A DNA stretch of 64,000 nt from Hydrogenophaga sp. (GTDB taxonomy: Bacteria; Pseudomonadota; Gammaproteobacteria; Burkholderiales; Burkholderiaceae_C), in contig NZ_JAHCKL010000014.1 in the NCBI RefSeq assembly GCF_026125785.1, forward strand, positions 1-64,000, in the 5' to 3' direction. The notes under the pieces were generated by a model that was not told the DNA's origin, made no database searches, and saw only the letters and a list, made by a program, of their open reading frames with translations. Shown in pieces: positions 1 through 64,000 of the stretch (positions are counted from its first letter, which is position 1; every line of letters begins with the position of its first letter). The translations under genes were made by a program, and so were the position numbers.

Positions 1-1380
<1,380 letters not shown>

Positions 1381-1556
1381 GGGTCTGGGGGATGTGAGGA
1401 GAAGGGAAGGGAGACGGCGCGGCGGCGCAAAACCCCGGATTTTATCGGTCAGACCGACATGGTCGTCTGGGCCCGACCGTGCGACTTCCCACAGCCGCCC
1501 CCATAATTCTTCGACGCGCACCGCCCCCCACTCGCCGGTCGGTCGCCGCGTGCCCC

Positions 1557-2291
1557 ATGACCCAACACCCCGCCGCCCCGTCCATTGCCGCCATGATCCT
1601 CGCCGCTGGACGCGGTATGCGCATGCGCCCGCTCACCGACGCCCACCCCAAGCCCTTGCTGCCGGTGCGCGGCAAGCCCCTGCTGCAGTGGCCCATGGAA
1701 GCCCTGCACGCCGGTGGCTTCACCCGGCTGGTGGTCAATTCCGCCTGGCTGGGCGAGCAGATCGACACCTTCTGCGAGCAATGGCAGGCCAGCCATCCGC
1801 AGGCACAGCTCAGCGTCTCGCGCGAGGGCCTGGATTTTGGCTATGCGCTGGAAACCGCCGGTGGCATCGCACGCGCCTTGCCGCTGCTGGGCGACGCTTT
1901 CTGGGTGCTGGCCGGCGACGTGTACGCGCCCGGCTTCGTGTTCACGCAGGAGGCCGTGGCCCGTTTCCTGGGCAGTGGCCGCCTGGCGCACATCTGGCTG
2001 GTGCCCAACCCGCCGCACAACCCGCGCGGCGACTTTGGCCTGAGCGCCGAAGGACTGGCGCTCAACCAGGCCGGCGAGCGCCTCACCTACAGCACCATCG
2101 GCCTGTACCGGCGCGAATTGTTCGAAGCACCGTGGTGCGAGGTCGTGCCAGGCAACCCTCAAGGCACCGCGGAACCCCTGGCGCCGCTGTTGCGCCGTGC
2201 CATGGACGCGGGCCGCGTGAGCGCCGAGCTGTACACCGGCCCCTGGACCGATGTCGGCACGCCCGAACGGCTCGAGGAACTCAACCGCTGA
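1557..2291 (+). CDS. murU: N-acetylmuramate-1-phosphate uridylyltransferase-type nucleotidyltransferase
   Basis: A 244-residue sugar-phosphate nucleotidyltransferase. In the cell-wall recycling pathway described in Pseudomonas, MurU makes UDP-MurNAc from MurNAc-1-phosphate, after the kinase AmgK and bypassing de novo synthesis. The N-terminus has the nucleotide-binding signature [14 protein letters not shown] followed by the PKPLLPV lysine region, and the single-domain length fits MurU rather than the longer GlmU or RfbA. I chose the ATG at 1557 because the upstream in-frame sequence is low-complexity and lies in the tkt intergenic region. pepP follows 23 bp downstream. The AmgK-like kinase is present but 24 kb away (26576-27667). 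Mannose-1-phosphate guanylyltransferase-like activity is the alternative. Confidence 0.85.
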
Positions 2292-2314
2292 ACACAACCT
2301 GGAGAATGTCAGAC

Positions 2315-3712
2315 ATGGACGCCAGCACCCACACCCAGATCTACGCGGAACGCCGCGCCCGTGTCGCCGCCGCGCTGGGTCCCGGCGGCATCGCCATCGT
2401 GCCCACCGCGCCAGAGCGGGCACGCAACCGCGATTCGGACTTTCTCTACCGGCACGACAGTTATTTCTACTACCTCACCGGCTTCACCGAACCCAACGCC
2501 TGGCTGGTGATCAGCGCGGAAGGTGCCACCACCCTGTTCTGCCAACCCAAGGACCTGGAGCGGGAAATCTGGGACGGCATCCGGCTCGGCCCCGAAGCCG
2601 CACCGGCGGTGCTGGGCGTGGACGAAGCCTTCTCCGTGGCCGAACTGGCCCAGCGCCTGCCGCGCCTGCTGGAAAACCGCCGCACCGTCTGGTACCCGTT
2701 CGCCACCCACGACGGGTTGGAAAGCCGCATCAATGGCTGGCTGCAGCCGGTGCGCGCCCGCGTGCGCTACGGCGCGCTGTGCCCCGAATCGCAGCGCGAC
2801 CTCTGCGGCGTGCTCGACGAGATGCGCCTGGTCAAGGACGCGCACGAGCAGGCCATCATGCGCCGCGCCTCGCGCATCAGCGCCCAGGCACACATCCGCG
2901 CCATGCAGCGCAGCGCGGCCATGCTGCGCGCGGGCCAGGACGTGCGCGAGTACCACCTGGACGCCGAACTGCTGCACGCCTTCCGCGAGCAGGGCTCGCA
3001 GTACCCGGCCTACGGCAGCATCGTCGCCGCCGGCGCCAACGCCTGCGTGCTGCACTACCGCGCCGACGCCGCGCCCATCCGCAACGGCGAACTGGTGCTG
3101 ATCGACGCCGGCTGCGAACTCGACGGCTACGCCAGCGACATCACGCGCACCTTTCCGGCCAACGGCCGCTTCACCGGCCCGCAGCGCACGCTGTACGAAC
3201 TGGTGCTGGCCAGCCAGGACGCCGCCGTGGCGGCCACGCGGGCCGGCGCGCGCTTCGTCGATCCGCACGACGCGACCGTCGCGGTGCTCGCGCAGGGCCT
3301 GCTGGACGTGGGCCTGCTCGACGCCAACAAGGTCGGCCACGCACAGGACGTGATCGCCAACCGGTCCTATTTTCAGTTCTACATGCACCGCACCGGGCAC
3401 TGGCTGGGCATGGACGTGCACGACTGCGGCAGCTATGTGGAGCCCGCCGAGGTCGGCACCGTCAGCGAGCGCAAGGACCCGCTCAGCGGCGAGATCATCA
3501 AGGACCGGCCCAGCCGCATCCTGCGCCCGGGCATGGTGCTCACGATCGAGCCCGGCCTCTATGTGCGGCCGGCCGAGGGCGTACCCGAGGCGTTCTGGAA
3601 CATCGGTATCCGCATCGAGGACGACGCCATCGTCACAGCCACCGGCTGCGAACTGATCACGCGCGACGTGCCGGTGAAGGCCGACGAGATCGAAGCCTTG
3701 ATGCGCGGCTGA
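2315..3712 (+). CDS. pepP: Xaa-Pro aminopeptidase (aminopeptidase P, M24B)
   Basis: Cytoplasmic metallopeptidase that removes an N-terminal residue preceding proline. The 465-residue product has the AMP_N domain (about residues 5-140, with FLYRHDSYFYYLTG) and a C-terminal pita-bread catalytic domain. The dinuclear metal ligands are visible: Asp in LIDAGCELDGY, Asp in SDITRTF, His in HRTGHWLGMDVHD, Glu in LTIEPGLYV and Glu in IRIEDDAIV. A GGAGA at 2301-2305 lies directly against an ATG at 2306 but nine bases before the ATG at 2315, so 2315 is preferred; using 2306 adds three residues. It is likely co-transcribed with murU. A stem-loop (3722-3745) follows the stop. Confidence 0.93.
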   Translation: MDASTHTQIYAERRARVAAALGPGGIAIVPTAPERARNRDSDFLYRHDSYFYYLTGFTEPNAWLVISAEGATTLFCQPKDLEREIWDGIRLGPEAAPAVLGVDEAFSVAELAQRLPRLLENRRTVWYPFATHDGLESRINGWLQPVRARVRYGALCPESQRDLCGVLDEMRLVKDAHEQAIMRRASRISAQAHIRAMQRSAAMLRAGQDVREYHLDAELLHAFREQGSQYPAYGSIVAAGANACVLHYRADAAPIRNGELVLIDAGCELDGYASDITRTFPANGRFTGPQRTLYELVLASQDAAVAATRAGARFVDPHDATVAVLAQGLLDVGLLDANKVGHAQDVIANRSYFQFYMHRTGHWLGMDVHDCGSYVEPAEVGTVSERKDPLSGEIIKDRPSRILRPGMVLTIEPGLYVRPAEGVPEAFWNIGIRIEDDAIVTATGCELITRDVPVKADEIEALMRG

Positions 3713-3721
3713 GGCATGGCC

Positions 3722-3745
3722 GCGCCTTGATCTGGGTCAAGGCGC
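3722..3745 (+). terminator. Stem-loop after pepP
   Basis: Perfect 9-bp inverted repeat GCGCCTTGA / TCAAGGCGC with a 6-base loop, starting ten bases after the pepP stop. There is no T-run, so this may be a transcript-stabilising hairpin or a weak terminator rather than a canonical intrinsic terminator. Confidence 0.5.
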
Positions 3746-3770
3746 ATGTTCGCCGGCCGTCAACGGGTCA

Positions 3771-3798
3771 TTGATTGGGAATGGTTCTCATTTAAACT
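3771..3798 (+). promoter_or_regulatory. Promoter with overlapping Fur box for the imelysin operon
   Basis: TTGATT (3771-3776), 16-bp spacer, TAAACT (3793-3798) resembles a sigma-70 promoter. The spacer holds GGGAATGGTTCTCATTTAA (3777-3795), matching the 19-bp Fur consensus at 12 positions, including AATG and TCATT. Fur binding here would occlude polymerase under iron-replete conditions. The sites are read by eye and not scored. Confidence 0.65.
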
Positions 3799-3854
3799 GG
3801 GGCCTCCGGCCACCCTGTGCCGGCCCCTGTTCACCCAACCTCCCGGCCCGCAGC

Positions 3855-5036
3855 ATGAAAACCACCCTCTCCGTCCTGGCCCTGGCGGCCACCCTGGCGC
3901 TGCCGCACGCCCAGGCACAGACCCAGCCCTCCAACCCTGCCGCGGCCGCCACCGCTCCAGCCACCTACGCCAGCGTCGCTGGCCACTACGCCGCCCTGGT
4001 CTACGCCAGCTACAGCGACACCCTGTCCGCCGCGCAGGACATGCAAGGGGCCATCAAGGCCTTCGTCGCCGCGCCCTCGGCCGATGGTCTGGCCGCCGCG
4101 CGCAAGGCCTGGCTGGCCGCGCGCGAGTTCTACGGCCAGACGGAAGCGTTCCGCTTCTACGGCGGCCCGATCGACGACGACAAGGGCCCCGAAGGCCAGA
4201 TCAACGCCTGGCCGCTGGACGAGTCCTATGTGGACTACGTGCAGGGCAAGCCCCAGTCGGGGCTGATCGCCAACACCAAGTTCAAGATCACCAAGGCCAA
4301 CCTGGCCAAGTTCAATGAACGCGGCGGCGAGGAAAACATCAGCGCTGGCTGGCACGCCATCGAATTCCTGCTCTGGGGCCAGGACCTGAGCGAGACCGGC
4401 CCGGGCAACCGTTCGTTCGAGGACTACCTCGATGGCAAGACCCCCAACGCCGATCGGCGCCGCCAGTTTCTGACGGTGGCCACCGAGTTGCTGGTCGATG
4501 ACCTGGGCTTTCTCGCCAAATCCTGGGCGCCGGGCCAGAAGAACTACCGCGCCCGCTTCGAGAAAGGCGGCAAGGAGTCGGTGCGCAAGATCATCGTCGG
4601 CCTGGGCTCGCTCTCGCGCGGTGAACTCTCCGGCGAACGCATGGAGGTGGCCCTGAATTCGCAGGACCAGGAGGACGAGCACTCCTGCTTCTCGGACAAC
4701 ACGCACCGTGACATCGTCAACAACGCGAAGGGCATCCAGAACGTGTGGCTGGGCCAGTACAGAAAACGCGACGGCAGCGCGCTGCAGGGCCCCGGCGTGC
4801 GCGACCTCGTGGCCGCGAAAAAGGCCGACCTGGCCGAGAAGACGACTGCGCAGATCGCGCTCTCCGTGCAGTCGGCCGAGGCCATTCCGGCCCCGTTCGA
4901 CCGCGCCATCGCCAAGGGCGCGGCTGGCCGGCCGGTGATCGAGAAAACAGTGGCCAGCCTGGTCGAACAGTCCAAGCTGCTGGTCGAGTCGGCTGGTGCG
5001 GTGGGCATCGCCAAACTGACCTTGGTGGAACCGTGA
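3855..5036 (+). CDS. Imelysin-family periplasmic protein (IrpA-like)
   Basis: A 393-residue exported protein with a signal peptide (cleavage near residue 22, AQA/QT). It belongs to the imelysin family (M75-type fold, no proven peptidase activity), whose members such as IrpA and EfeO/Algp7-like proteins act in periplasmic iron handling. The family GxHxxE motif is intact: G165-W-H167-A-I-E170 in a GWHAIEFLLWG context. A second conserved stretch, QDQEDEHSCFSDNTHRD, is typical of the IrpA branch. The ATG at 3855 begins directly with a positively charged n-region and hydrophobic core. It is the first gene of a four-gene set behind a Fur-box promoter; the di-haem gene starts 52 bp after the stop. 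Iron binding is family knowledge and was not tested here. Confidence 0.88.
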   Translation: MKTTLSVLALAATLALPHAQAQTQPSNPAAAATAPATYASVAGHYAALVYASYSDTLSAAQDMQGAIKAFVAAPSADGLAAARKAWLAAREFYGQTEAFRFYGGPIDDDKGPEGQINAWPLDESYVDYVQGKPQSGLIANTKFKITKANLAKFNERGGEENISAGWHAIEFLLWGQDLSETGPGNRSFEDYLDGKTPNADRRRQFLTVATELLVDDLGFLAKSWAPGQKNYRARFEKGGKESVRKIIVGLGSLSRGELSGERMEVALNSQDQEDEHSCFSDNTHRDIVNNAKGIQNVWLGQYRKRDGSALQGPGVRDLVAAKKADLAEKTTAQIALSVQSAEAIPAPFDRAIAKGAAGRPVIEKTVASLVEQSKLLVESAGAVGIAKLTLVEP

Positions 5037-5088
5037 CACACGGCACGCCGCTGCGCGGCGCCGCACGTCCCCAATAGGCGTTTCCATC

Positions 5089-6582
5089 ATGTCGCTCTTT
5101 CCCAAAGCCGCGCGCACCGCGTCAGCCATGGGGGCCCTGCTCATCGGTTCGGCCGCCCTCGTTCTGCAAGCCGACGAGGCACCCGACCCGCTGGGCGAAA
5201 AGACCGGTGGCGCCACCACCGTCTACGCCACCGGCAAGAACGCGTTCTCGTTCCCGTTGGCCAACCTGGACGATCCGGGGCGCACGCGCTTCGTGATCGG
5301 CAACTCTTTTTTCAAGCGCAACTGGGTCGAGGCGCCCGCCTCGACCACCGCGCGCGATGGCCTCGGGCCGCATTTCATCGCGCGGGCGTGCGCCGGCTGC
5401 CACGTGATGGACGGCCGGGGTGAGCCGCCCGCATGGCAGCGCACGCTCGGGCCCGACCCGGAGCCGACCGTGGCGCTGCTCATGCGCCTGTCGGTGGCCG
5501 GCACGCCCGACCCCAGGGCCGGCGTGCGGCCCGACCCGGTGTATGGCGACCAGTTCAACAACGCCGCCATCCAGGGCGTCAGGCCCGAGGGCCGTGTGGA
5601 GATTCGCCAGCAGCCCATCCACGGCCGCTTCGCCGATGGCACGCGCTACACGCTGCAAAAGCCGCTGTACACACTGACCGACCTGGCCTATGGCCCGCTG
5701 GCCCCGGGGGCCATGGTCAGCCCGCGCATCGCACCGCAGATCGCGGGCATCGGCCTGCTGGAGGCGATTCCCGAGGCCGAGATCCTGCGCAACGCCCGCG
5801 AGCAGGCCGCCGCGCCCGGCCTGGTCAAAGGCCAGCCCAACCGCGTATGGGATGTCTTCGCACAGGAGGAGCGCATCGGCCGCTTCGGCTGGAAGGCCAA
5901 CGTGGCAACCATCGCGCACCAGACAGCGGGCGCGTTCCACGGTGACATCGGCATCACCTCCAGCGTCTTTCCGCAGGAAACCTGCACGCCGGCGCAGAAG
6001 GACTGCCTGGCTGCACCGCATGGCGGCGGCCGGACCAGCGGCCGCGACGGCCTGGTACCGGCCGCCAGCGCCGACGCCAGCCGGCCCGAGATCGACGATG
6101 ACACCTTGGGCCAGGTGATCTTCTACCAGGCCACGCTGGCCCCAGCGGCACGGCGCAACGTGAACGACGCACAGGTGCTGCGCGGCCAGGCCCTGTTCGC
6201 GCAGGCCCAGTGCGCCGCCTGCCACCGGCCCAGCTACGTGACGGCCGAGGGACCGTTCCCCCGCTTCACCAGCCCGGCGTTGAAGGGCCAGCGGATCTGG
6301 CCCTACACCGACTTGCTGCTGCACGACATGGGCCCCGACCTCGCCGACGGCCGGCCCGACTTCCTGGCCAGCGGCAGCCAGTGGAAGACGCCGCCGCTGT
6401 GGGGCATAGGCCTGATCAAGGACGTGAACGGCCACACGCGCCTGATGCACGACGGGCGTGCCAACGGCGTGCTCGAGGCCATCCTGTGGCATGGTGGCGA
6501 GGCGCGGCCCGCCAGGGAACAGGTGTTGAAGATGAACCGCGCGGACCGCCAGGCGCTGGTGAAATTCGTGGAGTCGCTATGA
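5089..6582 (+). CDS. Di-haem oxidoreductase (DHOR family, DUF1111)
   Basis: Exported cytochrome-type protein of 497 residues with a signal sequence (about residues 1-28) and two c-type haem motifs: CAGCH at residues 101-105 and CAACH at 375-379. It matches the di-haem 'thiol oxidoreductase' family that regularly neighbours imelysins; the reaction is unknown, although the fold is related to bacterial di-haem peroxidases. The conserved C-terminal region includes FPRFTSPALKGQ, LLLHDMGPDLADG and LIKDVNGHTRLMHDGR, diagnostic of this family. Its TGA overlaps the ATG of the next imelysin gene (ATGA), which indicates translational coupling. Haem attachment would require a cytochrome c maturation system outside the window. 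Confidence 0.88.
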   Translation: MSLFPKAARTASAMGALLIGSAALVLQADEAPDPLGEKTGGATTVYATGKNAFSFPLANLDDPGRTRFVIGNSFFKRNWVEAPASTTARDGLGPHFIARACAGCHVMDGRGEPPAWQRTLGPDPEPTVALLMRLSVAGTPDPRAGVRPDPVYGDQFNNAAIQGVRPEGRVEIRQQPIHGRFADGTRYTLQKPLYTLTDLAYGPLAPGAMVSPRIAPQIAGIGLLEAIPEAEILRNAREQAAAPGLVKGQPNRVWDVFAQEERIGRFGWKANVATIAHQTAGAFHGDIGITSSVFPQETCTPAQKDCLAAPHGGGRTSGRDGLVPAASADASRPEIDDDTLGQVIFYQATLAPAARRNVNDAQVLRGQALFAQAQCAACHRPSYVTAEGPFPRFTSPALKGQRIWPYTDLLLHDMGPDLADGRPDFLASGSQWKTPPLWGIGLIKDVNGHTRLMHDGRANGVLEAILWHGGEARPAREQVLKMNRADRQALVKFVESL

Positions 6583-7664
6583 CACGCACACGCAAGCGGC
6601 TGCAACGCGCCGCGTTGGCGGCGCTGCTGGGCCTGGCACTGGCTGGCATCGCCGCTGCGCAAAGCCCGGGCCCCACCGTAGCGGCCCCTTACTACTCGGC
6701 CGAACAGGCCCTGCAAGGCATCTACACCCACCGCCTGCCGCCACTGGCCCAGGCCTTCAAGGCGCAGGCGGACGGCCTGGCCGAGACCGCAGCGCGGTTC
6801 TGCCAGGGCCAGGCCTCCCTGGAAGACCTGCGCGCGCAATGGCTGGCGGCGCTTCTGGGCTGGGAGACGCTGTCTACCCCCGCCGTGGGGCCCATGGTCA
6901 CTCGCCGATCGCAGCGCCAGATCGATTTCTGGCCCGCGCGCCCGGACCTGCTGCGCCGCTCGATGGACAAGGCGCCGGCCACGCTGGCCGACATGGAGCG
7001 CGTGGGCACACCGGCCAAGGGCTTCCCGGCTTTCGAGCTGCTGCTGGAGCGGTGGTCCAAGGAGCGCCCCACCGCGCCGGCATGCCGGTACGGCGAGCTG
7101 GTGGCGCAAGACATTGCCGCTGAAGCACAGGCGCTGGACGCCGAACTCGGCCAATGGGCCACCAAGGAATGGGACGATGAACCCGAGACCACCACCGCCG
7201 CGCTGGCCGAGTGGGTGAACCAGTGGCTGGCAGGCTTTGAGCGCCTGCGCTGGGCGCACATCGAAAAGCCCCTCACCACGCAGCGCACCACCGGCAACAT
7301 GGCCAGGCCGGCGCCGTTCGCGCGCCTGGACCGCGAGAGCAGCCTGCGCGACTGGCGCGCGCAGTGGCAAAGCCTGCAGACGCAGGCTCGCCTGCGGCCT
7401 GGCGCCAACCCGCCTGCGGGCGGGACAGCCCTGATCCCTCTGGAAGCCCTGCTCCTAGGGCGAGGCCACCTGGCGCTCGCCCAGCGCTGGGGCCAGGCGC
7501 TGGACCAGGTCGGCGCCGGCATGGACCGTTTGACGCCTCGCTCCAGCGAGCGCGAACTGCTGGCGGTCGCCAAGTCCATGAAGGCGCTCACGGTGCTGTA
7601 CCAGAACGAGGTCGCGGCCGCGCTGGACGTGCCACTGGGGTTTTCGGATGCCGATGGGGACTGA
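6579..7664 (+). CDS. Second imelysin-like periplasmic protein
   Basis: A 361-residue protein with a signal peptide (hydrophobic core about residues 9-25, AAA/QS) and an all-helical imelysin-type domain. Typical landmarks are QALQGIYTHRLPPLAQAF, FCQG, WETLSTPAVGP and the RSQRQIDFWPARP region. The GxHxxE motif of the first imelysin is degenerate here: the corresponding site reads GFPAFE (148-153), with proline replacing histidine. It may therefore bind a different ligand or act as a partner subunit. It overlaps the di-haem gene by four bases and abuts the DUF1513 gene. Confidence 0.82.
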   Translation: MTRTRKRLQRAALAALLGLALAGIAAAQSPGPTVAAPYYSAEQALQGIYTHRLPPLAQAFKAQADGLAETAARFCQGQASLEDLRAQWLAALLGWETLSTPAVGPMVTRRSQRQIDFWPARPDLLRRSMDKAPATLADMERVGTPAKGFPAFELLLERWSKERPTAPACRYGELVAQDIAAEAQALDAELGQWATKEWDDEPETTTAALAEWVNQWLAGFERLRWAHIEKPLTTQRTTGNMARPAPFARLDRESSLRDWRAQWQSLQTQARLRPGANPPAGGTALIPLEALLLGRGHLALAQRWGQALDQVGAGMDRLTPRSSERELLAVAKSMKALTVLYQNEVAAALDVPLGFSDADGD

Positions 7665-8759
7665 GTGACGGACCCCGCCGAGCCAACGGTCGTTTCGCGC
7701 CGCCAATGGCTGCTGGCCATGGCGGCGGTGGGCTTCGCGCCCGCCTGGGGTGCTGCGCCTGCCGCGCGCCTGCTGGCGGCCTGGCAGGCAGCAGACGGGC
7801 AACGCATCGGTGTGATCGAGGTGAAGACCGCGCGCTGGTCGGTGCAGAGCGAACTCGATGTACCCACGCGCGCGCACGGCCTGCTGGTCGAGCGCGGTGG
7901 CAGCGTGCTGGCCGCCGCGCGGCGCCCCGGCGATTGGCTGCTGCGCTGGCACCCGGCCAGCGGGCAGGCGCAATGGCACTGGATCGAGGACGACCGCCGC
8001 TTCAATGGCCATGTGGTGGCGAGCGAGGATGCTTCTGTCTTGTGGACCACCGAGACCGACCTGGACACCGCGCAAGGCCGGCTCGCCACGCGCGATGTCC
8101 GCTCGCTGGAGAAGCGCGCGGAATGGCCGACGCACGGCATGGACCCGCATGCGCTCATGGTGTTGCCCGAGCGCGTGGGCGACATCCCCACCGGCAGCCT
8201 GATCGTGGCCAACGGCGGCATTCCCACACTGCCCGAGACCGGCCGCAGCAAACGCCAGTTGGACCGCATGGACGCTTCGCTGGTGGCGCTGGACCCGCGC
8301 GACGGCCGCCTGCTGGGCCAATGGCGCCTGCAGGACCCGTACCTGAGCGTGCGGCACCTGGCCTGGGACCCGGTATCGCGCACCGTGGGCATCGCATTGC
8401 AGGCCGAGCACCCCGACGCCCAAGCCCGCCAACAAGCCCCGGTGTTCGCGGCGTGGGACGGCCTGCAGCTGCGGCCCGCCCAAGCACAGCCAGCAATGCA
8501 CGGCTATGGCGGGGACATCTGCGCGCTGCCCGGTGGCGGCTTCGTAGTGAGCTGTCCGCGCGCCGACGGACTGGCCCTGTTCGACACCGGCGCCCGTTGC
8601 TCAGGCACGCTGGCGCATGCCCAGGCCTACGCCCTGGCCGCCGGCCGTGGGCACTGGTGGGCCAGCGGCAGCGAAGGGGTGTGGTGCGCACCCGAAGGCA
8701 GGCCGGCCCGCGCTGGTGGCGCGTCCGTGCAGTTCGACAACCACTGGGTGGCGCTTTAA
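7665..8759 (+). CDS. DUF1513 family exported protein (probable Tat substrate)
   Basis: A 364-residue protein of unknown function that closes the imelysin operon. The GTG start at 7665 sits immediately after the TGA of the preceding gene. The N-terminus reads VSRRQWLLAMAAVGFAP, a twin-arginine motif followed by a hydrophobic stretch and an AWGA-type cleavage region, so Tat export is likely. The body resembles a seven-bladed propeller-like DUF1513 protein (RAHGLLVERGGSVLAAARRPGDW, FNGHVVASEDASVLWTTE, THGMDPHALMVL). DUF1513 genes recur next to imelysins and the di-haem protein in proteobacteria, suggesting one periplasmic iron system; the molecular role is not known. Confidence 0.82.
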   Translation: MTDPAEPTVVSRRQWLLAMAAVGFAPAWGAAPAARLLAAWQAADGQRIGVIEVKTARWSVQSELDVPTRAHGLLVERGGSVLAAARRPGDWLLRWHPASGQAQWHWIEDDRRFNGHVVASEDASVLWTTETDLDTAQGRLATRDVRSLEKRAEWPTHGMDPHALMVLPERVGDIPTGSLIVANGGIPTLPETGRSKRQLDRMDASLVALDPRDGRLLGQWRLQDPYLSVRHLAWDPVSRTVGIALQAEHPDAQARQQAPVFAAWDGLQLRPAQAQPAMHGYGGDICALPGGGFVVSCPRADGLALFDTGARCSGTLAHAQAYALAAGRGHWWASGSEGVWCAPEGRPARAGGASVQFDNHWVAL

Positions 8760-8770
8760 CAGGCCGTTGT

Positions 8771-9217
8771 TCACCGCGCCTGCCCCGCGTCATCGGCTTC
8801 GGCGCCGGCGGTCAGCTGCGCACAGGCCGCACCGGTGCGCCGGCACTGTCCATCTCCCTCCAGCCAGGGGTGGGCGTGGCCCACGCAGCCGGTCTGGCAG
8901 ATCACCGCGCTGGCCTCGGCCATGTCCTGCGCGGCCTGCGCCTGCACCGCCGCGCGGCCACGGCGCACGAGAGGCCTGGCCACGCCGGCCAGACCCAGGC
9001 CCCACAGCATGCAGGTACGGGCCACGACCAGTTGGGCACGCAGGTTCAGCACCTCCTCCTGCAATGCCAGCACCTGCAAGGCCTGCGCGCGCATCTGCTC
9101 GCCCACCCGGCGCTGCAGCCCGGCCATCTGCCGCGTGAGCACGCCGTGCTCCTGAGCAAGTTCCTGTGCGGTGGTGCCGTCGTGGCGAACCAGGAGCCGG
9201 GGGTTGCTGGGTGTCAT
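8771..9217 (-). CDS. Unassigned protein, last gene of the hmu operon
   Basis: A 148-residue protein I do not recognise. Residues about 10-65 form a probable coiled coil (TTAQELAQEHGVLTRQMAG onward, rich in Gln, Glu and Leu heptads). A short hydrophobic stretch follows (CMLWGLGLAGVARPLV), then a basic/Ala region and a Cys-rich tail with four cysteines (two in CQTGC, one each in GQC and AAC). The ATG at 9217 lies one base from the hmuV stop, so it is translated with the hemin ABC genes. The tail cysteines and a GHAHP stretch could bind metal or heme, but that is speculation. There is no visible signal peptide. Confidence 0.6.
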   Translation of the reverse strand: MTPSNPRLLVRHDGTTAQELAQEHGVLTRQMAGLQRRVGEQMRAQALQVLALQEEVLNLRAQLVVARTCMLWGLGLAGVARPLVRRGRAAVQAQAAQDMAEASAVICQTGCVGHAHPWLEGDGQCRRTGAACAQLTAGAEADDAGQAR

Positions 9218-9218
9218 G

Positions 9219-10154
9219 TCAGGACCTCTCTGAAACGGGTGGAACATCCGCCGCGATGAGCAACTGCGCCACGCCATCGGCCGCGCGCACGGTGCTGGCC
9301 TGCACCTGCCAGACACGCCGCAGCAGGTCGGGGTGCAGCACGCGCGCCGGGCGGCCAGCGGCACGCACTTCGCCGCCGTCGAGCACCCAGACCCGGTCCG
9401 CGTAGCGCAGCGCCAGGTTGGGGTCGTGCAGCACGGCGAGCACGCCCACGCCCTGTCCGCGCGCCCAAGCCTGCACGGTGCGCAAGGTCTCGTGCTGGTG
9501 GCGCAGGTCGAGCGCGGCGGTCGGTTCGTCCAGCAACAGCCAGCGCGGCGCGCCGTCGGCGCCGGCTTCCCAGATCTGCGCCATGACGCGCGCGAGCTGC
9601 ACGCGGGCGCGCTCGCCACCGCTCAGGCTGGCCACGTTGCGCATCGCCATGGCCGCCACCCCGGTGGCCTGCATCGCGGCCTGCACGATGGCGGCCTCGT
9701 GGCGCGATGGCTGGCGCAGGTGCGGGTAGCGCCCGAGCTCCACCACGTCCTGCACGCGGAAATCGAACGCCACCGCGGTCTCCTGCGGCAACACCGCGCG
9801 GTGCCGCGCGAACTGCGGCGCCGCCGCTGGCGTGACGGCCTGCCCGTTCAGGCGCACCTCGCCTTCGTGGCAGGCGCGCAGGCCGGCCAGCACCGAGAGC
9901 AGGGTGGACTTGCCCGCGCCATTGGGGCCCAGGATGGCACCGACCTCTCCTGGCGCGAGGTGCAAGTCCACGCCCCGCAACAAGGTACTGGCGCCCACCC
10001 GCACGCACACGCCACTGGCGCTCAGGCCATCGTTGCCCCGAGGTTCGTGCCGCGGCATCCCATCGTCGTCGTCGTCCAACCAGAGTGGACGTTCGCCACC
10101 GGGTAGCGCTCCGCAGGCACTGCGCCAATCGGCGTCCAGCAGGCGCGCGTTCAC
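9219..10154 (-). CDS. hmuV: Hemin ABC transporter ATP-binding protein
   Basis: ATPase of the HmuTUV importer that drives heme transfer from periplasm to cytoplasm. The 311-residue protein has Walker A GPNGAGKST, Q-loop region VLPQETAVAF, signature LSGGERARVQLARVM, Walker B WLLLDEPTAALDL and the H-loop histidine in LAVLHDPNLALRYADR, all typical of HmuV/BtuD-type ATPases. About 45 extra N-terminal residues, including an acidic LDDDDDG run, precede the core, so an internal start is possible; the upstream ATG at 10154 overlaps the hmuU stop by four bases, which favours it. Part of a tightly overlapped operon. Confidence 0.93.
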   Translation of the reverse strand: MNARLLDADWRSACGALPGGERPLWLDDDDDGMPRHEPRGNDGLSASGVCVRVGASTLLRGVDLHLAPGEVGAILGPNGAGKSTLLSVLAGLRACHEGEVRLNGQAVTPAAAPQFARHRAVLPQETAVAFDFRVQDVVELGRYPHLRQPSRHEAAIVQAAMQATGVAAMAMRNVASLSGGERARVQLARVMAQIWEAGADGAPRWLLLDEPTAALDLRHQHETLRTVQAWARGQGVGVLAVLHDPNLALRYADRVWVLDGGEVRAAGRPARVLHPDLLRRVWQVQASTVRAADGVAQLLIAADVPPVSERS

Positions 10155-11224
10155 AGCCGCCTCCCGTGCGCACTGCGCAGAAGCAGCAGGAAGAAGGGCA
10201 CCCCGACCGCGGCCGTCAGCACGCCCAGGGGCAGTTCAGCCGGTTGCAGGATGGTGCGCGCCACGGCGTCGGCGGCGATGACCATGACCGCGCCCAGCAG
10301 CGCCGAGCCGGGCAGCACCCAGCGATGGTCGGGGCCGGCCACCAGCCTCACCATGTGCGGCGCCACCAGACCGATGAAACCGATGATGCCGGTGGTCGCG
10401 GTCACCGCCCCGACGGCGAGCGCGGTCGCCACGATGGCGATGCGCTTGACGCGCTCGATCGGCACGCCGAGCAGCACGGCCTGCGCCTCGCCCAGCGCCA
10501 GCGCATTGAGCGCGCGCGCCAGCCGCAGGCCGATGGCGCCGGCCAGCAGCGTGATCAGCCCCACCAGCGCCACCGCGCTCCAGCGCGCGCCGCCCAGGCT
10601 GCCCAGCAGCCAGAACTGCAGGTTGCGCAGCTGTTCGTCGGTGGCCAGGAAGTTCAACAGGCCCAGGCCGGCACCGGCCAGCGCATTGACCGCGATGCCG
10701 GCCAGCAGCATCAGGCCCACGCGCGTACCCCCCTCACCGCGCGAAAGCAGGTAGATCAACACGGTGACCGCGAGACCGCCGCCAAAGGCCATCAGCACCA
10801 GCGTCCAGCTGCCCAGCGAGCGCGGCAGGTCGGGAAACCAGAGGTTGCCCAGCACGATGGTGAAACCAGCCGCCAGTGCCGCGCCGCTGCTCACGCCGAT
10901 CAACCCAGGATCGGCCAGCGGGTTGCGGAACAAACCCTGCATGAGCGCGCCGGCCAGCCCGAGGCCGGCTCCAGCCGCCAGGCCCAGCACCAGGCGCGGC
11001 AGGCGGATGTTGAAGAACACCAGCTCGGCACCGCTGCCTGCGCTGCCGCCGAACAGCACGGCCGGCAGATCGCTCAGCGGCAGGCTGTAGGCTCCCTGAC
11101 CGGCGGCCCAGAGCAAGGTGACCAGCAACAGCACCGACAGGGCCCCCAGCAGCGTCGGACCTGGCACCTGTCCCGCCGTCCAGCGGCGCGGGTTCCACGG
11201 CATGGCCGTGTCGGTGGCGCTCAT
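10151..11224 (-). CDS. hmuU: Hemin ABC transporter permease (FecCD family)
   Basis: Inner-membrane permease of the heme importer, 357 residues, with about nine to ten membrane segments of the BtuC/FecCD type. Family landmarks are IRLPRLVLGLAAGAGL, MQGLFRNPLADPGLIGVSSG, the LLGSLGG region and GIIGFIGLVAPHMVRLVAGP, which contacts the ATPase. I chose the ATG at 11224 (MSATDTAMPW), which overlaps the preceding VOC gene's stop, over an in-frame extension that runs through that gene. Upstream and downstream genes both overlap by four bases, so expression is strongly coupled. Confidence 0.94.
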   Translation of the reverse strand: MSATDTAMPWNPRRWTAGQVPGPTLLGALSVLLLVTLLWAAGQGAYSLPLSDLPAVLFGGSAGSGAELVFFNIRLPRLVLGLAAGAGLGLAGALMQGLFRNPLADPGLIGVSSGAALAAGFTIVLGNLWFPDLPRSLGSWTLVLMAFGGGLAVTVLIYLLSRGEGGTRVGLMLLAGIAVNALAGAGLGLLNFLATDEQLRNLQFWLLGSLGGARWSAVALVGLITLLAGAIGLRLARALNALALGEAQAVLLGVPIERVKRIAIVATALAVGAVTATTGIIGFIGLVAPHMVRLVAGPDHRWVLPGSALLGAVMVIAADAVARTILQPAELPLGVLTAAVGVPFFLLLLRSAHGRRL

Positions 11225-11691
11225 CGGCCCACCTCCGCGCGCGGCGCGTGTGGGGTGGCCGCCCTGGCTGGCGACCCAGGCGCGCGGTCGATCAGGTGAA
11301 GCACATTGCCATCGATGTCGGTGAGCGTGGTTTCCCAGGCACCCCAGGGCTGCCAGATGGGCGCGGCCCCCAGCCGCTGCGCGGGCGCCGCCGCAGCCCT
11401 CAGCAGGCTGGCGTGCAGCGCGTGCAGGCCTCGCAGTTCGACGCGCAACCGGGCCGGCTCGAAGGGAGCGGCCTCGGCGGCCGTGGGTTTTTCCCAGCGC
11501 GCGGGTCGGGCGCCGCAGGCCCAGAGTTGCACGCACAGCGGCCCGTGGACCAGGCGCGCGTAAACGCCCCGCACCATCTGCTGGCACCGGAAGTCGAGGC
11601 CGCGCGCATAGTCGGCCACCGCGCGCGCGAGATCGGGCGTGTGCACGTTGGCCACAGACCCGATGCCGCCTTGTGCAAGCAGGACGTTCAT
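11221..11691 (-). CDS. VOC-fold (glyoxalase/dioxygenase-like) protein in the hmu operon
   Basis: A 156-residue protein with a vicinal-oxygen-chelate fold: an N-terminal VANVHTPDLARAVADYARGL strand-helix unit and a C-terminal WGAWETTLTDIDGNVLHLID unit typical of the second beta-alpha-beta repeat. The substrate is unknown. It sits between hmuT and hmuU with four-base overlaps on both sides (ATGA), so it is made together with the heme importer. A second VOC protein is encoded in the same operon at 12632-13033. Members of this fold bind metals or small ligands; a heme-related role is only inferred from context. Confidence 0.75.
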   Translation of the reverse strand: MNVLLAQGGIGSVANVHTPDLARAVADYARGLDFRCQQMVRGVYARLVHGPLCVQLWACGARPARWEKPTAAEAAPFEPARLRVELRGLHALHASLLRAAAAPAQRLGAAPIWQPWGAWETTLTDIDGNVLHLIDRAPGSPARAATPHAPRAEVGR

Positions 11692-12626
11692 GCCCGCACC
11701 ATGCGCTCGTGCAGGCGCTCGATGACATCGGGTAGGCGCGGCCCGAAGCCCAGGAGCTCCAGCGCGTCCAGGTGCACCAACGTCTTCTGCGAGGCGCGCT
11801 CCCGCCAGGCCGGTGTGAGCGCGAGTTCGGGGCGCTGCCAGAACTTGGCCTCTCCACCCACGGCTTCCAGCCCTTGCGTGGTGGTCAGGATCACGTCCGG
11901 CGCCGCCTGCGCCATGGCCTCGGCGGTCATCGGCCGGTAGCCCTTGAAGCCGCCCAGCGCGTTGCGCGCGCCCATGAAGCGGATGAGGGCGTCGGCCGCA
12001 GTCTGCTCACCGGCCACCATGGGGCTGCCGCTGTGGGAGAGCACGAACAGCACGCGCGGACCCACCTTGCCCGACGACTGCACCCGTGCCAGCACGGACT
12101 GCCATCGCGCATCGAGACGGGCCTGCAGTTCGCGTGCCCCCGCCTCGCGTCCTGCCGCGCGGCCAACGGCGGCCACCTTGCGGCGCACCTCATCCCAGCT
12201 GTGGTCGGAAACCACCAGTTCCACGCGCACGCCAGCGCTGCGCAACTGGTCCAGCACCACCGGTGGCCCCGCATCGGAGCCCGCGATCAGGGCGTCGGGC
12301 CGCAGCGCGAGCAGGCCTTCGGCCGAAAGCTGGCGCATGTAGCCCACCTTGGGCGTGGCCTGCGCGGCGGCCGGGTACAGGCTGGTGGTGTCGGTGCCCA
12401 CCAACTGGTCCTGCGCGCCCAGCGCATACACCACCTCGGTGATGCCGCCGCCAACGGTGACCAGCCGGGGCGCGGGGCGCGTCTGCGCCAGCGCGGGCCA
12501 GCCGATGCCGACCACCGCCGACCCGGCCAGAGCGGTGCGTGCAAGCCGGTGCAGCGCACTTCTGCGCGCAAGGCCCCCGGAAGAGGTGGATGGTGTGGGT
12601 TTCATGGATCGGTTCCGGAAATTCAT
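11688..12626 (-). CDS. hmuT: Hemin-binding periplasmic protein
   Basis: Periplasmic binding protein that passes heme from the outer-membrane receptor to HmuUV. The product is about 312 residues with a twin-arginine-like or basic n-region (GGLARRSALHRLART), a hydrophobic core and an ALAQ/T cleavage site. The mature part starts with RLVTVGGGITEVVYALGA, a hallmark of HmuT. It continues with VGTDTTSLYPAAAQATPKVGYMRQLSAEG; the Tyr of GYMRQLS is a known heme ligand position in HmuT/ShuT. Two starts are possible, 12626 (MNFRN) and 12605 (MKPTP); the first is nearer the upstream stop. The stop overlaps the downstream VOC start. Confidence 0.92.
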   Translation of the reverse strand: MNFRNRSMKPTPSTSSGGLARRSALHRLARTALAGSAVVGIGWPALAQTRPAPRLVTVGGGITEVVYALGAQDQLVGTDTTSLYPAAAQATPKVGYMRQLSAEGLLALRPDALIAGSDAGPPVVLDQLRSAGVRVELVVSDHSWDEVRRKVAAVGRAAGREAGARELQARLDARWQSVLARVQSSGKVGPRVLFVLSHSGSPMVAGEQTAADALIRFMGARNALGGFKGYRPMTAEAMAQAAPDVILTTTQGLEAVGGEAKFWQRPELALTPAWRERASQKTLVHLDALELLGFGPRLPDVIERLHERMVRA

Positions 12627-12631
12627 GGTTG

Positions 12632-13033
12632 TCAGGGCAGGCGGCCCACCGGCTCGAAGCCCGGCGTGTTCTGCCCGATGTGCCAGCACACGCCACTGGG
12701 GTCGATCACCACGAACTCGGTGATGCCCCAGGGCTGCGCCACCACGGGCGTGACGCGCACGCCCGGGTAGCGATCGGCCAGCCCGCGCGCCACCACATGC
12801 GCGTGCCAGGCCTGTACGTCCTCGACCAGCAGGTGCATGACGAGGTTCTCGGCCAGTGCCTGCTCGTAGAAGTCCTGCAGCAGGAAGGGGCAGCCGTCCT
12901 CCAGACTGAAGTACGCGACGCCGCCGCCCTGCGAGCGCTGGGTGAAGCCGAGGTCGGCATAAAAACGCAAGGCGGTGGCGAAGTCCTTCGCGGGCACGAA
13001 GGCCTTGAGCTCCACGCTCGCCAGCGTGCTCAT
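12632..13033 (-). CDS. Second VOC-family protein in the hmu operon
   Basis: A 133-residue protein of the glyoxalase/bleomycin-resistance superfamily. It begins with SVELKAFVPAKDFATALRFY, contains GVAYFSLEDGCPFLLQDFY and MHLLVEDVQAWHAHV, and ends with WGITEFVVIDPSGVCWHIGQ. This is the complete two-repeat VOC pattern, closest in look to bleomycin-resistance-like binding proteins that lack enzymatic activity. The start overlaps the hmuS stop and the stop is five bases from the longer hmuT start. Its sequence is clearly different from the VOC protein at 11221-11691, so the pair is not a recent tandem duplication. The ligand is unknown. Confidence 0.78.
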   Translation of the reverse strand: MSTLASVELKAFVPAKDFATALRFYADLGFTQRSQGGGVAYFSLEDGCPFLLQDFYEQALAENLVMHLLVEDVQAWHAHVVARGLADRYPGVRVTPVVAQPWGITEFVVIDPSGVCWHIGQNTPGFEPVGRLP

Positions 13034-14118
13034 GCCGCCACCGGCTGCCCGGCCGCCGGCAGGTGCGCGACGATCTGCCGCCAGGCGTCCAGCTCGGCCT
13101 GCCCAGGCTTGCGCGCGCCGAAGAACATGGCCATCAGTCCCCCATGCGCGTCGAACGCCTCGACCGAGGTGACCACGCCGTCGCTGGTGGGCTTCTCGAC
13201 CACCCACACCTCCTGAATCAGGTCCTCGCGCAGGTGGAGGTTGAAGCCCGGGTCCAGCACGTTGAGCCAGGTCTTGCCATGCACCTCCATGGGCTCGACG
13301 CGCTTGACCGGGCCGGTGTGGATCTGAATGCAGCCCGGACTGCCGACAAAGACCATGACGGGCGTGCCGTCGAACGCGGCCTCCACCAGCAGCTCGCGCA
13401 CCGCCGCGTTGACGACCCGGTGCGCGTAGCGCCCTTCGACCAGGCGAAAGCCCTGCTGGCGCTCCAGACCAAACCGCTTGAGCAGGCCGAAGAACTGGTG
13501 CGTGTCGGTCATCGCCTCCCATGCGGCAGCGAAGGCCTCGGCGTCCACGTCCTGCGCCACGGGCGCGGGCGCGCGAACCGCCTCGGGTGGCTCGAACACC
13601 GTCTCGCGCGCCGGCTCTTCGAAACGCGCGACGACCTGCCGCCAGGCCGCCAGGTCGGTCTGCTCGCGCACGAAGATCTTGTGCACGGCAGCGCCATGGC
13701 GGTCAAAAAACTGCAGGCTGGGCGGCGCCTCTTCGCCGGGCTGCGACTTCAGGGCTTCGAACACCGCGAAGCCGGCATGCCACTGGTTGAAGAACAGGCG
13801 AAGGTCGATGTCCTCGCCCAGGGCCAGGCCCACGTGGCCATTGGCAGACACCTTCTGGTAGATGCCGGTCTTCTCGTGCACCACCGCGTCGTTGCGCGTG
13901 AGCGCCATCAGCGGTCCACACACCTGCAGCGACTGCAGCAAGCCCAGCCAGTCCGGCTTGAGGGGCAACGCACGCAGGGGACCTCCGCTCGCGCCGCAGT
14001 GCGCCGCCATGGCCGCACCCTCCCCCATGCCCAGCGCCTCGGCGGCTTCGCGCGCGCGCAGGCCGCGCTCACGCTGGTTCTGGAAAGCGGTCCGGATGTC
14101 CTGGAGGGAGGTGTTCAT
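13030..14118 (-). CDS. hmuS: Hemin-degrading/heme-trafficking factor (HemS/ChuS family)
   Basis: Cytoplasmic heme-binding protein, 362 residues, built from two repeated HemS-type domains (about residues 1-175 and 195-350). Seen features include GPLMALTRNDAVVHEKTGIY, DIDLRLFFNQWHAGF and, in the second half, VNAAVRELLVEAAFDGTPVM, IQIHTGPVKRVEPM and WLNVLDPGFNLHLRED, diagnostic of the family. ChuS degrades heme, while PhuS-like members deliver it; which applies here cannot be told. AAGGAC at 14125-14130 is about eight bases before the ATG at 14118 but overlaps the one at 14124, so 14118 is chosen. Confidence 0.93.
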   Translation of the reverse strand: MNTSLQDIRTAFQNQRERGLRAREAAEALGMGEGAAMAAHCGASGGPLRALPLKPDWLGLLQSLQVCGPLMALTRNDAVVHEKTGIYQKVSANGHVGLALGEDIDLRLFFNQWHAGFAVFEALKSQPGEEAPPSLQFFDRHGAAVHKIFVREQTDLAAWRQVVARFEEPARETVFEPPEAVRAPAPVAQDVDAEAFAAAWEAMTDTHQFFGLLKRFGLERQQGFRLVEGRYAHRVVNAAVRELLVEAAFDGTPVMVFVGSPGCIQIHTGPVKRVEPMEVHGKTWLNVLDPGFNLHLREDLIQEVWVVEKPTSDGVVTSVEAFDAHGGLMAMFFGARKPGQAELDAWRQIVAHLPAAGQPVAA

Positions 14119-14178
14119 GGTCATGTCCTTGGTGGGATAGGAAAGAGAGGTGTGTTCGAAACGTGATGGGCGAGACCG

Positions 14179-14508
14179 TCACTGCACGCTCACCGGTGGC
14201 GCATGCCACAGGCTGCTGGGCGGCGTGGGCGCCAGCGCGGCGGTGTGGGCGTTTTCCAGTTCGATCTGCCAGCGCGTGCCCAGGTTGCCCAGCATGGCCT
14301 GCATGGGCGGTGAGAGCTGCGGGTGCGCCGCCAGGCGCAACAGGTTGGACACCAGCTTGCCGGCCATGAGCGCACGGTGAGGGCAGGCCTGCGCGCTCTG
14401 GGCATAGCCGGTCATGAGCGCCAGCGTGCCGGCCAACAAGGCCTCCACGCTGGGCAGCGTGTACTCCTCGTCCGACAGCATGTCTGGGTTGCGCGAATCG
14501 GCTGGCAT
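14179..14508 (-). CDS. Small unassigned protein between hmuR and hmuS
   Basis: A 109-residue soluble protein with no motif I recognise and no signal peptide. It starts 30 bp after the hmuR stop and ends 60 bp before hmuS. The sequence (SDEEYTLPSVEALLAGTLAL; CPHRALMAGKLVSNLLRLAA; LSPPMQAMLGNLGTRWQIEL) looks all-helical, with one cysteine and a few histidines (for example CPHRA and AAHPQ). It is not the short HemP/HmuP regulator, which is about 60 residues long with a different sequence. Its position suggests a heme-linked accessory function. Confidence 0.65.
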   Translation of the reverse strand: MPADSRNPDMLSDEEYTLPSVEALLAGTLALMTGYAQSAQACPHRALMAGKLVSNLLRLAAHPQLSPPMQAMLGNLGTRWQIELENAHTAALAPTPPSSLWHAPPVSVQ

Positions 14509-14538
14509 GGCGGCTCCCGGGCTTTGCAGATGCTGAAA

Positions 14539-16767
14539 CTAGAAGTCGGCCACCAGCGCGACGGCCACGCTGCGGCCTGGCGCGGTGTACGCGTCCAGCA
14601 CCGTCGAGCTGGCGGCCAGGCCACGCACATTGGTCCATTCCCAGTACTTGCGGTCGGTCACGTTGTTCAGTGCGGCGCTGATCTTCATGCCAGGGCGCAG
14701 CTGCCAGCTGGCCCGCAGGTCCAGCGTGGTGTAGGCCGGCGTGGCGAACTGGTTGGGCGCACTGGTGTAGTCGATGTCGCCGGTGGACTTCTTCGCCACA
14801 TGGTTGACCGAGGCGCCGAACTTCCAGTCGCCCACGCGGTGGTCCACGCCGAGCACCAGCCGCGCCGGATTGACGGAGTTCAAAGGCACGCCCGCGGTGG
14901 TGTCCCGGCCCTTCGTCTGGCCATAGGCCAAGCGCAGGTCGGTCGCCTTGCCCAGTGCCAACTTGCCCTTGAGCTCGAAGCCGCTCAGGCGCACCTGGCT
15001 TTTGTTGACCGCCTGGTAGGTCAGCGGGTTGGCGGGGTTGCCGGCCTGGCCGCCCACCACCACCAGTTCCTCGATGAAGTCCTTGTAGCGGCCCGAGAAG
15101 ACCGCCGCTTCCCACTGCACCGGCCCCGTGGTGTCGCGCGCGCCCAGTTCCAGCGTGCGGCTGGTCTCGGGCTTGAGATTCGGGTTGGGGATGGTGCGGT
15201 AGCTGGCCGCGGTGTTCTGGAAGAAGTTGTTGAGCTGCAGCGAGCTGGGCGCCTTGAAGCCCGCAGCCAGGTTCGCGAACAGGCTGAGTTCGTCCCCCGG
15301 GCGGAAGATCAGGCCCAGCTTGGGCGACAGGGCCGAGTCCTTCAGGCTCGCGGGCTGCAACGGGTACAGCGGGTCGGCTGCCGCCTTCAGGTCAAAGCGG
15401 TCGTAGCGCAGCGCCGGAATCACGCTCCAGCGGTCGGTGGCGAACTCGCTCTGCACGAACAGCGCCGTGTTGGTCTCGCGGGTGGGCGGGAAACGCTTGA
15501 GCGGGTAGGTTTCGTAGGCCGGCGGGGTGACGCCGGTGACCAGGTTGTCCATGCGCGAGACCGACACGTCCACGCCATAGACCAGTTTCTGGCCCCAGTC
15601 CGCGCCCAGCGAGCGCGCCTTTTCCGCCTGGAGCACCGCCTGCCAGAGCTTCTCGGTGTAGGTCACGTCGCGCGAGCGGTTGTTCGGCGTGGCGGTGCGC
15701 AACTCCGTCGACACCTCCTGCGAATCGGCCTCCTGGTAACCCACGGTGGCCCGGAGTTCGTCTGCCCAGGCCGAGCCGTCGACGCGGAAGCGCCCGTCCC
15801 AGCTCAGGCGCGTGCGCTGCATGTCGGTGGTGCCGTCCAGGTCCAGCGTGCCGGTCGCCGTGGTCGAGCGGCCGCTGTAGGCCTCGACCTCGCTGCGCTT
15901 GTCCACGTGCTCCAGCGTCAGCGTGTGGCGCTGGCCGCCGCCAGGGGTGAGCACCACCTTGCCCAGCAGCGAGACGCCCTTGTCCTTCTGCGGATTCGGC
16001 GCCGTACGGTTGCTGTTCAGCGCGAAGTTCTCCCCCTGGTTGTCCAGCTCCTTGGCACGCCCCACCTGCACGCTGCCCAGCCACTGCAGCGTCTCGCTCG
16101 GCGCACCCGCCAGCGTCACGCCCACGCCACGGCTGCCATCCTCGGTGTCCGCGCGCAGACCTACGCGCCCACCCAGGGTCTGACCGGGCTTGAGCAGGTC
16201 CTTGGGCTCCGTCGTGAACATCGCCACCATGCCCGCCAGCCCGTCCGAACCGTAGAGCGCCGAGCTCGCGCCGCGCAGGATCTCCACGCGGGAGATCAGG
16301 CCGAGGTCGTAGTAGTCGCGTCCGAACGCGGCCGAGCCGAACACGCCGCTGGAGAGTTCGCGCGGCACGCGGATGCCGTCCACCGTGAGCAGCACGCGGT
16401 TGCCCTCCAGGCCCCGGATGTTGAAGCCGGCGTTGCCGTCCCGTCCGGTCGAACCGTTGACAGCCCCGAAACGTTGGGGCGCGCGCCGCACGCTGACGTT
16501 GGGCACATTGCGCACCAGTTCGCGGATGTCGCCCACACGGGCAGGATCGAGGTCCTCGCCCGTGAGCACATCGACACTGGCGGGCACTTCGTCAAGTTCG
16601 CGCTCGCTGCGCGAGCCGCTGACCACCACCTCGCGCAGCACTGGAACGCTGGCCTGCGCCACCACGGGCGCCGGGACAGGGGCGCTCTGCGCCAGCACGG
16701 GTCCGGCCATCAACATGGCCAGAGAAAAGCCGGAAAGGCGAAACCGGGAGAGTGGGGAAGTTTGCAT
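14539..16767 (-). CDS. hmuR: TonB-dependent hemoglobin/hemin outer-membrane receptor
   Basis: Outer-membrane receptor that takes heme from host or environmental hemoproteins using TonB energy. The product is 742 residues with a signal peptide (about 1-26, VLA/QS), a TonB box-like VLREVVVSGSRSERELDEVP at about 43-62, a plug domain (GFNIRGLEGNRVLLTVDGIR) and a 22-strand barrel ending in the typical aromatic residue (VAVALVADF). The region containing FRPGDELSLFANLAAGFKAP matches the heme receptor FRAP/NPNL signature; NPNLKPETSRTLELG is present. The ATG at 16767 follows a promoter with an internal Fur box. First gene of the hmu operon. Confidence 0.94.
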   Translation of the reverse strand: MQTSPLSRFRLSGFSLAMLMAGPVLAQSAPVPAPVVAQASVPVLREVVVSGSRSERELDEVPASVDVLTGEDLDPARVGDIRELVRNVPNVSVRRAPQRFGAVNGSTGRDGNAGFNIRGLEGNRVLLTVDGIRVPRELSSGVFGSAAFGRDYYDLGLISRVEILRGASSALYGSDGLAGMVAMFTTEPKDLLKPGQTLGGRVGLRADTEDGSRGVGVTLAGAPSETLQWLGSVQVGRAKELDNQGENFALNSNRTAPNPQKDKGVSLLGKVVLTPGGGQRHTLTLEHVDKRSEVEAYSGRSTTATGTLDLDGTTDMQRTRLSWDGRFRVDGSAWADELRATVGYQEADSQEVSTELRTATPNNRSRDVTYTEKLWQAVLQAEKARSLGADWGQKLVYGVDVSVSRMDNLVTGVTPPAYETYPLKRFPPTRETNTALFVQSEFATDRWSVIPALRYDRFDLKAAADPLYPLQPASLKDSALSPKLGLIFRPGDELSLFANLAAGFKAPSSLQLNNFFQNTAASYRTIPNPNLKPETSRTLELGARDTTGPVQWEAAVFSGRYKDFIEELVVVGGQAGNPANPLTYQAVNKSQVRLSGFELKGKLALGKATDLRLAYGQTKGRDTTAGVPLNSVNPARLVLGVDHRVGDWKFGASVNHVAKKSTGDIDYTSAPNQFATPAYTTLDLRASWQLRPGMKISAALNNVTDRKYWEWTNVRGLAASSTVLDAYTAPGRSVAVALVADF

Positions 16768-16896
16768 GCGCGCCAAGTCATGGCGCGGACCGAGGCAGGA
16801 GGAAGTCACGACGTCACCTGAATCCGAGGGTTGATGGAATCGGCTGGCGTCGCGGCCCGGGCTCAACAGCACCGGGCGCTGGCTGGCGAAAGCCGC

Positions 16897-16924
16897 ATCA
16901 TATACGAACGATTCTCATTTGCAA
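16897..16924 (-). promoter_or_regulatory. hmuR promoter with Fur box in the spacer
   Basis: On the minus strand, TTGCAA (16919-16924), 16-bp spacer and TATGAT (16897-16902) make a good sigma-70 promoter. The spacer contains GCAAATGAGAATCGTTCGT (16904-16922), matching the 19-bp Fur consensus at 12 positions. It lies 137 bp from the hmuR start, in the divergent region shared with bfr, and should be closed by Fur when iron is plentiful. Confidence 0.75.
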
Positions 16925-17022
16925 ACTTGATGCAGGTTTTGAATGCGTCTCAAGGGCAGACCGCGTTGACGCAGCGCGCACAATGCGGGCTCTTTTCCAG
17001 AACAACATCGAAAGGAGTTCCC

Positions 17023-17499
17023 ATGAAGGGTGACACCAAGGCCATTGGCCATCTGCAGGCCCAGCTCAAGAACGAGCTGACCGCCATCAACCAGTACTTC
17101 GTCCACTACCGCATGCTCAAGCACTGGGGGCTGGACAAACTGGCCGCCAAGGAATACAGCGAGTCGATCGGCGAAATGAAGCACGCCGACAAGCTGATGG
17201 ACCGCATCTTCATGCTCGACGGCCTGCCCAACCTGCAGGACCTGGGCAAACTCAACATCGCCGAGAACGTGCCCGAGCTGCTGCGCAGCGATCTGGCGCT
17301 GGAACAGGGCGCGCAGAAGACCGTCAAGGAAGGCATGGCCTACCTGGAATCGATCCGCGACTTCGTCTCGCGCGACCTGCTGCAAGGCATCCTGGAAGAC
17401 ACCGAGGAACACATCGATTTCCTCGAGACGCAGATCGAGTTGATCGAGAAGGTCGGGCTGCCCAACTACCTGCAAAGCCAGATGGGCTCGGCCAGCTGA
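17023..17499 (+). CDS. bfr: Bacterioferritin
   Basis: Iron-storage protein of 158 residues forming a 24-mer with heme at subunit interfaces. The ferroxidase and heme residues match the family numbering exactly: E18, E51, the heme ligand M52 and H54, with the second pair in the [10 protein letters not shown] helix. The Shine-Dalgarno sequence AAAGGAG at 17011-17017 supports the ATG at 17023. It is divergent from hmuR and followed by an intrinsic terminator and then the Bfd-like ferredoxin, so storage and release genes are adjacent but separately transcribed. No Fur box is evident directly before it on the plus strand except the shared one at 16904-16922. Confidence 0.96.
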
Positions 17500-17517
17500 C
17501 GCCCGGAACAGGCCAAG

Positions 17518-17541
17518 ACCCCGCCGCGCGCGGGGTTTATT
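17518..17541 (+). terminator. Intrinsic terminator after bfr
   Basis: ACCCCGC-CGCG-cgcggggt hairpin (arms ACCCCGCG / CGCGGGGT, 17518-17536) followed by the T-rich TTATTT. It ends the bfr transcript just upstream of the bfd promoter. Confidence 0.75.
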
Positions 17542-17573
17542 TGGCGCCATGAATACGATCAATTATCATTTGC
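17541..17573 (+). promoter_or_regulatory. bfd promoter overlapped by a Fur box
   Basis: TTGGCG (17541-17546), 17-bp spacer, TATCAT (17564-17569). The complement of 17555-17573 reads GCAAATGATAATTGATCGT, containing the very good Fur half-site AAATGATAAT and overlapping the -10. Iron starvation should therefore induce the ferredoxin that releases iron from bacterioferritin. Confidence 0.75.
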
Positions 17574-17605
17574 AGGCGTTTCAACTTTCGCCGCCCGCCT
17601 GCTCC

Positions 17606-17830
17606 ATGATCGTTTGCGTTTGCCATCGCGTCAGTGACCACACCATCGCACGGTGCGCGCGCTCGGGCATGGCGTTCGACGATATCCAGCTTGAACTCGG
17701 CGTGGCCACGCAATGCGGCCAGTGCGAGTCGGGCGCCCGTGCACTCTGGTCGGAATGCACATCCCACCAGGCAGTGGCTCACATCCAGCTGCACCCGGCC
17801 AAGCTGCCCGCCCAGGCCGCCTCGGCCTGA
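17606..17830 (+). CDS. bfd: Bacterioferritin-associated ferredoxin (BFD-like [2Fe-2S])
   Basis: A 74-residue protein with the Bfd cysteine pattern C4-x-C6 ... C37-x2-C40 (MIVCVCHRVSD and QCGQC), which holds a [2Fe-2S] cluster. In Pseudomonas, Bfd docks on Bfr and reduces the stored ferric core so iron can leave. The ATG at 17606 is used because the upstream in-frame ATG at 17549 lies before the promoter -10 and within the Fur-box region. Usual Bfd length is 60-75 residues, consistent with this start. Downstream, 225 bp separate it from maeB. Confidence 0.9.
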   Translation: MIVCVCHRVSDHTIARCARSGMAFDDIQLELGVATQCGQCESGARALWSECTSHQAVAHIQLHPAKLPAQAASA

Positions 17831-18055
17831 AACCTCTTCCGCCCCTCTGCGGAATCCCCGCATCTCTCCTCGCCATCGGCGGGCGCATACTGCGCAAGCG
17901 CCTGATCGCGCGACCGCGCCGGGCATTGCCGCCCAAAAAGTCAAAGGCATCGCGACGTCTGGTGTCGCCATGCGCACTAGGGTTTTCCCGATCGCCGCTT
18001 TAGAATGTGCGATTACTTTCCGCATAGCAAGATAGCCCTCGCCGGAGACACGAGC

Positions 18056-20383
<2,328 letters not shown>

Positions 20384-20533
20384 AGACTCCTGCAACAGCA
20401 AGCGCTAACTTTTGCTCACATCTTCCGCCGCCTGCCATTGCCCTCTCATTGCGCAAGCCCTTGCAATTTGGGGCCGCGTCAGGCACACTAGCGCGCTTGG
20501 ATTTCAGGGTTAACCCGCCCCGAGACAGGCCGC

Positions 20534-20557
20534 AAAAGAATGCCTTGGTATTCTTTT
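20534..20557. repeat. Inverted repeat upstream of the RNase gene
   Basis: AAAAGAATGCC / GGTATTCTTTT, arms matching at 10 of 11 positions with a 2-base centre, 49 bp before the RNase start. Nothing else is recognisable in the 222-bp gap after maeB. It could be an operator or an mRNA hairpin. Confidence 0.4.
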
Positions 20558-20605
20558 CCGACCTTTCCCACGGCGGGCTGATCGCACCAGAAGCAGGGGA
20601 ATCTC

Positions 20606-21037
20606 ATGGGTCTGCAGCAGATCCGGACTCGCATCGGGAGCATCAAGGTCGTCGCTGCGGTGGCCTTCGCGGCCACATTGCTGGCTTCGCTGGGCACCAT
20701 GGTGGTGCAAGCCCGCTCACCCGACGTGATGGCTCCGGCTGTGGTGTCGGCACCCATGCCGGTTGCCAGCCTGCCAGTGCAAGGCCAGGCGGTGATGGAC
20801 CTGATCCGGCAGGGTGGTCCCTTCCGCTACGAAAAGGACGGCACGGTGTTCGGCAATCGCGAACGCCTGCTGCCGGGCCAGAAGCATGGGTACTACCGGG
20901 AATATACCGTGCCCACCCCGGGGCTGAGCCACAGGGGAGCGCGGCGGATCGTGTGCGGTGGGTTCAAACCCCGCTGGCCTGAAGCGTGTTATTACACCGA
21001 GGACCACTACGGCAGTTTCCGCCTCGTGGTGCAGTAG
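20606..21037 (+). CDS. Secreted guanyl-specific ribonuclease (RNase Sa/N1 family)
   Basis: Exported endoribonuclease cutting after guanine, 143 residues. A membrane/signal segment spans about residues 13-35 (VVAAVAFAATLLASLGTMVV). The catalytic domain (about 60-143) follows microbial RNase Sa closely: TVFGNRERLLPGQ, GYYREYTVPTPG with the general base E99, RGARRIVCGG with the arginines R110-R114, and YYTEDHYGSF with the general acid H134. The barstar-type inhibitor gene follows 56 bp downstream. The two extra cysteines C117 and C128 may form a disulfide outside the cytoplasm. ATG 20606 has only a loose purine-rich upstream region (GCAGGGGAA). Confidence 0.88.
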   Translation: MGLQQIRTRIGSIKVVAAVAFAATLLASLGTMVVQARSPDVMAPAVVSAPMPVASLPVQGQAVMDLIRQGGPFRYEKDGTVFGNRERLLPGQKHGYYREYTVPTPGLSHRGARRIVCGGFKPRWPEACYYTEDHYGSFRLVVQ

Positions 21038-21093
21038 GTTCTCGATGGTGTGGATGGTTTTTCAACTTTGACTTGAGAGAAAGAGACGCGGAG

Positions 21094-21636
21094 ATGGACA
21101 CGCCACTTCGTAACGTACGACCCAATATCGTTCAGTCGATTCGCGCCCATGGCGTGAAAGACTTGCAGGCCGCGGCCGAACACCTGGGGCACCACTTCCT
21201 CTACGCCAACCTGGCCAAGGCCCAGAGCAAGCAGGATGTGCTGGAACTGATCGCAGCGCAGTACACCCTGCCGTCGCACTTCGGCAAGAACTTCGATGCG
21301 CTCTACGACTGCATGACCGACATGGTCCACAAGTCGGGGCCGCAAACCGGTTTCATCGTGGTGCTGGAGCACATTCCCGCGCACGCCAAGTTCGACAAGG
21401 AAGCGCGCGAGCAACTGCTGGATATCTTCCGCGATGCCGCCGATTACTGGTCGGACCGGAAAATCCCGTTCCGCTGCTTCTATTCCTTCTCCGTTGCGCG
21501 TGCGCCCAAGGGAGAGGAAGACATCGAGGTGCAGAGCGACGAGCCCATGCCCACGGACAAGATCCTGGACGTGAGCCCGATGGCGCTGCGCATGAGCAGC
21601 CCGTTCAACGCCGGGTACTGGCTGGCAGCGGCTTGA
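21094..21636 (+). CDS. Barstar-family ribonuclease inhibitor
   Basis: Cytoplasmic inhibitor of 180 residues, presumably neutralising the RNase encoded just upstream before export. The central barstar fold (about 30-115) is clear: FLYANLAKAQSKQDVLELIA, LPSHFGKNFDALYDCMTDM, and the acidic loop region of barstar that fills the RNase active site. It is longer than barstar from Bacillus (90 residues), with a C-terminal extension of about 65 residues (EDIEVQSDEPMPTDKILDVS) of unknown role. The RNase, inhibitor and following terminator form one unit. Confidence 0.88.
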   Translation: MDTPLRNVRPNIVQSIRAHGVKDLQAAAEHLGHHFLYANLAKAQSKQDVLELIAAQYTLPSHFGKNFDALYDCMTDMVHKSGPQTGFIVVLEHIPAHAKFDKEAREQLLDIFRDAADYWSDRKIPFRCFYSFSVARAPKGEEDIEVQSDEPMPTDKILDVSPMALRMSSPFNAGYWLAAA

Positions 21637-21730
21637 TCCGCCCGCGCCGCGCACCTGCGGCGGCGGGTCACCCCTTCCAGGGGCGGCATCTGAGAGCCGG
21701 CGAGGCCAGATCCTCGATGCCCACGGAATG

Positions 21731-21757
21731 AGCCCCGACAGATGTCGGGGCTTTTTC
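21731..21757 (+). terminator. Intrinsic terminator after the RNase-barstar pair
   Basis: AGCCCCGACA-GA-TGTCGGGGCT hairpin followed by TTTTT. Its T-run ends in the rsmA stop codon of the opposite strand, so it serves the convergent end of the RNase/inhibitor operon. No matching A-run lies on the other side. Confidence 0.85.
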
Positions 21758-22529
21758 ATGCCTGCGTGTTCTGGGCCAGCTGGATGTAGTCGTTCACGGG
21801 TACTTCTTCCGCCCGACGTTGCAGGTCGAAGTCACCAGCATAGTTCCGCTCTTCGAGCCAGCGACCGAGCGTGTTGCGCAAGATCTTGCGGCGCTGGCTG
21901 AACGCGGTCTGGACGAGCTGGCCGTAGTGCGCGGCATCGATCTTCGGCGGATCCTCGACCGGGACCATGCGCACGATGGCGCTGTCCACGCGTGGAGGGG
22001 GATCAAAACTTTGCGGCGGCACGAACAGGATGTTCTCCATGGCGTAGCGCCACTGCAGCATGACCGAGAGACGACCATAGTCGGCACTCGCAGGCTGCGC
22101 CACCATCCGGTCGATGACTTCCTTCTGCAGCATGAAGTGCTGGTCGCGCACCACGCTCACGTGGTCGAGCAGGTGAAAAAGGATGGGCGTGGAGATGTTG
22201 TAGGGGAGGTTGCCAACGACCCTCAAGCCGCCGGTGCCGGCCGCCTTCATGGATTGGGCCAGTGCGGTGAAGTCCACCTTGAGCACATCCGCCTCGATGA
22301 CATTGAGCTGACCGTGGCCGCGCAGGCGCTGTGCGAGATCGCGGTCGAGTTCGACCACGGTGAGACGGCCCAGGCGCTCCACCAGGGGCTGGGTGAGCGC
22401 AGCAAGCCCGGGGCCGATTTCCACCATGGCGTCATCGGGCTGCGGCCCGATACCGCGCACGATGGCGTCGATGATGGCGCTGTCGGTCAGGAAGTGCTGA
22501 CCGAAACGCTTGCGTGCGATGTGCTTCAT
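21756..22529 (-). CDS. rsmA: 16S rRNA A1518/A1519 dimethyltransferase
   Basis: RsmA (KsgA) dimethylates two adjacent adenosines near the 3' end of 16S rRNA with SAM and acts as a late small-subunit checkpoint. The 257-residue product has the N-terminal [10 protein letters not shown], motif [11 protein letters not shown] and motif [14 protein letters not shown], all conserved. The C-terminal domain has [14 protein letters not shown] and [14 protein letters not shown]. The ATG at 22529 gives the standard length. It lies downstream of surA by 34 bp, the common lptD-surA-(pdxA)-rsmA order; pdxA is absent here. Confidence 0.96.
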
Positions 22530-22563
22530 GGCGAGAGAGCCGTACCAGGCGCGCCGCCCGGGC

Positions 22564-23961
22564 TTACAACTGTGGTGGCTCGCGGTATTCGACGAAGGCG
22601 CGGCCGCGCACGTCTTGCGCCCAGGCCCGCAGCGCCTCGTCGGTCTTCTTGTCACGCACCAGGCCACGGACGATTTCGCGCTGCTCGCGCGAGGAGAGCT
22701 GCGCCTGCCGACGCTCCTCCACCTTGATCAGGTGCACGCCGAAACGCGAAACCAGCGGCTGCGACACCTGGCCGGGCTGAAGGCCGTTCATGGCCTGTTC
22801 GAACTCGGGCACGAATTGCCCGGGGCTGGCCCAGCCCAGATCGCCGCCTTGGCTGGCCGAGCCATCCTGGCTGTGCTCACGCGCCAGTGTTTCGAAGCTT
22901 GCCTGCCCGCTGGCAAGCTGCTCGCGCCAGGTACTCAGGCGCGCGATCGCCTCACTCTGGCTCAGACGGCTGTCGGGGCGCAGCAGGATGTGGCGGGCCC
23001 GCGTCTGGGTGATGTTCACGTCGGGCAGACCGGCCTGTCGCTTGTCGAGCACCTTGAGCAGGTGAAAGCCCGCGGGGCTGCGCAGCGGACCCGCGATGGC
23101 GCCCACGCCCAGCGCACGCGTGCTGTCAACGAAGAGCGACGGCAGCCGCGACGCTGCCCGCAAACCGAACTGCCCTCCATTGACGCGTTCAGGCGCGTCC
23201 GAGAACTCGCGCGCGAGCTGCCCGAAATCCGCGCCGGCCCGGGCACGATCGGCCAGTCCCTGGGCCTTGTCCTGCAACTCCTTGACGCGCTCGGGGCTGG
23301 CGCCTTCGGGCACGATGAGCAGGATGTGCGCGAGGTTGAGTTCCAGGCTCGCCAGGTCGTTGCTGCCCTGCTGTTCACGGAGGTAGTCGTCGATGTCGGC
23401 CTCGGTCACACGCACGCGCGAGTCGACCTGGCGCTCTCGCACGCGCTGCAGCAGGATCTGGTTGCGCAGGTCGTTGCGCAGACGGTTGATGTCCATGCCT
23501 TCCTCGGCGAGGCGGCGGCGGAACTGCTCCGGGGTGAGCTGGTTCTGGGCGGCGATCGAGTTTTCCGCCTGTGTGACGTCGGCCTCGCTGACCGTGACGC
23601 CCAGTTCGGTGGCCTGCTGGACCTGGATGCGTTCGTTGATGATCTGCTCAAGCACCTGGCGCGCAAGTTGGTCGCGCGTTGGCATGGCGCCGCCTTGCTG
23701 GGCGATCTGCTGCTCCACGCGCACCAGACGCTGCCGCACTTCGTTGTTGGTCACGGGCTCGGAGTTCACCAGTGCAACGATGTAGTCGGCCGTCCCCTGG
23801 GCGGTGGGAGCGGACGGCGTCGGGGACACGGGGACGCGCGACAGGTTGAGCTGGCCGGAGGGGCGCAGGCCTTGGGCCTGGGCCGAAACGGCCCACATCA
23901 AAGCGGCCAGGGCGGCCAGTCCGAGCGCCGCGCAAGCGCGGAATGGGAAGCGGTCAGTCAT
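22564..23961 (-). CDS. surA: Periplasmic chaperone/peptidyl-prolyl isomerase SurA
   Basis: Chaperone escorting unfolded outer-membrane proteins, including LptD, across the periplasm. The protein has 465 residues: a signal peptide (about 1-30, AQA/QG), an N-terminal chaperone domain ([39 protein letters not shown]) and two parvulin domains (about 210-310, AHILL..; about 320-420, [18 protein letters not shown] and [20 protein letters not shown]). The start at 23961 overlaps the lptD 3' end by eight bases, so lptD and surA are translationally linked. Confidence 0.94.
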
Positions 23962-26515
23962 ATTGTTGGAACCGGCTTGGCGGGTTGATTTCTTCGCGCA
24001 GGTACTGGTAACGCGGCACATTTTCCTTGAGCGTGCGCAGTGGGTTGGAGCCCAGGCGCGAGAAGCCCGAGAACTCCAGCTGGAACAGGATACGCTGGTT
24101 GGCGCTGGCACCGCTGCGCTGGAGGCGCTCGACCACGATGCGCCCCAGCCAGCAGCCGGCGTCGTACTCGAAGCCGGCCACCAGATCGACCACCTTCTTG
24201 TCGGGCACGCTGTAGTTGACGCGGCCTACGCTGTACCATTGCCCCGCGCCCAGGCCGCCGCCAGGCACGCGGTCGCGCGCGGACTCACCCCAGAGATCGT
24301 TGAGCGGCCATTGCCAGCCGATGTCGAACTGCTCGCTGCTGCCGCGAAGCAACCGGTAAGCCGCGCTGAAAACGCGGTAGGGGCCCGGCGTGTAGCGTCC
24401 ACCCAAGGTCGTACGCACAGACTCGCGGCTGCTGGGGTTGAACTGCACGTTGGTGTCCAGCGCCCAGGAGGGACTCCACTGTACGCGTGTGGCCACCAGG
24501 ATGTCGCTGAGCCGTTCCTTGACAGGATCGCCACCGGGTTGACCGCTTGCGCGCGGCAGGTAGACGTTCTGGTCTCTGAACAGATAGCGCTGAGCCACCC
24601 CGACGCGCAACATCTCGGCGCCGGTCCCTGGGTCCAGCAGGCGCGAACTCACGCCCAGCGTCAGGGCCCGGGTATCGGAGATACGGTCGTTGCCACCGAA
24701 CACGTTCTCCGAAAAGATCGATGCCAAGTTGAAGTCGTTAAGCCCCGAGTCGTAGTTGGGCAGCAGGCTCTGGTCCCGGTAGGGTGTCCAGGTGAAGAAG
24801 GCTCGCGGCTCCAGCGTCTGCACGAAATTGCGCCCCAGATAGCTGGCGTCGCGCTCGAACACCAAGCCGCTGTCCAGGCTGAAAGTCGGCAACACGCGGG
24901 TGGCGCTGCGCGCGCCATTGGACAGCGGGCTGTCAAAACTGTAGTACGTGCTGTGCAACTGCGCTCGGGGTTTGACAAACCACCCGGGTGCAAGCCAGCG
25001 ACGGCTGATCTCCGCCACCATCATGGCGCGCGTGCCATTGGTCTGACTCGTCAGCAACGGATTGGAGTGGAAACGTGTCAGTTCGTTGGATATGGACCAG
25101 TCCCAGCCACCCAGGCCCCCCAGCCTGGCATCGCTGCGTCCATAGCGCAGCGTCAGCATGGGCAGGCGGTCATAGGGAGGCGTAATGGGTGCGTCCACGT
25201 CCTGCAGCGTCTGCCAGGTGTAGGCGCCCGCACTCATGGACCAGGGTCCATAGCCCCAGCTCGCGACGACGTCGTTGGCCAGCAGGCGGGTGGTCAGGGA
25301 CGTGGTGGCACGCGGGAAATCGCGCCAGTAATCGTCGTCACTCACCCTATTGAGGTTGACGTAAAGGCTCGACGACGCACCAAGCGCCAACCCCGTGCCA
25401 GTGAGGTTCTGGTTGTGCTGGTAGCTGTAGCCCCAGCGGTCTGCGTCGCGCAACTGGTCCGAGGGCATGTAGGCGCCCCGGATCTGGCCGCTGTAGGTCG
25501 GCTGCAGGTAGCGCAGCTCGCCGCCCAGGTCGATGCCCCGCTTGCTCATGAACGTGGGATAGAGGGTAGCGTCGAGATTGGGCGCGATGTTGAGGTAGTA
25601 GGGAACCGTCAGTTCGAGTCCGCTGATGTTGTCCAGGTTGAGCGTGGGCGGCAGCAGGCCCGACTTGCGCGCATCGGTCAGAGGAAACGTGAAATAGGGC
25701 GAACCCAGGATGGGCACGCCCTGGAATTCCAGCACGCCGTTGGTGGCCTTGCCGATCTCCTCCACGTTGTCGAACTCGATGCGCGAAGCGCGCACCAGCC
25801 AGGCAGGCATCCAGTCGGCTCCTGGCGTGCGCGGGCAGGTGGAATAGCGTGCATCGTAGGCATCGGTGCGGTCCTTGCCCAGGAACTCCAGGCGGCTGGC
25901 ATCCCCTTTGCCGTTGTTCTTCAGCAGTTCGAACGTGGGCTGGGTGAACGTGCCTTCGTACGTATCCAGGTTGATCTGCACGTCCGGCCCCTGGAACCGC
26001 TCGCCATTGCGGTTGATGAGCACATTGCCGGTGGCGCGTGCATCGTTGGTCGGCTGATCGAGCTGCAGCCGGTCACCCTTGATCACGATGTTGTGGCGCC
26101 GCAGCTCGGCAGACCCCTCCACGGCGGTGACGCCGTCGGTCTTGCCCTCGATGCGGTCACCGGAGATGAAGACCGGGGCTTCACGCAGCGCCTCCTCCGG
26201 CAGGCTCTCCTCCAGCATGCGGCTGGACTTGAGACGCGCGCCCGGCTCCACCGGCGTTTCGTCGCCATCGCCTGACTGCGCGAGCGCCCAGCCGGGCGCG
26301 ACCAGCAAACCCGTCGCCAGCACGGACAGCCAGGCCCGCACACCACGTGCTACCGGTGCGGCGGGAAAGGGAGCGAGCGGTCCGCCTGCATCAGGGGAGC
26401 CGGAGCGCGGCGGATCGGTACGGCGGTTCAAGGGAAAAGTCGGCGGAGACCAGCAAGCCCGCTGTGCGCGAGAGCCGGTCGTTGCAGGACGCGGGTTTGT
26501 AGAATCAGCGGGCAT
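23954..26515 (-). CDS. lptD: LPS-assembly outer-membrane protein LptD
   Basis: Beta-barrel that inserts lipopolysaccharide into the outer leaflet with LptE. The 853-residue product has an N-terminal periplasmic OstA/LptA-like jellyroll (about 130-300: DRIEGKTDGVTAVEGSAELR, FTQPTFELLKNNGKGDASRL, YSTCPRTPGADW) and a barrel ending [20 protein letters not shown] signal-like hydrophobic segment lies unusually far in (about residues 60-80, AWLSVLATGLLVAPGWALAQ), so the ATG at 26515 may be too early, but no later ATG precedes that segment. LptA and LptB are not in the window. Divergent from amgK, 60 bp apart. Confidence 0.93.
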   Translation of the reverse strand: MPADSTNPRPATTGSRAQRACWSPPTFPLNRRTDPPRSGSPDAGGPLAPFPAAPVARGVRAWLSVLATGLLVAPGWALAQSGDGDETPVEPGARLKSSRMLEESLPEEALREAPVFISGDRIEGKTDGVTAVEGSAELRRHNIVIKGDRLQLDQPTNDARATGNVLINRNGERFQGPDVQINLDTYEGTFTQPTFELLKNNGKGDASRLEFLGKDRTDAYDARYSTCPRTPGADWMPAWLVRASRIEFDNVEEIGKATNGVLEFQGVPILGSPYFTFPLTDARKSGLLPPTLNLDNISGLELTVPYYLNIAPNLDATLYPTFMSKRGIDLGGELRYLQPTYSGQIRGAYMPSDQLRDADRWGYSYQHNQNLTGTGLALGASSSLYVNLNRVSDDDYWRDFPRATTSLTTRLLANDVVASWGYGPWSMSAGAYTWQTLQDVDAPITPPYDRLPMLTLRYGRSDARLGGLGGWDWSISNELTRFHSNPLLTSQTNGTRAMMVAEISRRWLAPGWFVKPRAQLHSTYYSFDSPLSNGARSATRVLPTFSLDSGLVFERDASYLGRNFVQTLEPRAFFTWTPYRDQSLLPNYDSGLNDFNLASIFSENVFGGNDRISDTRALTLGVSSRLLDPGTGAEMLRVGVAQRYLFRDQNVYLPRASGQPGGDPVKERLSDILVATRVQWSPSWALDTNVQFNPSSRESVRTTLGGRYTPGPYRVFSAAYRLLRGSSEQFDIGWQWPLNDLWGESARDRVPGGGLGAGQWYSVGRVNYSVPDKKVVDLVAGFEYDAGCWLGRIVVERLQRSGASANQRILFQLEFSGFSRLGSNPLRTLKENVPRYQYLREEINPPSRFQQYD

Positions 26516-26575
26516 TATCCACTGACCGTCGCACCGCCCGACCGTTCCGCGTACGGTGTGCATTCCTCGCCCGCC

Positions 26576-27667
26576 ATGCCCCAGCCCACCTCTCCCGTCA
26601 CGTGGCCCGACGCCGCGCGCGAAGCCGCCTTCCATGCCTGGCTGTCGCCGCTGGAAGCACGTTTCGGGCTGCTGCCGCCGTCCTTGCGGGCAGCGTCCGC
26701 CGACGCCAGCTTCCGCCGCTACCTGCGCCTGGACACCCGCACGGCGGGCAGCCTGATCGTGATGGACGCGCCGCCCGAACGCGAGAACTGCAAGCCATTC
26801 GTGCAGGTCGCCTCGCTGATGCGCGATGCCGGCTTGCTGGTCCCCGAAGTGCTGGACTGGGATGAGCCCCAGGGCTTCATGCTGCTGAGCGACCTGGGTG
26901 GCCAGACCCTGCTCGAAGGCATGGACACCTCGGACGCGCAGGCCAACCATGCGCGCTACATGCAGGCGCTTGACGCACTGCTGGCGTGGCAGCTCGCGTC
27001 GCGCCCCGGTGTCCTGCCCCCTTACGACGACGCACTCCTGCGCCGCGAGTTGCAACTGTTTCCGGACTGGTACCTCCAGAAACACAAAGGCCTCCCACTC
27101 AACGAGAACCACGCCCAGGTGCTCGCCCGGACCTTCGACACCATCGTCGCGCGCAACCTGGCCGCGCCACAGGTCTACGTGCACCGGGACTTCATGCCAC
27201 GCAACCTGATGCTGCCCACGCGCCCCGGCGCCACCCCGGCACAGCAACTCGGTGTGCTGGACTTCCAGGACGCGGTGCACGGTCCCATCACCTACGACGT
27301 CGCCAGTCTCATGCGCGATGCTTTCCTGAGCTGGGAAGAGGATTTCGTGATCGATGTGACCGTGCGCTACTGGGAGAAGGCCCGCGCCGCCGGGCTGATG
27401 GACTTCGAGGACTGGCACGCGGACTTCGGTGCCTTCTACCGCGCGGTCGAGTGGATGGGACTGCAGCGCCACCTCAAGGTAGCCGGCATCTTTGCGCGCT
27501 TGACACTGCGCGACGGCAAGCCCAAGTACCTGGCGGATGCCCCGCGCTTCATCAACTACATCCGCCACACCGCGCACCGCTACCGCGAACTGGCGCCGCT
27601 GCTGAGGCTTATCGACGAGGTCGAGGGCCTGCAGGCGGCTTCGGGCTTCGCCTTCGGCAGGGTCTGA
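26576..27667 (+). CDS. amgK: N-acetylmuramate/N-acetylglucosamine kinase-like phosphotransferase (AmgK-type)
   Basis: Small-molecule kinase of the aminoglycoside phosphotransferase fold, 363 residues. AmgK phosphorylates recovered MurNAc at C1 so that MurU can make UDP-MurNAc. The catalytic loop VYVHRDFMPRNLML and the metal-binding LGVLDFQDAVHGPITYD are intact, and DASFRRYLRL is the usual N-terminal landmark of this subgroup. Divergence from lptD is as in Pseudomonas. An in-frame GTG at 26558 is possible; the ATG at 26576 is preferred. rsmE starts two bases after its stop. murU lies 24 kb away at 1557-2291 instead of next door. Confidence 0.87.
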   Translation: MPQPTSPVTWPDAAREAAFHAWLSPLEARFGLLPPSLRAASADASFRRYLRLDTRTAGSLIVMDAPPERENCKPFVQVASLMRDAGLLVPEVLDWDEPQGFMLLSDLGGQTLLEGMDTSDAQANHARYMQALDALLAWQLASRPGVLPPYDDALLRRELQLFPDWYLQKHKGLPLNENHAQVLARTFDTIVARNLAAPQVYVHRDFMPRNLMLPTRPGATPAQQLGVLDFQDAVHGPITYDVASLMRDAFLSWEEDFVIDVTVRYWEKARAAGLMDFEDWHADFGAFYRAVEWMGLQRHLKVAGIFARLTLRDGKPKYLADAPRFINYIRHTAHRYRELAPLLRLIDEVEGLQAASGFAFGRV

Positions 27668-27669
27668 GC

Positions 27670-28401
27670 ATGCCGAGGCTGCACTGCCCCGTGCCCCTCG
27701 TGTCGGGGCAGGTGCTGGCACTGCCGGCGGTTGCCGCGCGCCACGCGCAGGTGCTGCGGCTGCAGCCAGGCCATGCCGTCACCCTGTTCCAGGGCACCGG
27801 AGGCGAATGGGATGCGACCATCTCCCGCATGGGCCGCAGCGATGTGGAGGTACAGGTCGGTGCGCACCATGCCACCGAGCGCGAACCCCGGCGACCCGTG
27901 CACCTGGCGCTGGGCATGCCCGCCAACGAACGCATGGACTGGCTGGTGGAGAAAGCCACCGAACTGGGCGTGGCCAGCGTGCAGCCGCTGCACACGGCGC
28001 ACAGCGTGCTGCGCTTGTCTGGCGAGCGTGCGGAAAAAAAGCAGGCGCACTGGCGCTCGGTGGCGATCGCGGCCTGTGAGCAATGTGGTGGCAACCGCGT
28101 ACCCGACATCCATGCGGTGCAGGAGCTCACCCCCTGGCTGCGAGGTCTGCCGGCACCGGCGCCCAGCGGCGTGCGCTGCCTGCTTTCGCTGGCCGAGGGC
28201 ACACAGCCGCTGAGCCAGGTACTTGCCACGGTTCCCACAGACGCGCCGGTGTGGTTCCTCGGCGGACCGGAAGGTGGCCTGAGCGCCGCCGAAGACCAAC
28301 TCGCACGCCAGGCCGGGTTCTTGCCGGTGACCTTGGGCGCGCGGGTGCTGCGCTCGGAGACGGCGGCCCTGGCTGCGCTCATGCAATCGGTGGGTGGCTG
28401 A
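27670..28401 (+). CDS. rsmE: 16S rRNA m3U1498 methyltransferase
   Basis: SAM-dependent SPOUT-class methyltransferase that modifies U1498 of 16S rRNA. The 243-residue protein has the PUA-like N-terminus (MPRLHCPVPLVSGQ; LPAVAARHAQVLRLQPG), the central MDWLVEKATELGVASVQPL and the C-terminal trefoil-knot motifs FLGGPEGGLSAAEDQLA and LGARVLRSETAALAAL. It begins two bases after amgK, so the two are co-transcribed; the stop is 42 bp from the convergent racemase gene. Confidence 0.94.
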   Translation: MPRLHCPVPLVSGQVLALPAVAARHAQVLRLQPGHAVTLFQGTGGEWDATISRMGRSDVEVQVGAHHATEREPRRPVHLALGMPANERMDWLVEKATELGVASVQPLHTAHSVLRLSGERAEKKQAHWRSVAIAACEQCGGNRVPDIHAVQELTPWLRGLPAPAPSGVRCLLSLAEGTQPLSQVLATVPTDAPVWFLGGPEGGLSAAEDQLARQAGFLPVTLGARVLRSETAALAALMQSVGG

Positions 28402-28443
28402 GCGGCGGTCCTGCGGTGAGGTCCACGCGCCGCAGCGCCTTCA

Positions 28444-29142
28444 TCACATGCCTGCGCTCACCGCCCGCGCGAGTGCGGCGCGCGCAAGCAGACGCGTCGA
28501 ATCCAGCGTCGGCAGCGGCGAGTTGGCATCGCTCATGATGAGCGGAATCTCGGTGCACCCCAGCACGATGGCATCGCAGCCTGCGTCGCGCAGACGCCCG
28601 AAGACCGCCTGGAACCGGGCCACGCTCTCGGGCTTGAACACCCCGCAGACCAACTCTTCCATGATGATGCGGCCGATGTCGTCGCGGTCCGCCACCGCCG
28701 GCCGCACGGCCTGCACGCCGTGTGCGGCCAGCGCCTCGGGATAGACCTCGCTGTCCACCAGCCAGCGCGTACCGGTGATCCCCAGGCGCCGATGGCCGCG
28801 ACGGACCGCCTCCTGCGCCACCACCTGCGCAATGTGCAGCCAGGGCAGCGGCGATTCCGCCTGGACCCGGCCAAAAGCCTGGTGGATGGTGTTGTCCGGG
28901 CAGATCAGGAAATCCGCGCCCGCCGCGGCCAACTTGCGCGCAGAGGACAGCATGAGCGCAGCCACACCGTCCAGGTCGCCGCGCTCCAGGGCATGGACGT
29001 AATCCGCCAGCGAATGGCTATGCAGCGAAATCTCCGGGTGTGCGTGCGGTCCGAGCTGCTGCGGGGCTTGTGTGCAAAGGGTGCGGTAGCACAGCGCGGC
29101 CCCCTCGGCCGAGCAGCCTACGATGCCAATGTGAAGAGTCAT
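28444..29142 (-). CDS. Aspartate/glutamate racemase-family protein
   Basis: A 232-residue two-domain PLP-independent amino-acid racemase-type protein. It starts MTLHIGIVGCSAEGAALCYR. The second catalytic region VLGCTEIPLIM keeps its cysteine. The first usually reads CNT-x-H, but here it is CPDNTIH, with aspartate directly before the Asn and a cysteine two residues earlier. A mixed catalytic pair is known in some broad-specificity members (for example YgeA, which has Thr), so activity is possible but the substrate cannot be predicted. The ATG at 29142 was chosen from the family-like N-terminus. Convergent with rsmE, divergent from the MFS gene. Confidence 0.82.
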   Translation of the reverse strand: MTLHIGIVGCSAEGAALCYRTLCTQAPQQLGPHAHPEISLHSHSLADYVHALERGDLDGVAALMLSSARKLAAAGADFLICPDNTIHQAFGRVQAESPLPWLHIAQVVAQEAVRRGHRRLGITGTRWLVDSEVYPEALAAHGVQAVRPAVADRDDIGRIIMEELVCGVFKPESVARFQAVFGRLRDAGCDAIVLGCTEIPLIMSDANSPLPTLDSTRLLARAALARAVSAGM

Positions 29143-29232
29143 GGAGAGAAGGGTAGCGTGGCAGGGCCAGCCACTGTAGCGCCGCGCCGACGGCCCGTAT
29201 GCGCAGCCCGCCTCGTGTATAACCATAGACTT

Positions 29233-30408
29233 ATGAATAAGAACCTCTGGCTGTTGGCCACCGCGCAAGGCCTGTTCCTGACCAACAACGTGGTCTTCAT
29301 CGCCATCAATGGGTTGGTCGGACTCTCGCTGGCGCCCCTGGGCTGGATGGCCACACTGCCGGTCATGGGTTATGTCGTGGGGGGTGCGCTGTCCACCCCG
29401 CTGGTGGCACGCACCCAGAGCCGGTTCGGCCGCCAGATCTCGTTCCAGATCGGCCTGCTGGTCGCTCTGGCCTCGGCCCTGCTCTGCGCCTGGGCGGTGA
29501 TGGAAAGGGATTTCTGGTTGCTGGTGGTGGCCACCGTGGTCGCCGGCTACTACAGCGCCAACGGCCAGCTCTACCGCTTCGCGGCCGCCGAACTCAGCGC
29601 GCCGGCCTTCCGCGAGAAGGCCGTGTCGCTGGTGCTGGCAGGTGGCTTGGCGGGCGCGGTGATAGGCCCCAACCTGGCCACACGCACCAGGAACTGGCTG
29701 GAGGTGCCGTTCGCGGGCGCCTACCTTGCGCTGGCGGTGGTCGCGCTGGTGTCCATGGCCGTGATCGCGCTCATGGCCTTTCCGCCCCTACCGCCCAAGT
29801 CGGCCCACGCCAACCCCGGGCGGCCTCTGCGCGAGATCATGCGCCAGCCGGTGTTCATCGTGGCCGCAGCGGGTGCCGCGCTGGGCTACGGGGTGATGAA
29901 TCTGCTGATGGCGGCCACGCCACTGGCCATGCAGGTCTGCGGCTTTCCTTTCGAGGACGCCGCCCTGGTGCTGGAATGGCATGTGATCGGCATGTTCGCG
30001 CCGGGCTTCTTCACCGGCCACCTCATCCGGCGCTTTGGCGTGCTGCCCATCATGGGCGTGGGCGTGGCGCTCAACGCCGCGTGCATCGCGATCGCGCTCA
30101 CCGGCGTGGACCTGCACCAGTTCCTCATCGCGCTCTTCCTGCTCGGCGTGGGCTGGAACTTCCTGTTCACCGGCAGCACCACGCTCTCGCTGCAGGCCTG
30201 GCGGCCCGAGGAGAAGGACCGCGCGCAGGCCGCCATCAATTTCTTCGTCTTCGCCACCATGGCGCTGACCTCGTTCGCCTCCGGCGCCCTGGTGACCACG
30301 CGCGGCTGGCAATGGCTCAACCTGGGCTCACTGGTCCCCGTGGCCCTCACCGGAATGGCCCTGGTCTGGCTTGCCTGGCTGCGCCGCGAGTCACACAATG
30401 CCGGCTGA
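29233..30408 (+). CDS. MFS transporter
   Basis: Inner-membrane major facilitator of 391 residues with about 12 hydrophobic helices (for example LLATAQGLFLTNNVVFIAIN, LGWMATLPVMGYVVGGALST, FLIALFLLGVGWNFLFTGST). The loop 2-3 region reads ARTQSRFGRQ, and the second half contains GHLIRRFGVLPIMGVG, both in the usual MFS positions. The substrate is unknown. The ATG at 29233 lacks a strong Shine-Dalgarno sequence (CATAGACTT). The next gene (YidB-like) starts 31 bp downstream. Divergent from the racemase, with 90 bp between them. Confidence 0.87.
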   Translation: MNKNLWLLATAQGLFLTNNVVFIAINGLVGLSLAPLGWMATLPVMGYVVGGALSTPLVARTQSRFGRQISFQIGLLVALASALLCAWAVMERDFWLLVVATVVAGYYSANGQLYRFAAAELSAPAFREKAVSLVLAGGLAGAVIGPNLATRTRNWLEVPFAGAYLALAVVALVSMAVIALMAFPPLPPKSAHANPGRPLREIMRQPVFIVAAAGAALGYGVMNLLMAATPLAMQVCGFPFEDAALVLEWHVIGMFAPGFFTGHLIRRFGVLPIMGVGVALNAACIAIALTGVDLHQFLIALFLLGVGWNFLFTGSTTLSLQAWRPEEKDRAQAAINFFVFATMALTSFASGALVTTRGWQWLNLGSLVPVALTGMALVWLAWLRRESHNAG

Positions 30409-30439
30409 CTCTCTCCTGCATTTCAAAAAAGGACATCCC

Positions 30440-30934
30440 ATGGGACTGCTGGATTCACTCATTGGCGCGGCGGCACAGGCCGGGCTCGGCGCGCCGCAAG
30501 GACAGAACACCACGAACACCCCCGGCGGCCTGGATCCGCAGATGCTCGTTGCCTTGCTGGGCACCCTGCTCAACAACGCTGGCGGCCTGCAGGGCGTCCT
30601 CGCGCGGTTGCAATCGGGCGGCCTGGGTGATGCGGTGCAGTCCTGGATAGGCACCGGCGCGAACCAGCCGGTCTCTGGAGAGCAGCTGGGCGGCGCGCTC
30701 GGCCCCGAACTGCTGGACATGGTGGCCAGACAGCTCGGCAGCAGCCCACAGCAGGCATCGGGCACGCTGGCCGACCTGCTGCCCGGCCTGATCGACCAGC
30801 TCACCCCACAAGGCCGCATGCCCGAGGACAACGGCCTCGGCGCACTGGGCGGTCTGCTCGGTGGTGGCGGCGCCACCGGCAACGCCGGCGACCTCATGGG
30901 AGCACTCGGCGGCCTGCTTCAAGGCCGGCGCTGA
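30440..30934 (+). CDS. YidB-like DUF937 protein
   Basis: A 164-residue glycine-rich small protein of the YidB/DUF937 family, function unknown. Seen: MGLLDSLIGAAAQAGLGA, PQMLVALLGTLLNNAGGLQG, LGDAVQSWIGTGANQPVSGE (very typical of YidB), LGGALGPELLDMVARQLG, and a Gly-rich tail. A good Shine-Dalgarno sequence (AAAAAAGGA, 30425-30433) precedes the ATG. It is not related to YidC or YidD despite the name. The stop is six bases from the end of the convergent hydrolase gene. Confidence 0.87.
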   Translation: MGLLDSLIGAAAQAGLGAPQGQNTTNTPGGLDPQMLVALLGTLLNNAGGLQGVLARLQSGGLGDAVQSWIGTGANQPVSGEQLGGALGPELLDMVARQLGSSPQQASGTLADLLPGLIDQLTPQGRMPEDNGLGALGGLLGGGGATGNAGDLMGALGGLLQGRR

Positions 30935-30940
30935 AAGCGC

Positions 30941-31795
30941 TCACCCTGCGGGGGCGTGCACGTCGAGCCAGGCCTTGAGCGTGCCAAAGACGGCCGAGGG
31001 ATCGGCTTCGTTGAAGATCTCGTGGTACAGGCCCTCGAAGGCCTGCACGTGCACCTTGTCGGATGGCGCGGCGGCCGCGAAGGCGCGGCTGCCTTGCGGG
31101 CTGACCAGGTGGTCGTCGCCCGCATACATCAGCAACGTGGGCACCTGCCAGCGCCGGGCCGCGGCAATCACACGGGGCCCGTTGCTGGCGATGAACTGCG
31201 CCAGCCGCGCGCTGATGCGGTCGTGCACCATGGGGTCCTTCTTGTAGGCCTCCACGGTGGCCGCGCTGTGCGAGATCTTGCTGGCGTTGAGTCCGTTGGA
31301 CACCGCGAGGTTGGGCGCAAAGCGGTAGAGCAAGTCGATCAGCTTCTGCTGTGCCCAGCCAAGGCCCGGGTCCAGCGCGGGCGACGACAGCACCAGCCCA
31401 TCCACCGGCGCCATGCCGCGCTGCACGAAGGTGGCCGCCAGCAGGCCGCCCATGCTGTGGCCCAGCAGGATGAGTGGACACGACCACGGCTCGGCAATGT
31501 GGCTGCGCGTGTCTTCCACCACCTCGGCCAGGTCGTCCAGCAGCGCGTCGTCGTCCGGCAGCACGCCGCGCGCACCGCCAGATTCGCCGTGGCCCCGCTG
31601 GTCGTAGGAGCGCACGCAGAAGCCCCACTCATTGAGGCGGTGCGCCACCGGGTCATAACGCCAGGCATGTTCGCCCAGACCGTGGACGATGAGAATCACC
31701 GCGCGCGGACGCCAGCGCATGGGCAGCGGCCAGTCGTACAACGCCAGGTTCAGGCCGTCGCGCAGCGTGAAGGGGGCCTGGGTGGTCTCGGACAT
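30941..31795 (-). CDS. Alpha/beta hydrolase, monoacylglycerol lipase/lysophospholipase-like
   Basis: A 284-residue serine hydrolase of the PldB/monoglyceride lipase type. The oxyanion-hole segment ILIVHGLGEHAWRY, the nucleophile elbow LLGHSMGG, the acid in YAGDDHLVSPQGS and the histidine in FEGLYHEIFNE complete the triad. No signal peptide is evident, so it is probably cytoplasmic. The substrate is inferred as a monoacylglycerol or lysophospholipid from the family. The ATG at 31795 removes 19 unlikely upstream residues. Next gene upstream on the same strand is the M20 peptidase, 149 bp away. Confidence 0.87.
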   Translation of the reverse strand: MSETTQAPFTLRDGLNLALYDWPLPMRWRPRAVILIVHGLGEHAWRYDPVAHRLNEWGFCVRSYDQRGHGESGGARGVLPDDDALLDDLAEVVEDTRSHIAEPWSCPLILLGHSMGGLLAATFVQRGMAPVDGLVLSSPALDPGLGWAQQKLIDLLYRFAPNLAVSNGLNASKISHSAATVEAYKKDPMVHDRISARLAQFIASNGPRVIAAARRWQVPTLLMYAGDDHLVSPQGSRAFAAAAPSDKVHVQAFEGLYHEIFNEADPSAVFGTLKAWLDVHAPAG

Positions 31796-31944
31796 CTCAA
31801 AGGCCCATCGCTGACAACTGGCCCACCGCAGAGGTGCCACCAGCCGCGCCACGGAACCGGCTTCGCCGGCTGGCTGGCGGGCGCCCCTTCCAGCCCAAGG
31901 CCAGAGAGGCAGCAGATGCGAAACGGCGCAGGGGGTGCGTCATG

Positions 31945-33444
31945 TCAGGGCATGCGGGCGATGACCTGCGCCACCGTGGCGGTCAGGCGCCTGGCGTAGT
32001 CCAGGTGCAGGAATTCGTTCGGCCCATGCGCGTTGCTCTTGGGTCCCAGCACGCCACAGACCATCATCTGTGCCGAAGGGAATCCCTGGCTGAGCATGTT
32101 CATCAGTGGGATGGTGCCTCCCTGGCCGATGGTGCCGCAGCCAGCACCATTGAAATGCGCCTGCGAAGCCGTCTGCAGCGCCTGCTCGAACCAGGGTTCG
32201 GTCGCCGGCGCGTTCCAGCCGCTGGCCGCGCCTTCGCCTTCGAAAGTCACGCGCGCCTGGTAGGGCGCGTTGTCTTCCAGCAGGGTCTTGAGCTCCTGCA
32301 CCGCAGAGGGCGCGTCCACCAGCGGCGGCAGGCGCAGGCTGAGCTTGAAGGCGGTGTAGGGACGCAGCACGTTGCCGGCGTTGCGCAGCTCGGGAAAGCC
32401 ATCGGCACCGGTGACGGACAGCGTGGGCCGCCAGGTGCGGTTGAGCAAGGCCTCGACCGGGTCGGTCGTGGTCGGCAGCGCGAACACGGTGGCGCCACCG
32501 CAATCGTGGTGCGCCCAGGGGAAGCGCTTGAACAGCTCGTCGCCCAGAATGGCCGCCGTGGCGCGGGCCTGGGCCAGGCGCTCGGCCGGCACCTCGCAAT
32601 GGAAGCTGGCAGGCAGCAGGCGACCGGTGGCACTGTCCTCCAGACGGTCCAGCACCTGGCGCATGATGCGAAAGCTCGATGGCACCAGCCCCGATGCGTC
32701 GCCCGAGTGGATGCCCTCGGTGAGGATCTCCACCTTGAGCACGCCGCTGGCCATGCCGCGCAGACTGGTGGTGAGCCAGAGCTGGTCGTAGTTGCCGGCA
32801 CCACTGTCCAGGCAGATCACCAGGCCCACGTCGCCCAGGCGCGCGCGCAGCGCGTCGACATAGGGCAACAGGTCGCCGGAGCCGCTTTCCTCGCAGGTCT
32901 CGATCAGGCCGACGATGCGAGGATGGGCTGCGCCCTGGCTCTTGAGCGCCTGCAGCGCCGCGATGCTGGCGTACACGGCATAGCCGTCGTCGGCTCCGCC
33001 ACGGCCGTAGAGCTTGCCGTCGTCGATCTTGGGAATCCACGGCCCCAGGTCGCTGCGCCACCCGGTGAACTCGGGCTGCTTGTCCAGATGGCCGTACATC
33101 AGCACGGTCTTGCCCGAATCGGGTGCGGGCGTGCCGTCGCGACCCGCGCTGGCAGGCACTTCGAAGAACAGCACCGGCGTGCGCGGCCGGCCCTGCGCAT
33201 CCTGCAACCGGACGATCTCCAGCGTCAGGCCGTCGACCTTCTGCGCGCGAACCCAGTCGGCCGCGCTCTGCAGCACCCGCTCCAGAAGGCCGTGCGCGGC
33301 CCAGTCGGCGTCGAAAGCCGGTGATTTGGCCGGCACCTCGATGTACTTCACCAGCTCAGGCACGATGGCGTCCGACCAGCGGGCATCCACGTAGGACTGC
33401 AGGGCCATCGGATCGATCGCGGTCTGGGGCAGGCGGGCATTCAT
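31945..33444 (-). CDS. M20-family zinc peptidase (dipeptidase-like)
   Basis: A 499-residue co-catalytic zinc peptidase. Metal and catalytic residues are visible: His-Leu-Asp in VLMYGHLDKQPEF, bridging Asp in YGRGGADDGYAVYA, the Glu pair in GLIETCEESGSGD, Asp in LVICLDSGAGNYDQLW and the lid-domain His in LTEGIHSGDASGLVPS, with the final His in SNAHGPNEFLHLDY. Size and sequence resemble the carnosinase/CNDP-like branch of M20. No signal peptide. The ATG at 33444 was used; an extension to 33483 is open but less likely. The substrate is unknown. Confidence 0.9.
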   Translation of the reverse strand: MNARLPQTAIDPMALQSYVDARWSDAIVPELVKYIEVPAKSPAFDADWAAHGLLERVLQSAADWVRAQKVDGLTLEIVRLQDAQGRPRTPVLFFEVPASAGRDGTPAPDSGKTVLMYGHLDKQPEFTGWRSDLGPWIPKIDDGKLYGRGGADDGYAVYASIAALQALKSQGAAHPRIVGLIETCEESGSGDLLPYVDALRARLGDVGLVICLDSGAGNYDQLWLTTSLRGMASGVLKVEILTEGIHSGDASGLVPSSFRIMRQVLDRLEDSATGRLLPASFHCEVPAERLAQARATAAILGDELFKRFPWAHHDCGGATVFALPTTTDPVEALLNRTWRPTLSVTGADGFPELRNAGNVLRPYTAFKLSLRLPPLVDAPSAVQELKTLLEDNAPYQARVTFEGEGAASGWNAPATEPWFEQALQTASQAHFNGAGCGTIGQGGTIPLMNMLSQGFPSAQMMVCGVLGPKSNAHGPNEFLHLDYARRLTATVAQVIARMP

Positions 33445-33563
33445 GGCGGACGTCTCCGGAAGCGTGGGCGAAGGCGGGTGCACAACGCCTGGGTAGGCAC
33501 GGAAACTAGTATAGGCAGGCGCGCCCCGTTGTGGCGTGATGCCTTGCGCACGGAAACAGGTGT

Positions 33564-35144
33564 TTACGCGGGTGTGGCGCCGCTCCCATGCGCCAGGCGG
33601 AACACCCGCACCACATCGGACAGGCGCAGCGCCTGGTCCTTGAGGCTGTCGGCGGCGGCGGCGCTCTCCTCCACCAGCGCCGCGTTCTGCTGCGTCATCT
33701 GGTCGAGATGGCTCACCGCGGTATTGACCTGGCCAATGCCCTGCGACTGCTCAGTGGCGGCGGTCGTGATGTCGGCGATGAAGGCCGACACCTTCTCCGC
33801 GTTGACCACGATCTCGCCGATGGTGCTGCCGGCCTGCGCCACCAGGCGTGTCCCGTCCTCCACCTTGCCCACGCTGACCTCGATCAGGCCCTTGATCTCC
33901 TTGGCCGCCTGCGCGCTGCGCTGCGCCAGGCTGCGCACCTCGCCCGCCACCACCGCGAAGCCCCGGCCCTGCTCGCCCGCACGCGCGGCCTCCACCGCCG
34001 CGTTGAGCGCCAGGATGTTGGTCTGGAACGCAATCCCGTCGATCACGCCAATGATGTCGCCGATCTTCTGGCTGCTGCGGTTGATCTCTTCCATGGTGGT
34101 CACCACCTGCCCCACCACCTGCCCGCCGCGCGCGGCCACCTCGGCATTGACCGAAGCCATCTGCGACGCCTGACGCGCCGCGTCCGCGCTCTGGCGCACC
34201 GTGCTCGTGAGTTGCTCCATGCTGGATGCGGTCTCCTGCAGGCTGCTAGCCGCCTGCTCCGTGCGCGCGCTCAGGTCCTGGTTGCCACTGGCGATCTGCG
34301 AACTCGCGGTGCCGATGCTGTCGGTGGCGTTGCGCACCTGCCCCACGATACCCGCGAGCGACGCCTGCATGTCGCCCAGCGCACGCATCAGCGTGGAGAG
34401 TTCGTCGCGCCCTTCGGCACGCACGGGCTGGGTGAGATCCCCCGCCGCGATCGCGCTGGCCAGACCACGCGCCTGTTCCACCGGTCGGCAGATGCTCTGC
34501 ATGTTGAGCAAGGTACTGGGCACCACGACCACCGCCGCGACCAGCACGGCCAGTCCGAAGAGCAGCAATGTGAAGTCGCGCGTCTGTGTGGCTTCCTGCT
34601 GCAGTTGTTCCGCCTCCGCCACCAGCGCGCCTTCCACGCGTTGCAGGTTCTGCAGCAGGCCGTCGTACTGTTCATGCGCGCGCGCCAGCACGCGGTTGGC
34701 CACAGTCGCCGTGTCGTAACCGCCGGTGGACAGCTGCAGGCTCACCGGTTCGACCATGGCCGAGTAGCGGTCTATCTGCGTCTTCATCTCCTGCACCAGG
34801 GCGTTGTCGGCGTCGGCTTCGCCATGGAGCATCTGGTCCATCTGCTGGCGAGCCATGTCGCGAGCCAGCTGCCAGCGGGCCTTGGCCTTCTCCACCACCT
34901 CCGGCTTCTCGTAGCCGATGATCATGTCCTTCTCGAAACGGCCCATATCCCCCAGCGCCGTCTGCAGGCGCGAGAGCACCAGCGATTCCTGAAAGGCGTT
35001 GTCGACGAACTTGCCACTGAGGGTATTGAGCTGTGCCATCCCCCAGAGACCGGCGCCGCCGACGAGCACGAACAGGGCAAGCACGACACCGATGGCACCC
35101 AACATGCGGGTTCGAATGGAAAACTGGCGCATCAACTTTTGCAT
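33564..35144 (-). CDS. Methyl-accepting chemotaxis protein with four-helix-bundle sensor
   Basis: Transmembrane chemoreceptor of 526 residues: TM1 (about 16-36), periplasmic 4HB_MCP-type domain (about 37-188), TM2 (about 190-212), HAMP (about 213-265) and cytoplasmic methyl-accepting domain with the hairpin tip [39 protein letters not shown]. The tail ends GSGATPA and has no CheR-tethering pentapeptide. The signalling domain is nearly identical at DNA level to the receptor just upstream (for example the identical 44-base stretch at about 33668-33711 and 35482-35525). Third gene of the cheW-mcp-mcp set; 65 bp from the previous stop. The ligand is unknown. Confidence 0.93.
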
Positions 35145-35209
35145 GGCATTTCCGGATATGGAATGAAATCGGCGGCAGGGAACTGCCGCCGGTCGTGACG
35201 CTGGGCGCG

Positions 35210-37336
35210 TCAGAAACTTTCCCAGTCGCCCTCGTCGCGGGACGTGGTTGCGCTATGGGCAGCCACCGCCACGGGCGCCTGCTTCATCTGCGGTGCGGGT
35301 CGCCTGGGTGCAGGCGGTTCGGCCGCCGGTGCCGGCCTGGGTGCGGCAGCGCGAACTGCGGCAGGAGCGGGCGTGGCCCGCGGCACCGACGCCGTCAGCG
35401 CCTGGCCATCCAGCCGGAAGACCTGCACCACCTGCGCCAGGCGGCTGGCCTGGTCCTTGAGGCTTTCGGCGGCCGCCGCGCTCTCCTCCACCAGCGCCGC
35501 GTTCTGCTGCGTCATCTGGTCCAGCTGCGTCACCGCCACGTTCACCTGGCCGATCCCGTCGCTCTGCTCGCCCGCCGCCGCCGTGATCTCCCCGATGATG
35601 TCGCTCACCCTCTGCACCGAGCCCACGATCTCGCTCATCGTCTGACCCGCATCGGCCACCAGCCTCGAGCCCGTCTCCACCTTGTCCACGCTCGCGCCGA
35701 TCAGCCCCTTGATCTCCTTGGCCGCCTGCGCGCTGCGCTGCGCCAGGTTCCTCACCTCGCCAGCCACCACCGCAAAGCCCCGCCCCTGCTCCCCCGCCCG
35801 CGCAGCTTCCACCGCCGCGTTCAGCGCCAGGATGTTCGTCTGGAAGGCAATCCCGTCGATCACGCCGATGATGTCGCTGATCTTCTTGCTGCTGTGGTTG
35901 ATCTCGTCCATCGTCGTGACCACCTGGCCCACCACCTCGCCCCCGCGCACCGCAATCTGCGCCGCGCTGGCCGCCAGCTGGTTCGCCTGGCGCGCCGCGT
36001 CCGCGCTCTGGCGCACCGTGCTCGTGAGCTGCTCCATGCTCGCCGCCGTCTCCTGCAGGCTGCTCGCCGCCTGCTCCGTGCGCGCGCTCAGGTCCTGGTT
36101 GCCCGTCGCGATCTCCGCCGACGCCGTGTTGATGCTGTCCGTCGCGCTGCGAAGGTGCCGCATCATGGCCAGGAAGCGCTGGCGCATGGCTTCGACCTCG
36201 CGCACCAGACGACCGATCTCATCCTGCCGCTGGCTGCGGAAATCGCGGCTGAGGTCACCCTGCGCCACCGTGGTCACGGCCGACGTCAGTTCGGCCAGAG
36301 GCTGGCTCACGTTGCGGCGCACCAGCACATAGAGCCCCAGGCCGAGCAGCGCGGTGGCAACCGCCAGCAGAGCCCAGAAGGCATACATGGTGCGCCAGTA
36401 CGAAGCCATGGCTTCGTCGTCCGACACCTCGGCGATCACCCACCAGCCGCCCGCGTCCGACTGGCGCTTCACCAGCCAGGGCGCCTGGATGGTGGCGCTG
36501 AACAGCGGCGCGGCGTGGCGCACGAATCCCTCGGGGGCCTCGCGCAGGTGGGTGAGCATGGCATCGGCATCCGGATTGACCTCCAGCACCTTCTTGCCGG
36601 CCGCGGTCGGATGCGACACGAACACCGCTTCGGCATTGCTCGCGCGCGGATCGATGATGTAAGTGCCGCCGGTCTCGAAGAAGCGGGCATCGCCAACCAG
36701 CCGGTCCAGCGAGGCCTGGAAGTCGCTCATGTCAAAGCCGATGAACAGCAGGCCGACCACTTTGCCCGCCTCGTCGCGCACCGCCTCGTAGTGGGTCATG
36801 TACGGCTTGCCGAACAGCGCGGCGCGTCCGGTGTAGGTCTTGCCCTCCAGCATCAGCGGGTAGGCCGGGTGGTTGCGCGCCAGCAGCGTGCCGACAGCCC
36901 GTTCCCCATTCTCTTTTTTCAGCGAGGTGCTCACACGCTCGAAGTCGTCGCCCTTGCGCATGAAGATGGTGGCCACGCCACCGCTGGTGCGCTGGAAGGT
37001 ATCGACCTCGGAGAAATCGCCATTGAGCAGCATGCCCCAGCTCTTGAGCATGCCGGCCGACGCATCGAGCTCGAACTTCTCGGCGAATTTCTGGCGGAAG
37101 GGCCGGTACGCACGATCGGTCATCAACCGGGCGGTGGCGTCGAAAGCGTCGGCCGAGTCGGCCACGGCCAGCGCCTTGTCCCCGGCCCACTGGACCAGCC
37201 GGTCACGCGAAAGCCCTTCGGCCACCACGGCCATGGCGCCGCTGATGAGCACCAGCACGCCGGTAAGCAGTGCCACGGACAGCAACGACACCCGCCGCGC
37301 CACGGAGCGCGTGGCCTGGGAAACGGTATTTGACAT
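35210..37336 (-). CDS. Methyl-accepting chemotaxis protein with Cache-type sensor and C-terminal pentapeptide
   Basis: A 708-residue chemoreceptor: TM1 (about 20-45), a large periplasmic Cache-type domain (about 46-325; the block [18 protein letters not shown] and [16 protein letters not shown] are Cache-like), TM2 (about 328-350), HAMP ([20 protein letters not shown]) and the methyl-accepting domain. The last residues DWESF match the xWxxF pentapeptide (NWETF in E. coli Tar/Tsr) that tethers CheR/CheB, after a flexible Ala/Pro-rich linker. GGAG spaced eight bases before the ATG at 37336 decides the start. cheW lies 34 bp upstream. Confidence 0.93.
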
Positions 37337-37370
37337 CGGGTTCTCCGGCAAGGGCTGGGGCCTGTCCGGC

Positions 37371-37901
37371 TTACTGGAGAACCTGGGTGCTGTCCATCAG
37401 GCCCATATCCTGGCTGGACATCAGCGCTTCGATGTCCATCAGGATGAGCATGCGTTCGCTCACGCTGGCGATGCCGGTGATGAAGCTGGTGTCGACATTG
37501 GTGTTCATCTCCGGCGCGGGCTTGATCAGGTCGCCGGCGAGCTCAAGCACATCGGACACCGAGTCGACCACGGCACCCACCACGCGGCCGCGCACGTTGA
37601 GCACGATCACCACGGTGAACCCGTTGTACTCGACCTTGTCGCAACCCAGCTTGATGCGCAGATCGACCACCGGCACGATCACGCCGCGCAGGTTGACGAC
37701 CCCCTTGATGAACGCGGGCGCATTGGCGATGCGCGTGGGCTCCTCGTAGGAGCGGATCTCCTGCACGCGCAGGATGTCGATGCCGTACTCCTCGCCCCCA
37801 AGGCGGAAGGTCAGGAATTCCGCGTTGGCCTTCTGGCCCGCGGCGGCGGCGCGCGTGCCCTCGATGCGGGCGGCAGGGGATGGGGTGGGGCGCATGTCCA
37901 T
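37371..37901 (-). CDS. cheW: Chemotaxis coupling protein CheW
   Basis: Scaffold linking chemoreceptors to the kinase CheA. The 176-residue protein starts with a 25-residue flexible segment and then the CheW fold: [59 protein letters not shown] and [20 protein letters not shown]. It heads an operon with two receptors but no cheA, cheB or cheR, so it must couple to a main chemotaxis cluster elsewhere. The ATG at 37901 (MDMRPTP) is chosen; a second ATG lies two codons later. Confidence 0.95.
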
Positions 37902-38106
37902 GGAATCGGTCCTCGAAGTTCGGGTTGATGCCCGGAATATCGGCGGGCCCGTCCGCGCCTGAAGGCGGAAAAAACCGGACAAACCCTGGCCATTACCCCC
38001 GGACGACAGGCGGTCGAAACCAAAGTACTCATCCGCGCCCGCCGCCGGGGAGGGGATTTGTCCCACAGGCGACGCCCGCAGCGGGCACGTCTGCTACCTT
38101 GGGTCC

Positions 38107-38802
38107 ATGAACGAGCGAGACGACCCCGGGCCGGGGCCACAGCACCTGGCCAGCACGCCCTGCATCGACAGCGACCACCCCGAGGTACAGGCCTTCGCGC
38201 GCACCCATGCCCAGGGGGAAACCCCTCGGGAGCAGGCCATCTCGCTCTACCTGGCGGTGCGGGACCGCGTGCGCTACGACCCCTACCGCATCGACCTCTC
38301 GGCGCAAGGCATGTCGGCCAGCGCCACACTGGCCCAGGCCTTTGGGTGGTGCGTGCCCAAGGCCGTTCTGCTGGCGGCCGCCTGCCGCGCGAGTGGCATT
38401 CCCGCCCGCCTGGGTTTCGCCGACGTGCGCAACCACCTCTCCACCGAGCGGTTGCGCCAGACCATGGGCACCGATGTATTTGCCTGGCATGGCTACACCT
38501 CGATCTGGCTGGATGGCCAATGGCGCAAGGCCACGCCGGCCTTCAATATCGAGTTGTGCGAAAAGTTCGGGCTGCTGCCCCTGGACTTCGACGGCAGGTC
38601 GGACTCGCTCTACCACCCCTACGACCGCGAAGGCCGCCAGCACATGGAGTACGTGCGCGAACGCGGCGCCTTCGACGATCTGCCGCTGCAACCCCTGAGA
38701 GACGCCTTCCGGCAGATCTACCCCGACCTGCCCACGGCCATGGAGAACGTCGAGGGCGATTTCGCCGCCGACGCCGAGCGCGAGGCCTCTCGCTCAGCTT
38801 GA
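38107..38802 (+). CDS. Transglutaminase-like cysteine protease-fold protein
   Basis: A 231-residue protein with the bacterial transglutaminase-like core. The catalytic Cys lies in FGWCVPKAVLLAAACRASGI and the His in AWHGYTSIWLDGQWRKA. The third residue, usually Asp in a DPT-like context, is replaced by an ATPAFN sequence, so the acid is either Asn or missing. N-terminal residues 20-60 resemble the usual DHPEVQAFARTHAQG...LYLAVRDRVRYDPY lead-in. No signal peptide. The function is unknown; such proteins may be peptidases or amide-bond modifiers. It overlaps the metW 3' end by nine bases on the opposite strand. Confidence 0.82.
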   Translation: MNERDDPGPGPQHLASTPCIDSDHPEVQAFARTHAQGETPREQAISLYLAVRDRVRYDPYRIDLSAQGMSASATLAQAFGWCVPKAVLLAAACRASGIPARLGFADVRNHLSTERLRQTMGTDVFAWHGYTSIWLDGQWRKATPAFNIELCEKFGLLPLDFDGRSDSLYHPYDREGRQHMEYVRERGAFDDLPLQPLRDAFRQIYPDLPTAMENVEGDFAADAEREASRSA

Positions 38803-39375
38803 AAAGCGGAACACCGCCGTGCTGGCCAGCAGGTTGGGCCAGCGGTGGATCTCCCGCCCTTCGTGCAAACCGAAGCTGTCCTCGATGGAGAGGCCATTGC
38901 GCCGCGCCAGCACCTCGAAGTCCGCATGCGTGCCCACACGGATATTGGGCGTGTCGTACCACTCGTAGGGCAATCGCTTGGTCACGGGCATGCGGCCGCG
39001 CAGCACCTGCAGACGGTTGGGCCAGTGCGCAAAGTTGGGGAAGGCCACCACGCCCAGCCGACCCACGCGGGCCGTCTCCCTCAACATGGTCTCGGCATTG
39101 CGCAGATGCTGCAGCGTATCGATCTGCAGCACCACGTCGAAGGCCTTGTCCTCGAACATGGTCAGGCCATCCTCGAGGTTGAGCTGCAACACATTCACGC
39201 CGCGCTGCAGGCAAGCCTGCACCTTGGCATCGTCGATCTCCACGCCGTATCCCGTGCAGGCACGCGTGGCCTGCAGATGGGCCAGCAAGGCGCCGTCGCC
39301 GCAGCCCAGGTCCAGCACACGCGAACCCGGCGGCACCAGGCGCGCGATCGGCTCCAGCACATGGCGCTCGCTCAT
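38794..39375 (-). CDS. metW: Methionine biosynthesis protein MetW
   Basis: A 193-residue class I methyltransferase-fold protein that pairs with MetX in proteobacteria and is needed for MetX acyltransferase activity in studied species. Motif I is [52 protein letters not shown] and [20 protein letters not shown] are characteristic of MetW. The start overlaps the metX stop by four bases (ATGA), so the two are co-translated under the riboswitch upstream of metX. Confidence 0.94.
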
Positions 39376-40562
39376 GCCGCCCCCCCGACCGTGTGCTCGA
39401 AGTAGCTGCGCACCGCCGCGTGGTAGCGTGGGTCGTCGAGCAGGAAGGCGTCGTGGCCATGGGGCGCATCGATCTCGCAGTAGCTCACGGCACGCCCGTT
39501 TTCCAACAGCGCCTTGACCATCTCGCGGCTGCGTGCAGGCGAAAAACGCCAGTCGGTGGTGAAGCTCACCAGCAGGAACCTGGCGCGCGCGCGCGCCAGC
39601 GCCGCGCTCAGCCGCCCCTCGTAGGAGCGCGCAGGGTCGAAATAATCCAGCGCGCGCGTGATCAGCAGGTAGGTGTTGGCGTCGAAGTACTCGCTGAACT
39701 TGTCGCCCTGGTAGCGCAGGTAGCTCTCGATCTGGAACTCGATGTCCTGCGTGCTGTAGCGGTAGCTCCCCTCGGCGGTGGTGCCGGCAACGGAAGCCCC
39801 ATCGTCCAGCAGGGCCTCGGCATCCCGCGGCCGCAGCATGCGTCCGAACTTCTCGTTCATGACATCGTCACTGAGGTAGGTGATGTGGCCGATCATGCGG
39901 GCGATGCGCAGCCCGCGCCGGGGCAGGGTACCGTGGCGCAGGTAGTGGCCGCCATGGAAATCCGGATCCGTCACGATGGCGCGGCGAGCCACCTCGTTGA
40001 AGGCGATGTTCTCCGCCGTCAGGTTGGGTGCGCTGGCGACCACCACCGCATGGCGAACCCGCTCGGGATACTGCAGCGTCCAGGACAGCGTCTGCATGCC
40101 CCCCAGGCTGCCGCCCATCACGGCCGCCAGGGTGTCGATGCCCATGGCATCGAGCAAACGGGCCTGGGCATTCACCCAGTCTTCCACCGTGACGACCGGA
40201 AAATCCGCGCCCCACGGCTCCCCAGTGGCGGGGTTGATGTGGGTGGGGCCCGTCGAACCGAAGCAGGACCCCAGGTTGTTCACACCAATGACGAACCAAC
40301 GGTCGGTATCCACCGGCTTGCCCGGGCCGATCATGTTGTTCCACCACCCCTCGCTGCGCGCGATGGTCTGTCCACCGGCATCCGCGTACCAGCCCGCCAC
40401 ATGGTGGGAGGCGTTGAGGGCGTGGCAGACCAGCACCGCATTGGTGCGCTCGGCGTTGAGCGTGCCGTAGGTCTCCACCGTGAGCTCATAGCTGGGCAGC
40501 ACAGCGCCGCTTTGCAGGCGCAATGGCTCGGTGAAAGAGAACGTTTGGGGTGTGACGATCAA
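39372..40562 (-). CDS. metX: Homoserine O-acyltransferase MetX
   Basis: First committed step of methionine synthesis, acylating homoserine with acetyl- or succinyl-CoA; many betaproteobacterial MetX enzymes use succinyl-CoA, and specificity cannot be read here. The 396-residue alpha/beta hydrolase has the nucleophile elbow [14 protein letters not shown], the oxyanion region [15 protein letters not shown] and the catalytic His in [13 protein letters not shown]. No ATG exists before the conserved start, and an in-frame TTG at 40616 lies inside the riboswitch terminator. The TTG at 40562, with GGAA upstream, begins [13 protein letters not shown] and is chosen. Regulated by the SAM-II riboswitch at 40634-40690. 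Confidence 0.93.
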
Positions 40563-40593
40563 GGCAAATTCCGCAACGGGCGGCCAGGCACCC

Positions 40594-40631
40594 AAGAAAA
40601 ATCCCGGTGGCGCCAAAGAGCGAGACCGGGA
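40594..40631 (-). terminator. Expression-platform terminator of the metX riboswitch
   Basis: On the minus strand, TCCCGGT (40631-40625) and ACCGGGA (40608-40602) form a 7-bp stem followed by TTTTTCTT. It lies between the SAM-II aptamer and the metX start codon, so SAM binding can lead to premature termination. The 5' arm is close to the aptamer's GGGGA, which could pair with TCCC to act as antiterminator. Confidence 0.8.
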
Positions 40632-40633
40632 AT

Positions 40634-40690
40634 CTCCCCTTTAGCGGCATTTCTAAAGCGCCCGCAATCGGAACAAATCGGCGCTGCTGG
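40634..40690 (-). ncRNA. SAM-II (SAM-alpha) riboswitch aptamer upstream of metX
   Basis: The minus-strand transcript reads AGCGCC, GATTTGTTCCGATTGC, GGGCGCT, then TTTAGAAATGCCGCTAAAGGGGA. P1 is AGCGCC/GGCGCT. From memory of the published SAM-II crystal-structure RNA, the conserved elements GAUUU...AUUGC in the loop, AAAUG, GCUAAA and the 3' G-run are all present with the same spacing. UUCC of the loop can pair with GGGA at the 3' end to form the H-type pseudoknot. Transcription probably begins within a few bases of 40689, so the aptamer is at the RNA 5' end, as is usual. It should lower metX-metW expression when SAM is high. Confidence 0.85.
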
Positions 40691-40695
40691 CGGCA

Positions 40696-40701
40696 AGTAT
40701 A
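40696..40701 (-). promoter_or_regulatory. -10 element of the metX promoter
   Basis: TATACT on the minus strand, seven bases before the aptamer. No good -35 is visible 16-18 bp upstream (CGCCAT), which suggests a weak or activator-assisted promoter. Confidence 0.55.
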
Positions 40702-40801
40702 GAGGCAAGCGCCGAGCCATGGCGCGCCGCCCTGAGCCCGAAACGCTGTTGTAAGCACGCATCGCCGCCGCGCAGGCCTTGCACATCCTGAAAAATTGTT
40801 A

Positions 40802-40828
40802 TTGTTTGTGCCGCATTCAGCGCATAAT
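40802..40828 (+). promoter_or_regulatory. Possible promoter of the RRM-protein gene
   Basis: TTGTTT (40802-40807), 15-bp spacer, CATAAT (40823-40828). Transcription would start near 40835 and leave a leader of about 115 bases before the ATG at 40952. Long leaders are common for cold-shock RNA-binding proteins. The assignment is by eye. The rest of the 389-bp metX/RRM gap contains the riboswitch and nothing else I can name. Confidence 0.4.
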
Positions 40829-40951
40829 GCTTCGGCGAGTACCGTAGAGACTCGCTTTGTCAAGTGATCGGTCGGTTTCGCGCGCTACAGGTAATTGAGT
40901 GCTAACGGGGCTCCATCGCTATTTTTCTCAGTGTTATTAGGAGTCCCAACC

Positions 40952-41350
40952 ATGGGCAACAAACTGTACGTCGGCAACCTGCCTTACAGCGTGCGCGACG
41001 AAGACCTGCAGCAGGCGTTTGGCGCCTTCGGCGCCGTGAACAGCGCCAAGGTGATGATGGAACGAGACACCGGCCGCTCCAAGGGCTTCGGCTTCGTGGA
41101 AATGGGCAGCGATGCCGAGGCACAGTCGGCCATTGAAGGCATGAACGGCCAGTCTCTGGGCGGCCGCAGCCTGGTGGTCAACGAAGCCCGTCCGATGGAA
41201 CCCCGTCCTCCGCGCAGCGGTGGCGGCGGCTTCGGCGGTGGCCGCAGCGGTGGCGGCGGCTTTGGTGGCGGCGGTGGTGGCGAAGGCGGTTTCCGCAGCC
41301 CCTACGGCGGTGGTCGCCGTGATGGCGGCGGTGGCCGCGGCGGTTACTGA
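40952..41350 (+). CDS. RNA-binding protein with RRM domain and Gly-rich tail
   Basis: A 132-residue single-RRM protein of the bacterial cold-induced RNA-binding family. RNP2 is KLYVGNLPYS (residues 4-13) and RNP1 is SKGFGFVEM (about 44-52), both intact. Residues from about 85 form a low-complexity GGGGFGGGR-type tail rich in Gly, Arg and Phe. The Shine-Dalgarno sequence AGGAG at 40939-40943 supports the ATG at 40952. Followed by a strong terminator, so it is monocistronic. A role as an RNA chaperone in cold or general stress is inferred from the family. Confidence 0.93.
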   Translation: MGNKLYVGNLPYSVRDEDLQQAFGAFGAVNSAKVMMERDTGRSKGFGFVEMGSDAEAQSAIEGMNGQSLGGRSLVVNEARPMEPRPPRSGGGGFGGGRSGGGGFGGGGGGEGGFRSPYGGGRRDGGGGRGGY

Positions 41351-41390
41351 GCGCACCCGCCAGTCCGGCTCGCAGCCGGTCTGAACACAA

Positions 41391-41421
41391 AGCCCTGCGG
41401 CGCTGCCGCAGGGCTTTTTTC
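41391..41421 (+). terminator. Intrinsic terminator after the RRM gene
   Basis: AGCCCTGCGGC-GCT-GCCGCAGGGCT hairpin followed by TTTTTT. It sits 40 bp after the stop and overlaps the SDR stop codon on the opposite strand. Confidence 0.9.
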
Positions 41422-42211
41422 ATGCGCGTTCGGATTGCCGGTGCTTGCGCGGCCGACCCGCGAGGATGCGGTCGAACCAGGCATTGGGCAACAGCCGCAG
41501 CAGCTTGGCCACCACCCCCATCTGCCAGGGAATCACACGGTAGCTGGTGCCCGAGCGGATGGCGTCGAACGCCCGGTCGGCAAAGGTTTCCGCCGTCAGC
41601 AGGAAGGGCATGGCGTAGCGGTTCTGCCGCGTCAGCGGCGTATCCACATAGCCCGGCAGCAAGGTGACCACGGCAACACCGCTGCTGCGCAACTCGCCCC
41701 GCAGGCTCTCGCAATACGCCACCACCGCCGCCTTGCTGGCGCAGTAAGCGCCATGACCGGGCAGGCCCCGGATCGCGGCCACGCTGGCGATGCCGACCAG
41801 AGCGCCGCTGCCCCGCGCGCTCATGCCCTGCACGAAGGGATGGAAGGTGGCCGCCATGCCGATGTTGTTGGTGGCCAGCGTGCGGGCCATGACGTCAATG
41901 TCTTCGCGCTCGCCCGTGTCCATGCCGATGCTCACGCCCGCGTTCGCGATCACCACGTCGGGCAGACCCTGCGCAGCGATGCAGGCCTGGCCAGCAGCCA
42001 CGATGCTGTCGATGTCAGCCACGTCGGCGCCATAGACCTGGCACTGCGCGGCATCGAAACCCTGGGCATCCGCCCAGGCCTGCATCTCCGCCACCCGCCG
42101 AGCCACCAGGGCCAACCGAAAGCCGCCGCGCGCAAAACGCGCCGCCAGCGCCTGCCCGATGCCACTGGAGGCACCGGTGATGAAAACCAGAGGCCGCGTG
42201 GACGCATTCAT
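41420..42211 (-). CDS. Short-chain dehydrogenase/reductase
   Basis: A 263-residue NAD(P)-dependent SDR. The cofactor motif is VFITGASSGIGQALA, with Arg after the second strand (LVARRVAEM) favouring NADP. The NAG motif is VIANAGVS, and the catalytic residues are Ser in IASVAAIRG and Tyr-x3-Lys in GAYCASKAAV. It is of the classical SDR size; the substrate is unknown. A basic tail (AGRPRKHRQSERA) follows. The ATG at 42211 is preceded by GAAGTGCGT. It lies where lptA would normally follow lptC on the same strand, but 183 bp of repeat-like sequence separates them. Confidence 0.9.
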   Translation of the reverse strand: MNASTRPLVFITGASSGIGQALAARFARGGFRLALVARRVAEMQAWADAQGFDAAQCQVYGADVADIDSIVAAGQACIAAQGLPDVVIANAGVSIGMDTGEREDIDVMARTLATNNIGMAATFHPFVQGMSARGSGALVGIASVAAIRGLPGHGAYCASKAAVVAYCESLRGELRSSGVAVVTLLPGYVDTPLTRQNRYAMPFLLTAETFADRAFDAIRSGTSYRVIPWQMGVVAKLLRLLPNAWFDRILAGRPRKHRQSERA

Positions 42212-42269
42212 ACGCACTTCTCCCGTTGGACAGCAACCAGCACCACCCCAGCGAGCGAAGCGAAGCGTG

Positions 42270-42380
42270 CAAGCCCAGAGATGCCGAGGGTCCGGCTCCG
42301 CCGCCGGCCCAAGGCATCGTCCCCCCTCGAAGCGCCGAAGGCGCGCCACGGAGGGGGGAAGCCGCGCAGCGGCGCAGGGG
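42270..42380. repeat. Intergenic inverted-repeat cluster between lptC and the SDR gene
   Basis: Two palindromic units. GATGCC ... GGCATC flanks the GC-rich GGTCCGGCTCCGCCGCCGGC (about 42280-42319). CCCCCCTC ... GAGGGGGG (about 42320-42358) is followed by AAGCCGCGCAGCGGCGC. This looks like a dispersed REP-like element of the kind seen between Comamonadaceae genes, but copy number needs a genome. It fills most of the 183-bp gap. Confidence 0.55.
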
Positions 42381-42394
42381 GGTGCCTCTTCACT

Positions 42395-43069
42395 TCACCT
42401 CGCCTCCAACCGCATCTTCACCCGACCCTTGAAGTTCGCGACGCGTTCGTCGCCGCGGTAGTCGAGGTTGTCGGCCTGCAGGCGGTCGCTGCCACGCAAC
42501 AAGGTGACGGGCTGGTCCGACACCACCCGTTCGGGCTCGGTGTAGATGTGCAGGAACTCTCCTCGGAACTCGAGCCTGGGCACCGTTTCGCCGTTGGCGT
42601 TGACGCCGGCTTCGCGCACGACGACGGCGTTGCCGCGCAGGGTGAACTCGGTGTTGTCGCCGTTGGAGGTGATGAGCCTGGCGCTGGCCAGCGTGGGCAG
42701 TCCTGTGTCACCGATGTGGCGGATACGGCCGTCGTCGATCTCGACCATGTCGGTGGCGGGAAAGTGCCTCGCCTCGGTGCCGATCACGCTGGTCTTGAGG
42801 CTGCCGCCGGCGTCGAACACCTTGACGGAGAAGCGCCGCATGAAATAGTCGGGTTCGGTGCTCACGGGCCGGGTGACTGACTCAGCCACGTCGGTGGCCG
42901 GTGTGGCGCGCAGCAACCAGTACGACGCCAGCGCGAGCAGGCCCATGAGCAGCACGGGCAGGTAAATGGAGAGCCGGTCGAGCCACTGGCGCTTGCGGCG
43001 CGGCTTCTGCGGCACCGTGGCGGTGGTGTCGATGTCGGCGAAGAAGTCCAGCGGATCGCCCGTGCTCAC
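42395..43069 (-). CDS. lptC: LPS export inner-membrane/periplasmic protein LptC
   Basis: Bitopic protein that receives LPS from LptFG and passes it to LptA. The 224-residue product has one N-terminal membrane helix (about 35-53, YLPVLLMGLLALASYWLL) and a beta-jellyroll (PDYFMRRFSVKVFDAGGSLK; LTSNGDNTEFTLRGNAVVVR). The GTG at 43069 overlaps the kdsC stop (GTGA). It is the last gene of the kdsD-kdsC-lptC set; lptA and lptB, normally next, are absent from the window. Confidence 0.9.
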   Translation of the reverse strand: MSTGDPLDFFADIDTTATVPQKPRRKRQWLDRLSIYLPVLLMGLLALASYWLLRATPATDVAESVTRPVSTEPDYFMRRFSVKVFDAGGSLKTSVIGTEARHFPATDMVEIDDGRIRHIGDTGLPTLASARLITSNGDNTEFTLRGNAVVVREAGVNANGETVPRLEFRGEFLHIYTEPERVVSDQPVTLLRGSDRLQADNLDYRGDERVANFKGRVKMRLEAR

Positions 43070-43611
43070 CTTGCCGCCGCCTCCAGCTCGGCCGCGTAGG
43101 CACCGCTGGCCACCAGCAGCAGGTCACAGAATTCGCGCACCGCGCCGGCACCGGGCGCGCGACGCGGTACGAAGTGCGCGATGGCCAGCACCTCTTCATG
43201 TGCGGTGGCCGGTGCGCAGGCCAGGGCGGCACGGCGCAGCAGCGGCAGGTCGGGCCAGTCGTCGCCCATGGCGGCGGCGGCTGGCCAATCCAGGCCCAGT
43301 TCGTCCAGGATGGCCTGCGCGGCGGGTGCCTTGTCTTCGGTGCCCAGGCGCAGGTGGGTCACGCCCAAGGCGGCCAGACGCCGGCGCAGCGCAGCCGAGT
43401 CGCGGCCGCTGACCACCGCGGGCATGATGCCGGCGCGCTGCAGCAGCTTGAGGCCATGGCCGTCGAGCGTGTGAAAGCGCTTGAGGGTCTCGCCGCCTTC
43501 GGTGAAGTACAAGCCGCCGTCGGTCAGGACGCCATCGACGTCGAAAAAGGCCACGCGCACCGGCTGGGCGCGCAGCAGCAGCTCGGGCGGAAACTGCAGC
43601 ACCGGTGTCAT
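43066..43611 (-). CDS. kdsC: Kdo-8-phosphate phosphatase
   Basis: HAD-family C0 phosphatase of 181 residues that converts Kdo-8-phosphate to Kdo, the inner-core sugar of LPS. HAD motif I is FFDVDGVLTDG, motif II lies in AVVSGRDSAALRRR, the lysine in LGTEDKAPA and motif IV in AAMGDDWPDLPLL. It works as a homotetramer in known members. It overlaps kdsD by four bases and lptC by four. Confidence 0.95.
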   Translation of the reverse strand: MTPVLQFPPELLLRAQPVRVAFFDVDGVLTDGGLYFTEGGETLKRFHTLDGHGLKLLQRAGIMPAVVSGRDSAALRRRLAALGVTHLRLGTEDKAPAAQAILDELGLDWPAAAAMGDDWPDLPLLRRAALACAPATAHEEVLAIAHFVPRRAPGAGAVREFCDLLLVASGAYAAELEAAAR

Positions 43612-44606
43612 ATCACCTTGGCCCGCATGAGGTCGTTGCTGTTGAGCGCGCCCAACAGGCGCCCCGCGTCATCGACCACCAGCAGGCTGGTGATGCGGTT
43701 GGCTTCCATCAGGCCAGCGGCCTCCACCGCGAGCGCATCGGCCGCAATGGTGCGCGGCCTGGGGTGCATGACATCGCTGGCGCGCAGCGTGCGCAGGTCG
43801 GTGCCGCTGCCGGTCTTTTCGATCAGGCGGCGCAGGTCGCCATCGGTGAAGACGCCGAGCACACGCTCCTGCCCGTCGACGACGGCGCTCAGGCCCAGGC
43901 CCTTGGCGCTGATCTCGCGCATGAGATCCATGAGGCCGGTGTCGGGACCGACACGGGGCGTGTCCTGGGCACCGCGCATCACGTCGCGCACGTGGGTCAG
44001 CAGCTTGCGGCCCAGCGAACCGCCAGGGTGGGAGCGCGCAAAGTCGTCGGCCTTGAAGCCTCGGGCGTCGAGCAGGGCCACGGCCAGTGCATCGCCCAGG
44101 GCCAGTTGCGCGGTGGTGCTGGCGGTGGGCGCCAGGTTGTGCGGGCAGGCTTCTTTCTCCACCGAGGTGTCCAGTGTCACGTCGGCATGCCGGCCCAGCG
44201 TGGAGTCGGGCCGCCCGGTGAGCGCCACCAGGGGCACGCCCATGCGCTTGATGAGCGGCAGGATGGCGGTGAGTTCTTCGCTTTCGCCGCTGTTGCTGAT
44301 GGCCAGCACGAGGTCGGCCTGGGTCACCATGCCGAGATCCCCGTGGCTGGCCTCGGCCGGATGAACGAACTGGGCGGGTGTACCGGTGGAGGCCAGGGTG
44401 GCGGCGATCTTGCGGCCGATGTGGCCGCTCTTGCCCATGCCCATGACGACCACGCGCCCGGACACCCGCAGCATGCGCTCGACCGCCTGCACGAAGGAGG
44501 CGTCCACCCGCTGCGCCAGCGCGCCGACGGCCTGCGCCTCGATGCCCAGGGTGTCCCTGGCCAGGGCCTGGATGCGGGCGGGGTCGAGAGTGTCGGGCAA
44601 GGCCAT
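43608..44606 (-). CDS. kdsD: Arabinose-5-phosphate isomerase (KpsF/GutQ family)
   Basis: Interconverts ribulose-5-phosphate and arabinose-5-phosphate, the first step towards Kdo. The 332-residue protein has an SIS domain (about 40-175: RVVVMGMGKSGHIGRKIAAT, LVLAISNSGESEEL, HPAEASHGDLGMV) and two CBS domains (about 210-332: DVMHPRPRTIAADALAVEAA). The start is 53 bp from the divergent Kef-type gene. Leads the kdsD-kdsC-lptC operon. Confidence 0.95.
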   Translation of the reverse strand: MALPDTLDPARIQALARDTLGIEAQAVGALAQRVDASFVQAVERMLRVSGRVVVMGMGKSGHIGRKIAATLASTGTPAQFVHPAEASHGDLGMVTQADLVLAISNSGESEELTAILPLIKRMGVPLVALTGRPDSTLGRHADVTLDTSVEKEACPHNLAPTASTTAQLALGDALAVALLDARGFKADDFARSHPGGSLGRKLLTHVRDVMRGAQDTPRVGPDTGLMDLMREISAKGLGLSAVVDGQERVLGVFTDGDLRRLIEKTGSGTDLRTLRASDVMHPRPRTIAADALAVEAAGLMEANRITSLLVVDDAGRLLGALNSNDLMRAKVI

Positions 44607-44659
44607 GCGGCCGATTATCGCCGCCGCCCGGGCCGGCCTGCCATTACCATCGCATCACC

Positions 44660-46645
44660 ATGAACTCGCTCGACATCGCACTGCTCTACCTGTTGGCGGC
44701 GGTGCTGGGCGTGGTGATCTGCCGATCGCTGCGCATGCCGCCCATCCTGGGCTACCTGGCGGTGGGCGTGGTGATCGGACCGAATGCCTTGGCCCTGGCC
44801 CAGGAGTCCGGCGGGGTGCGCTACCTCGCGGAGTTCGGGGTGGTGTTCCTGATGTTCGTGATCGGGCTGGAGTTCAGCCTGCCCAAGCTGCGGGCCATGC
44901 GCAGGCACGTGTTCGGGTTGGGCATGGCCCAGGTGGTGCTGACCATCCTGCTGACGACCGCGGCCTCGCTGGCGCTGACGCTGCTGTTGCCGGTGTGGTG
45001 GAACGTGCGCTGGCAGACGGCGCTGGCGCTGGGCGGCGTGATGGCCATGAGCAGCACGGCCATCGTGATCAAGATGGTGGCCGAGCGCCTGGAGCTGGAA
45101 TCCGAACACGGCAAGCGCGTCCTGGGCGTGCTGCTGTTCCAGGATCTGGCGGTGGTGCCGCTGCTGGTGCTCATCCCGGCGCTGGCCGCCGACCCGGAAG
45201 ACCTGCTGATCGCGCTGGGCTGGGCCACGCTCAAGGCCGCGCTGCTGCTGGGCCTGCTGCTCACTGGCGGCCAGCGGATCATGCGCTGGTGGCTCACGCT
45301 GGTGGCGCGCCGCAAGAGCGACGAGCTGTTCATGCTCAACCTGTTGCTGATCACGCTGGGCCTGGCCTGGCTGACCGAGCACGCGGGCCTGTCGCTTGCG
45401 CTGGGCGCTTTCGTGGCGGGCATGCTCATCGCCGAGACCGAGTTCAAACACCAGGTGGAGACCGACATCCGGCCTTTCCACGATGTGCTGCTGGGCCTGT
45501 TCTTCATCACCATCGGCATGATGCTGGACTGGCGTCTGGTGCTCGAGCGCTGGCCCCTGGTGTTGCTGCTGCTGTCGGTCTCCGTCGGCTTCAAGATCGC
45601 ATTGATCACAGGCCTCACGCGTGCCTTCGGCGCACCCACCGGAGTGGCACTGCGCACCGGCCTGTACCTGGCGCAGGCCGGTGAGTTCGGGCTGGTGCTG
45701 CTCACGCTGGCGGGCAAGAACCAGTTGGTGCCGCCGGCGCTGTTCAACCCCATCCTGGCCAGCATGGTCATCTCCATGCTGCTCACGCCGATCGTCATTC
45801 TGTACGCCAACACCATCGTGACGCGGCTCGTCGGCAGCGACTGGCTGATGCAGTCGGTGCAGATGACCAGCATCGCGCGCCGTGCGATCAACGCCGACAA
45901 GCATGTGATCATCTGTGGCTACGGACGCTGCGGCCAGAACCTGGCCCGGCTGCTGGAGGCCGAAGGCATTCCCTACATGGCGCTGGACCTGGACCCGGAC
46001 CGTGTGCGCCAGGCTGCGGCGGCCGGGCATTCGGTGGTGTTCGGCGACGCGGCGCGCCTGCAGGCGCTGCTGGCGGCCGGCCTGCACCGCGCCAGCGCGG
46101 TGGCGGTGACCTACCTGGACACGGCCAGTGCGCTCAAGGTGCTGCACCACACGCACGAACAGGCGCCCCAGGTACCGGTCGTGGTGCGCACCGTGGACGA
46201 CATGGACCTGGAGAAGCTGCGATCGGCGGGTGCGACCGAGGTCGTGCCCGAGGCCATCGAAGCCAGCCTGATGCTCGCCAGCCATGCGCTGGCGCTGGTG
46301 GGCGTGCCCATGCGGCGCGTCATCCGCCTGGTGCAGGAGCAACGCGACGCGCGCTACAGCCTGCTGCGCGGTTATTTCCACGGTGCCGACGACGACGGCG
46401 TCGACGAGATCGACCACGAGCGCCTGTCCACCGTCACACTGCCCGCTGGCGGACGCAACGTGGGACGCACCCTGGACTCGCTGGCGCTGCACGCCATCGG
46501 CGTGCGCGTGGTGAGCCTGCGCCGCGCCAACGGGCGCGCCCAGTCCCTGCAGGACGATCCGGCGCTGGAAGGTGGCGATTCGGTGGTCATCAGCGGCAAG
46601 GCGCCCGCGCTGGCGCTGGCCGAAGAGAAGCTGCTCTCGGGCTGA
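44660..46645 (+). CDS. Kef-type monovalent cation/proton antiporter (CPA2 family)
   Basis: Inner-membrane transporter of 661 residues. Residues 1-385 form about 12 membrane helices (ILGYLAVGVVIGPNALAL, FGVVFLMFVIGLEFSLPKLR, AMSSTAIVIKMV, LLFQDLAVVPLLVL, GLYLAQAGEFGLVLLTLA). A TrkA-N Rossmann domain follows (HVIICGYGRCGQNLARLLEA, about 412-530), then a TrkA-C domain (about 565-655). The QD in FQDLAV and the GLEFS motif match KefB/KefC/YbaL. Glutathione gating cannot be read from sequence, so the exact ion and gating are open. Ends before a strong terminator. Confidence 0.93.
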   Translation: MNSLDIALLYLLAAVLGVVICRSLRMPPILGYLAVGVVIGPNALALAQESGGVRYLAEFGVVFLMFVIGLEFSLPKLRAMRRHVFGLGMAQVVLTILLTTAASLALTLLLPVWWNVRWQTALALGGVMAMSSTAIVIKMVAERLELESEHGKRVLGVLLFQDLAVVPLLVLIPALAADPEDLLIALGWATLKAALLLGLLLTGGQRIMRWWLTLVARRKSDELFMLNLLLITLGLAWLTEHAGLSLALGAFVAGMLIAETEFKHQVETDIRPFHDVLLGLFFITIGMMLDWRLVLERWPLVLLLLSVSVGFKIALITGLTRAFGAPTGVALRTGLYLAQAGEFGLVLLTLAGKNQLVPPALFNPILASMVISMLLTPIVILYANTIVTRLVGSDWLMQSVQMTSIARRAINADKHVIICGYGRCGQNLARLLEAEGIPYMALDLDPDRVRQAAAAGHSVVFGDAARLQALLAAGLHRASAVAVTYLDTASALKVLHHTHEQAPQVPVVVRTVDDMDLEKLRSAGATEVVPEAIEASLMLASHALALVGVPMRRVIRLVQEQRDARYSLLRGYFHGADDDGVDEIDHERLSTVTLPAGGRNVGRTLDSLALHAIGVRVVSLRRANGRAQSLQDDPALEGGDSVVISGKAPALALAEEKLLSG

Positions 46646-46779
46646 GACATCGGCCGCCCTGTCACCCGTCGGCCCACGGCCACCATACGCCGGACGCGCG
46701 ACGGCGCGGGCCGCGTGGCATCCCACAATGAAACTGTGAGTCCACCCCATGGCCTGAACAGGGTCGCCATGGTCCCTGG

Positions 46780-46811
46780 CCCCGGCGCCCAGCGCCGGGG
46801 TTTTTTTTTTT
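46780..46811 (+). terminator. Strong intrinsic terminator after the Kef-type gene
   Basis: Perfect 9-bp stem CCCCGGCGC-CCA-GCGCCGGGG followed by eleven T. It lies 134 bp after the stop, so a transcribed spacer precedes it; there is no clear open reading frame in that spacer. Confidence 0.95.
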
Positions 46812-46862
46812 GCGCCGCCCGGACCCATGGGGATAATGGCCGCTCCCCAACCCCGCGCCGCC

Positions 46863-47408
46863 ATGGACACCTCCGACTACCTGAAATCCCACATCCGCAC
46901 CGTGCCAGACTGGCCCGCACCGGGCGTGCAGTTCCGTGACATCACGCCTCTGCTGCAGGACCCCAAGGTGTTCCGCGTCCTGATCGACACCTTCGTGCAC
47001 CGCTACATGGACCCCGCGCTGCGGCCCAACGTGGTGGCGGGCCTCGACGCACGCGGCTTCATCATTGGTTCCGTGCTGGCCTACGAGCTCGGCGTGGGTT
47101 TCGTCCCCATCCGCAAGAAGGGCAAGCTGCCCTATGCGACGGTTGAGGAGACCTACGAACTGGAGTACGGCAGCGCCACCGTGGAACTGCACACCGATGC
47201 GGTGCGCAGCGGCGACCGGGTGGTGCTGATCGACGACCTGATCGCCACCGGCGGCACCATGATGGCCGGCCGGCGCCTGCTGGAGAAGCTGGGCGCGCAG
47301 GTCATGGAAGGCGCCGCCATCGTGGACCTGCCTGAACTCGGTGGTTCGGACAAACTGCGCGCCTCGGGTCTGGCCCTGTTCACACTGCTGGACTTCGCCG
47401 GCCATTGA
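46863..47408 (+). CDS. apt: Adenine phosphoribosyltransferase
   Basis: Purine salvage: adenine plus PRPP to AMP. The 181-residue protein has [55 protein letters not shown] and the PRPP-binding motif [17 protein letters not shown]. The length is standard. The ATG at 46863 starts the conserved N-terminus. The terminator just upstream separates it from the antiporter gene; a promoter was not identified. Confidence 0.96.
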
Positions 47409-47438
47409 GCCGGCCTGCCAGCGCACGCGCCCGGCGCG

Positions 47439-48143
47439 TCAGAGCTTGCCGTACTGGGTTTCGCTCAGCGCAGCGAAATCGCTGTGGGACTCGGGCTCGG
47501 GCGCCCGCGCCTCGGTGGTGGCCGGACGGTCGCCCGACGGCACGTTCTGCAGCGCGCGGCGGAAGGCCTCTACCTCATCCGGCGCGACCGCCTGCGCGGG
47601 TTCCCGCGATTCGCGGATGTCCGGCCTGGGAATGGCCGTAGGGCTGGGCACCGGCATGGGCCGGGAGACTGGCGCCACCGGAGCAGGCGACGTGATGGCG
47701 GCCTCGCGACGGGTCTGCGCGGTCACGGCCGCCTTGAGCGCCATGCCCACCTGGTCATGCACCGCCTTGCGCCGCCAGTAGACCGAGCGGATGTCCATGT
47801 CGTGCCGCGTCTTCGCGCTCTGCTGGACCCAGCGTTCGATCTCCAGCAGGTACTCGTCGGGCATGGCCTGCGCCGGCAGCGCGAGGTCGACCAGCACCAG
47901 GAAGGTATCGCCGGTGGCATCCAGGGTGAGCACCTTGAACTGGTAACTGGTGGACAGCACGCCCGCGCGGATAAGCGATTCGCGCACCACCGAGAAGAGC
48001 TGCTCACGCCGCAGGATGCGCCGGCCCCGGCGGGGCGAGATCAGGGGCAACGTGGTCTGGCTGAATTTGTGGCGCGCCCGCACGAAGGCGCCTTTGCCGG
48101 TTGCGGTGGGTTTCCTGGCGTGCCACCAGCTCATCAAGGACAT
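47439..48143 (-). CDS. Unassigned basic protein with Pro/Ala-rich tail
   Basis: A protein of about 234 residues I do not recognise. The N-terminal two thirds look folded (LPLISPRRGRRILRREQLFS; VVRESLIRAGVLSTSYQFKV; LTLDATGDTFLVLVDLALPA; YLLEIERWVQQSAKTRHDMD), with predicted alpha/beta alternation. The last 90 residues are low-complexity Pro/Ala/Glu-rich. The N-terminus is basic with a WW pair but no signal peptide. I chose the ATG at 48143 over a GTG at 48215 because the intervening residues are of low coding quality. The next gene on the strand is a cNMP-binding protein, 95 bp upstream. Confidence 0.65.
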   Translation of the reverse strand: MSLMSWWHARKPTATGKGAFVRARHKFSQTTLPLISPRRGRRILRREQLFSVVRESLIRAGVLSTSYQFKVLTLDATGDTFLVLVDLALPAQAMPDEYLLEIERWVQQSAKTRHDMDIRSVYWRRKAVHDQVGMALKAAVTAQTRREAAITSPAPVAPVSRPMPVPSPTAIPRPDIRESREPAQAVAPDEVEAFRRALQNVPSGDRPATTEARAPEPESHSDFAALSETQYGKL

Positions 48144-48237
48144 GTACAGAGTGTGCGCCGACGGTGGGTGCGGAAAAGGTTGATAAGCGGGCGTGAAGAG
48201 GCGCTGTTGGTCCACCGTGCATCGCCCATGTGTTGGC

Positions 48238-48729
48238 TCAGGTCACCGCGACCCGCTTGGGCCGGTTGTACATGCGGCGGGCCAGCACCGCCGACATGGC
48301 CACGGTGAGATCCAGCGCGATCTCGGGATGGCGCGCGGAGAGTTCGCGAAAGCGCAGCGGCGTGAGGCACCACAGGCGGCAGTCGCTGCCCGCATGCACC
48401 GTGGCGCCGCGCGGCAGGTGGCTGAAGAACGCCCCCTCACCCAACAGCGAGCCCGCGCCCACCATGGCGATGCGCACGCGCTCGCGAGAGTCTTCGTAGT
48501 GCACGGTGAGCGTGCCGCTCTCGACAAAGTAGACCGTCCGATCTTTCACACCCTGCTCGATCAGCACCTGACCCTGCTGCAGGGCCACGGGCTGCAGGTA
48601 GTTCGCCAGCAAGGGCCACTGGCTGTCGTTGAGGGTCAGGGGAACGGCATCCAGCGCACTGCTCAGGCGCATGGCGTGGGCCAGGCCTTGAATGTCGAAG
48701 CGCACGGAGGCGGGAAGCTGGGCGTTCAT
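48238..48729 (-). CDS. Cyclic-nucleotide-binding-domain protein without HTH
   Basis: A 163-residue protein made of one cNMP-binding (CAP_ED-like) beta-roll: LQPVALQQGQVLIEQGVKDR, TVYFVESGTLTVHYEDSRER, VGAGSLLGEGAFFSHLPRGA, TVHAGSDCRLWCLTPLRFRE. There is no C-terminal helix-turn-helix, so it is not a CRP-type transcription factor by itself. The phosphate-binding GEGAFF-x7-AT motif partly matches the RxA consensus (RGAT), so nucleotide binding is possible but not certain. It lies between the unassigned gene and mnmE; function unknown. Confidence 0.8.
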   Translation of the reverse strand: MNAQLPASVRFDIQGLAHAMRLSSALDAVPLTLNDSQWPLLANYLQPVALQQGQVLIEQGVKDRTVYFVESGTLTVHYEDSRERVRIAMVGAGSLLGEGAFFSHLPRGATVHAGSDCRLWCLTPLRFRELSARHPEIALDLTVAMSAVLARRMYNRPKRVAVT

Positions 48730-48836
48730 GCGGCCACGTTAACCGTGTCGCCTCCTTGCGCGCAAGGCACCCATTACCCCTGCTTACAGTTGCGCTCCGG
48801 GCGGTGCGCAGAGCGCCGTGAACGGCAGGGCCGGGT

Positions 48837-50246
48837 TCACTTGCCGATGCAAAAACGCGAAAAGATCTCGCCCAACAGGTCATCGGCGGTGAACTCGCCG
48901 GTGATCTCGCCCAGAGCGTGCTGCGCCAGACGGAGTTCTTCGGCCAGCAGGTCCAGATGTTCGCCGCGCCCTCGCAGAAGGGTGTCGGCTGCCGCGAAGT
49001 GGCCGTCCACGCGGCGCAAGGCTTGCAAATGGCGTTCTCGCGCCATGAACAGCCCATCGCCACCGGTCTGCTGCCAACCAACCAGTGCCAGCAAGCGCTG
49101 GCGCAAAGCGTCCAGCCCGGTGCCCTGCCGCGCCGACAGCGCCAGGCCACCGGCCTGCCCGAGCGCCGCATCCAGGGTGGCTTGGTCAACCTGGTCCATC
49201 TTGTTCCACACGTGCAGCAAAGGCACCGAGCCAGGCAACGTGCGGGCCAGTTCGCTGGCGATGGCCGCATCGGCCGCCCGGTAGGTCGCCTCGGCGCTGC
49301 GGGTCAGGTCGTGCACGAACAACACCGCGTCCGCCGCCTGGATGCGCGCCCAGGCGCGGGCGATACCGATCCTCTCGACCTCGTCCACATCGGGGCTGTC
49401 GCGCAGGCCCGCGGTATCGATCACGTGCAGCGGCACGCCTTCGATCTGTATGGTCTGCTGAACCACGTCCCGCGTGGTGCCCGCCACCGGTGTGACGATG
49501 GCCAGCTCCGCCCCCGCCAGCGCATTGAGCAGCGAGCTCTTGCCGGCATTGGGCTGGCCCGCGATCACCACCTGAAGACCGTCGCGCAGCAGGGCGCCCT
49601 GGCGCGCCTGCTGCAGCACCTGGGCCAGCGTCTGGCGCAGGCGCTGGAGCTGGCCCGCCGCATCGGCCTTCTGCAGAAAGTCGATCTCTTCTTCGGGAAA
49701 GTCCAGCGTGGCTTCGACCAGCATGCGCAGGTTCACCAGCGCGTCGCGCAGGCCGTGCACATGCCCGGAGAAGACGCCGGCCAGCGAGCGTGAAGCACTG
49801 CGCGCCGCCGCCTCGGTGCTGGCATCGATCAGGTCGGCCACCGCCTCGGCCTGCGCCAGGTCGAGCTTGTCGTTGATGAAGGCGCGTTCGGTGAACTCGC
49901 CCGCGCGCGCCAGGCGCAGCAGCGGCAGCACGTCACGCCCCACCTCCAGGCAGCGCGCCAGCAGCAGTTGCAGCACCACCGGCCCACCGTGGCCCTGCAG
50001 CTCCAGCACGTCCTCGCCGGTGTAGGAATGCGGTCCGGGAAACCAGAGCGCCAGGCCGTGGTCTATGGGCTGGGCTGCCGCATCGGGAAACGGCAGGTAG
50101 GTTGCCTCACGCGGCCGCAGCGCGCGCCCAAGCAAAGCCCGTGCGAATGGCTCCAGCCCCCGCCCGGAAACGCGGACGATGCCCACGCCACCCCGACCGG
50201 GCGCCGTGGCGATGGCAACGATGGCATCACGGGAAGCAGCGAGCAT
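48837..50246 (-). CDS. mnmE: tRNA uridine-5-carboxymethylaminomethyl modification GTPase MnmE
   Basis: With MnmG it modifies wobble uridine U34 in several tRNAs. The 469-residue protein has an N-terminal folate-binding domain ([40 protein letters not shown]), a helical domain and an inserted G domain ([41 protein letters not shown]). The C-terminus ends FCIGK, the conserved CxGK motif with the catalytic cysteine. The yidC terminator lies in the 105-bp gap to yidC. Confidence 0.97.
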
Positions 50247-50259
50247 AGGCGGCGAGCTT

Positions 50260-50287
50260 AAAAGAGAAGGGCCTGCAATGCAGGCCC
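50260..50287 (-). terminator. Intrinsic terminator after yidC
   Basis: On the minus strand, GGGCCTGC-ATT-GCAGGCCC then TTCTCTTTT. It ends the rpmH-rnpA-yidD-yidC transcript before mnmE. Confidence 0.85.
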
Positions 50288-50351
50288 GAGCAAGGAAGAA
50301 GCACCACCCCTCCCGGTGACACCGGGGGGCCGGCCAGCCGGCCCCGGGCGG

Positions 50352-52067
50352 TCACCTGAATTTGGGTATGTTGAATTTCAACGGCACCCCCATGCTCTTG
50401 TTGATCACCGCCTGCTGGGCAATCGTGAGCACGTTGTTGGTGATCCAGTAGAGCACCAGGCCGGAGGGGAAGAAGAAGAACATCACCGAGAACATCAGCG
50501 GCATCAGCCACATCAGCTTGGCCTGCAGCGGGTCCGGCGGCAGTGGGTTCAGCGCGGTCTGGATCAGGGTGGTGACGGCCATCACCAGCGGCAGGATGAA
50601 GTAGGGGTCCGGCGAAGACAGGTCGGAGATCCACAAGGCCCAGGGCGCGTTGCGCATTTCCACGCTGGACAGCAGCACCCAGTACAGCGCGATGAACACC
50701 GGGATCTGGATCAGGATGGGGAAGCAGCCACCCAGTGGATTGACCTTCTCCTCCCGGTAGATCTTCATCATCTCCTGCTGCATCTGCTGCGGATTGCCCT
50801 TGAGGCGCTCGCGCATTTCCATGATGCGAGGATTGATCTTCTTCATCTTGGCCATGCTGCGGTACGCACTGGCGTTGAGCCAGTAGAACGCGGCCTTGAT
50901 GAGCACCACCAGCAGCACGATGGCCCAGCCCCAGTTGCCCACATAACCGTGGATCTTCTCCAGCAGCCAGTACAGCGGCTTGGCCAGAATGGTCAGCCAG
51001 CCATAGTCCTTCACCAGCTCCAGCCCCGGGGCGATGGTCTCAAGGACCTTTTCCTCCTGCGGGCCGGCGAACAGACGCGACTCCAGCGTTTGCGTCTGGC
51101 CAGGCTCGATCGTCGGTAGGCGGGTGATCGCACCCACCGCGAACAGGTTCTTGTCCACCTGGCGCACGAAGTTCTCACGCGCCACGCCATCGCCCAGCAG
51201 CCAGGCCGAAGCAAAGTAATGCTGCACCATGGCAACGTAGCCATCGGTGGTGTTCTTGATGTACTCCGCCTTGTTCTTCTCGATGTTGGCGAACTCGACC
51301 TTCTGGTACTTCTTCTCGGTGGTGTAGACCGCCGGGCCTGTGAAGGTCGAGTAGAACGGCGTCTCGCTGCTGAGCTTGCTGCCGTCGCGCACCAACTGCA
51401 CGTAAAGCTGCGGGTTCACCGCCTGGCCGCTCAGGTTCTGCACCTCGTGGCGCACGCCGATGTCGTAGTGGCCACGGCGCAGCGTGTAGGTCTTGACCAG
51501 CTTGACGCCGCCAACCTCGGCCGACTCGAAGCGCACCTGCAACTCGTTTTGCCCTTCGGCCAGCGCGCTGGGGCTGCCACCCACCAGGGTCATGGGCGTC
51601 TTGTGCGTCGGGAAGCCACCACCAATCAAGCCCGTCTGCGCCACGTAAACATGGTTGCCATCCTGGTTGAGCAGGGTGAACGGACGCACCGTCTGGTCCT
51701 TGCTCTGCTGCGTCGCTTCGGCATGCTTGAGCAGTTGTGCCTCGATCAGCGAGCCGCCTTCGCTGTTGAACACCAGCTTGAAGACATCGGTGCTGAACTC
51801 GTGGCGTTGCGCCACCGCGCTGGGCGCGCCGCCCGGTGCTTCGGACGCAGGAGCGGAGCCCCCAGGTGCGGCAGTGGACGCCGCCGCTGGCAGGCTGGTG
51901 TCGGCGGTAACTGCGGCCGGACCGGGCTGGGCCGGTGCCGTACTGGCGGGCGCAGAGCCGGGGAAGAAGGTGGGCGCGTGGCCGTTGTGGATCTGCCATT
52001 TGTCCCAGATCAGGACCATGGACATGCCAAACACCACCCACAGGATGGACCGACGAATGTCATTCAT
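50352..52067 (-). CDS. yidC: Membrane protein insertase YidC
   Basis: Inserts proteins into the inner membrane, alone or with Sec. The 571-residue Gram-negative form has an N-terminal membrane segment (SILWVVFGMSMVLIWDKWQ), a Pro/Ala-rich linker and a large periplasmic domain (about 85-350; HEFSTDVFKLVFNSEGGSLI). Conserved core membrane helices follow (WGWAIVLLVVLIKAAFYWLN, CFPILIQIPVFIALYWVL, LMWLMPLMFSVMFFFFPSGL). The positively charged cytoplasmic loop carries MAKMKKINPRIMEMRERLKG. It overlaps yidD by four bases. Confidence 0.97.
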   Translation of the reverse strand: MNDIRRSILWVVFGMSMVLIWDKWQIHNGHAPTFFPGSAPASTAPAQPGPAAVTADTSLPAAASTAAPGGSAPASEAPGGAPSAVAQRHEFSTDVFKLVFNSEGGSLIEAQLLKHAEATQQSKDQTVRPFTLLNQDGNHVYVAQTGLIGGGFPTHKTPMTLVGGSPSALAEGQNELQVRFESAEVGGVKLVKTYTLRRGHYDIGVRHEVQNLSGQAVNPQLYVQLVRDGSKLSSETPFYSTFTGPAVYTTEKKYQKVEFANIEKNKAEYIKNTTDGYVAMVQHYFASAWLLGDGVARENFVRQVDKNLFAVGAITRLPTIEPGQTQTLESRLFAGPQEEKVLETIAPGLELVKDYGWLTILAKPLYWLLEKIHGYVGNWGWAIVLLVVLIKAAFYWLNASAYRSMAKMKKINPRIMEMRERLKGNPQQMQQEMMKIYREEKVNPLGGCFPILIQIPVFIALYWVLLSSVEMRNAPWALWISDLSSPDPYFILPLVMAVTTLIQTALNPLPPDPLQAKLMWLMPLMFSVMFFFFPSGLVLYWITNNVLTIAQQAVINKSMGVPLKFNIPKFR

Positions 52068-52360
52068 GAGCGATTCTTCTTTTCGCAGGAAGGAGAGAGC
52101 AGGCCGGAGAACGGCGCGGCGCGCGGCGCCGAGTCGGGTACCGGATCATGGCCACCCTCGCACCAAGGATGGCAACGCGCAAGGCGCCTGAGCGTGAGAT
52201 AGCTGCCCTGCAGGGCACCATGGCGCTCCAGAGCGCCGATGGCATAGACGGAACAGGTGGGCTCGAAACGGCAGCCATTGCCCAGCCAGGGACTGAGCAA
52301 CAGCCGGTAGGCCTTGACCAGACCCACCAGCAGGCCACGGGGCACATCAGACAGCCGCAT
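52064..52360 (-). CDS. yidD: Membrane protein insertion efficiency factor YidD
   Basis: A 98-residue small protein of the YidD family that aids YidC-dependent insertion. Seen: LLVGLVKAYRLLLSPWLGNG, RFEPTCSVYAIGALERHGAL, TLRRLARCHPWCEGGHDPVP. The three cysteines (PTCS, RCHPW, WCEGG) are conserved in the family. It overlaps rnpA and yidC at its ends, consistent with the classic operon. Confidence 0.95.
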   Translation of the reverse strand: MRLSDVPRGLLVGLVKAYRLLLSPWLGNGCRFEPTCSVYAIGALERHGALQGSYLTLRRLARCHPWCEGGHDPVPDSAPRAAPFSGLLSPSCEKKNRS

Positions 52361-52775
52361 CGCCCGTCTCCGCTTCGTTGGAGGCGGCCACCGGCCGCAC
52401 GGCCACCCGGCCCAGCAGTTGTTCCAGTTCCGCGCGCACCGCGCGCTTGAGCACCACCGACGTGGCGCTCACGAACTGCTCCCGGTTGAACGTGCTGCGC
52501 AGCCGGACCACCAGGGCCGCCTGCGGCAGGCTGTCGGCGCGGTGCCGCGCCACTTCATAGATCTGGCGGCGGATCGCATTGCGCGTGACCGCGCGGCGCG
52601 CCCAGCGCTTGGGCAGCAACACCCCCAGCCAGGCATCGGCCACGGGAAACAGGGCGCGCCCCCCCTGTTCACAGGACAGGGCCGCACGGTGCAAAGCGAA
52701 ATGGGGGGTTCTGGCCACGGGAGGTCCCGCCATGACGGCCTGGAACTGTTGCCGGGACCGCAGCCGCTGGATCAC
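52347..52775 (-). CDS. rnpA: Ribonuclease P protein component
   Basis: Protein subunit of RNase P, which trims tRNA 5' leaders together with the RNA encoded elsewhere. About 142 residues from the GTG at 52775 (IQRLRSRQQFQAVMAG is the canonical start). An ATG at 52829 would add 18 residues. The RNR-type motif is RAVTRNAIRRQIYEVAR, with the phenylalanine-rich front face (FQAV, HFALH). The C-terminus carries an Ala/Glu-rich extension of 20 residues. It overlaps yidD by 14 bases. Confidence 0.9.
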   Translation of the reverse strand: MIQRLRSRQQFQAVMAGPPVARTPHFALHRAALSCEQGGRALFPVADAWLGVLLPKRWARRAVTRNAIRRQIYEVARHRADSLPQAALVVRLRSTFNREQFVSATSVVLKRAVRAELEQLLGRVAVRPVAASNEAETGDAAV

Positions 52776-52845
52776 CTGGCGTCCGCCGCAACCGCAGAAA
52801 GCAGCAGCCGGGCGAAACGGCGCCGGCACAGCATGCGCAGCAGCC

Positions 52846-52980
52846 TCAGACTGCCAGGCGCTTGCGGCCTTTGGCGCGGCGGGCGTTGATCACGGCGCGG
52901 CCACCACGGGTTTTCATGCGCACGAGGAAGCCATGGGTGCGGGCGCGGCGGATCTTGGAAGGCTGGTAAGTGCGTTTCAT
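52846..52980 (-). CDS. rpmH: 50S ribosomal protein L34
   Basis: The 44-residue basic ribosomal protein: [20 protein letters not shown] followed by [20 protein letters not shown]. The length and the ATG at 52980 are exact for the family. First gene of the rpmH-rnpA-yidD-yidC set. In most Burkholderiales dnaA and oriC lie just upstream; here the upstream 180 bp contain no convincing DnaA boxes and lead into adhesin remnants. Confidence 0.98.
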
Positions 52981-53160
52981 GATGGGTCTGTAGAAATCGG
53001 GGAAACCCGCAATTATCGCAAAGAAAACCCAATTGCGGCAAGCACTTGGCGCTGCCGGGTGCCCGCCAGCCGGGCCAGCGGGCACGGGCAGGCCAGGGCC
53101 CGCCCGTAGATCGGCAGCACAATTGTGTGTTTGCGCTAACTTTTCTCGAACTCGTCCAGA

Positions 53161-53604
53161 TCAGGTGAGTTCGGAGGGTTGGGTTTCGTGCCAGAGCTCC
53201 GGCGTGCCCTCGGCTTCGCCGGTTTGCGTGACCCCCTCCCGAACCAGCTCAAGCAGCTTTTCGCCAAACACCTCCGGCCGCCCTTCGAACAGCGTGGACA
53301 CGCCGTTGCGGGCCAGCAGGGCCTTGCGCAGGGCCAGGCGTTCGACCGGATCGTCGATCAGGCGGACCGCGGCGTTGACATAAGCCTCCGTCGAATTCGC
53401 GATCGTCCACTCGGGCAGGCCCAGGCGGCGGAACAGGCCCTCGTCGATGTGCTCGTGCACCTCCCGGCCGGTTCGGCAGATGCCGATCAGGCCCGCCGAC
53501 ACCGTGTCCACGATGCCGTTCGTGTTGCCGAACGGAAACGGGTTGAGGAACAGGTCGCAGTGGCGGATCACCTCCATGTACTGGGCGTACGGCTGGTGGT
53601 GCCC
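53161..53604 (-). pseudogene. C-terminal fragment of an HMW1C-type protein N-glucosyltransferase
   Basis: The minus-strand frame from about 53604 to 53161 encodes about 147 residues that match the C-terminus of HMW1C-like glycosyltransferases. These enzymes add glucose to Asn in NxS/T sequons of the partner adhesin in the cytoplasm. Visible: HQPYAQYMEVIRHCDLFLNP, FPFGNTNGIVDTVSAGLIG, TGREVHEHIDEGLFRRLGLP and NGVSTLFEGRP, containing the UDP-binding region. The full protein is about 600 residues, so the N-terminal three quarters are missing. There is no start codon or promoter; the frame enters from truncated tpsA sequence at about 53600. Confidence 0.82.
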
Positions 53605-55235
53605 ATGCCGATGACGCGTGCGTTCAGCGAGGCGTTGGCGGTCAGGTTGAGCACGCCGCCGCCGGTCTGCAGACCGTTGGTGAGAAAAATGCCGTAGACG
53701 CTGAAGTTGGCGCTGTCGCTGGAGCCATTGAGCACCACGCTGCCGTTGCCGTTCTGCGCCAGGTTGGTGACGACCACGCCAAAGCCGGAGCCGGTGTTGC
53801 GGCCGTTGAGCACGGCGCTGCCGGTGCCGTTCTGGGTCAGGTTGGTGATGCCGATGGCGTTGTCCACCTCCGACGTGCTGCCGCTGCTGCCGGTCAGCAC
53901 GATGCTGCCGTTGCCGCTCTGGGTGAGCGTGCCCACGCTGTGGGCGGAGATGCCGAAGCCGGTAGAGGCGGTGCCGGTGATGGTGCCGTTGCCGCTCTGG
54001 GTCAGGTTGGTGGCGGAGAAGCCGCGCGCACCGGTCGGCCCGTTGGCGATCAGGTTGAGCACGCCGTTGCCGGTCTGCAGGCCGTTGGTGATGCGGATGG
54101 CCGCTGCGGCGCTGCGGTTGGCCCGGGTGCTGGTGCCGTTGAGGGTGATGGTGCCGGTGCTGTCCTGCGTCAGGTTGGTGACGACGATGCCATCGCCGGT
54201 GCTGGTGAGCGCGATGCTGCCGCTGCCGTTCTGCACCAGGTTGGTGAGCACGTAGCTGGAGCCCAGGCCGTTGTTGGAAATGTTCAGGCCGATGGTGCCG
54301 GCCGCTTCCTGGGTGATGTTGGTCCCTGTGTAGCCGCGGTTGGCGGCGGAGACCAGGTTGCCGGTGATGCTGCCGTTGCCGGTCTGGGTGAGGTTGGTGA
54401 TGCTGCTGAGGCCTTTGTTCTCGACCAGGGCGTCGAGCACGGCGCCGTCGACCGCGACGGTGACGAGGCTGCCGGAGTCGAGCGTGAGCACGATGGTGTC
54501 GCCCGCGGCGAGCACGACCTTGCCGCGCGCCGCGCTGAGGCGGCCGGTGCTGTCGTTGACGAGCTGGTCGCCCACCAGGGCGATGTAGCCGCCTTCGGTG
54601 GAGGTGATGTTGCCCTGGTTGACGATGGTGGCGCCAGGACGGGAAGGGCCGCTGAAGCGGTAGTTGCCGGCGCTGAAGTCGGCGTTGCTGATGCCCTTGG
54701 TGGAGACCACGAGGCCGGCGGCGTCCACCGTGGCGGTGGCGCCGAAGAGCACGCCGTTGGGGTTGACGAGGAAGACCTGGCCGTTGGCCTTGAGCGCGCC
54801 GAAGATGGCCGAGGGGTCGTTGCCGATCACGCGGTTGAGGGCCACCGCGCTGGCGCCGGGCTGCAGGAACTGCACGGTGTGGCCCGCGCCGATGGAGAAG
54901 GTCTGCCAGTCGATGCCGAGGCGGGCGCTGTGCTGCTGGATGGTGAGGGTGTTGTCTGCGCCGGTGCCGCCGGAGATGGTGCCGGCGCCGACCACGACGC
55001 TGCCGCCGCTGGGCAGGTTCTGCGCCAGCGCGGGGGCCATGCCACCGCAGAAGGCCATCATGACCGCACCGCCCAGGGTGGCCTGCCGGAACTGGCGCGC
55101 ACGCCGGCGCATCTGCGCGGCCTGGCGGCGGCGCTCACCCTGCGAGAGGGATGCGGCGCCGCGCAGGGCGTTTTCCGCCAGCAGGAGCAGGGGGATCTGC
55201 GTGTTCTTGGAGGGGGTGCGTTGAGATTGGGTCAT
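53568..55235 (-). pseudogene. Truncated two-partner-secretion adhesin (TpsA, filamentous-hemagglutinin type)
   Basis: A 555-residue remnant of a large secreted adhesin. It keeps an extended ESPR-type signal region (1-71, ALA/Q), the TPS domain with NPNGVLFG at 158-165, and about ten degenerate repeats of the form TNLTQxGNGSIxL. Its last 10 or so residues (TSRTPSTWR) are the glycosyltransferase remnant read out of frame. Normal TpsA proteins are over 1,000 residues. The many NGS/NGT and NxS/T sequons would suit HMW1C-type glucosylation. The ATG at 55235 and N-terminus are intact, so a short secreted fragment could still be made. Confidence 0.83.
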
Positions 55236-55313
55236 GGCGTTCTCTACCGGTTGGACGTGACGGTGCGATGCGGTGCTGCGTGCAGGGCGTGCAAGGCGGA
55301 AAAAAGGCAGGGC

Positions 55314-57065
55314 TCAGTACTGGAAGGCGGCCTGCAGCCAGAAGCGGTCCCGCTTGCCGGGTTCGACCAGGGAGCGGTGGCTGCCGGTCTGCTGGGCCCA
55401 GACGAGGTCCACGCTGTAGGCGCCGGGCTTGCCCAGGCCGACGCGCAGGCCAGCGCCGCCGAAGTCGTCCTGGTTGGGGGTGGTGGCGCTGGCCAGGGGC
55501 CGCTGGTTGCGGCGGACCCAGCCGTGGTCGTAGAACAGGCCGTAGCTGAGCACGGCGTTGTTGCCGGCGAAGCGGGCCGGGCTGGTGTGGCGCAGTTCGA
55601 GGGTGGCCACGGTGCCGGTGTCTCCGCTGCCTTCGCCGATGGGGTAGGCGCGCACGCCGGTGGGGCCGCCGAGGTAGTAGCGTTCGGCGCTGGCCAGGTT
55701 CTTGCTGGCCGACTGGCCGGAGACCGAGCCGTAGAGCGTGAATGCGCCGGCGAGGTTCTGCTGGCGTTCCAGCAGGTAGTTGAACTTGCTGAAGTCGCCA
55801 GCGGTTTTCAAGCCGTTGAGCGGGTTCTGGTCGGCGGCGCGCGAGATGGTGTCCAGGCCGGAGAGGCGGCCGTTGGTGAAGGACAGCGAGAACTTGCCGT
55901 AGCCGCCGCCCAGGAGGCCGTCGATCCAGTCGCCCTGGAAGGAGACGACGGTGCCCTCGATCTGGCCGGTGGCGCGGCTGCCGTAGATGCCGATGTAGTC
56001 GCGCAGCTGTTTGTGGTTGTAGGCCAGGCCGAGGCTGAGGTTGGCGTTCAGGGAGCGCACCAGGGGGTAGGTGAGCTGGGCGCTGGCGACGTCGGCGGTG
56101 CCGTGCGCGTCGAGCGCGGCGAAGACGTCGCCCAGCGTGTACTGGGTGTGGGAGGCGCTGAGGCCGGCCCGCAGGCCCGAGCCGGTCACGAGTGCGCTGT
56201 AGGCGGCGCTGCCGTTCCAGAGCTTGCTGCCCGAACCGATGAGGCTGGCGTCGAACTGGTCGCCGATGCCAAAGGGTTCGTTGACGGTGAGCGAGGTCGA
56301 GCCGCGCCATTCGCCGGTGACCTGGCTGCCATAGTTGTCGGCACCGAGGCGCAGCACGTAGCGCTGGCCGGGCGTGAGCTTGACGCCCAGGTCCGCGGTG
56401 CCGAAGGTGGTGCCGCGGCGAAAGGCGGCGTCGGCCTGCACGCCGGGGAGGTCGGAGAGCAGCAGGGTGGCACGCTGCAGGCCTTTGTCGGTGATGGGTT
56501 GCCCTTCGCATGGGGCGCCCGCGGCGCACAGGTTGGCGTCGAGCACGCGCTGGGCGACGCCGGGGCGCAGGCGGGTGCCCGATTCGTCGAGCTCGACGCG
56601 GCCGAAGCGGCCTTCGACGATGGTGAGGGTGACGCTGCCGTCGGAGCTGGTCTGCGCGGCGAGCAGCGCGCGGGCCAGAGGGTAGCCCTGGATGCGGTAG
56701 TGGCGCGAGACCTTGTCCGCGAGGGTGTTGAGTTCGTCGGCGGTGATGCCTTCGGGCGGCAGCGGCGGGATCACGCTGGCGAGTTCTTCGGTGGAGATCG
56801 AGGTGTTGCCCTCGAAGCGGATGGCGCGCACCGGCAGGCGCTGGCCGTTGCTGCTCAGGCGTGGGGTGCTTTCGTCGACGGCGCCAGCCTGCGGAACCGG
56901 TGAGGCGCCCTTGTCGGGCACGACGGCGGGCTGGTTGCCCTGGAGTTGCCGGTAGAGTTCGCCGCCGGTGGGCGCGGTGGCCTGTGCCCAGGCGCCGCAG
57001 GCAGCGAGTGCGAGGACCAGTGAAGGAACGGCCTTGGCCGTCAGATCTGCAGTTTTGAGGTTCAT
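55314..57065 (-). CDS. Two-partner secretion outer-membrane transporter (TpsB, HMW1B/FhaC/ShlB family)
   Basis: Outer-membrane barrel that exports the TpsA adhesin. The 583-residue protein has a signal peptide (about 1-28, AWA/QA), POTRA domains (about 70-230; VRAIRFEGNTSISTEELASV, ADKVSRHYRIQGYPLARALL) and a 16-strand FhaC-type barrel with the conserved loop L6 motif GGPTGVRAYPIGEGSGD (VRGY-like). It ends in QAAFQY with a terminal aromatic residue. It is upstream of tpsA on the same strand, 78 bp apart, and appears complete. The IS element sits 120 bp upstream of its start. Confidence 0.9.
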   Translation of the reverse strand: MNLKTADLTAKAVPSLVLALAACGAWAQATAPTGGELYRQLQGNQPAVVPDKGASPVPQAGAVDESTPRLSSNGQRLPVRAIRFEGNTSISTEELASVIPPLPPEGITADELNTLADKVSRHYRIQGYPLARALLAAQTSSDGSVTLTIVEGRFGRVELDESGTRLRPGVAQRVLDANLCAAGAPCEGQPITDKGLQRATLLLSDLPGVQADAAFRRGTTFGTADLGVKLTPGQRYVLRLGADNYGSQVTGEWRGSTSLTVNEPFGIGDQFDASLIGSGSKLWNGSAAYSALVTGSGLRAGLSASHTQYTLGDVFAALDAHGTADVASAQLTYPLVRSLNANLSLGLAYNHKQLRDYIGIYGSRATGQIEGTVVSFQGDWIDGLLGGGYGKFSLSFTNGRLSGLDTISRAADQNPLNGLKTAGDFSKFNYLLERQQNLAGAFTLYGSVSGQSASKNLASAERYYLGGPTGVRAYPIGEGSGDTGTVATLELRHTSPARFAGNNAVLSYGLFYDHGWVRRNQRPLASATTPNQDDFGGAGLRVGLGKPGAYSVDLVWAQQTGSHRSLVEPGKRDRFWLQAAFQY

Positions 57066-57265
57066 TGGAGTTACACCCGTGCTCTTGAACAGAGGAATGG
57101 AGGGGGAGGGCGCGGCATCAACCACGCTGGGCGTGGAACCAAGAAATTGGGCCACCCAGGGCAAACGGGCGGGAACGAAAGACATGACCCTGTCCCAGGA
57201 TTTCGAACCGTTCGGTTACAGAGAGACCCGGCATGATGAACGCCCTATGTGGGCAGGAGCATGTC

Positions 57266-57532
57266 GTGAAGAAGAGCAAGTTCACCGAGGAGCAAATCGC
57301 ATTTGCCCTCAAACAAGCTGAGCTGGGTACCCGTGTCGAGGAGGTCTGTCGCAAGATGGGCATCAGCGATGCGACGTTCTATGTGTGGAAGAAGCGCTAC
57401 GGAGGGGTTGGGCCTTCTGAGCTGAGGCGGCTGCGCCAGCTTGAGGAGGAGAACCGCAAGCTCAAGCAGATCGTGGCCGATCTGAGTCTGGACAAGGCCA
57501 TGCTGCAGGCGGTGGTCGCAAAAAAGCTCTGA
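57266..57532 (+). CDS. IS3-family transposase OrfA
   Basis: An 88-residue DNA-binding subunit: KKSKFTEEQIAFALKQAELG, EEVCRKMGISDATFYVWKKR (helix-turn-helix, about residues 22-42), followed by a leucine-zipper-like LRRLRQLEEENRKLKQIVAD. GTG at 57266 follows AGGAG (57255-57259). It terminates at TGA 57530-57532, just past the AAAAAAG slippery heptamer at 57520-57526, where some ribosomes shift -1 into orfB. Confidence 0.9.
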   Translation: MKKSKFTEEQIAFALKQAELGTRVEEVCRKMGISDATFYVWKKRYGGVGPSELRRLRQLEEENRKLKQIVADLSLDKAMLQAVVAKKL

Positions 57533-57552
57533 GGCCCTCCCAGCGACGCGAG

Positions 57553-58407
57553 TTGGTGCCCGATCTCATGCAACGCTTCGGGTGCAGCCAGCGCCAGGCA
57601 TTGCGCATCGTGCGCATGTCGGCCTCGACCTATCTGTACGTCTCCCAACGCAAGGACGAGAGCGTATTGAAGGCGCGCATCAAGGAGATCACCGACACGC
57701 GCGTGCACTACGGCTACCGCCGTGTGCATGTGATGCTGCGTCGGGAGGGCCATATGGACAATGTCAAACGGGTGTATCGCCTGTACCGCGAGGAAGGCTT
57801 GTCGCTGCGACTGAAGCGTCCAAGGCGCAACAAGGCCGCACAGCGCAGGCAGCCCAAACAGCTCGCGCACGCCATCAATGAGATATGGAGCATGGACTTC
57901 GTCGCCGACGCGCTGTTCGATGGACGCAAGCTGCGCATGCTGACGGTGGTCGATCTGTTCACGCGCGAGTGCCTGGCCATCGATGTAGGGCAAAGCCTCA
58001 AAGGTGAGGATGTCGTGCGCGTGCTCACGGCCATCACATACGAGCGCGGTATGCCACGAACCATCAAGTCAGACAACGGCAGCGAGTTCATCTCCAAGGT
58101 TATGGACAAGTGGGCTTACGAGCGGGGTGTCGAGCTCGACTTCAGCCGTCCGGGTAAGCCGACCGACAACGCCAATGTGGAAAGTTTCAACGGGCGCCTG
58201 CGCCAGGAGTGCCTCAATGCCACCTGGTTCATGTCGTTGGACGACGCACGAGGCAAAATCGAAGCTTGGCGTCAGTACTACAACGAGAGTCGCCCCCACT
58301 CGTCGTTGGACTGGACCACGCCCACCGAATTCGCCCGTCGTTGCAGGCAGCTGCCTGCAACGACGATCTCAGAGGAGCCGGAAATCTCCACTTCCGAGCG
58401 GTACTGA
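57553..58407 (+). CDS. IS3-family transposase OrfB (DDE integrase domain)
   Basis: The 284-residue catalytic part, normally made as an OrfAB fusion by -1 frameshifting; the frame is open from the frameshift site. The RNase H-type core has D115 (WSMDFVADA), D174 (IKSDNGSEF) and E210 (DNANVESFNG) with exactly 35 residues between the last two, the DD(35)E signature. HYGYRRVHVMLRREG is the usual HTH_21-type region. The stop lies within the first copy of the 50-bp right-end repeat, and the domain looks intact, so it may be active. Confidence 0.92.
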   Translation: MVPDLMQRFGCSQRQALRIVRMSASTYLYVSQRKDESVLKARIKEITDTRVHYGYRRVHVMLRREGHMDNVKRVYRLYREEGLSLRLKRPRRNKAAQRRQPKQLAHAINEIWSMDFVADALFDGRKLRMLTVVDLFTRECLAIDVGQSLKGEDVVRVLTAITYERGMPRTIKSDNGSEFISKVMDKWAYERGVELDFSRPGKPTDNANVESFNGRLRQECLNATWFMSLDDARGKIEAWRQYYNESRPHSSLDWTTPTEFARRCRQLPATTISEEPEISTSERY

Positions 58408-58473
58408 ATCGGGTACAGGGTCAGGAGCCGGAAATCTCCACTTCCGAGCGGTACTGAATCGGGTACAGGGTCA
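58374..58473. repeat. Perfect 50-bp tandem duplication of the IS right end
   Basis: The 50-bp unit starting GGAGCCGGAAATCTCCACTT and ending GGGTACAGGGTCA occurs at 58374-58423 and again at 58424-58473 without a mismatch. Each copy carries the orfB C-terminal codons and a complete right inverted repeat. Confidence 0.97.
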
Positions 58474-58772
58474 GTACGCAAACACGACGAACTTCGTCTG
58501 ATTTTGCGTATGACTCGGTGCTGGCAGAGGAGGCCAAAAAGCTTGGCCGGCTGGTTTCGCCAGCGGTGGCCGGCGTCGGCAGGTCGCTGGGCCAGATAGG
58601 TGCGTTCATTGAAGATCCAAGAGGGCGAAGGCTGGTCATCCCCTCGTCAGCACCATGGCCATGAGCAGCCGCGTCTTCATGAAAATGATGATCGAACATC
58701 TTTTTTCTGTTGATGTGTTGGGGAAAATTGCCTCTCGAAGTTTCAATTTTTCTTGACCGAGCGTAAACCCTA
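58474..58772 (+). other. Region between IS and the pentose operon, with a gene-like remnant
   Basis: No complete gene. The plus frame from about 58479 to the TGA near 58662 reads like coding sequence (SDFAYDSVLAEEAKKLGRLV, SPAVAGVGRSLGQIGAFIED, PRGRRLVIPSSAPWP) but has no start and begins at the IS edge, so it may be the tail of a gene cut by the insertion or deletion. I cannot name the family. The rest (58663-58772) is AT-richer than its surroundings and probably holds the LacI-gene promoter, none of which is clear. Confidence 0.4.
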
Positions 58773-58808
58773 GCCTTCATTTTGAGGTTCGTACCTCAAA
58801 ATGAAGGC
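58773..58808. promoter_or_regulatory. 16-bp-arm palindrome abutting the LacI-type regulator start (probable operator)
   Basis: GCCTTCATTTTGAGGT (58773-58788), TCGT spacer, ACCTCAAAATGAAGGC (58793-58808): every base of the arms pairs. It directly precedes the ATG at 58809 and includes the only Shine-Dalgarno-like AAGG. As DNA it suits a dimeric regulator; as RNA it would be a very stable hairpin covering the ribosome site. Confidence 0.8.
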
Positions 58809-59858
58809 ATGACAGCGAAACCAGAAAGCGCGGCCGCGCGCGCCACGCTGAGTGATGTGGCGCGTGAGGCGCAGGTCAGCCTGGCCACGGCGGACCGTGT
58901 GCTCAACAACCGCGCCGGGGTGCACGCCAAATCCATCGCCCGTGTCCGTGAGGCGGTGGCGCGCCTGAACTACCGTCCCGACCCGGCGGCGGCGCGCCTG
59001 TCGCGCACGCGCACGCACCGCATGTGCTTTGTCTTCCCGTCGGGCAGCAACCCCTTCGTGGCCCAGTTGCGGGCGGAACTGGTGGCCAGCCAGGTCTGGC
59101 TGCAGGACCACCGCGTGAGCGTGCACAACCTGGAGGTCGATGTCTTCGAGCCTCAGCGTCTGGCGGCCATGGTGCGTTCGCTGCAGGGGCAGTGCGAGAC
59201 GGCGGTGATCATGGGGCTGGACCATCCGCTGGCGCAGAACGCCATCGATGGCCTGGTCGAGCACGGCTGCGGTGTCATCACCCTGGTGTCGGACGTGCCG
59301 CGTTCGCGTCGCCATGCCTACGTGGGCATTGACAACGTGGCGGCCGGGCGCACGGCGGCGAGCCTGCTGGGCCGCTTTGTCGGGCGCGAGCCGGGTGAGG
59401 TGGGTGTCATCGCCGGCAGCCTGTCCTTGCGCGACCATGCCGAGCGCAGCCTGGGCTTCAACCAGGTGATGTCGGCGGAGTTCGCTCATCTCACGGTGCT
59501 GCCGGGCCTGCAGGGCAAGGACGCATCGGCGCTCAACGAGTCGCTCACGCGCGAACTGCTGGCGGCGCACCCCCGGTTGCGTGGCATTTACAGCATCGGC
59601 GCGGGCAATGAGGGGATCTCGGCCGCGCTCAAGGCCAGCGGCAGGGCGGGCGAGGTGGTGTTCGTGGGGCATGAGCTCACGCCCGCCGCGCGTCTGGACC
59701 TGCTGGACGGCACCATGGATGCGGTGATCAACCAGGATGCCGGGCACGAGATCCGTTCGGCTCTGCGCCAGGCGCTGGCGCGCGTGACCCGCGAGCCGGT
59801 GCATGCGGACCAGGAGCGCATCCGCATCGACATCTACCTCAAGGACAACCTGCCGTGA
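58809..59858 (+). CDS. LacI-family transcriptional regulator of the pentose operon
   Basis: A 349-residue regulator. The N-terminal helix-turn-helix is TLSDVAREAQVSLATADRVL, followed by a hinge region (RPDPAAARLSRTRTH) and a sugar-binding type I periplasmic-binding-protein core (about 75-340; YVGIDNVAAGRTAASLLGRF, VVFVGHELTPAARLDLLDGT). The ligand is probably a pentose or derived sugar, inferred from the following xylB-xylA genes. It likely binds the palindrome directly before its own start and so controls the operon. Its stop overlaps the xylB GTG by four bases. Confidence 0.9.
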   Translation: MTAKPESAAARATLSDVAREAQVSLATADRVLNNRAGVHAKSIARVREAVARLNYRPDPAAARLSRTRTHRMCFVFPSGSNPFVAQLRAELVASQVWLQDHRVSVHNLEVDVFEPQRLAAMVRSLQGQCETAVIMGLDHPLAQNAIDGLVEHGCGVITLVSDVPRSRRHAYVGIDNVAAGRTAASLLGRFVGREPGEVGVIAGSLSLRDHAERSLGFNQVMSAEFAHLTVLPGLQGKDASALNESLTRELLAAHPRLRGIYSIGAGNEGISAALKASGRAGEVVFVGHELTPAARLDLLDGTMDAVINQDAGHEIRSALRQALARVTREPVHADQERIRIDIYLKDNLP

Positions 59859-61327
59859 TCACCCTGGGCATCGACCTCGGTACCTCAGGCGTGAAGGCGC
59901 TGCTGCTGGAAGACGATCGCCAGTTGGCGGTGGCGAGCGCGCTGCTGACGGTCAGCCGGCCGCACCCGGGCTGGTCCGAGCAGAACCCGATGGACTGGTG
60001 GCGGGCCACCTGCGAATGCCTGGACCTGCTCAAGGCCGAGCATCCCCGCCTGCTGGCGGCGGTGCGGGCCATCGGGTTGTCTGGGCAGATGCACGGCGCC
60101 ACGCTGCTGGGGGCCGACCACCGCGTCCTGCGGCCTTGCATTCTCTGGAACGATGGCCGCAGCGAGGCGCAATGCGCCGCCCTGGAGGCTCCTGGGCTGG
60201 GTCTTCGGCAACGCGCCGGCAATCCCGCAATGCCCGGTTTCACCGCGCCCAAGCTGTTGTGGGTGCGCGAGCACGAACCCGAGGTGTTCGCCCAGGTGGC
60301 CAAGGTGCTTCTGCCCAAGGCCTGGCTGCGTTGGCAACTTTGCGGCGAGTGCGCGGAAGACATGTCCGACGCGTCAGGGACCTTGTGGCTGGACGTGGCC
60401 GCGCGCGCCTGGAGCGCACCGCTGCTGGCCGCCTGCGGTCTCGACGAGCGGCATATGCCACGCCTGGTGGAAGGGACCGAGCCCACGGGCCATGTGCGGG
60501 CGGACTGGGTCTCTCGCTGGGGGTTCGAGCGACCGCCCCTGGTGGCCGGTGGCGCGGGCGACAACGCGGCCGGAGCGGTCGGCGTGGGGGCCGTGGCCCC
60601 TGGCGATGCCTTCGTGTCGCTGGGCACATCTGGCGTGCTCTGGGCCACCACGGCGGGTTTCGCGCCAGCGCCCGAGCGCGCCGTGCACGCCTTCTGCCAT
60701 GCGCTGCCGCAGACCTGGCACCAGATGGGGGTGATGCTCTCGGCGGCGGCCAGTCTGTCGTGGTGGTCCACCGTCACCACCTGCAGCGAGCCGGCCTTGC
60801 TGGACGAGGTCGATGCCAGCGCCACCGGTGACGGTGCCTGCTGGTTCGCTCCCTACCTGTCCGGCGAACGCACGCCGCACAACGACGCCGCGCTGCGTGG
60901 TGGCTTCGTGCATCTTTCGGCCGGCACCCGGCGTGCCGACATGACGCGGGCGCTTCTGGAAGGGGTGGCCTACGCTTTTCGGGACATGCGCGAGGCGCTG
61001 GCCGCCGCCGGCACCACCATGGCCCAAGCCGACCTCATTGGCGGTGGAGCGCGCTCGGGAACCTGGAGCCAGATCCTCGCGGACGTGCTGGGCGTGCCGC
61101 TGCACCAGGTCGTTGGTTCGCAGCATGGCTGCGCATTGGGCGCGGCGCGGCTGGCGCGGGTGGCGGCCGACGGCACGCGTCTCTTTGGCAAGCCGCCGCG
61201 CCAACACACCTACGTGCCCGATGCGCGGCGTGCGCGGCACCACGACCAAGCGTTCGACCAGTGGCAGCGCCTGTATGGCCGCCTGCGGCACCTGCCTTCT
61301 CCTTCACCCACACCGGAACCCGCATGA
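59855..61327 (+). CDS. xylB: Xylulokinase
   Basis: FGGY-family kinase of 490 residues converting D-xylulose to xylulose-5-phosphate. Landmarks: [20 protein letters not shown] (phosphate-1 motif), [27 protein letters not shown] (conserved substrate-binding Asp-Gly-Arg region), [36 protein letters not shown] and [10 protein letters not shown]. These fit XylB of E. coli rather than glycerol kinase. It starts with GTG overlapping the regulator gene, and its stop overlaps the xylA start, so all three are translated together. Confidence 0.94.
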
Positions 61328-62676
61328 GACACGACCTTGCCAGCGGACAACGCTCCGCCTACTTCAGCTTCCCGTCGGCGTTGGCTTACCGCGGCCCGGG
61401 CCATGTGCCCAGCGCGCAGGAGCCTCTGGCCTACCGCTACTACGACAAGAACCGCCTGGTGCTGGGCAAGAGCATGGCCGAGCAGTTGCGCTTTGCCGTG
61501 TGCTACTGGCACAGCTTCGGCTGGGGCGGCACCGATCCTTTTGGCGAGCCGAGCTTCCAGCGGCCGTGGCATGCCGCTGGCGACCCGATGGCACAGGCCC
61601 ATGCCAAGGCGGACGTGGCCTTCGAGCTGTTCCGCGTGCTGGACGCGCCGTTCTTCACCTTCCACGACCGCGATGTCGCGCCCGAGGGTGCCACGCTGGC
61701 CGAGTCCAACGCCAACCTGCGCCGCATCGGCGACGTGTTCGCCCGCAAGATGCAGGACACCGGCGTGCGCCTGCTCTGGGGCACGGCCAACCTGTTCTCC
61801 AACCGGCGCTACATGGCGGGCGCCGCCACCAACCCGGACCCCGAGGTCTTCACCTACGCCGCCGCGCAGGTGAAGAACGTGCTGGAGCTGACGCACGAGC
61901 TGGGCGGTGCCAACTATGTGCTGTGGGGCGGACGCGAAGGCTACGAAACGCTGCTCAACACCGATCTGCAGCGCGAACTGGCGCAGCTCGGCCGCTTCCT
62001 GAACCTGGTGGTGGAGCACAAGCACAAGATCGGCTTCAAGGGCCAGATCCTGATCGAGCCCAAGCCCGCTGAGCCGACCAAGCACCAGTACGACTACGAC
62101 GTGGGCACGGTCTACGGTTTCCTCAGGGCCCATGGCCTGGAGAAGGAGGTCAAGGTCAACCTGGAGCAGAACCACGCCCTGCTGGCCGGCCACACTTTTG
62201 AGCACGAGATCGCGCTGGCTGGCGCACTGGGCATCTTCGGCTCGCTGGACATGAACCGCGGTGACGAGATGCTGGGCTGGGACACCGACCAGTTCCCCAA
62301 CAACCTGCCGCAGGTGGCGATGGCGATGTACGAGGTGCTCAAGGCCGGAGGCATAGGACAGGGGGGGCTGAATTTCGACGCCAAGCTGCGTCGCCAGTCC
62401 ATCGATCCGGATGACCTGGTCTGGGCCCATGCGACGGCCATGGACCTGTGCGCGCGCGCCTTGCTGGTGGCCGAGCAGATGCTGGCCGACGGCGCGCTGC
62501 AGCGCCACGTGCAGGACCGGTACGCAGGCTGGGAGAGCGACGACGGGCGCGCCATTCTGCGGGGCGAGCGCTCCCTGGAAGACCTGGCGCGCGAGGTCGA
62601 GAAGCGCGGCCTGGAGCCCCAGCCACGTTCGGCCCGGCAGGAGCGGCTGGAGCACCTCGTGAACAGCTACTTCTGA
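61324..62676 (+). CDS. xylA: Xylose isomerase
   Basis: Converts D-xylose to D-xylulose. The protein has 450 residues, class II length. The active-site regions are visible: [11 protein letters not shown] (catalytic His and Asp), [18 protein letters not shown] (metal Glu and Lys), [17 protein letters not shown] and [20 protein letters not shown] (metal-binding Asp cluster), and [20 protein letters not shown]. The ATG at 61324 overlaps the xylB stop (ATGA). The next gene starts 26 bp downstream. Confidence 0.96.
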
Positions 62677-62702
62677 ACATCCCACGACACAAGGAGCGAG
62701 AC

Positions 62703-63773
62703 ATGGCCACCAACATCAAGGGCCCGGGCATCTACCTGGCGCAGTTCGCGAGCGATACCGCGCCGTTCGATTCCTGGGCGTCGATCACGAAATGGGCCGG
62801 CAGCCTGGGCTTCAAGGGTGTGCAGATCCCATCGTGGGACCAGCGCATCTTCGACCTGGAGAAGGCCGCCGCCTCCCAGACCTACTGCGACGAGGTCGCT
62901 GGCGTGGCGCGCGAGCACGGCGTGGCCATCACCGAACTCGGCACCCACCTGCAAGGCCAACTGGTGGCCGTGCACCCGGCTTACGACGAGGCCTTCGACG
63001 GCTTCGCGCCCGAGTCCGTGCGCAAGAACCCCAAGGCCCGCCAGGCCTGGGCGGTGGAGCAGATGAAGCTGTCCGCCCGGGCCTCGCAACGCCTGGGGCT
63101 CAAGAGCAATGTGAGTTTTCCTGGCGCGCTGGCCTGGCCCTTTCTGTACCCGTGGCCCCAGCGCCCCGCAGGGTTGATAGAGACCGCCTTCGACGAACTC
63201 GCCCGGCGCTGGCTGCCGATCTTCGATGCCTTCGAAGACGCGGACTGCCACGTCTGCTTCGAGCTCCACCCCGGGGAAGACCTGTTTGACGGCACCACCT
63301 TCGAGATGTTCCTGGAGCGTGTGAACAACCACCCCCGCTGCTGCATCAACTACGACCCCTCGCACTTTCTGCTGCAGCAGCTCGACTACCTGGAGTTCAT
63401 CGACATCTACCACGAACGCATCAAGGCCCTGCACATCAAGGACGCCGAGTTTCGCCCGACCGGGCGCCAGGGGGTGTACTCGGGCTACCAGCCCTGGGTG
63501 CAGCGCGCGGGGCGCTTCCGTTCGCTGGGTGACGGGCAGGTGGACTTCGGCGCCATCTTCTCGAAGATGGCCCAGTACAACTACGACAGCTGGGCGGTGC
63601 TGGAGTGGGAGTGCTGCCTCAAGCACCCCGAGGCAGGCGCGGCAGAAGGGGCGGCCTTTATCCGGGACCACATCATCCGGGTGACCGAAAAGGCCTTCGA
63701 CGATTTCGCCGGCGGCGACACCGACCCCGCGCAACTGCGCCGCATGCTGGGCCTGCAGGAGGGCGCGCGATGA
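62703..63773 (+). CDS. Sugar phosphate isomerase/epimerase (TIM barrel, IolE/xylose-isomerase-like)
   Basis: A 356-residue AP-endonuclease-2/xylose-isomerase-like TIM-barrel protein. Metal-ligand regions include [48 protein letters not shown] and [13 protein letters not shown]. It shares operon position with the following Gfo/Idh/MocA dehydrogenase, a pairing known from inositol and sugar-acid or keto-sugar catabolism. The precise substrate is unknown. An AAGGAG sequence precedes the ATG at 62703. Its stop overlaps the next start (ATGA). Confidence 0.88.
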
Positions 63774-64000
63774 CCATCGAAGCGAGCAGCCCGGCGGCGG
63801 CCGGTGCGCGCCGACGCATCCGCCTGGGCATGGTGGGTGGCGGTGAAGGGGCCTTCATCGGTGCCGTGCACCGTATCGCCGCCCGCCTGGACGACCACTA
63901 CGAACTGGTGGCCGGCGCGCTGTCGTCCACGCCCGAGAAGGCGCTGCGATCGGCCGCCGCGCTGGGGCTGGCGCGGGGTTACGCCGACTACCTGACCATG
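63770..64000 (+). CDS. Gfo/Idh/MocA-family oxidoreductase (5' part; runs off window)
   Basis: The first 77 residues of an NAD(P)-dependent sugar dehydrogenase. The nucleotide-binding start [20 protein letters not shown] is intact (G-x-GGG-type Rossmann, residues about 18-37), followed by [20 protein letters not shown]. This subgroup, with GGGEGAFIG, usually oxidises a sugar or inositol at a ring carbon. It is translationally coupled to the isomerase/epimerase gene by an ATGA overlap, suggesting consecutive steps on one substrate. The C-terminus is not visible. Confidence 0.9.

Follow-up and report, generated by a model that had tools for sequence, protein, structure and literature searches.

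The metX and metW genes lie on the minus strand of the window, the 64,000-nucleotide stretch of a Hydrogenophaga sp. contig (NZ_JAHCKL010000014.1) that was analysed, and are preceded by a leader with a SAM-II-like pattern. Read 5' to 3' from 40701 to 40594 on this strand, the leader comprises TATACT, a 6-bp P1, AAAUG, GCUAAA, GGGGA, a 7-bp hairpin and UUUUUCUU. The P1 loop is 17 nt long (GAUUUGUUCCGAUUGCG), and the AUUGC of the expected pattern is also present in the minus strand. Every element described in the initial annotation, namely a SAM-II-like pattern after a -10 box followed by a 7-bp terminator, a U-run and a TTG start, is found in this strand. The features are as follows.

40701-40696, minus strand: -10-like box TATACT, read from the sequence, with the +1 assumed near 40689
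40657..40685, minus strand: SAM-II P1 hairpin, AGCGCC (40685-40680) with GGCGCU (40662-40657), from the RF00521 match
40679-40664, minus strand: P1-loop motifs GAUUU (40679-40675), P2a 5' strand UUCC (40673-40670) and UUGC (40667-40664), from the RF00521 match
40645-40635, minus strand: 3' pocket strand GCUAAA (40645-40640) and P2a 3' strand GGGA (40638-40635), from the covariance model alignment
40646-40631 / 40627-40611, minus strand: predicted antiterminator of the SAM-free state, from MFE folds and duplex energy
40594..40631, minus strand: predicted intrinsic terminator, UCCCGGU (40631-40625) with ACCGGGA (40608-40602) and U-tract UUUUUCUU (40601-40594)
39372..40562, minus strand: metX, start TTG at 40562, NF047916
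38794..39375, minus strand: metW, overlapping metX by 4 bases, TIGR02081

The MetX protein is best fitted by the NCBIfam exception model for homoserine O-succinyltransferase (NF047916; 631.1 bits, cut-off 560). It scores below the cut-off of TIGR01392 MetX_acetyl (448 vs 500) and above that of the broader NF001209, which is named acetyltransferase (558, cut-off 331), and these profile matches suggest that its product is probably O-succinylhomoserine. MetW matches TIGR02081 with 235.8 bits (cut-off 189.5). The likely metX start codon is the TTG at 40562-40560, as the conserved MetX N-terminus begins there, while the TTG at 40616 given by mechanical ORF calling was rejected as it falls inside the terminator loop. 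No -35 match was seen upstream of TATACT. Of 103 distinct leaders from the family, 95 have a TA...T box (at least four of the six positions of TATAAT, between -20 and +5 relative to the aptamer match), a count without a shuffle control. A promoter and terminator pattern tool returned neither feature at the site under its narrow rules; for the terminator, this is because loops of 3-8 nt are allowed and 16 nt separate the two arms here.

The Rfam SAM-II model (RF00521) aligns over its full length (1-79) with positions 40694-40620 of the minus strand (33.2 bits, E 6e-6 in the 351 nt searched), the result on which the SAM-II reading of the initial annotation depended, though the score lies under the gathering cut-off of 36. 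As a consequence of this shortfall, a default Rfam scan at the gathering threshold lists no match in the whole window. P1, with GAUUU...UUGC in its loop, and the 3' GCUAAA are all in register, and the site precedes methionine genes, as is typical of SAM-II. When 40450-40800 was searched with 4227 Rfam families at E<=10, four matches were obtained, of which RF00521 is the sole riboswitch, and SAM-V, SAM/SAH and SAM-II long loops gave no match. The other three, anti-hemB (16.9 bits), MIR7510 and TB11Cs3H1 at 40585-40693, fall far below their own cut-offs and were rejected; the MIR7510 alignment happened to trace the outline of the antiterminator. The P2a strands UUCC and GGGA are complementary in the window. 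Among the other Burkholderiales families the P2a pair up5:down4 covaries (70% paired vs 46% permuted) and the register in the window agrees with it, while covariation of P2a gives no clear signal in the host's own family. Own and permuted P2a energies do not differ significantly in the family (-3.80 vs -3.65, sd 0.14) or in the other families (-2.80 vs -2.73, sd 0.17).

Across the whole genome (4.17 Mb), 40694-40620 is the best RF00521 match (E 1.7e-5), and the next reaches 14.8 bits, a gap of 18 bits. The sub-threshold score, along with a terminator that is unremarkable by shuffling when taken alone, could be read as chance similarity in a GC-rich leader, but the genome-wide E-value, the gap to the next match and the conserved place before metX contradict this and leave it a negligible probability. 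Within the family, 152 of 200 genomes carry an RF00521 match at E<=0.05, some of the weak ones being chance or of the metK type discussed below, and 50 exceed the cut-off; in a control set, two of 14 genomes match at E<=0.05 and none above the cut-off. A same-genus copy (G114) scores 36.2 bits. The gene context was read at 131 loci, consisting of the window and 130 among the matches listed in the family scan, leaving aside the lowest-scoring listed matches and G120, which is close to the end of a contig, and metX lies downstream in 120 of the 131. The 11 loci without it include the chance-like L104, L108 and L116 and the metK-type L115, L130 and L132. Of 80 named relatives identified through their MetX protein (Hydrogenophaga, Variovorax, Polaromonas, Rhodoferax, Malikia, Tepidimonas and others), 77 also carry the core motif just 5' of metX. 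The SAM-II class and the metX-metW target claimed at the outset are hence in agreement with the model match, the MetX and MetW profiles and the recurrent downstream metX, and the window RNA is most likely a real SAM-II riboswitch that would bind SAM.

In a sample of the order that includes a few members of the host's family, 92 of 200 genomes match RF00521 at E<=0.01. Ten downstream proteins were scanned. Nine belong to loci without metX in other families of the order; eight of these are O-succinylhomoserine sulfhydrylases (metZ) and the ninth is of the metH type. In another Burkholderiales family, the SAM-II match L234 occurs directly 5' of a metH-type methionine synthase, as judged from the N-terminal part that was scanned. 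L099 and L110 (G121:C1:1655340-1657333) are a pair of SAM-II-like copies in inverted orientation, separated by about 1.8 kb; their pocket letters are altered (CAAUUU, CAUGC), and neither is followed by metX.

The terminator hairpin in the window is 7 bp long, GC-rich and followed 3' by a U-tract, with an energy of -16.8 kcal/mol that is reached by 17 of 200 shuffles and is thus unexceptional taken alone. The argument for a terminator is for this reason based on the family, where 105 of 120 leaders carry a hairpin at least as stable as -8 kcal/mol followed by a T-tract; dinucleotide shuffling, repeated five times, gave 20-31 of 120. The terminator finder returned nothing for 11 of the 120, and in four others the hairpin is weaker than -8 kcal/mol. 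The proposed coupling of the aptamer to a terminator is supported by this count.

How the aptamer could act on the terminator is suggested by a second, alternative helix. In the window, 40646-40631 can pair with 40627-40611 through 16 bp with one bulge, in which GCUAAAGGGG pairs with CUCUUUGGC and its flanks in the terminator loop and CCC is left as the apical loop. This helix takes up GCUAAA and GGGG, the strands required for SAM binding, and its duplex energy of -19.3 kcal/mol corresponds to a z of -3.79 relative to shuffled hairpins. When the leader was folded at every third length from the assumed +1 at 40689, P1 plus this antiterminator is the MFE structure at sampled lengths of 79-91 nt (a shorter form at 76), that is, up to just past the synthesis of the terminator 3' arm. 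Between 94 and 103 nt the MFE structure switches, with the terminator at 94, 97 and 103 and the antiterminator at 100. In the leader ending after the U-tract, the enforced terminator (-33.9) is better than the antiterminator (-31.5) by 2.4 kcal/mol, and the best fold of this leader is without P1. Barring the aptamer core from pairing with other parts of the leader leaves the terminator as the remaining structure. In folds started 5 nt further upstream, at 40694, P1 is absent at all seven lengths tried.

The initial annotation had instead proposed that the GGGGA of the pseudoknot competes directly with the UCCC arm of the terminator. GGGG and UCCC lie near each other and are complementary, and a pairing of the terminator 5' arm (GGUGUCC) with the strand that follows the pocket (e.g. 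GGACGCC) also occurs in many relatives. The GGGGA/UCCC hairpin is weak here, however, with a best fold of GGGGAGAUUCCC at -3.1 kcal/mol vs the 16-bp alternative, and across the family the 12 nt after GCUAAA alone have a mean z of only -0.34 against the terminator (15/92). The proposal is only partly right; a switch by GGGGA on its own is improbable, and it is the pairing of GCUAAA that recurs in relatives. Measured over distinct platforms as pairing energy vs dinucleotide shuffles, GCUAAA+4 against the terminator hairpin gives a mean z of -2.06 in the family (58 of 100 platforms at z<=-1.65), -1.63 in the other families of the order (31/66) and -2.40 in the named relatives absent from the first set (37/54). 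Locus L253 did not fit the core pattern, nor did eight among 60 later loci (L280, L317, L320, L322, L326, L327, L330 and L331), and these scores exclude all nine. Outside the order, in a mixed group that is not purely of one class, the mean z is -0.08 and only four of 33 platforms reach -1.65. Seven other strands tried against the terminator in the family gave z between -0.34 and +0.70, and control strands (the P1 3' strand, GAUUU, the junction and reversed strands) gave no comparable signal there; elsewhere in the order, some controls fall below zero (junction -0.48, 14/66; reversed loop strand -0.55, 11/66).

The complement UUU[AG]G[CU] of the pocket strand is present in 44 of 103 hairpins, vs a mean of 7.9 and a maximum of 16 in 100 shuffles, and is located at the boundary of the loop and the 3' arm in 40 of the 44. 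Across 89 platforms anchored on this complement, named relatives included, positions 7, 8 and 9 (the G of GCUAAA being position 1) pair above within-group permutations, the observed value being reached by 0, 0 and 3 of 2000, and position 7 occurs as G-C, G-U, A-U, C-G and U-A; these platforms are related sequences rather than independent events. Position 10 shows no covariation in the same set (980/2000). In the family alone (44 platforms) position 7 remains clear (0/2000), the signal is weak at positions 8 (156) and 9 (101) and position 10 gives 750, while the 18 platforms of the other families alone show no covariation, their variation being too small to show any. Swapping terminators between loci was weakly discriminating, as members of a clade share their loops; the native partner ranked within the best 10% in 19 of 109 cases. 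An antiterminator formed from the pocket strand GCUAAA and the G-run is a well-supported prediction from these comparisons and constitutes the addition made by this analysis; no description of it was found in searches of openly licensed PMC papers.

A different strand may serve this role elsewhere in the order. In L218, L222, L228, L232 and similar loci of other Burkholderiales families, the terminator hairpins hold the complement of the aptamer loop strand (in L228, GUUCAGCUUGC / GCAAGCUGAAC), a second antiterminator type. The loop strand ending in UUGC has a mean z against the terminator of -1.24 in these families (26/66), compared with the reversed-strand value given above, and of -0.33 in the host's own family (11/100); the value outside the order is unreliable because the loop anchor is misplaced in at least five platforms.

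It is very probable, on the evidence assembled here, that a SAM-II aptamer switches transcription of metXW through competition between a pocket-strand antiterminator and the terminator. RNA polymerase would start a few bases 5' of P1. Without SAM, GCUAAA and the G-run would pair with their complement inside the terminator hairpin (40646-40631 / 40627-40611), a helix that could form before the terminator 3' arm exists, and transcription would continue into metXW. With SAM, GCUAAA-GGGGA would be locked in the P2 pseudoknot and the antiterminator blocked, so that the hairpin 40631-40602 and the U-tract would terminate transcription. Computation supports the SAM-II homology, the gene context, the terminator in relatives, the antiterminator complementarity and a partial covariation; SAM binding, the promoter, termination and the kinetic order are what we infer. 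The aptamer might alternatively act on translation or RNA stability next to a constitutive terminator, a reading with a precedent in Sinorhizobium meliloti metA, where, in the part of that report considered (PMC9373788), SAM-II is followed by a terminator not predicted to be SAM-responsive. The metX TTG, however, lies about 78 nt beyond GCUAAA and past the terminator with no close start codon, and the terminator hairpins of relatives hold a pocket-strand complement that a constitutive terminator would not need, making this reading rather improbable.

A related RNA precedes metK. Six weak family matches do so (L115, L130, L132 and L336-L338), while L339 is instead of the metX kind. The pattern GAGTTAN{2,9}ACTTGCAGRGCGAC has one match each in 83 of 200 family genomes, representing 62 of 141 genera, and its reversed control has none; metK follows each of the 26 metK-type loci that were inspected, which represent 24 distinct places. 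The loci named as this type are L115, L130, L132, L336-L338, L340-L359, L360 and L366-L369. The host's own genome has no match to a similar metK-type pattern and carries the variant form L360 on contig 9 at about 74244-74302 (G000:C9), shortly 5' of metK. The RNA has GAGUU where SAM-II has GAUUU. In 28 distinct sequences, whose selection pattern already prescribes GAGUUA, UUGC and GCUAAAGCGUUCGC, P1 ends with G-C (26/28) or A-U (2/28) and the P2a-like strands are GAGC/GUUC (17/28) or GAAC/GUUC (11/28); 24 of the 28 have, downstream, a GGCA[AG]CGC-like complement of GCGUUCGCC, and GCUCC stands opposite the ribosome site GGAGU in 17. Three of these sequences scanned with Rfam gave RF00521 as the sole riboswitch, sub-threshold at 24.0-26.8 bits. 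The metK leader is possibly a translational SAM switch. No description of it was found in the literature searched; Weinberg 2010 places further SAM-II examples in an additional file, according to the part of the text consulted (PMC2864571).

Burkholderiales SAM-II RNAs could form a lineage of their own, with metX/metZ terminator switches using the GCUAAA antiterminator (in other families also the loop strand UCAGCUUGC) and a second, still unassigned metK-type RNA with a changed third strand (GAGUU for GAUUU) and an apparent translational platform, although this is put forward tentatively, with the odds slightly against it. If true, one genome, this included, would use two SAM-II types, for homocysteine and for SAM synthesis. 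Independently of this scheme, the analysis would place the orphan metXZ element in a known riboswitch class, many members of which are missed by the Rfam threshold in these genomes, and offers a switch design, open to experimental test, that sets the SAM pocket strand against the terminator loop. It also flags a conserved metK leader in a group in which metK has no known methionine regulator, according to the part of Leyn 2014 drawn on here (PMC4239095).

A terminator-coupled SAM-II RNA in a betaproteobacterium was considered worth documenting in the initial annotation. Such RNAs are already known, in lineage and position: Corbino 2005 reports that many SAM-II RNAs are followed by putative terminators, with Bordetella bronchiseptica named in a figure legend (PMC1273637), and Barrick & Breaker 2007 describe SAM-II as most frequently terminator-linked in alpha- and beta-Proteobacteria (PMC2258182), each as read in part. 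The arrangement itself is found in the same part of Leyn 2014, where the betaproteobacterial metXW/metZ leader is a new 'metXZ' RNA with a pseudoknot and terminator, present in 10 of 11 Comamonadaceae genomes, with six conserved regions in its consensus and a proposed antiterminator from regions 3 and 4. The window RNA resembles it in betaproteobacterial host, position before metXW, predicted pseudoknot and terminator, and is itself a terminator-bearing leader of this kind. That part of Leyn 2014 reports SAM_alpha only in Rhizobiales and Rhodobacterales and does not apply this label to metXZ, and the window score lies below the Rfam cut-off, which would fit a distinct RNA class resembling SAM-II with another ligand such as SAH; but GAUUU, UUGC and GCUAAA are retained, the same-genus copy reaches the cut-off and a quarter of the family genomes exceed it, so that a separate class is very improbable. 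We take metXZ to be SAM-II because the gene targets, lineage and terminator agree, a comparison by description and not by letter-by-letter alignment. The window RNA is likewise similar in class, terminator and methionine genes to the S. meliloti metZ and metA SAM-II RNAs, of which that of metZ is predicted to be transcriptional in the part of the study cited (PMC9373788). With terminator-bearing SAM-II (SAM_alpha, RF00521) in general it shares P1, the pocket motifs, the gene context and the terminator. It differs in a short P2a and in a score lower than that of many matches outside the order, which reach up to 88 bits, and in the pocket-strand antiterminator signal, which is seen in Burkholderiales and in just four of the 33 platforms beyond them.
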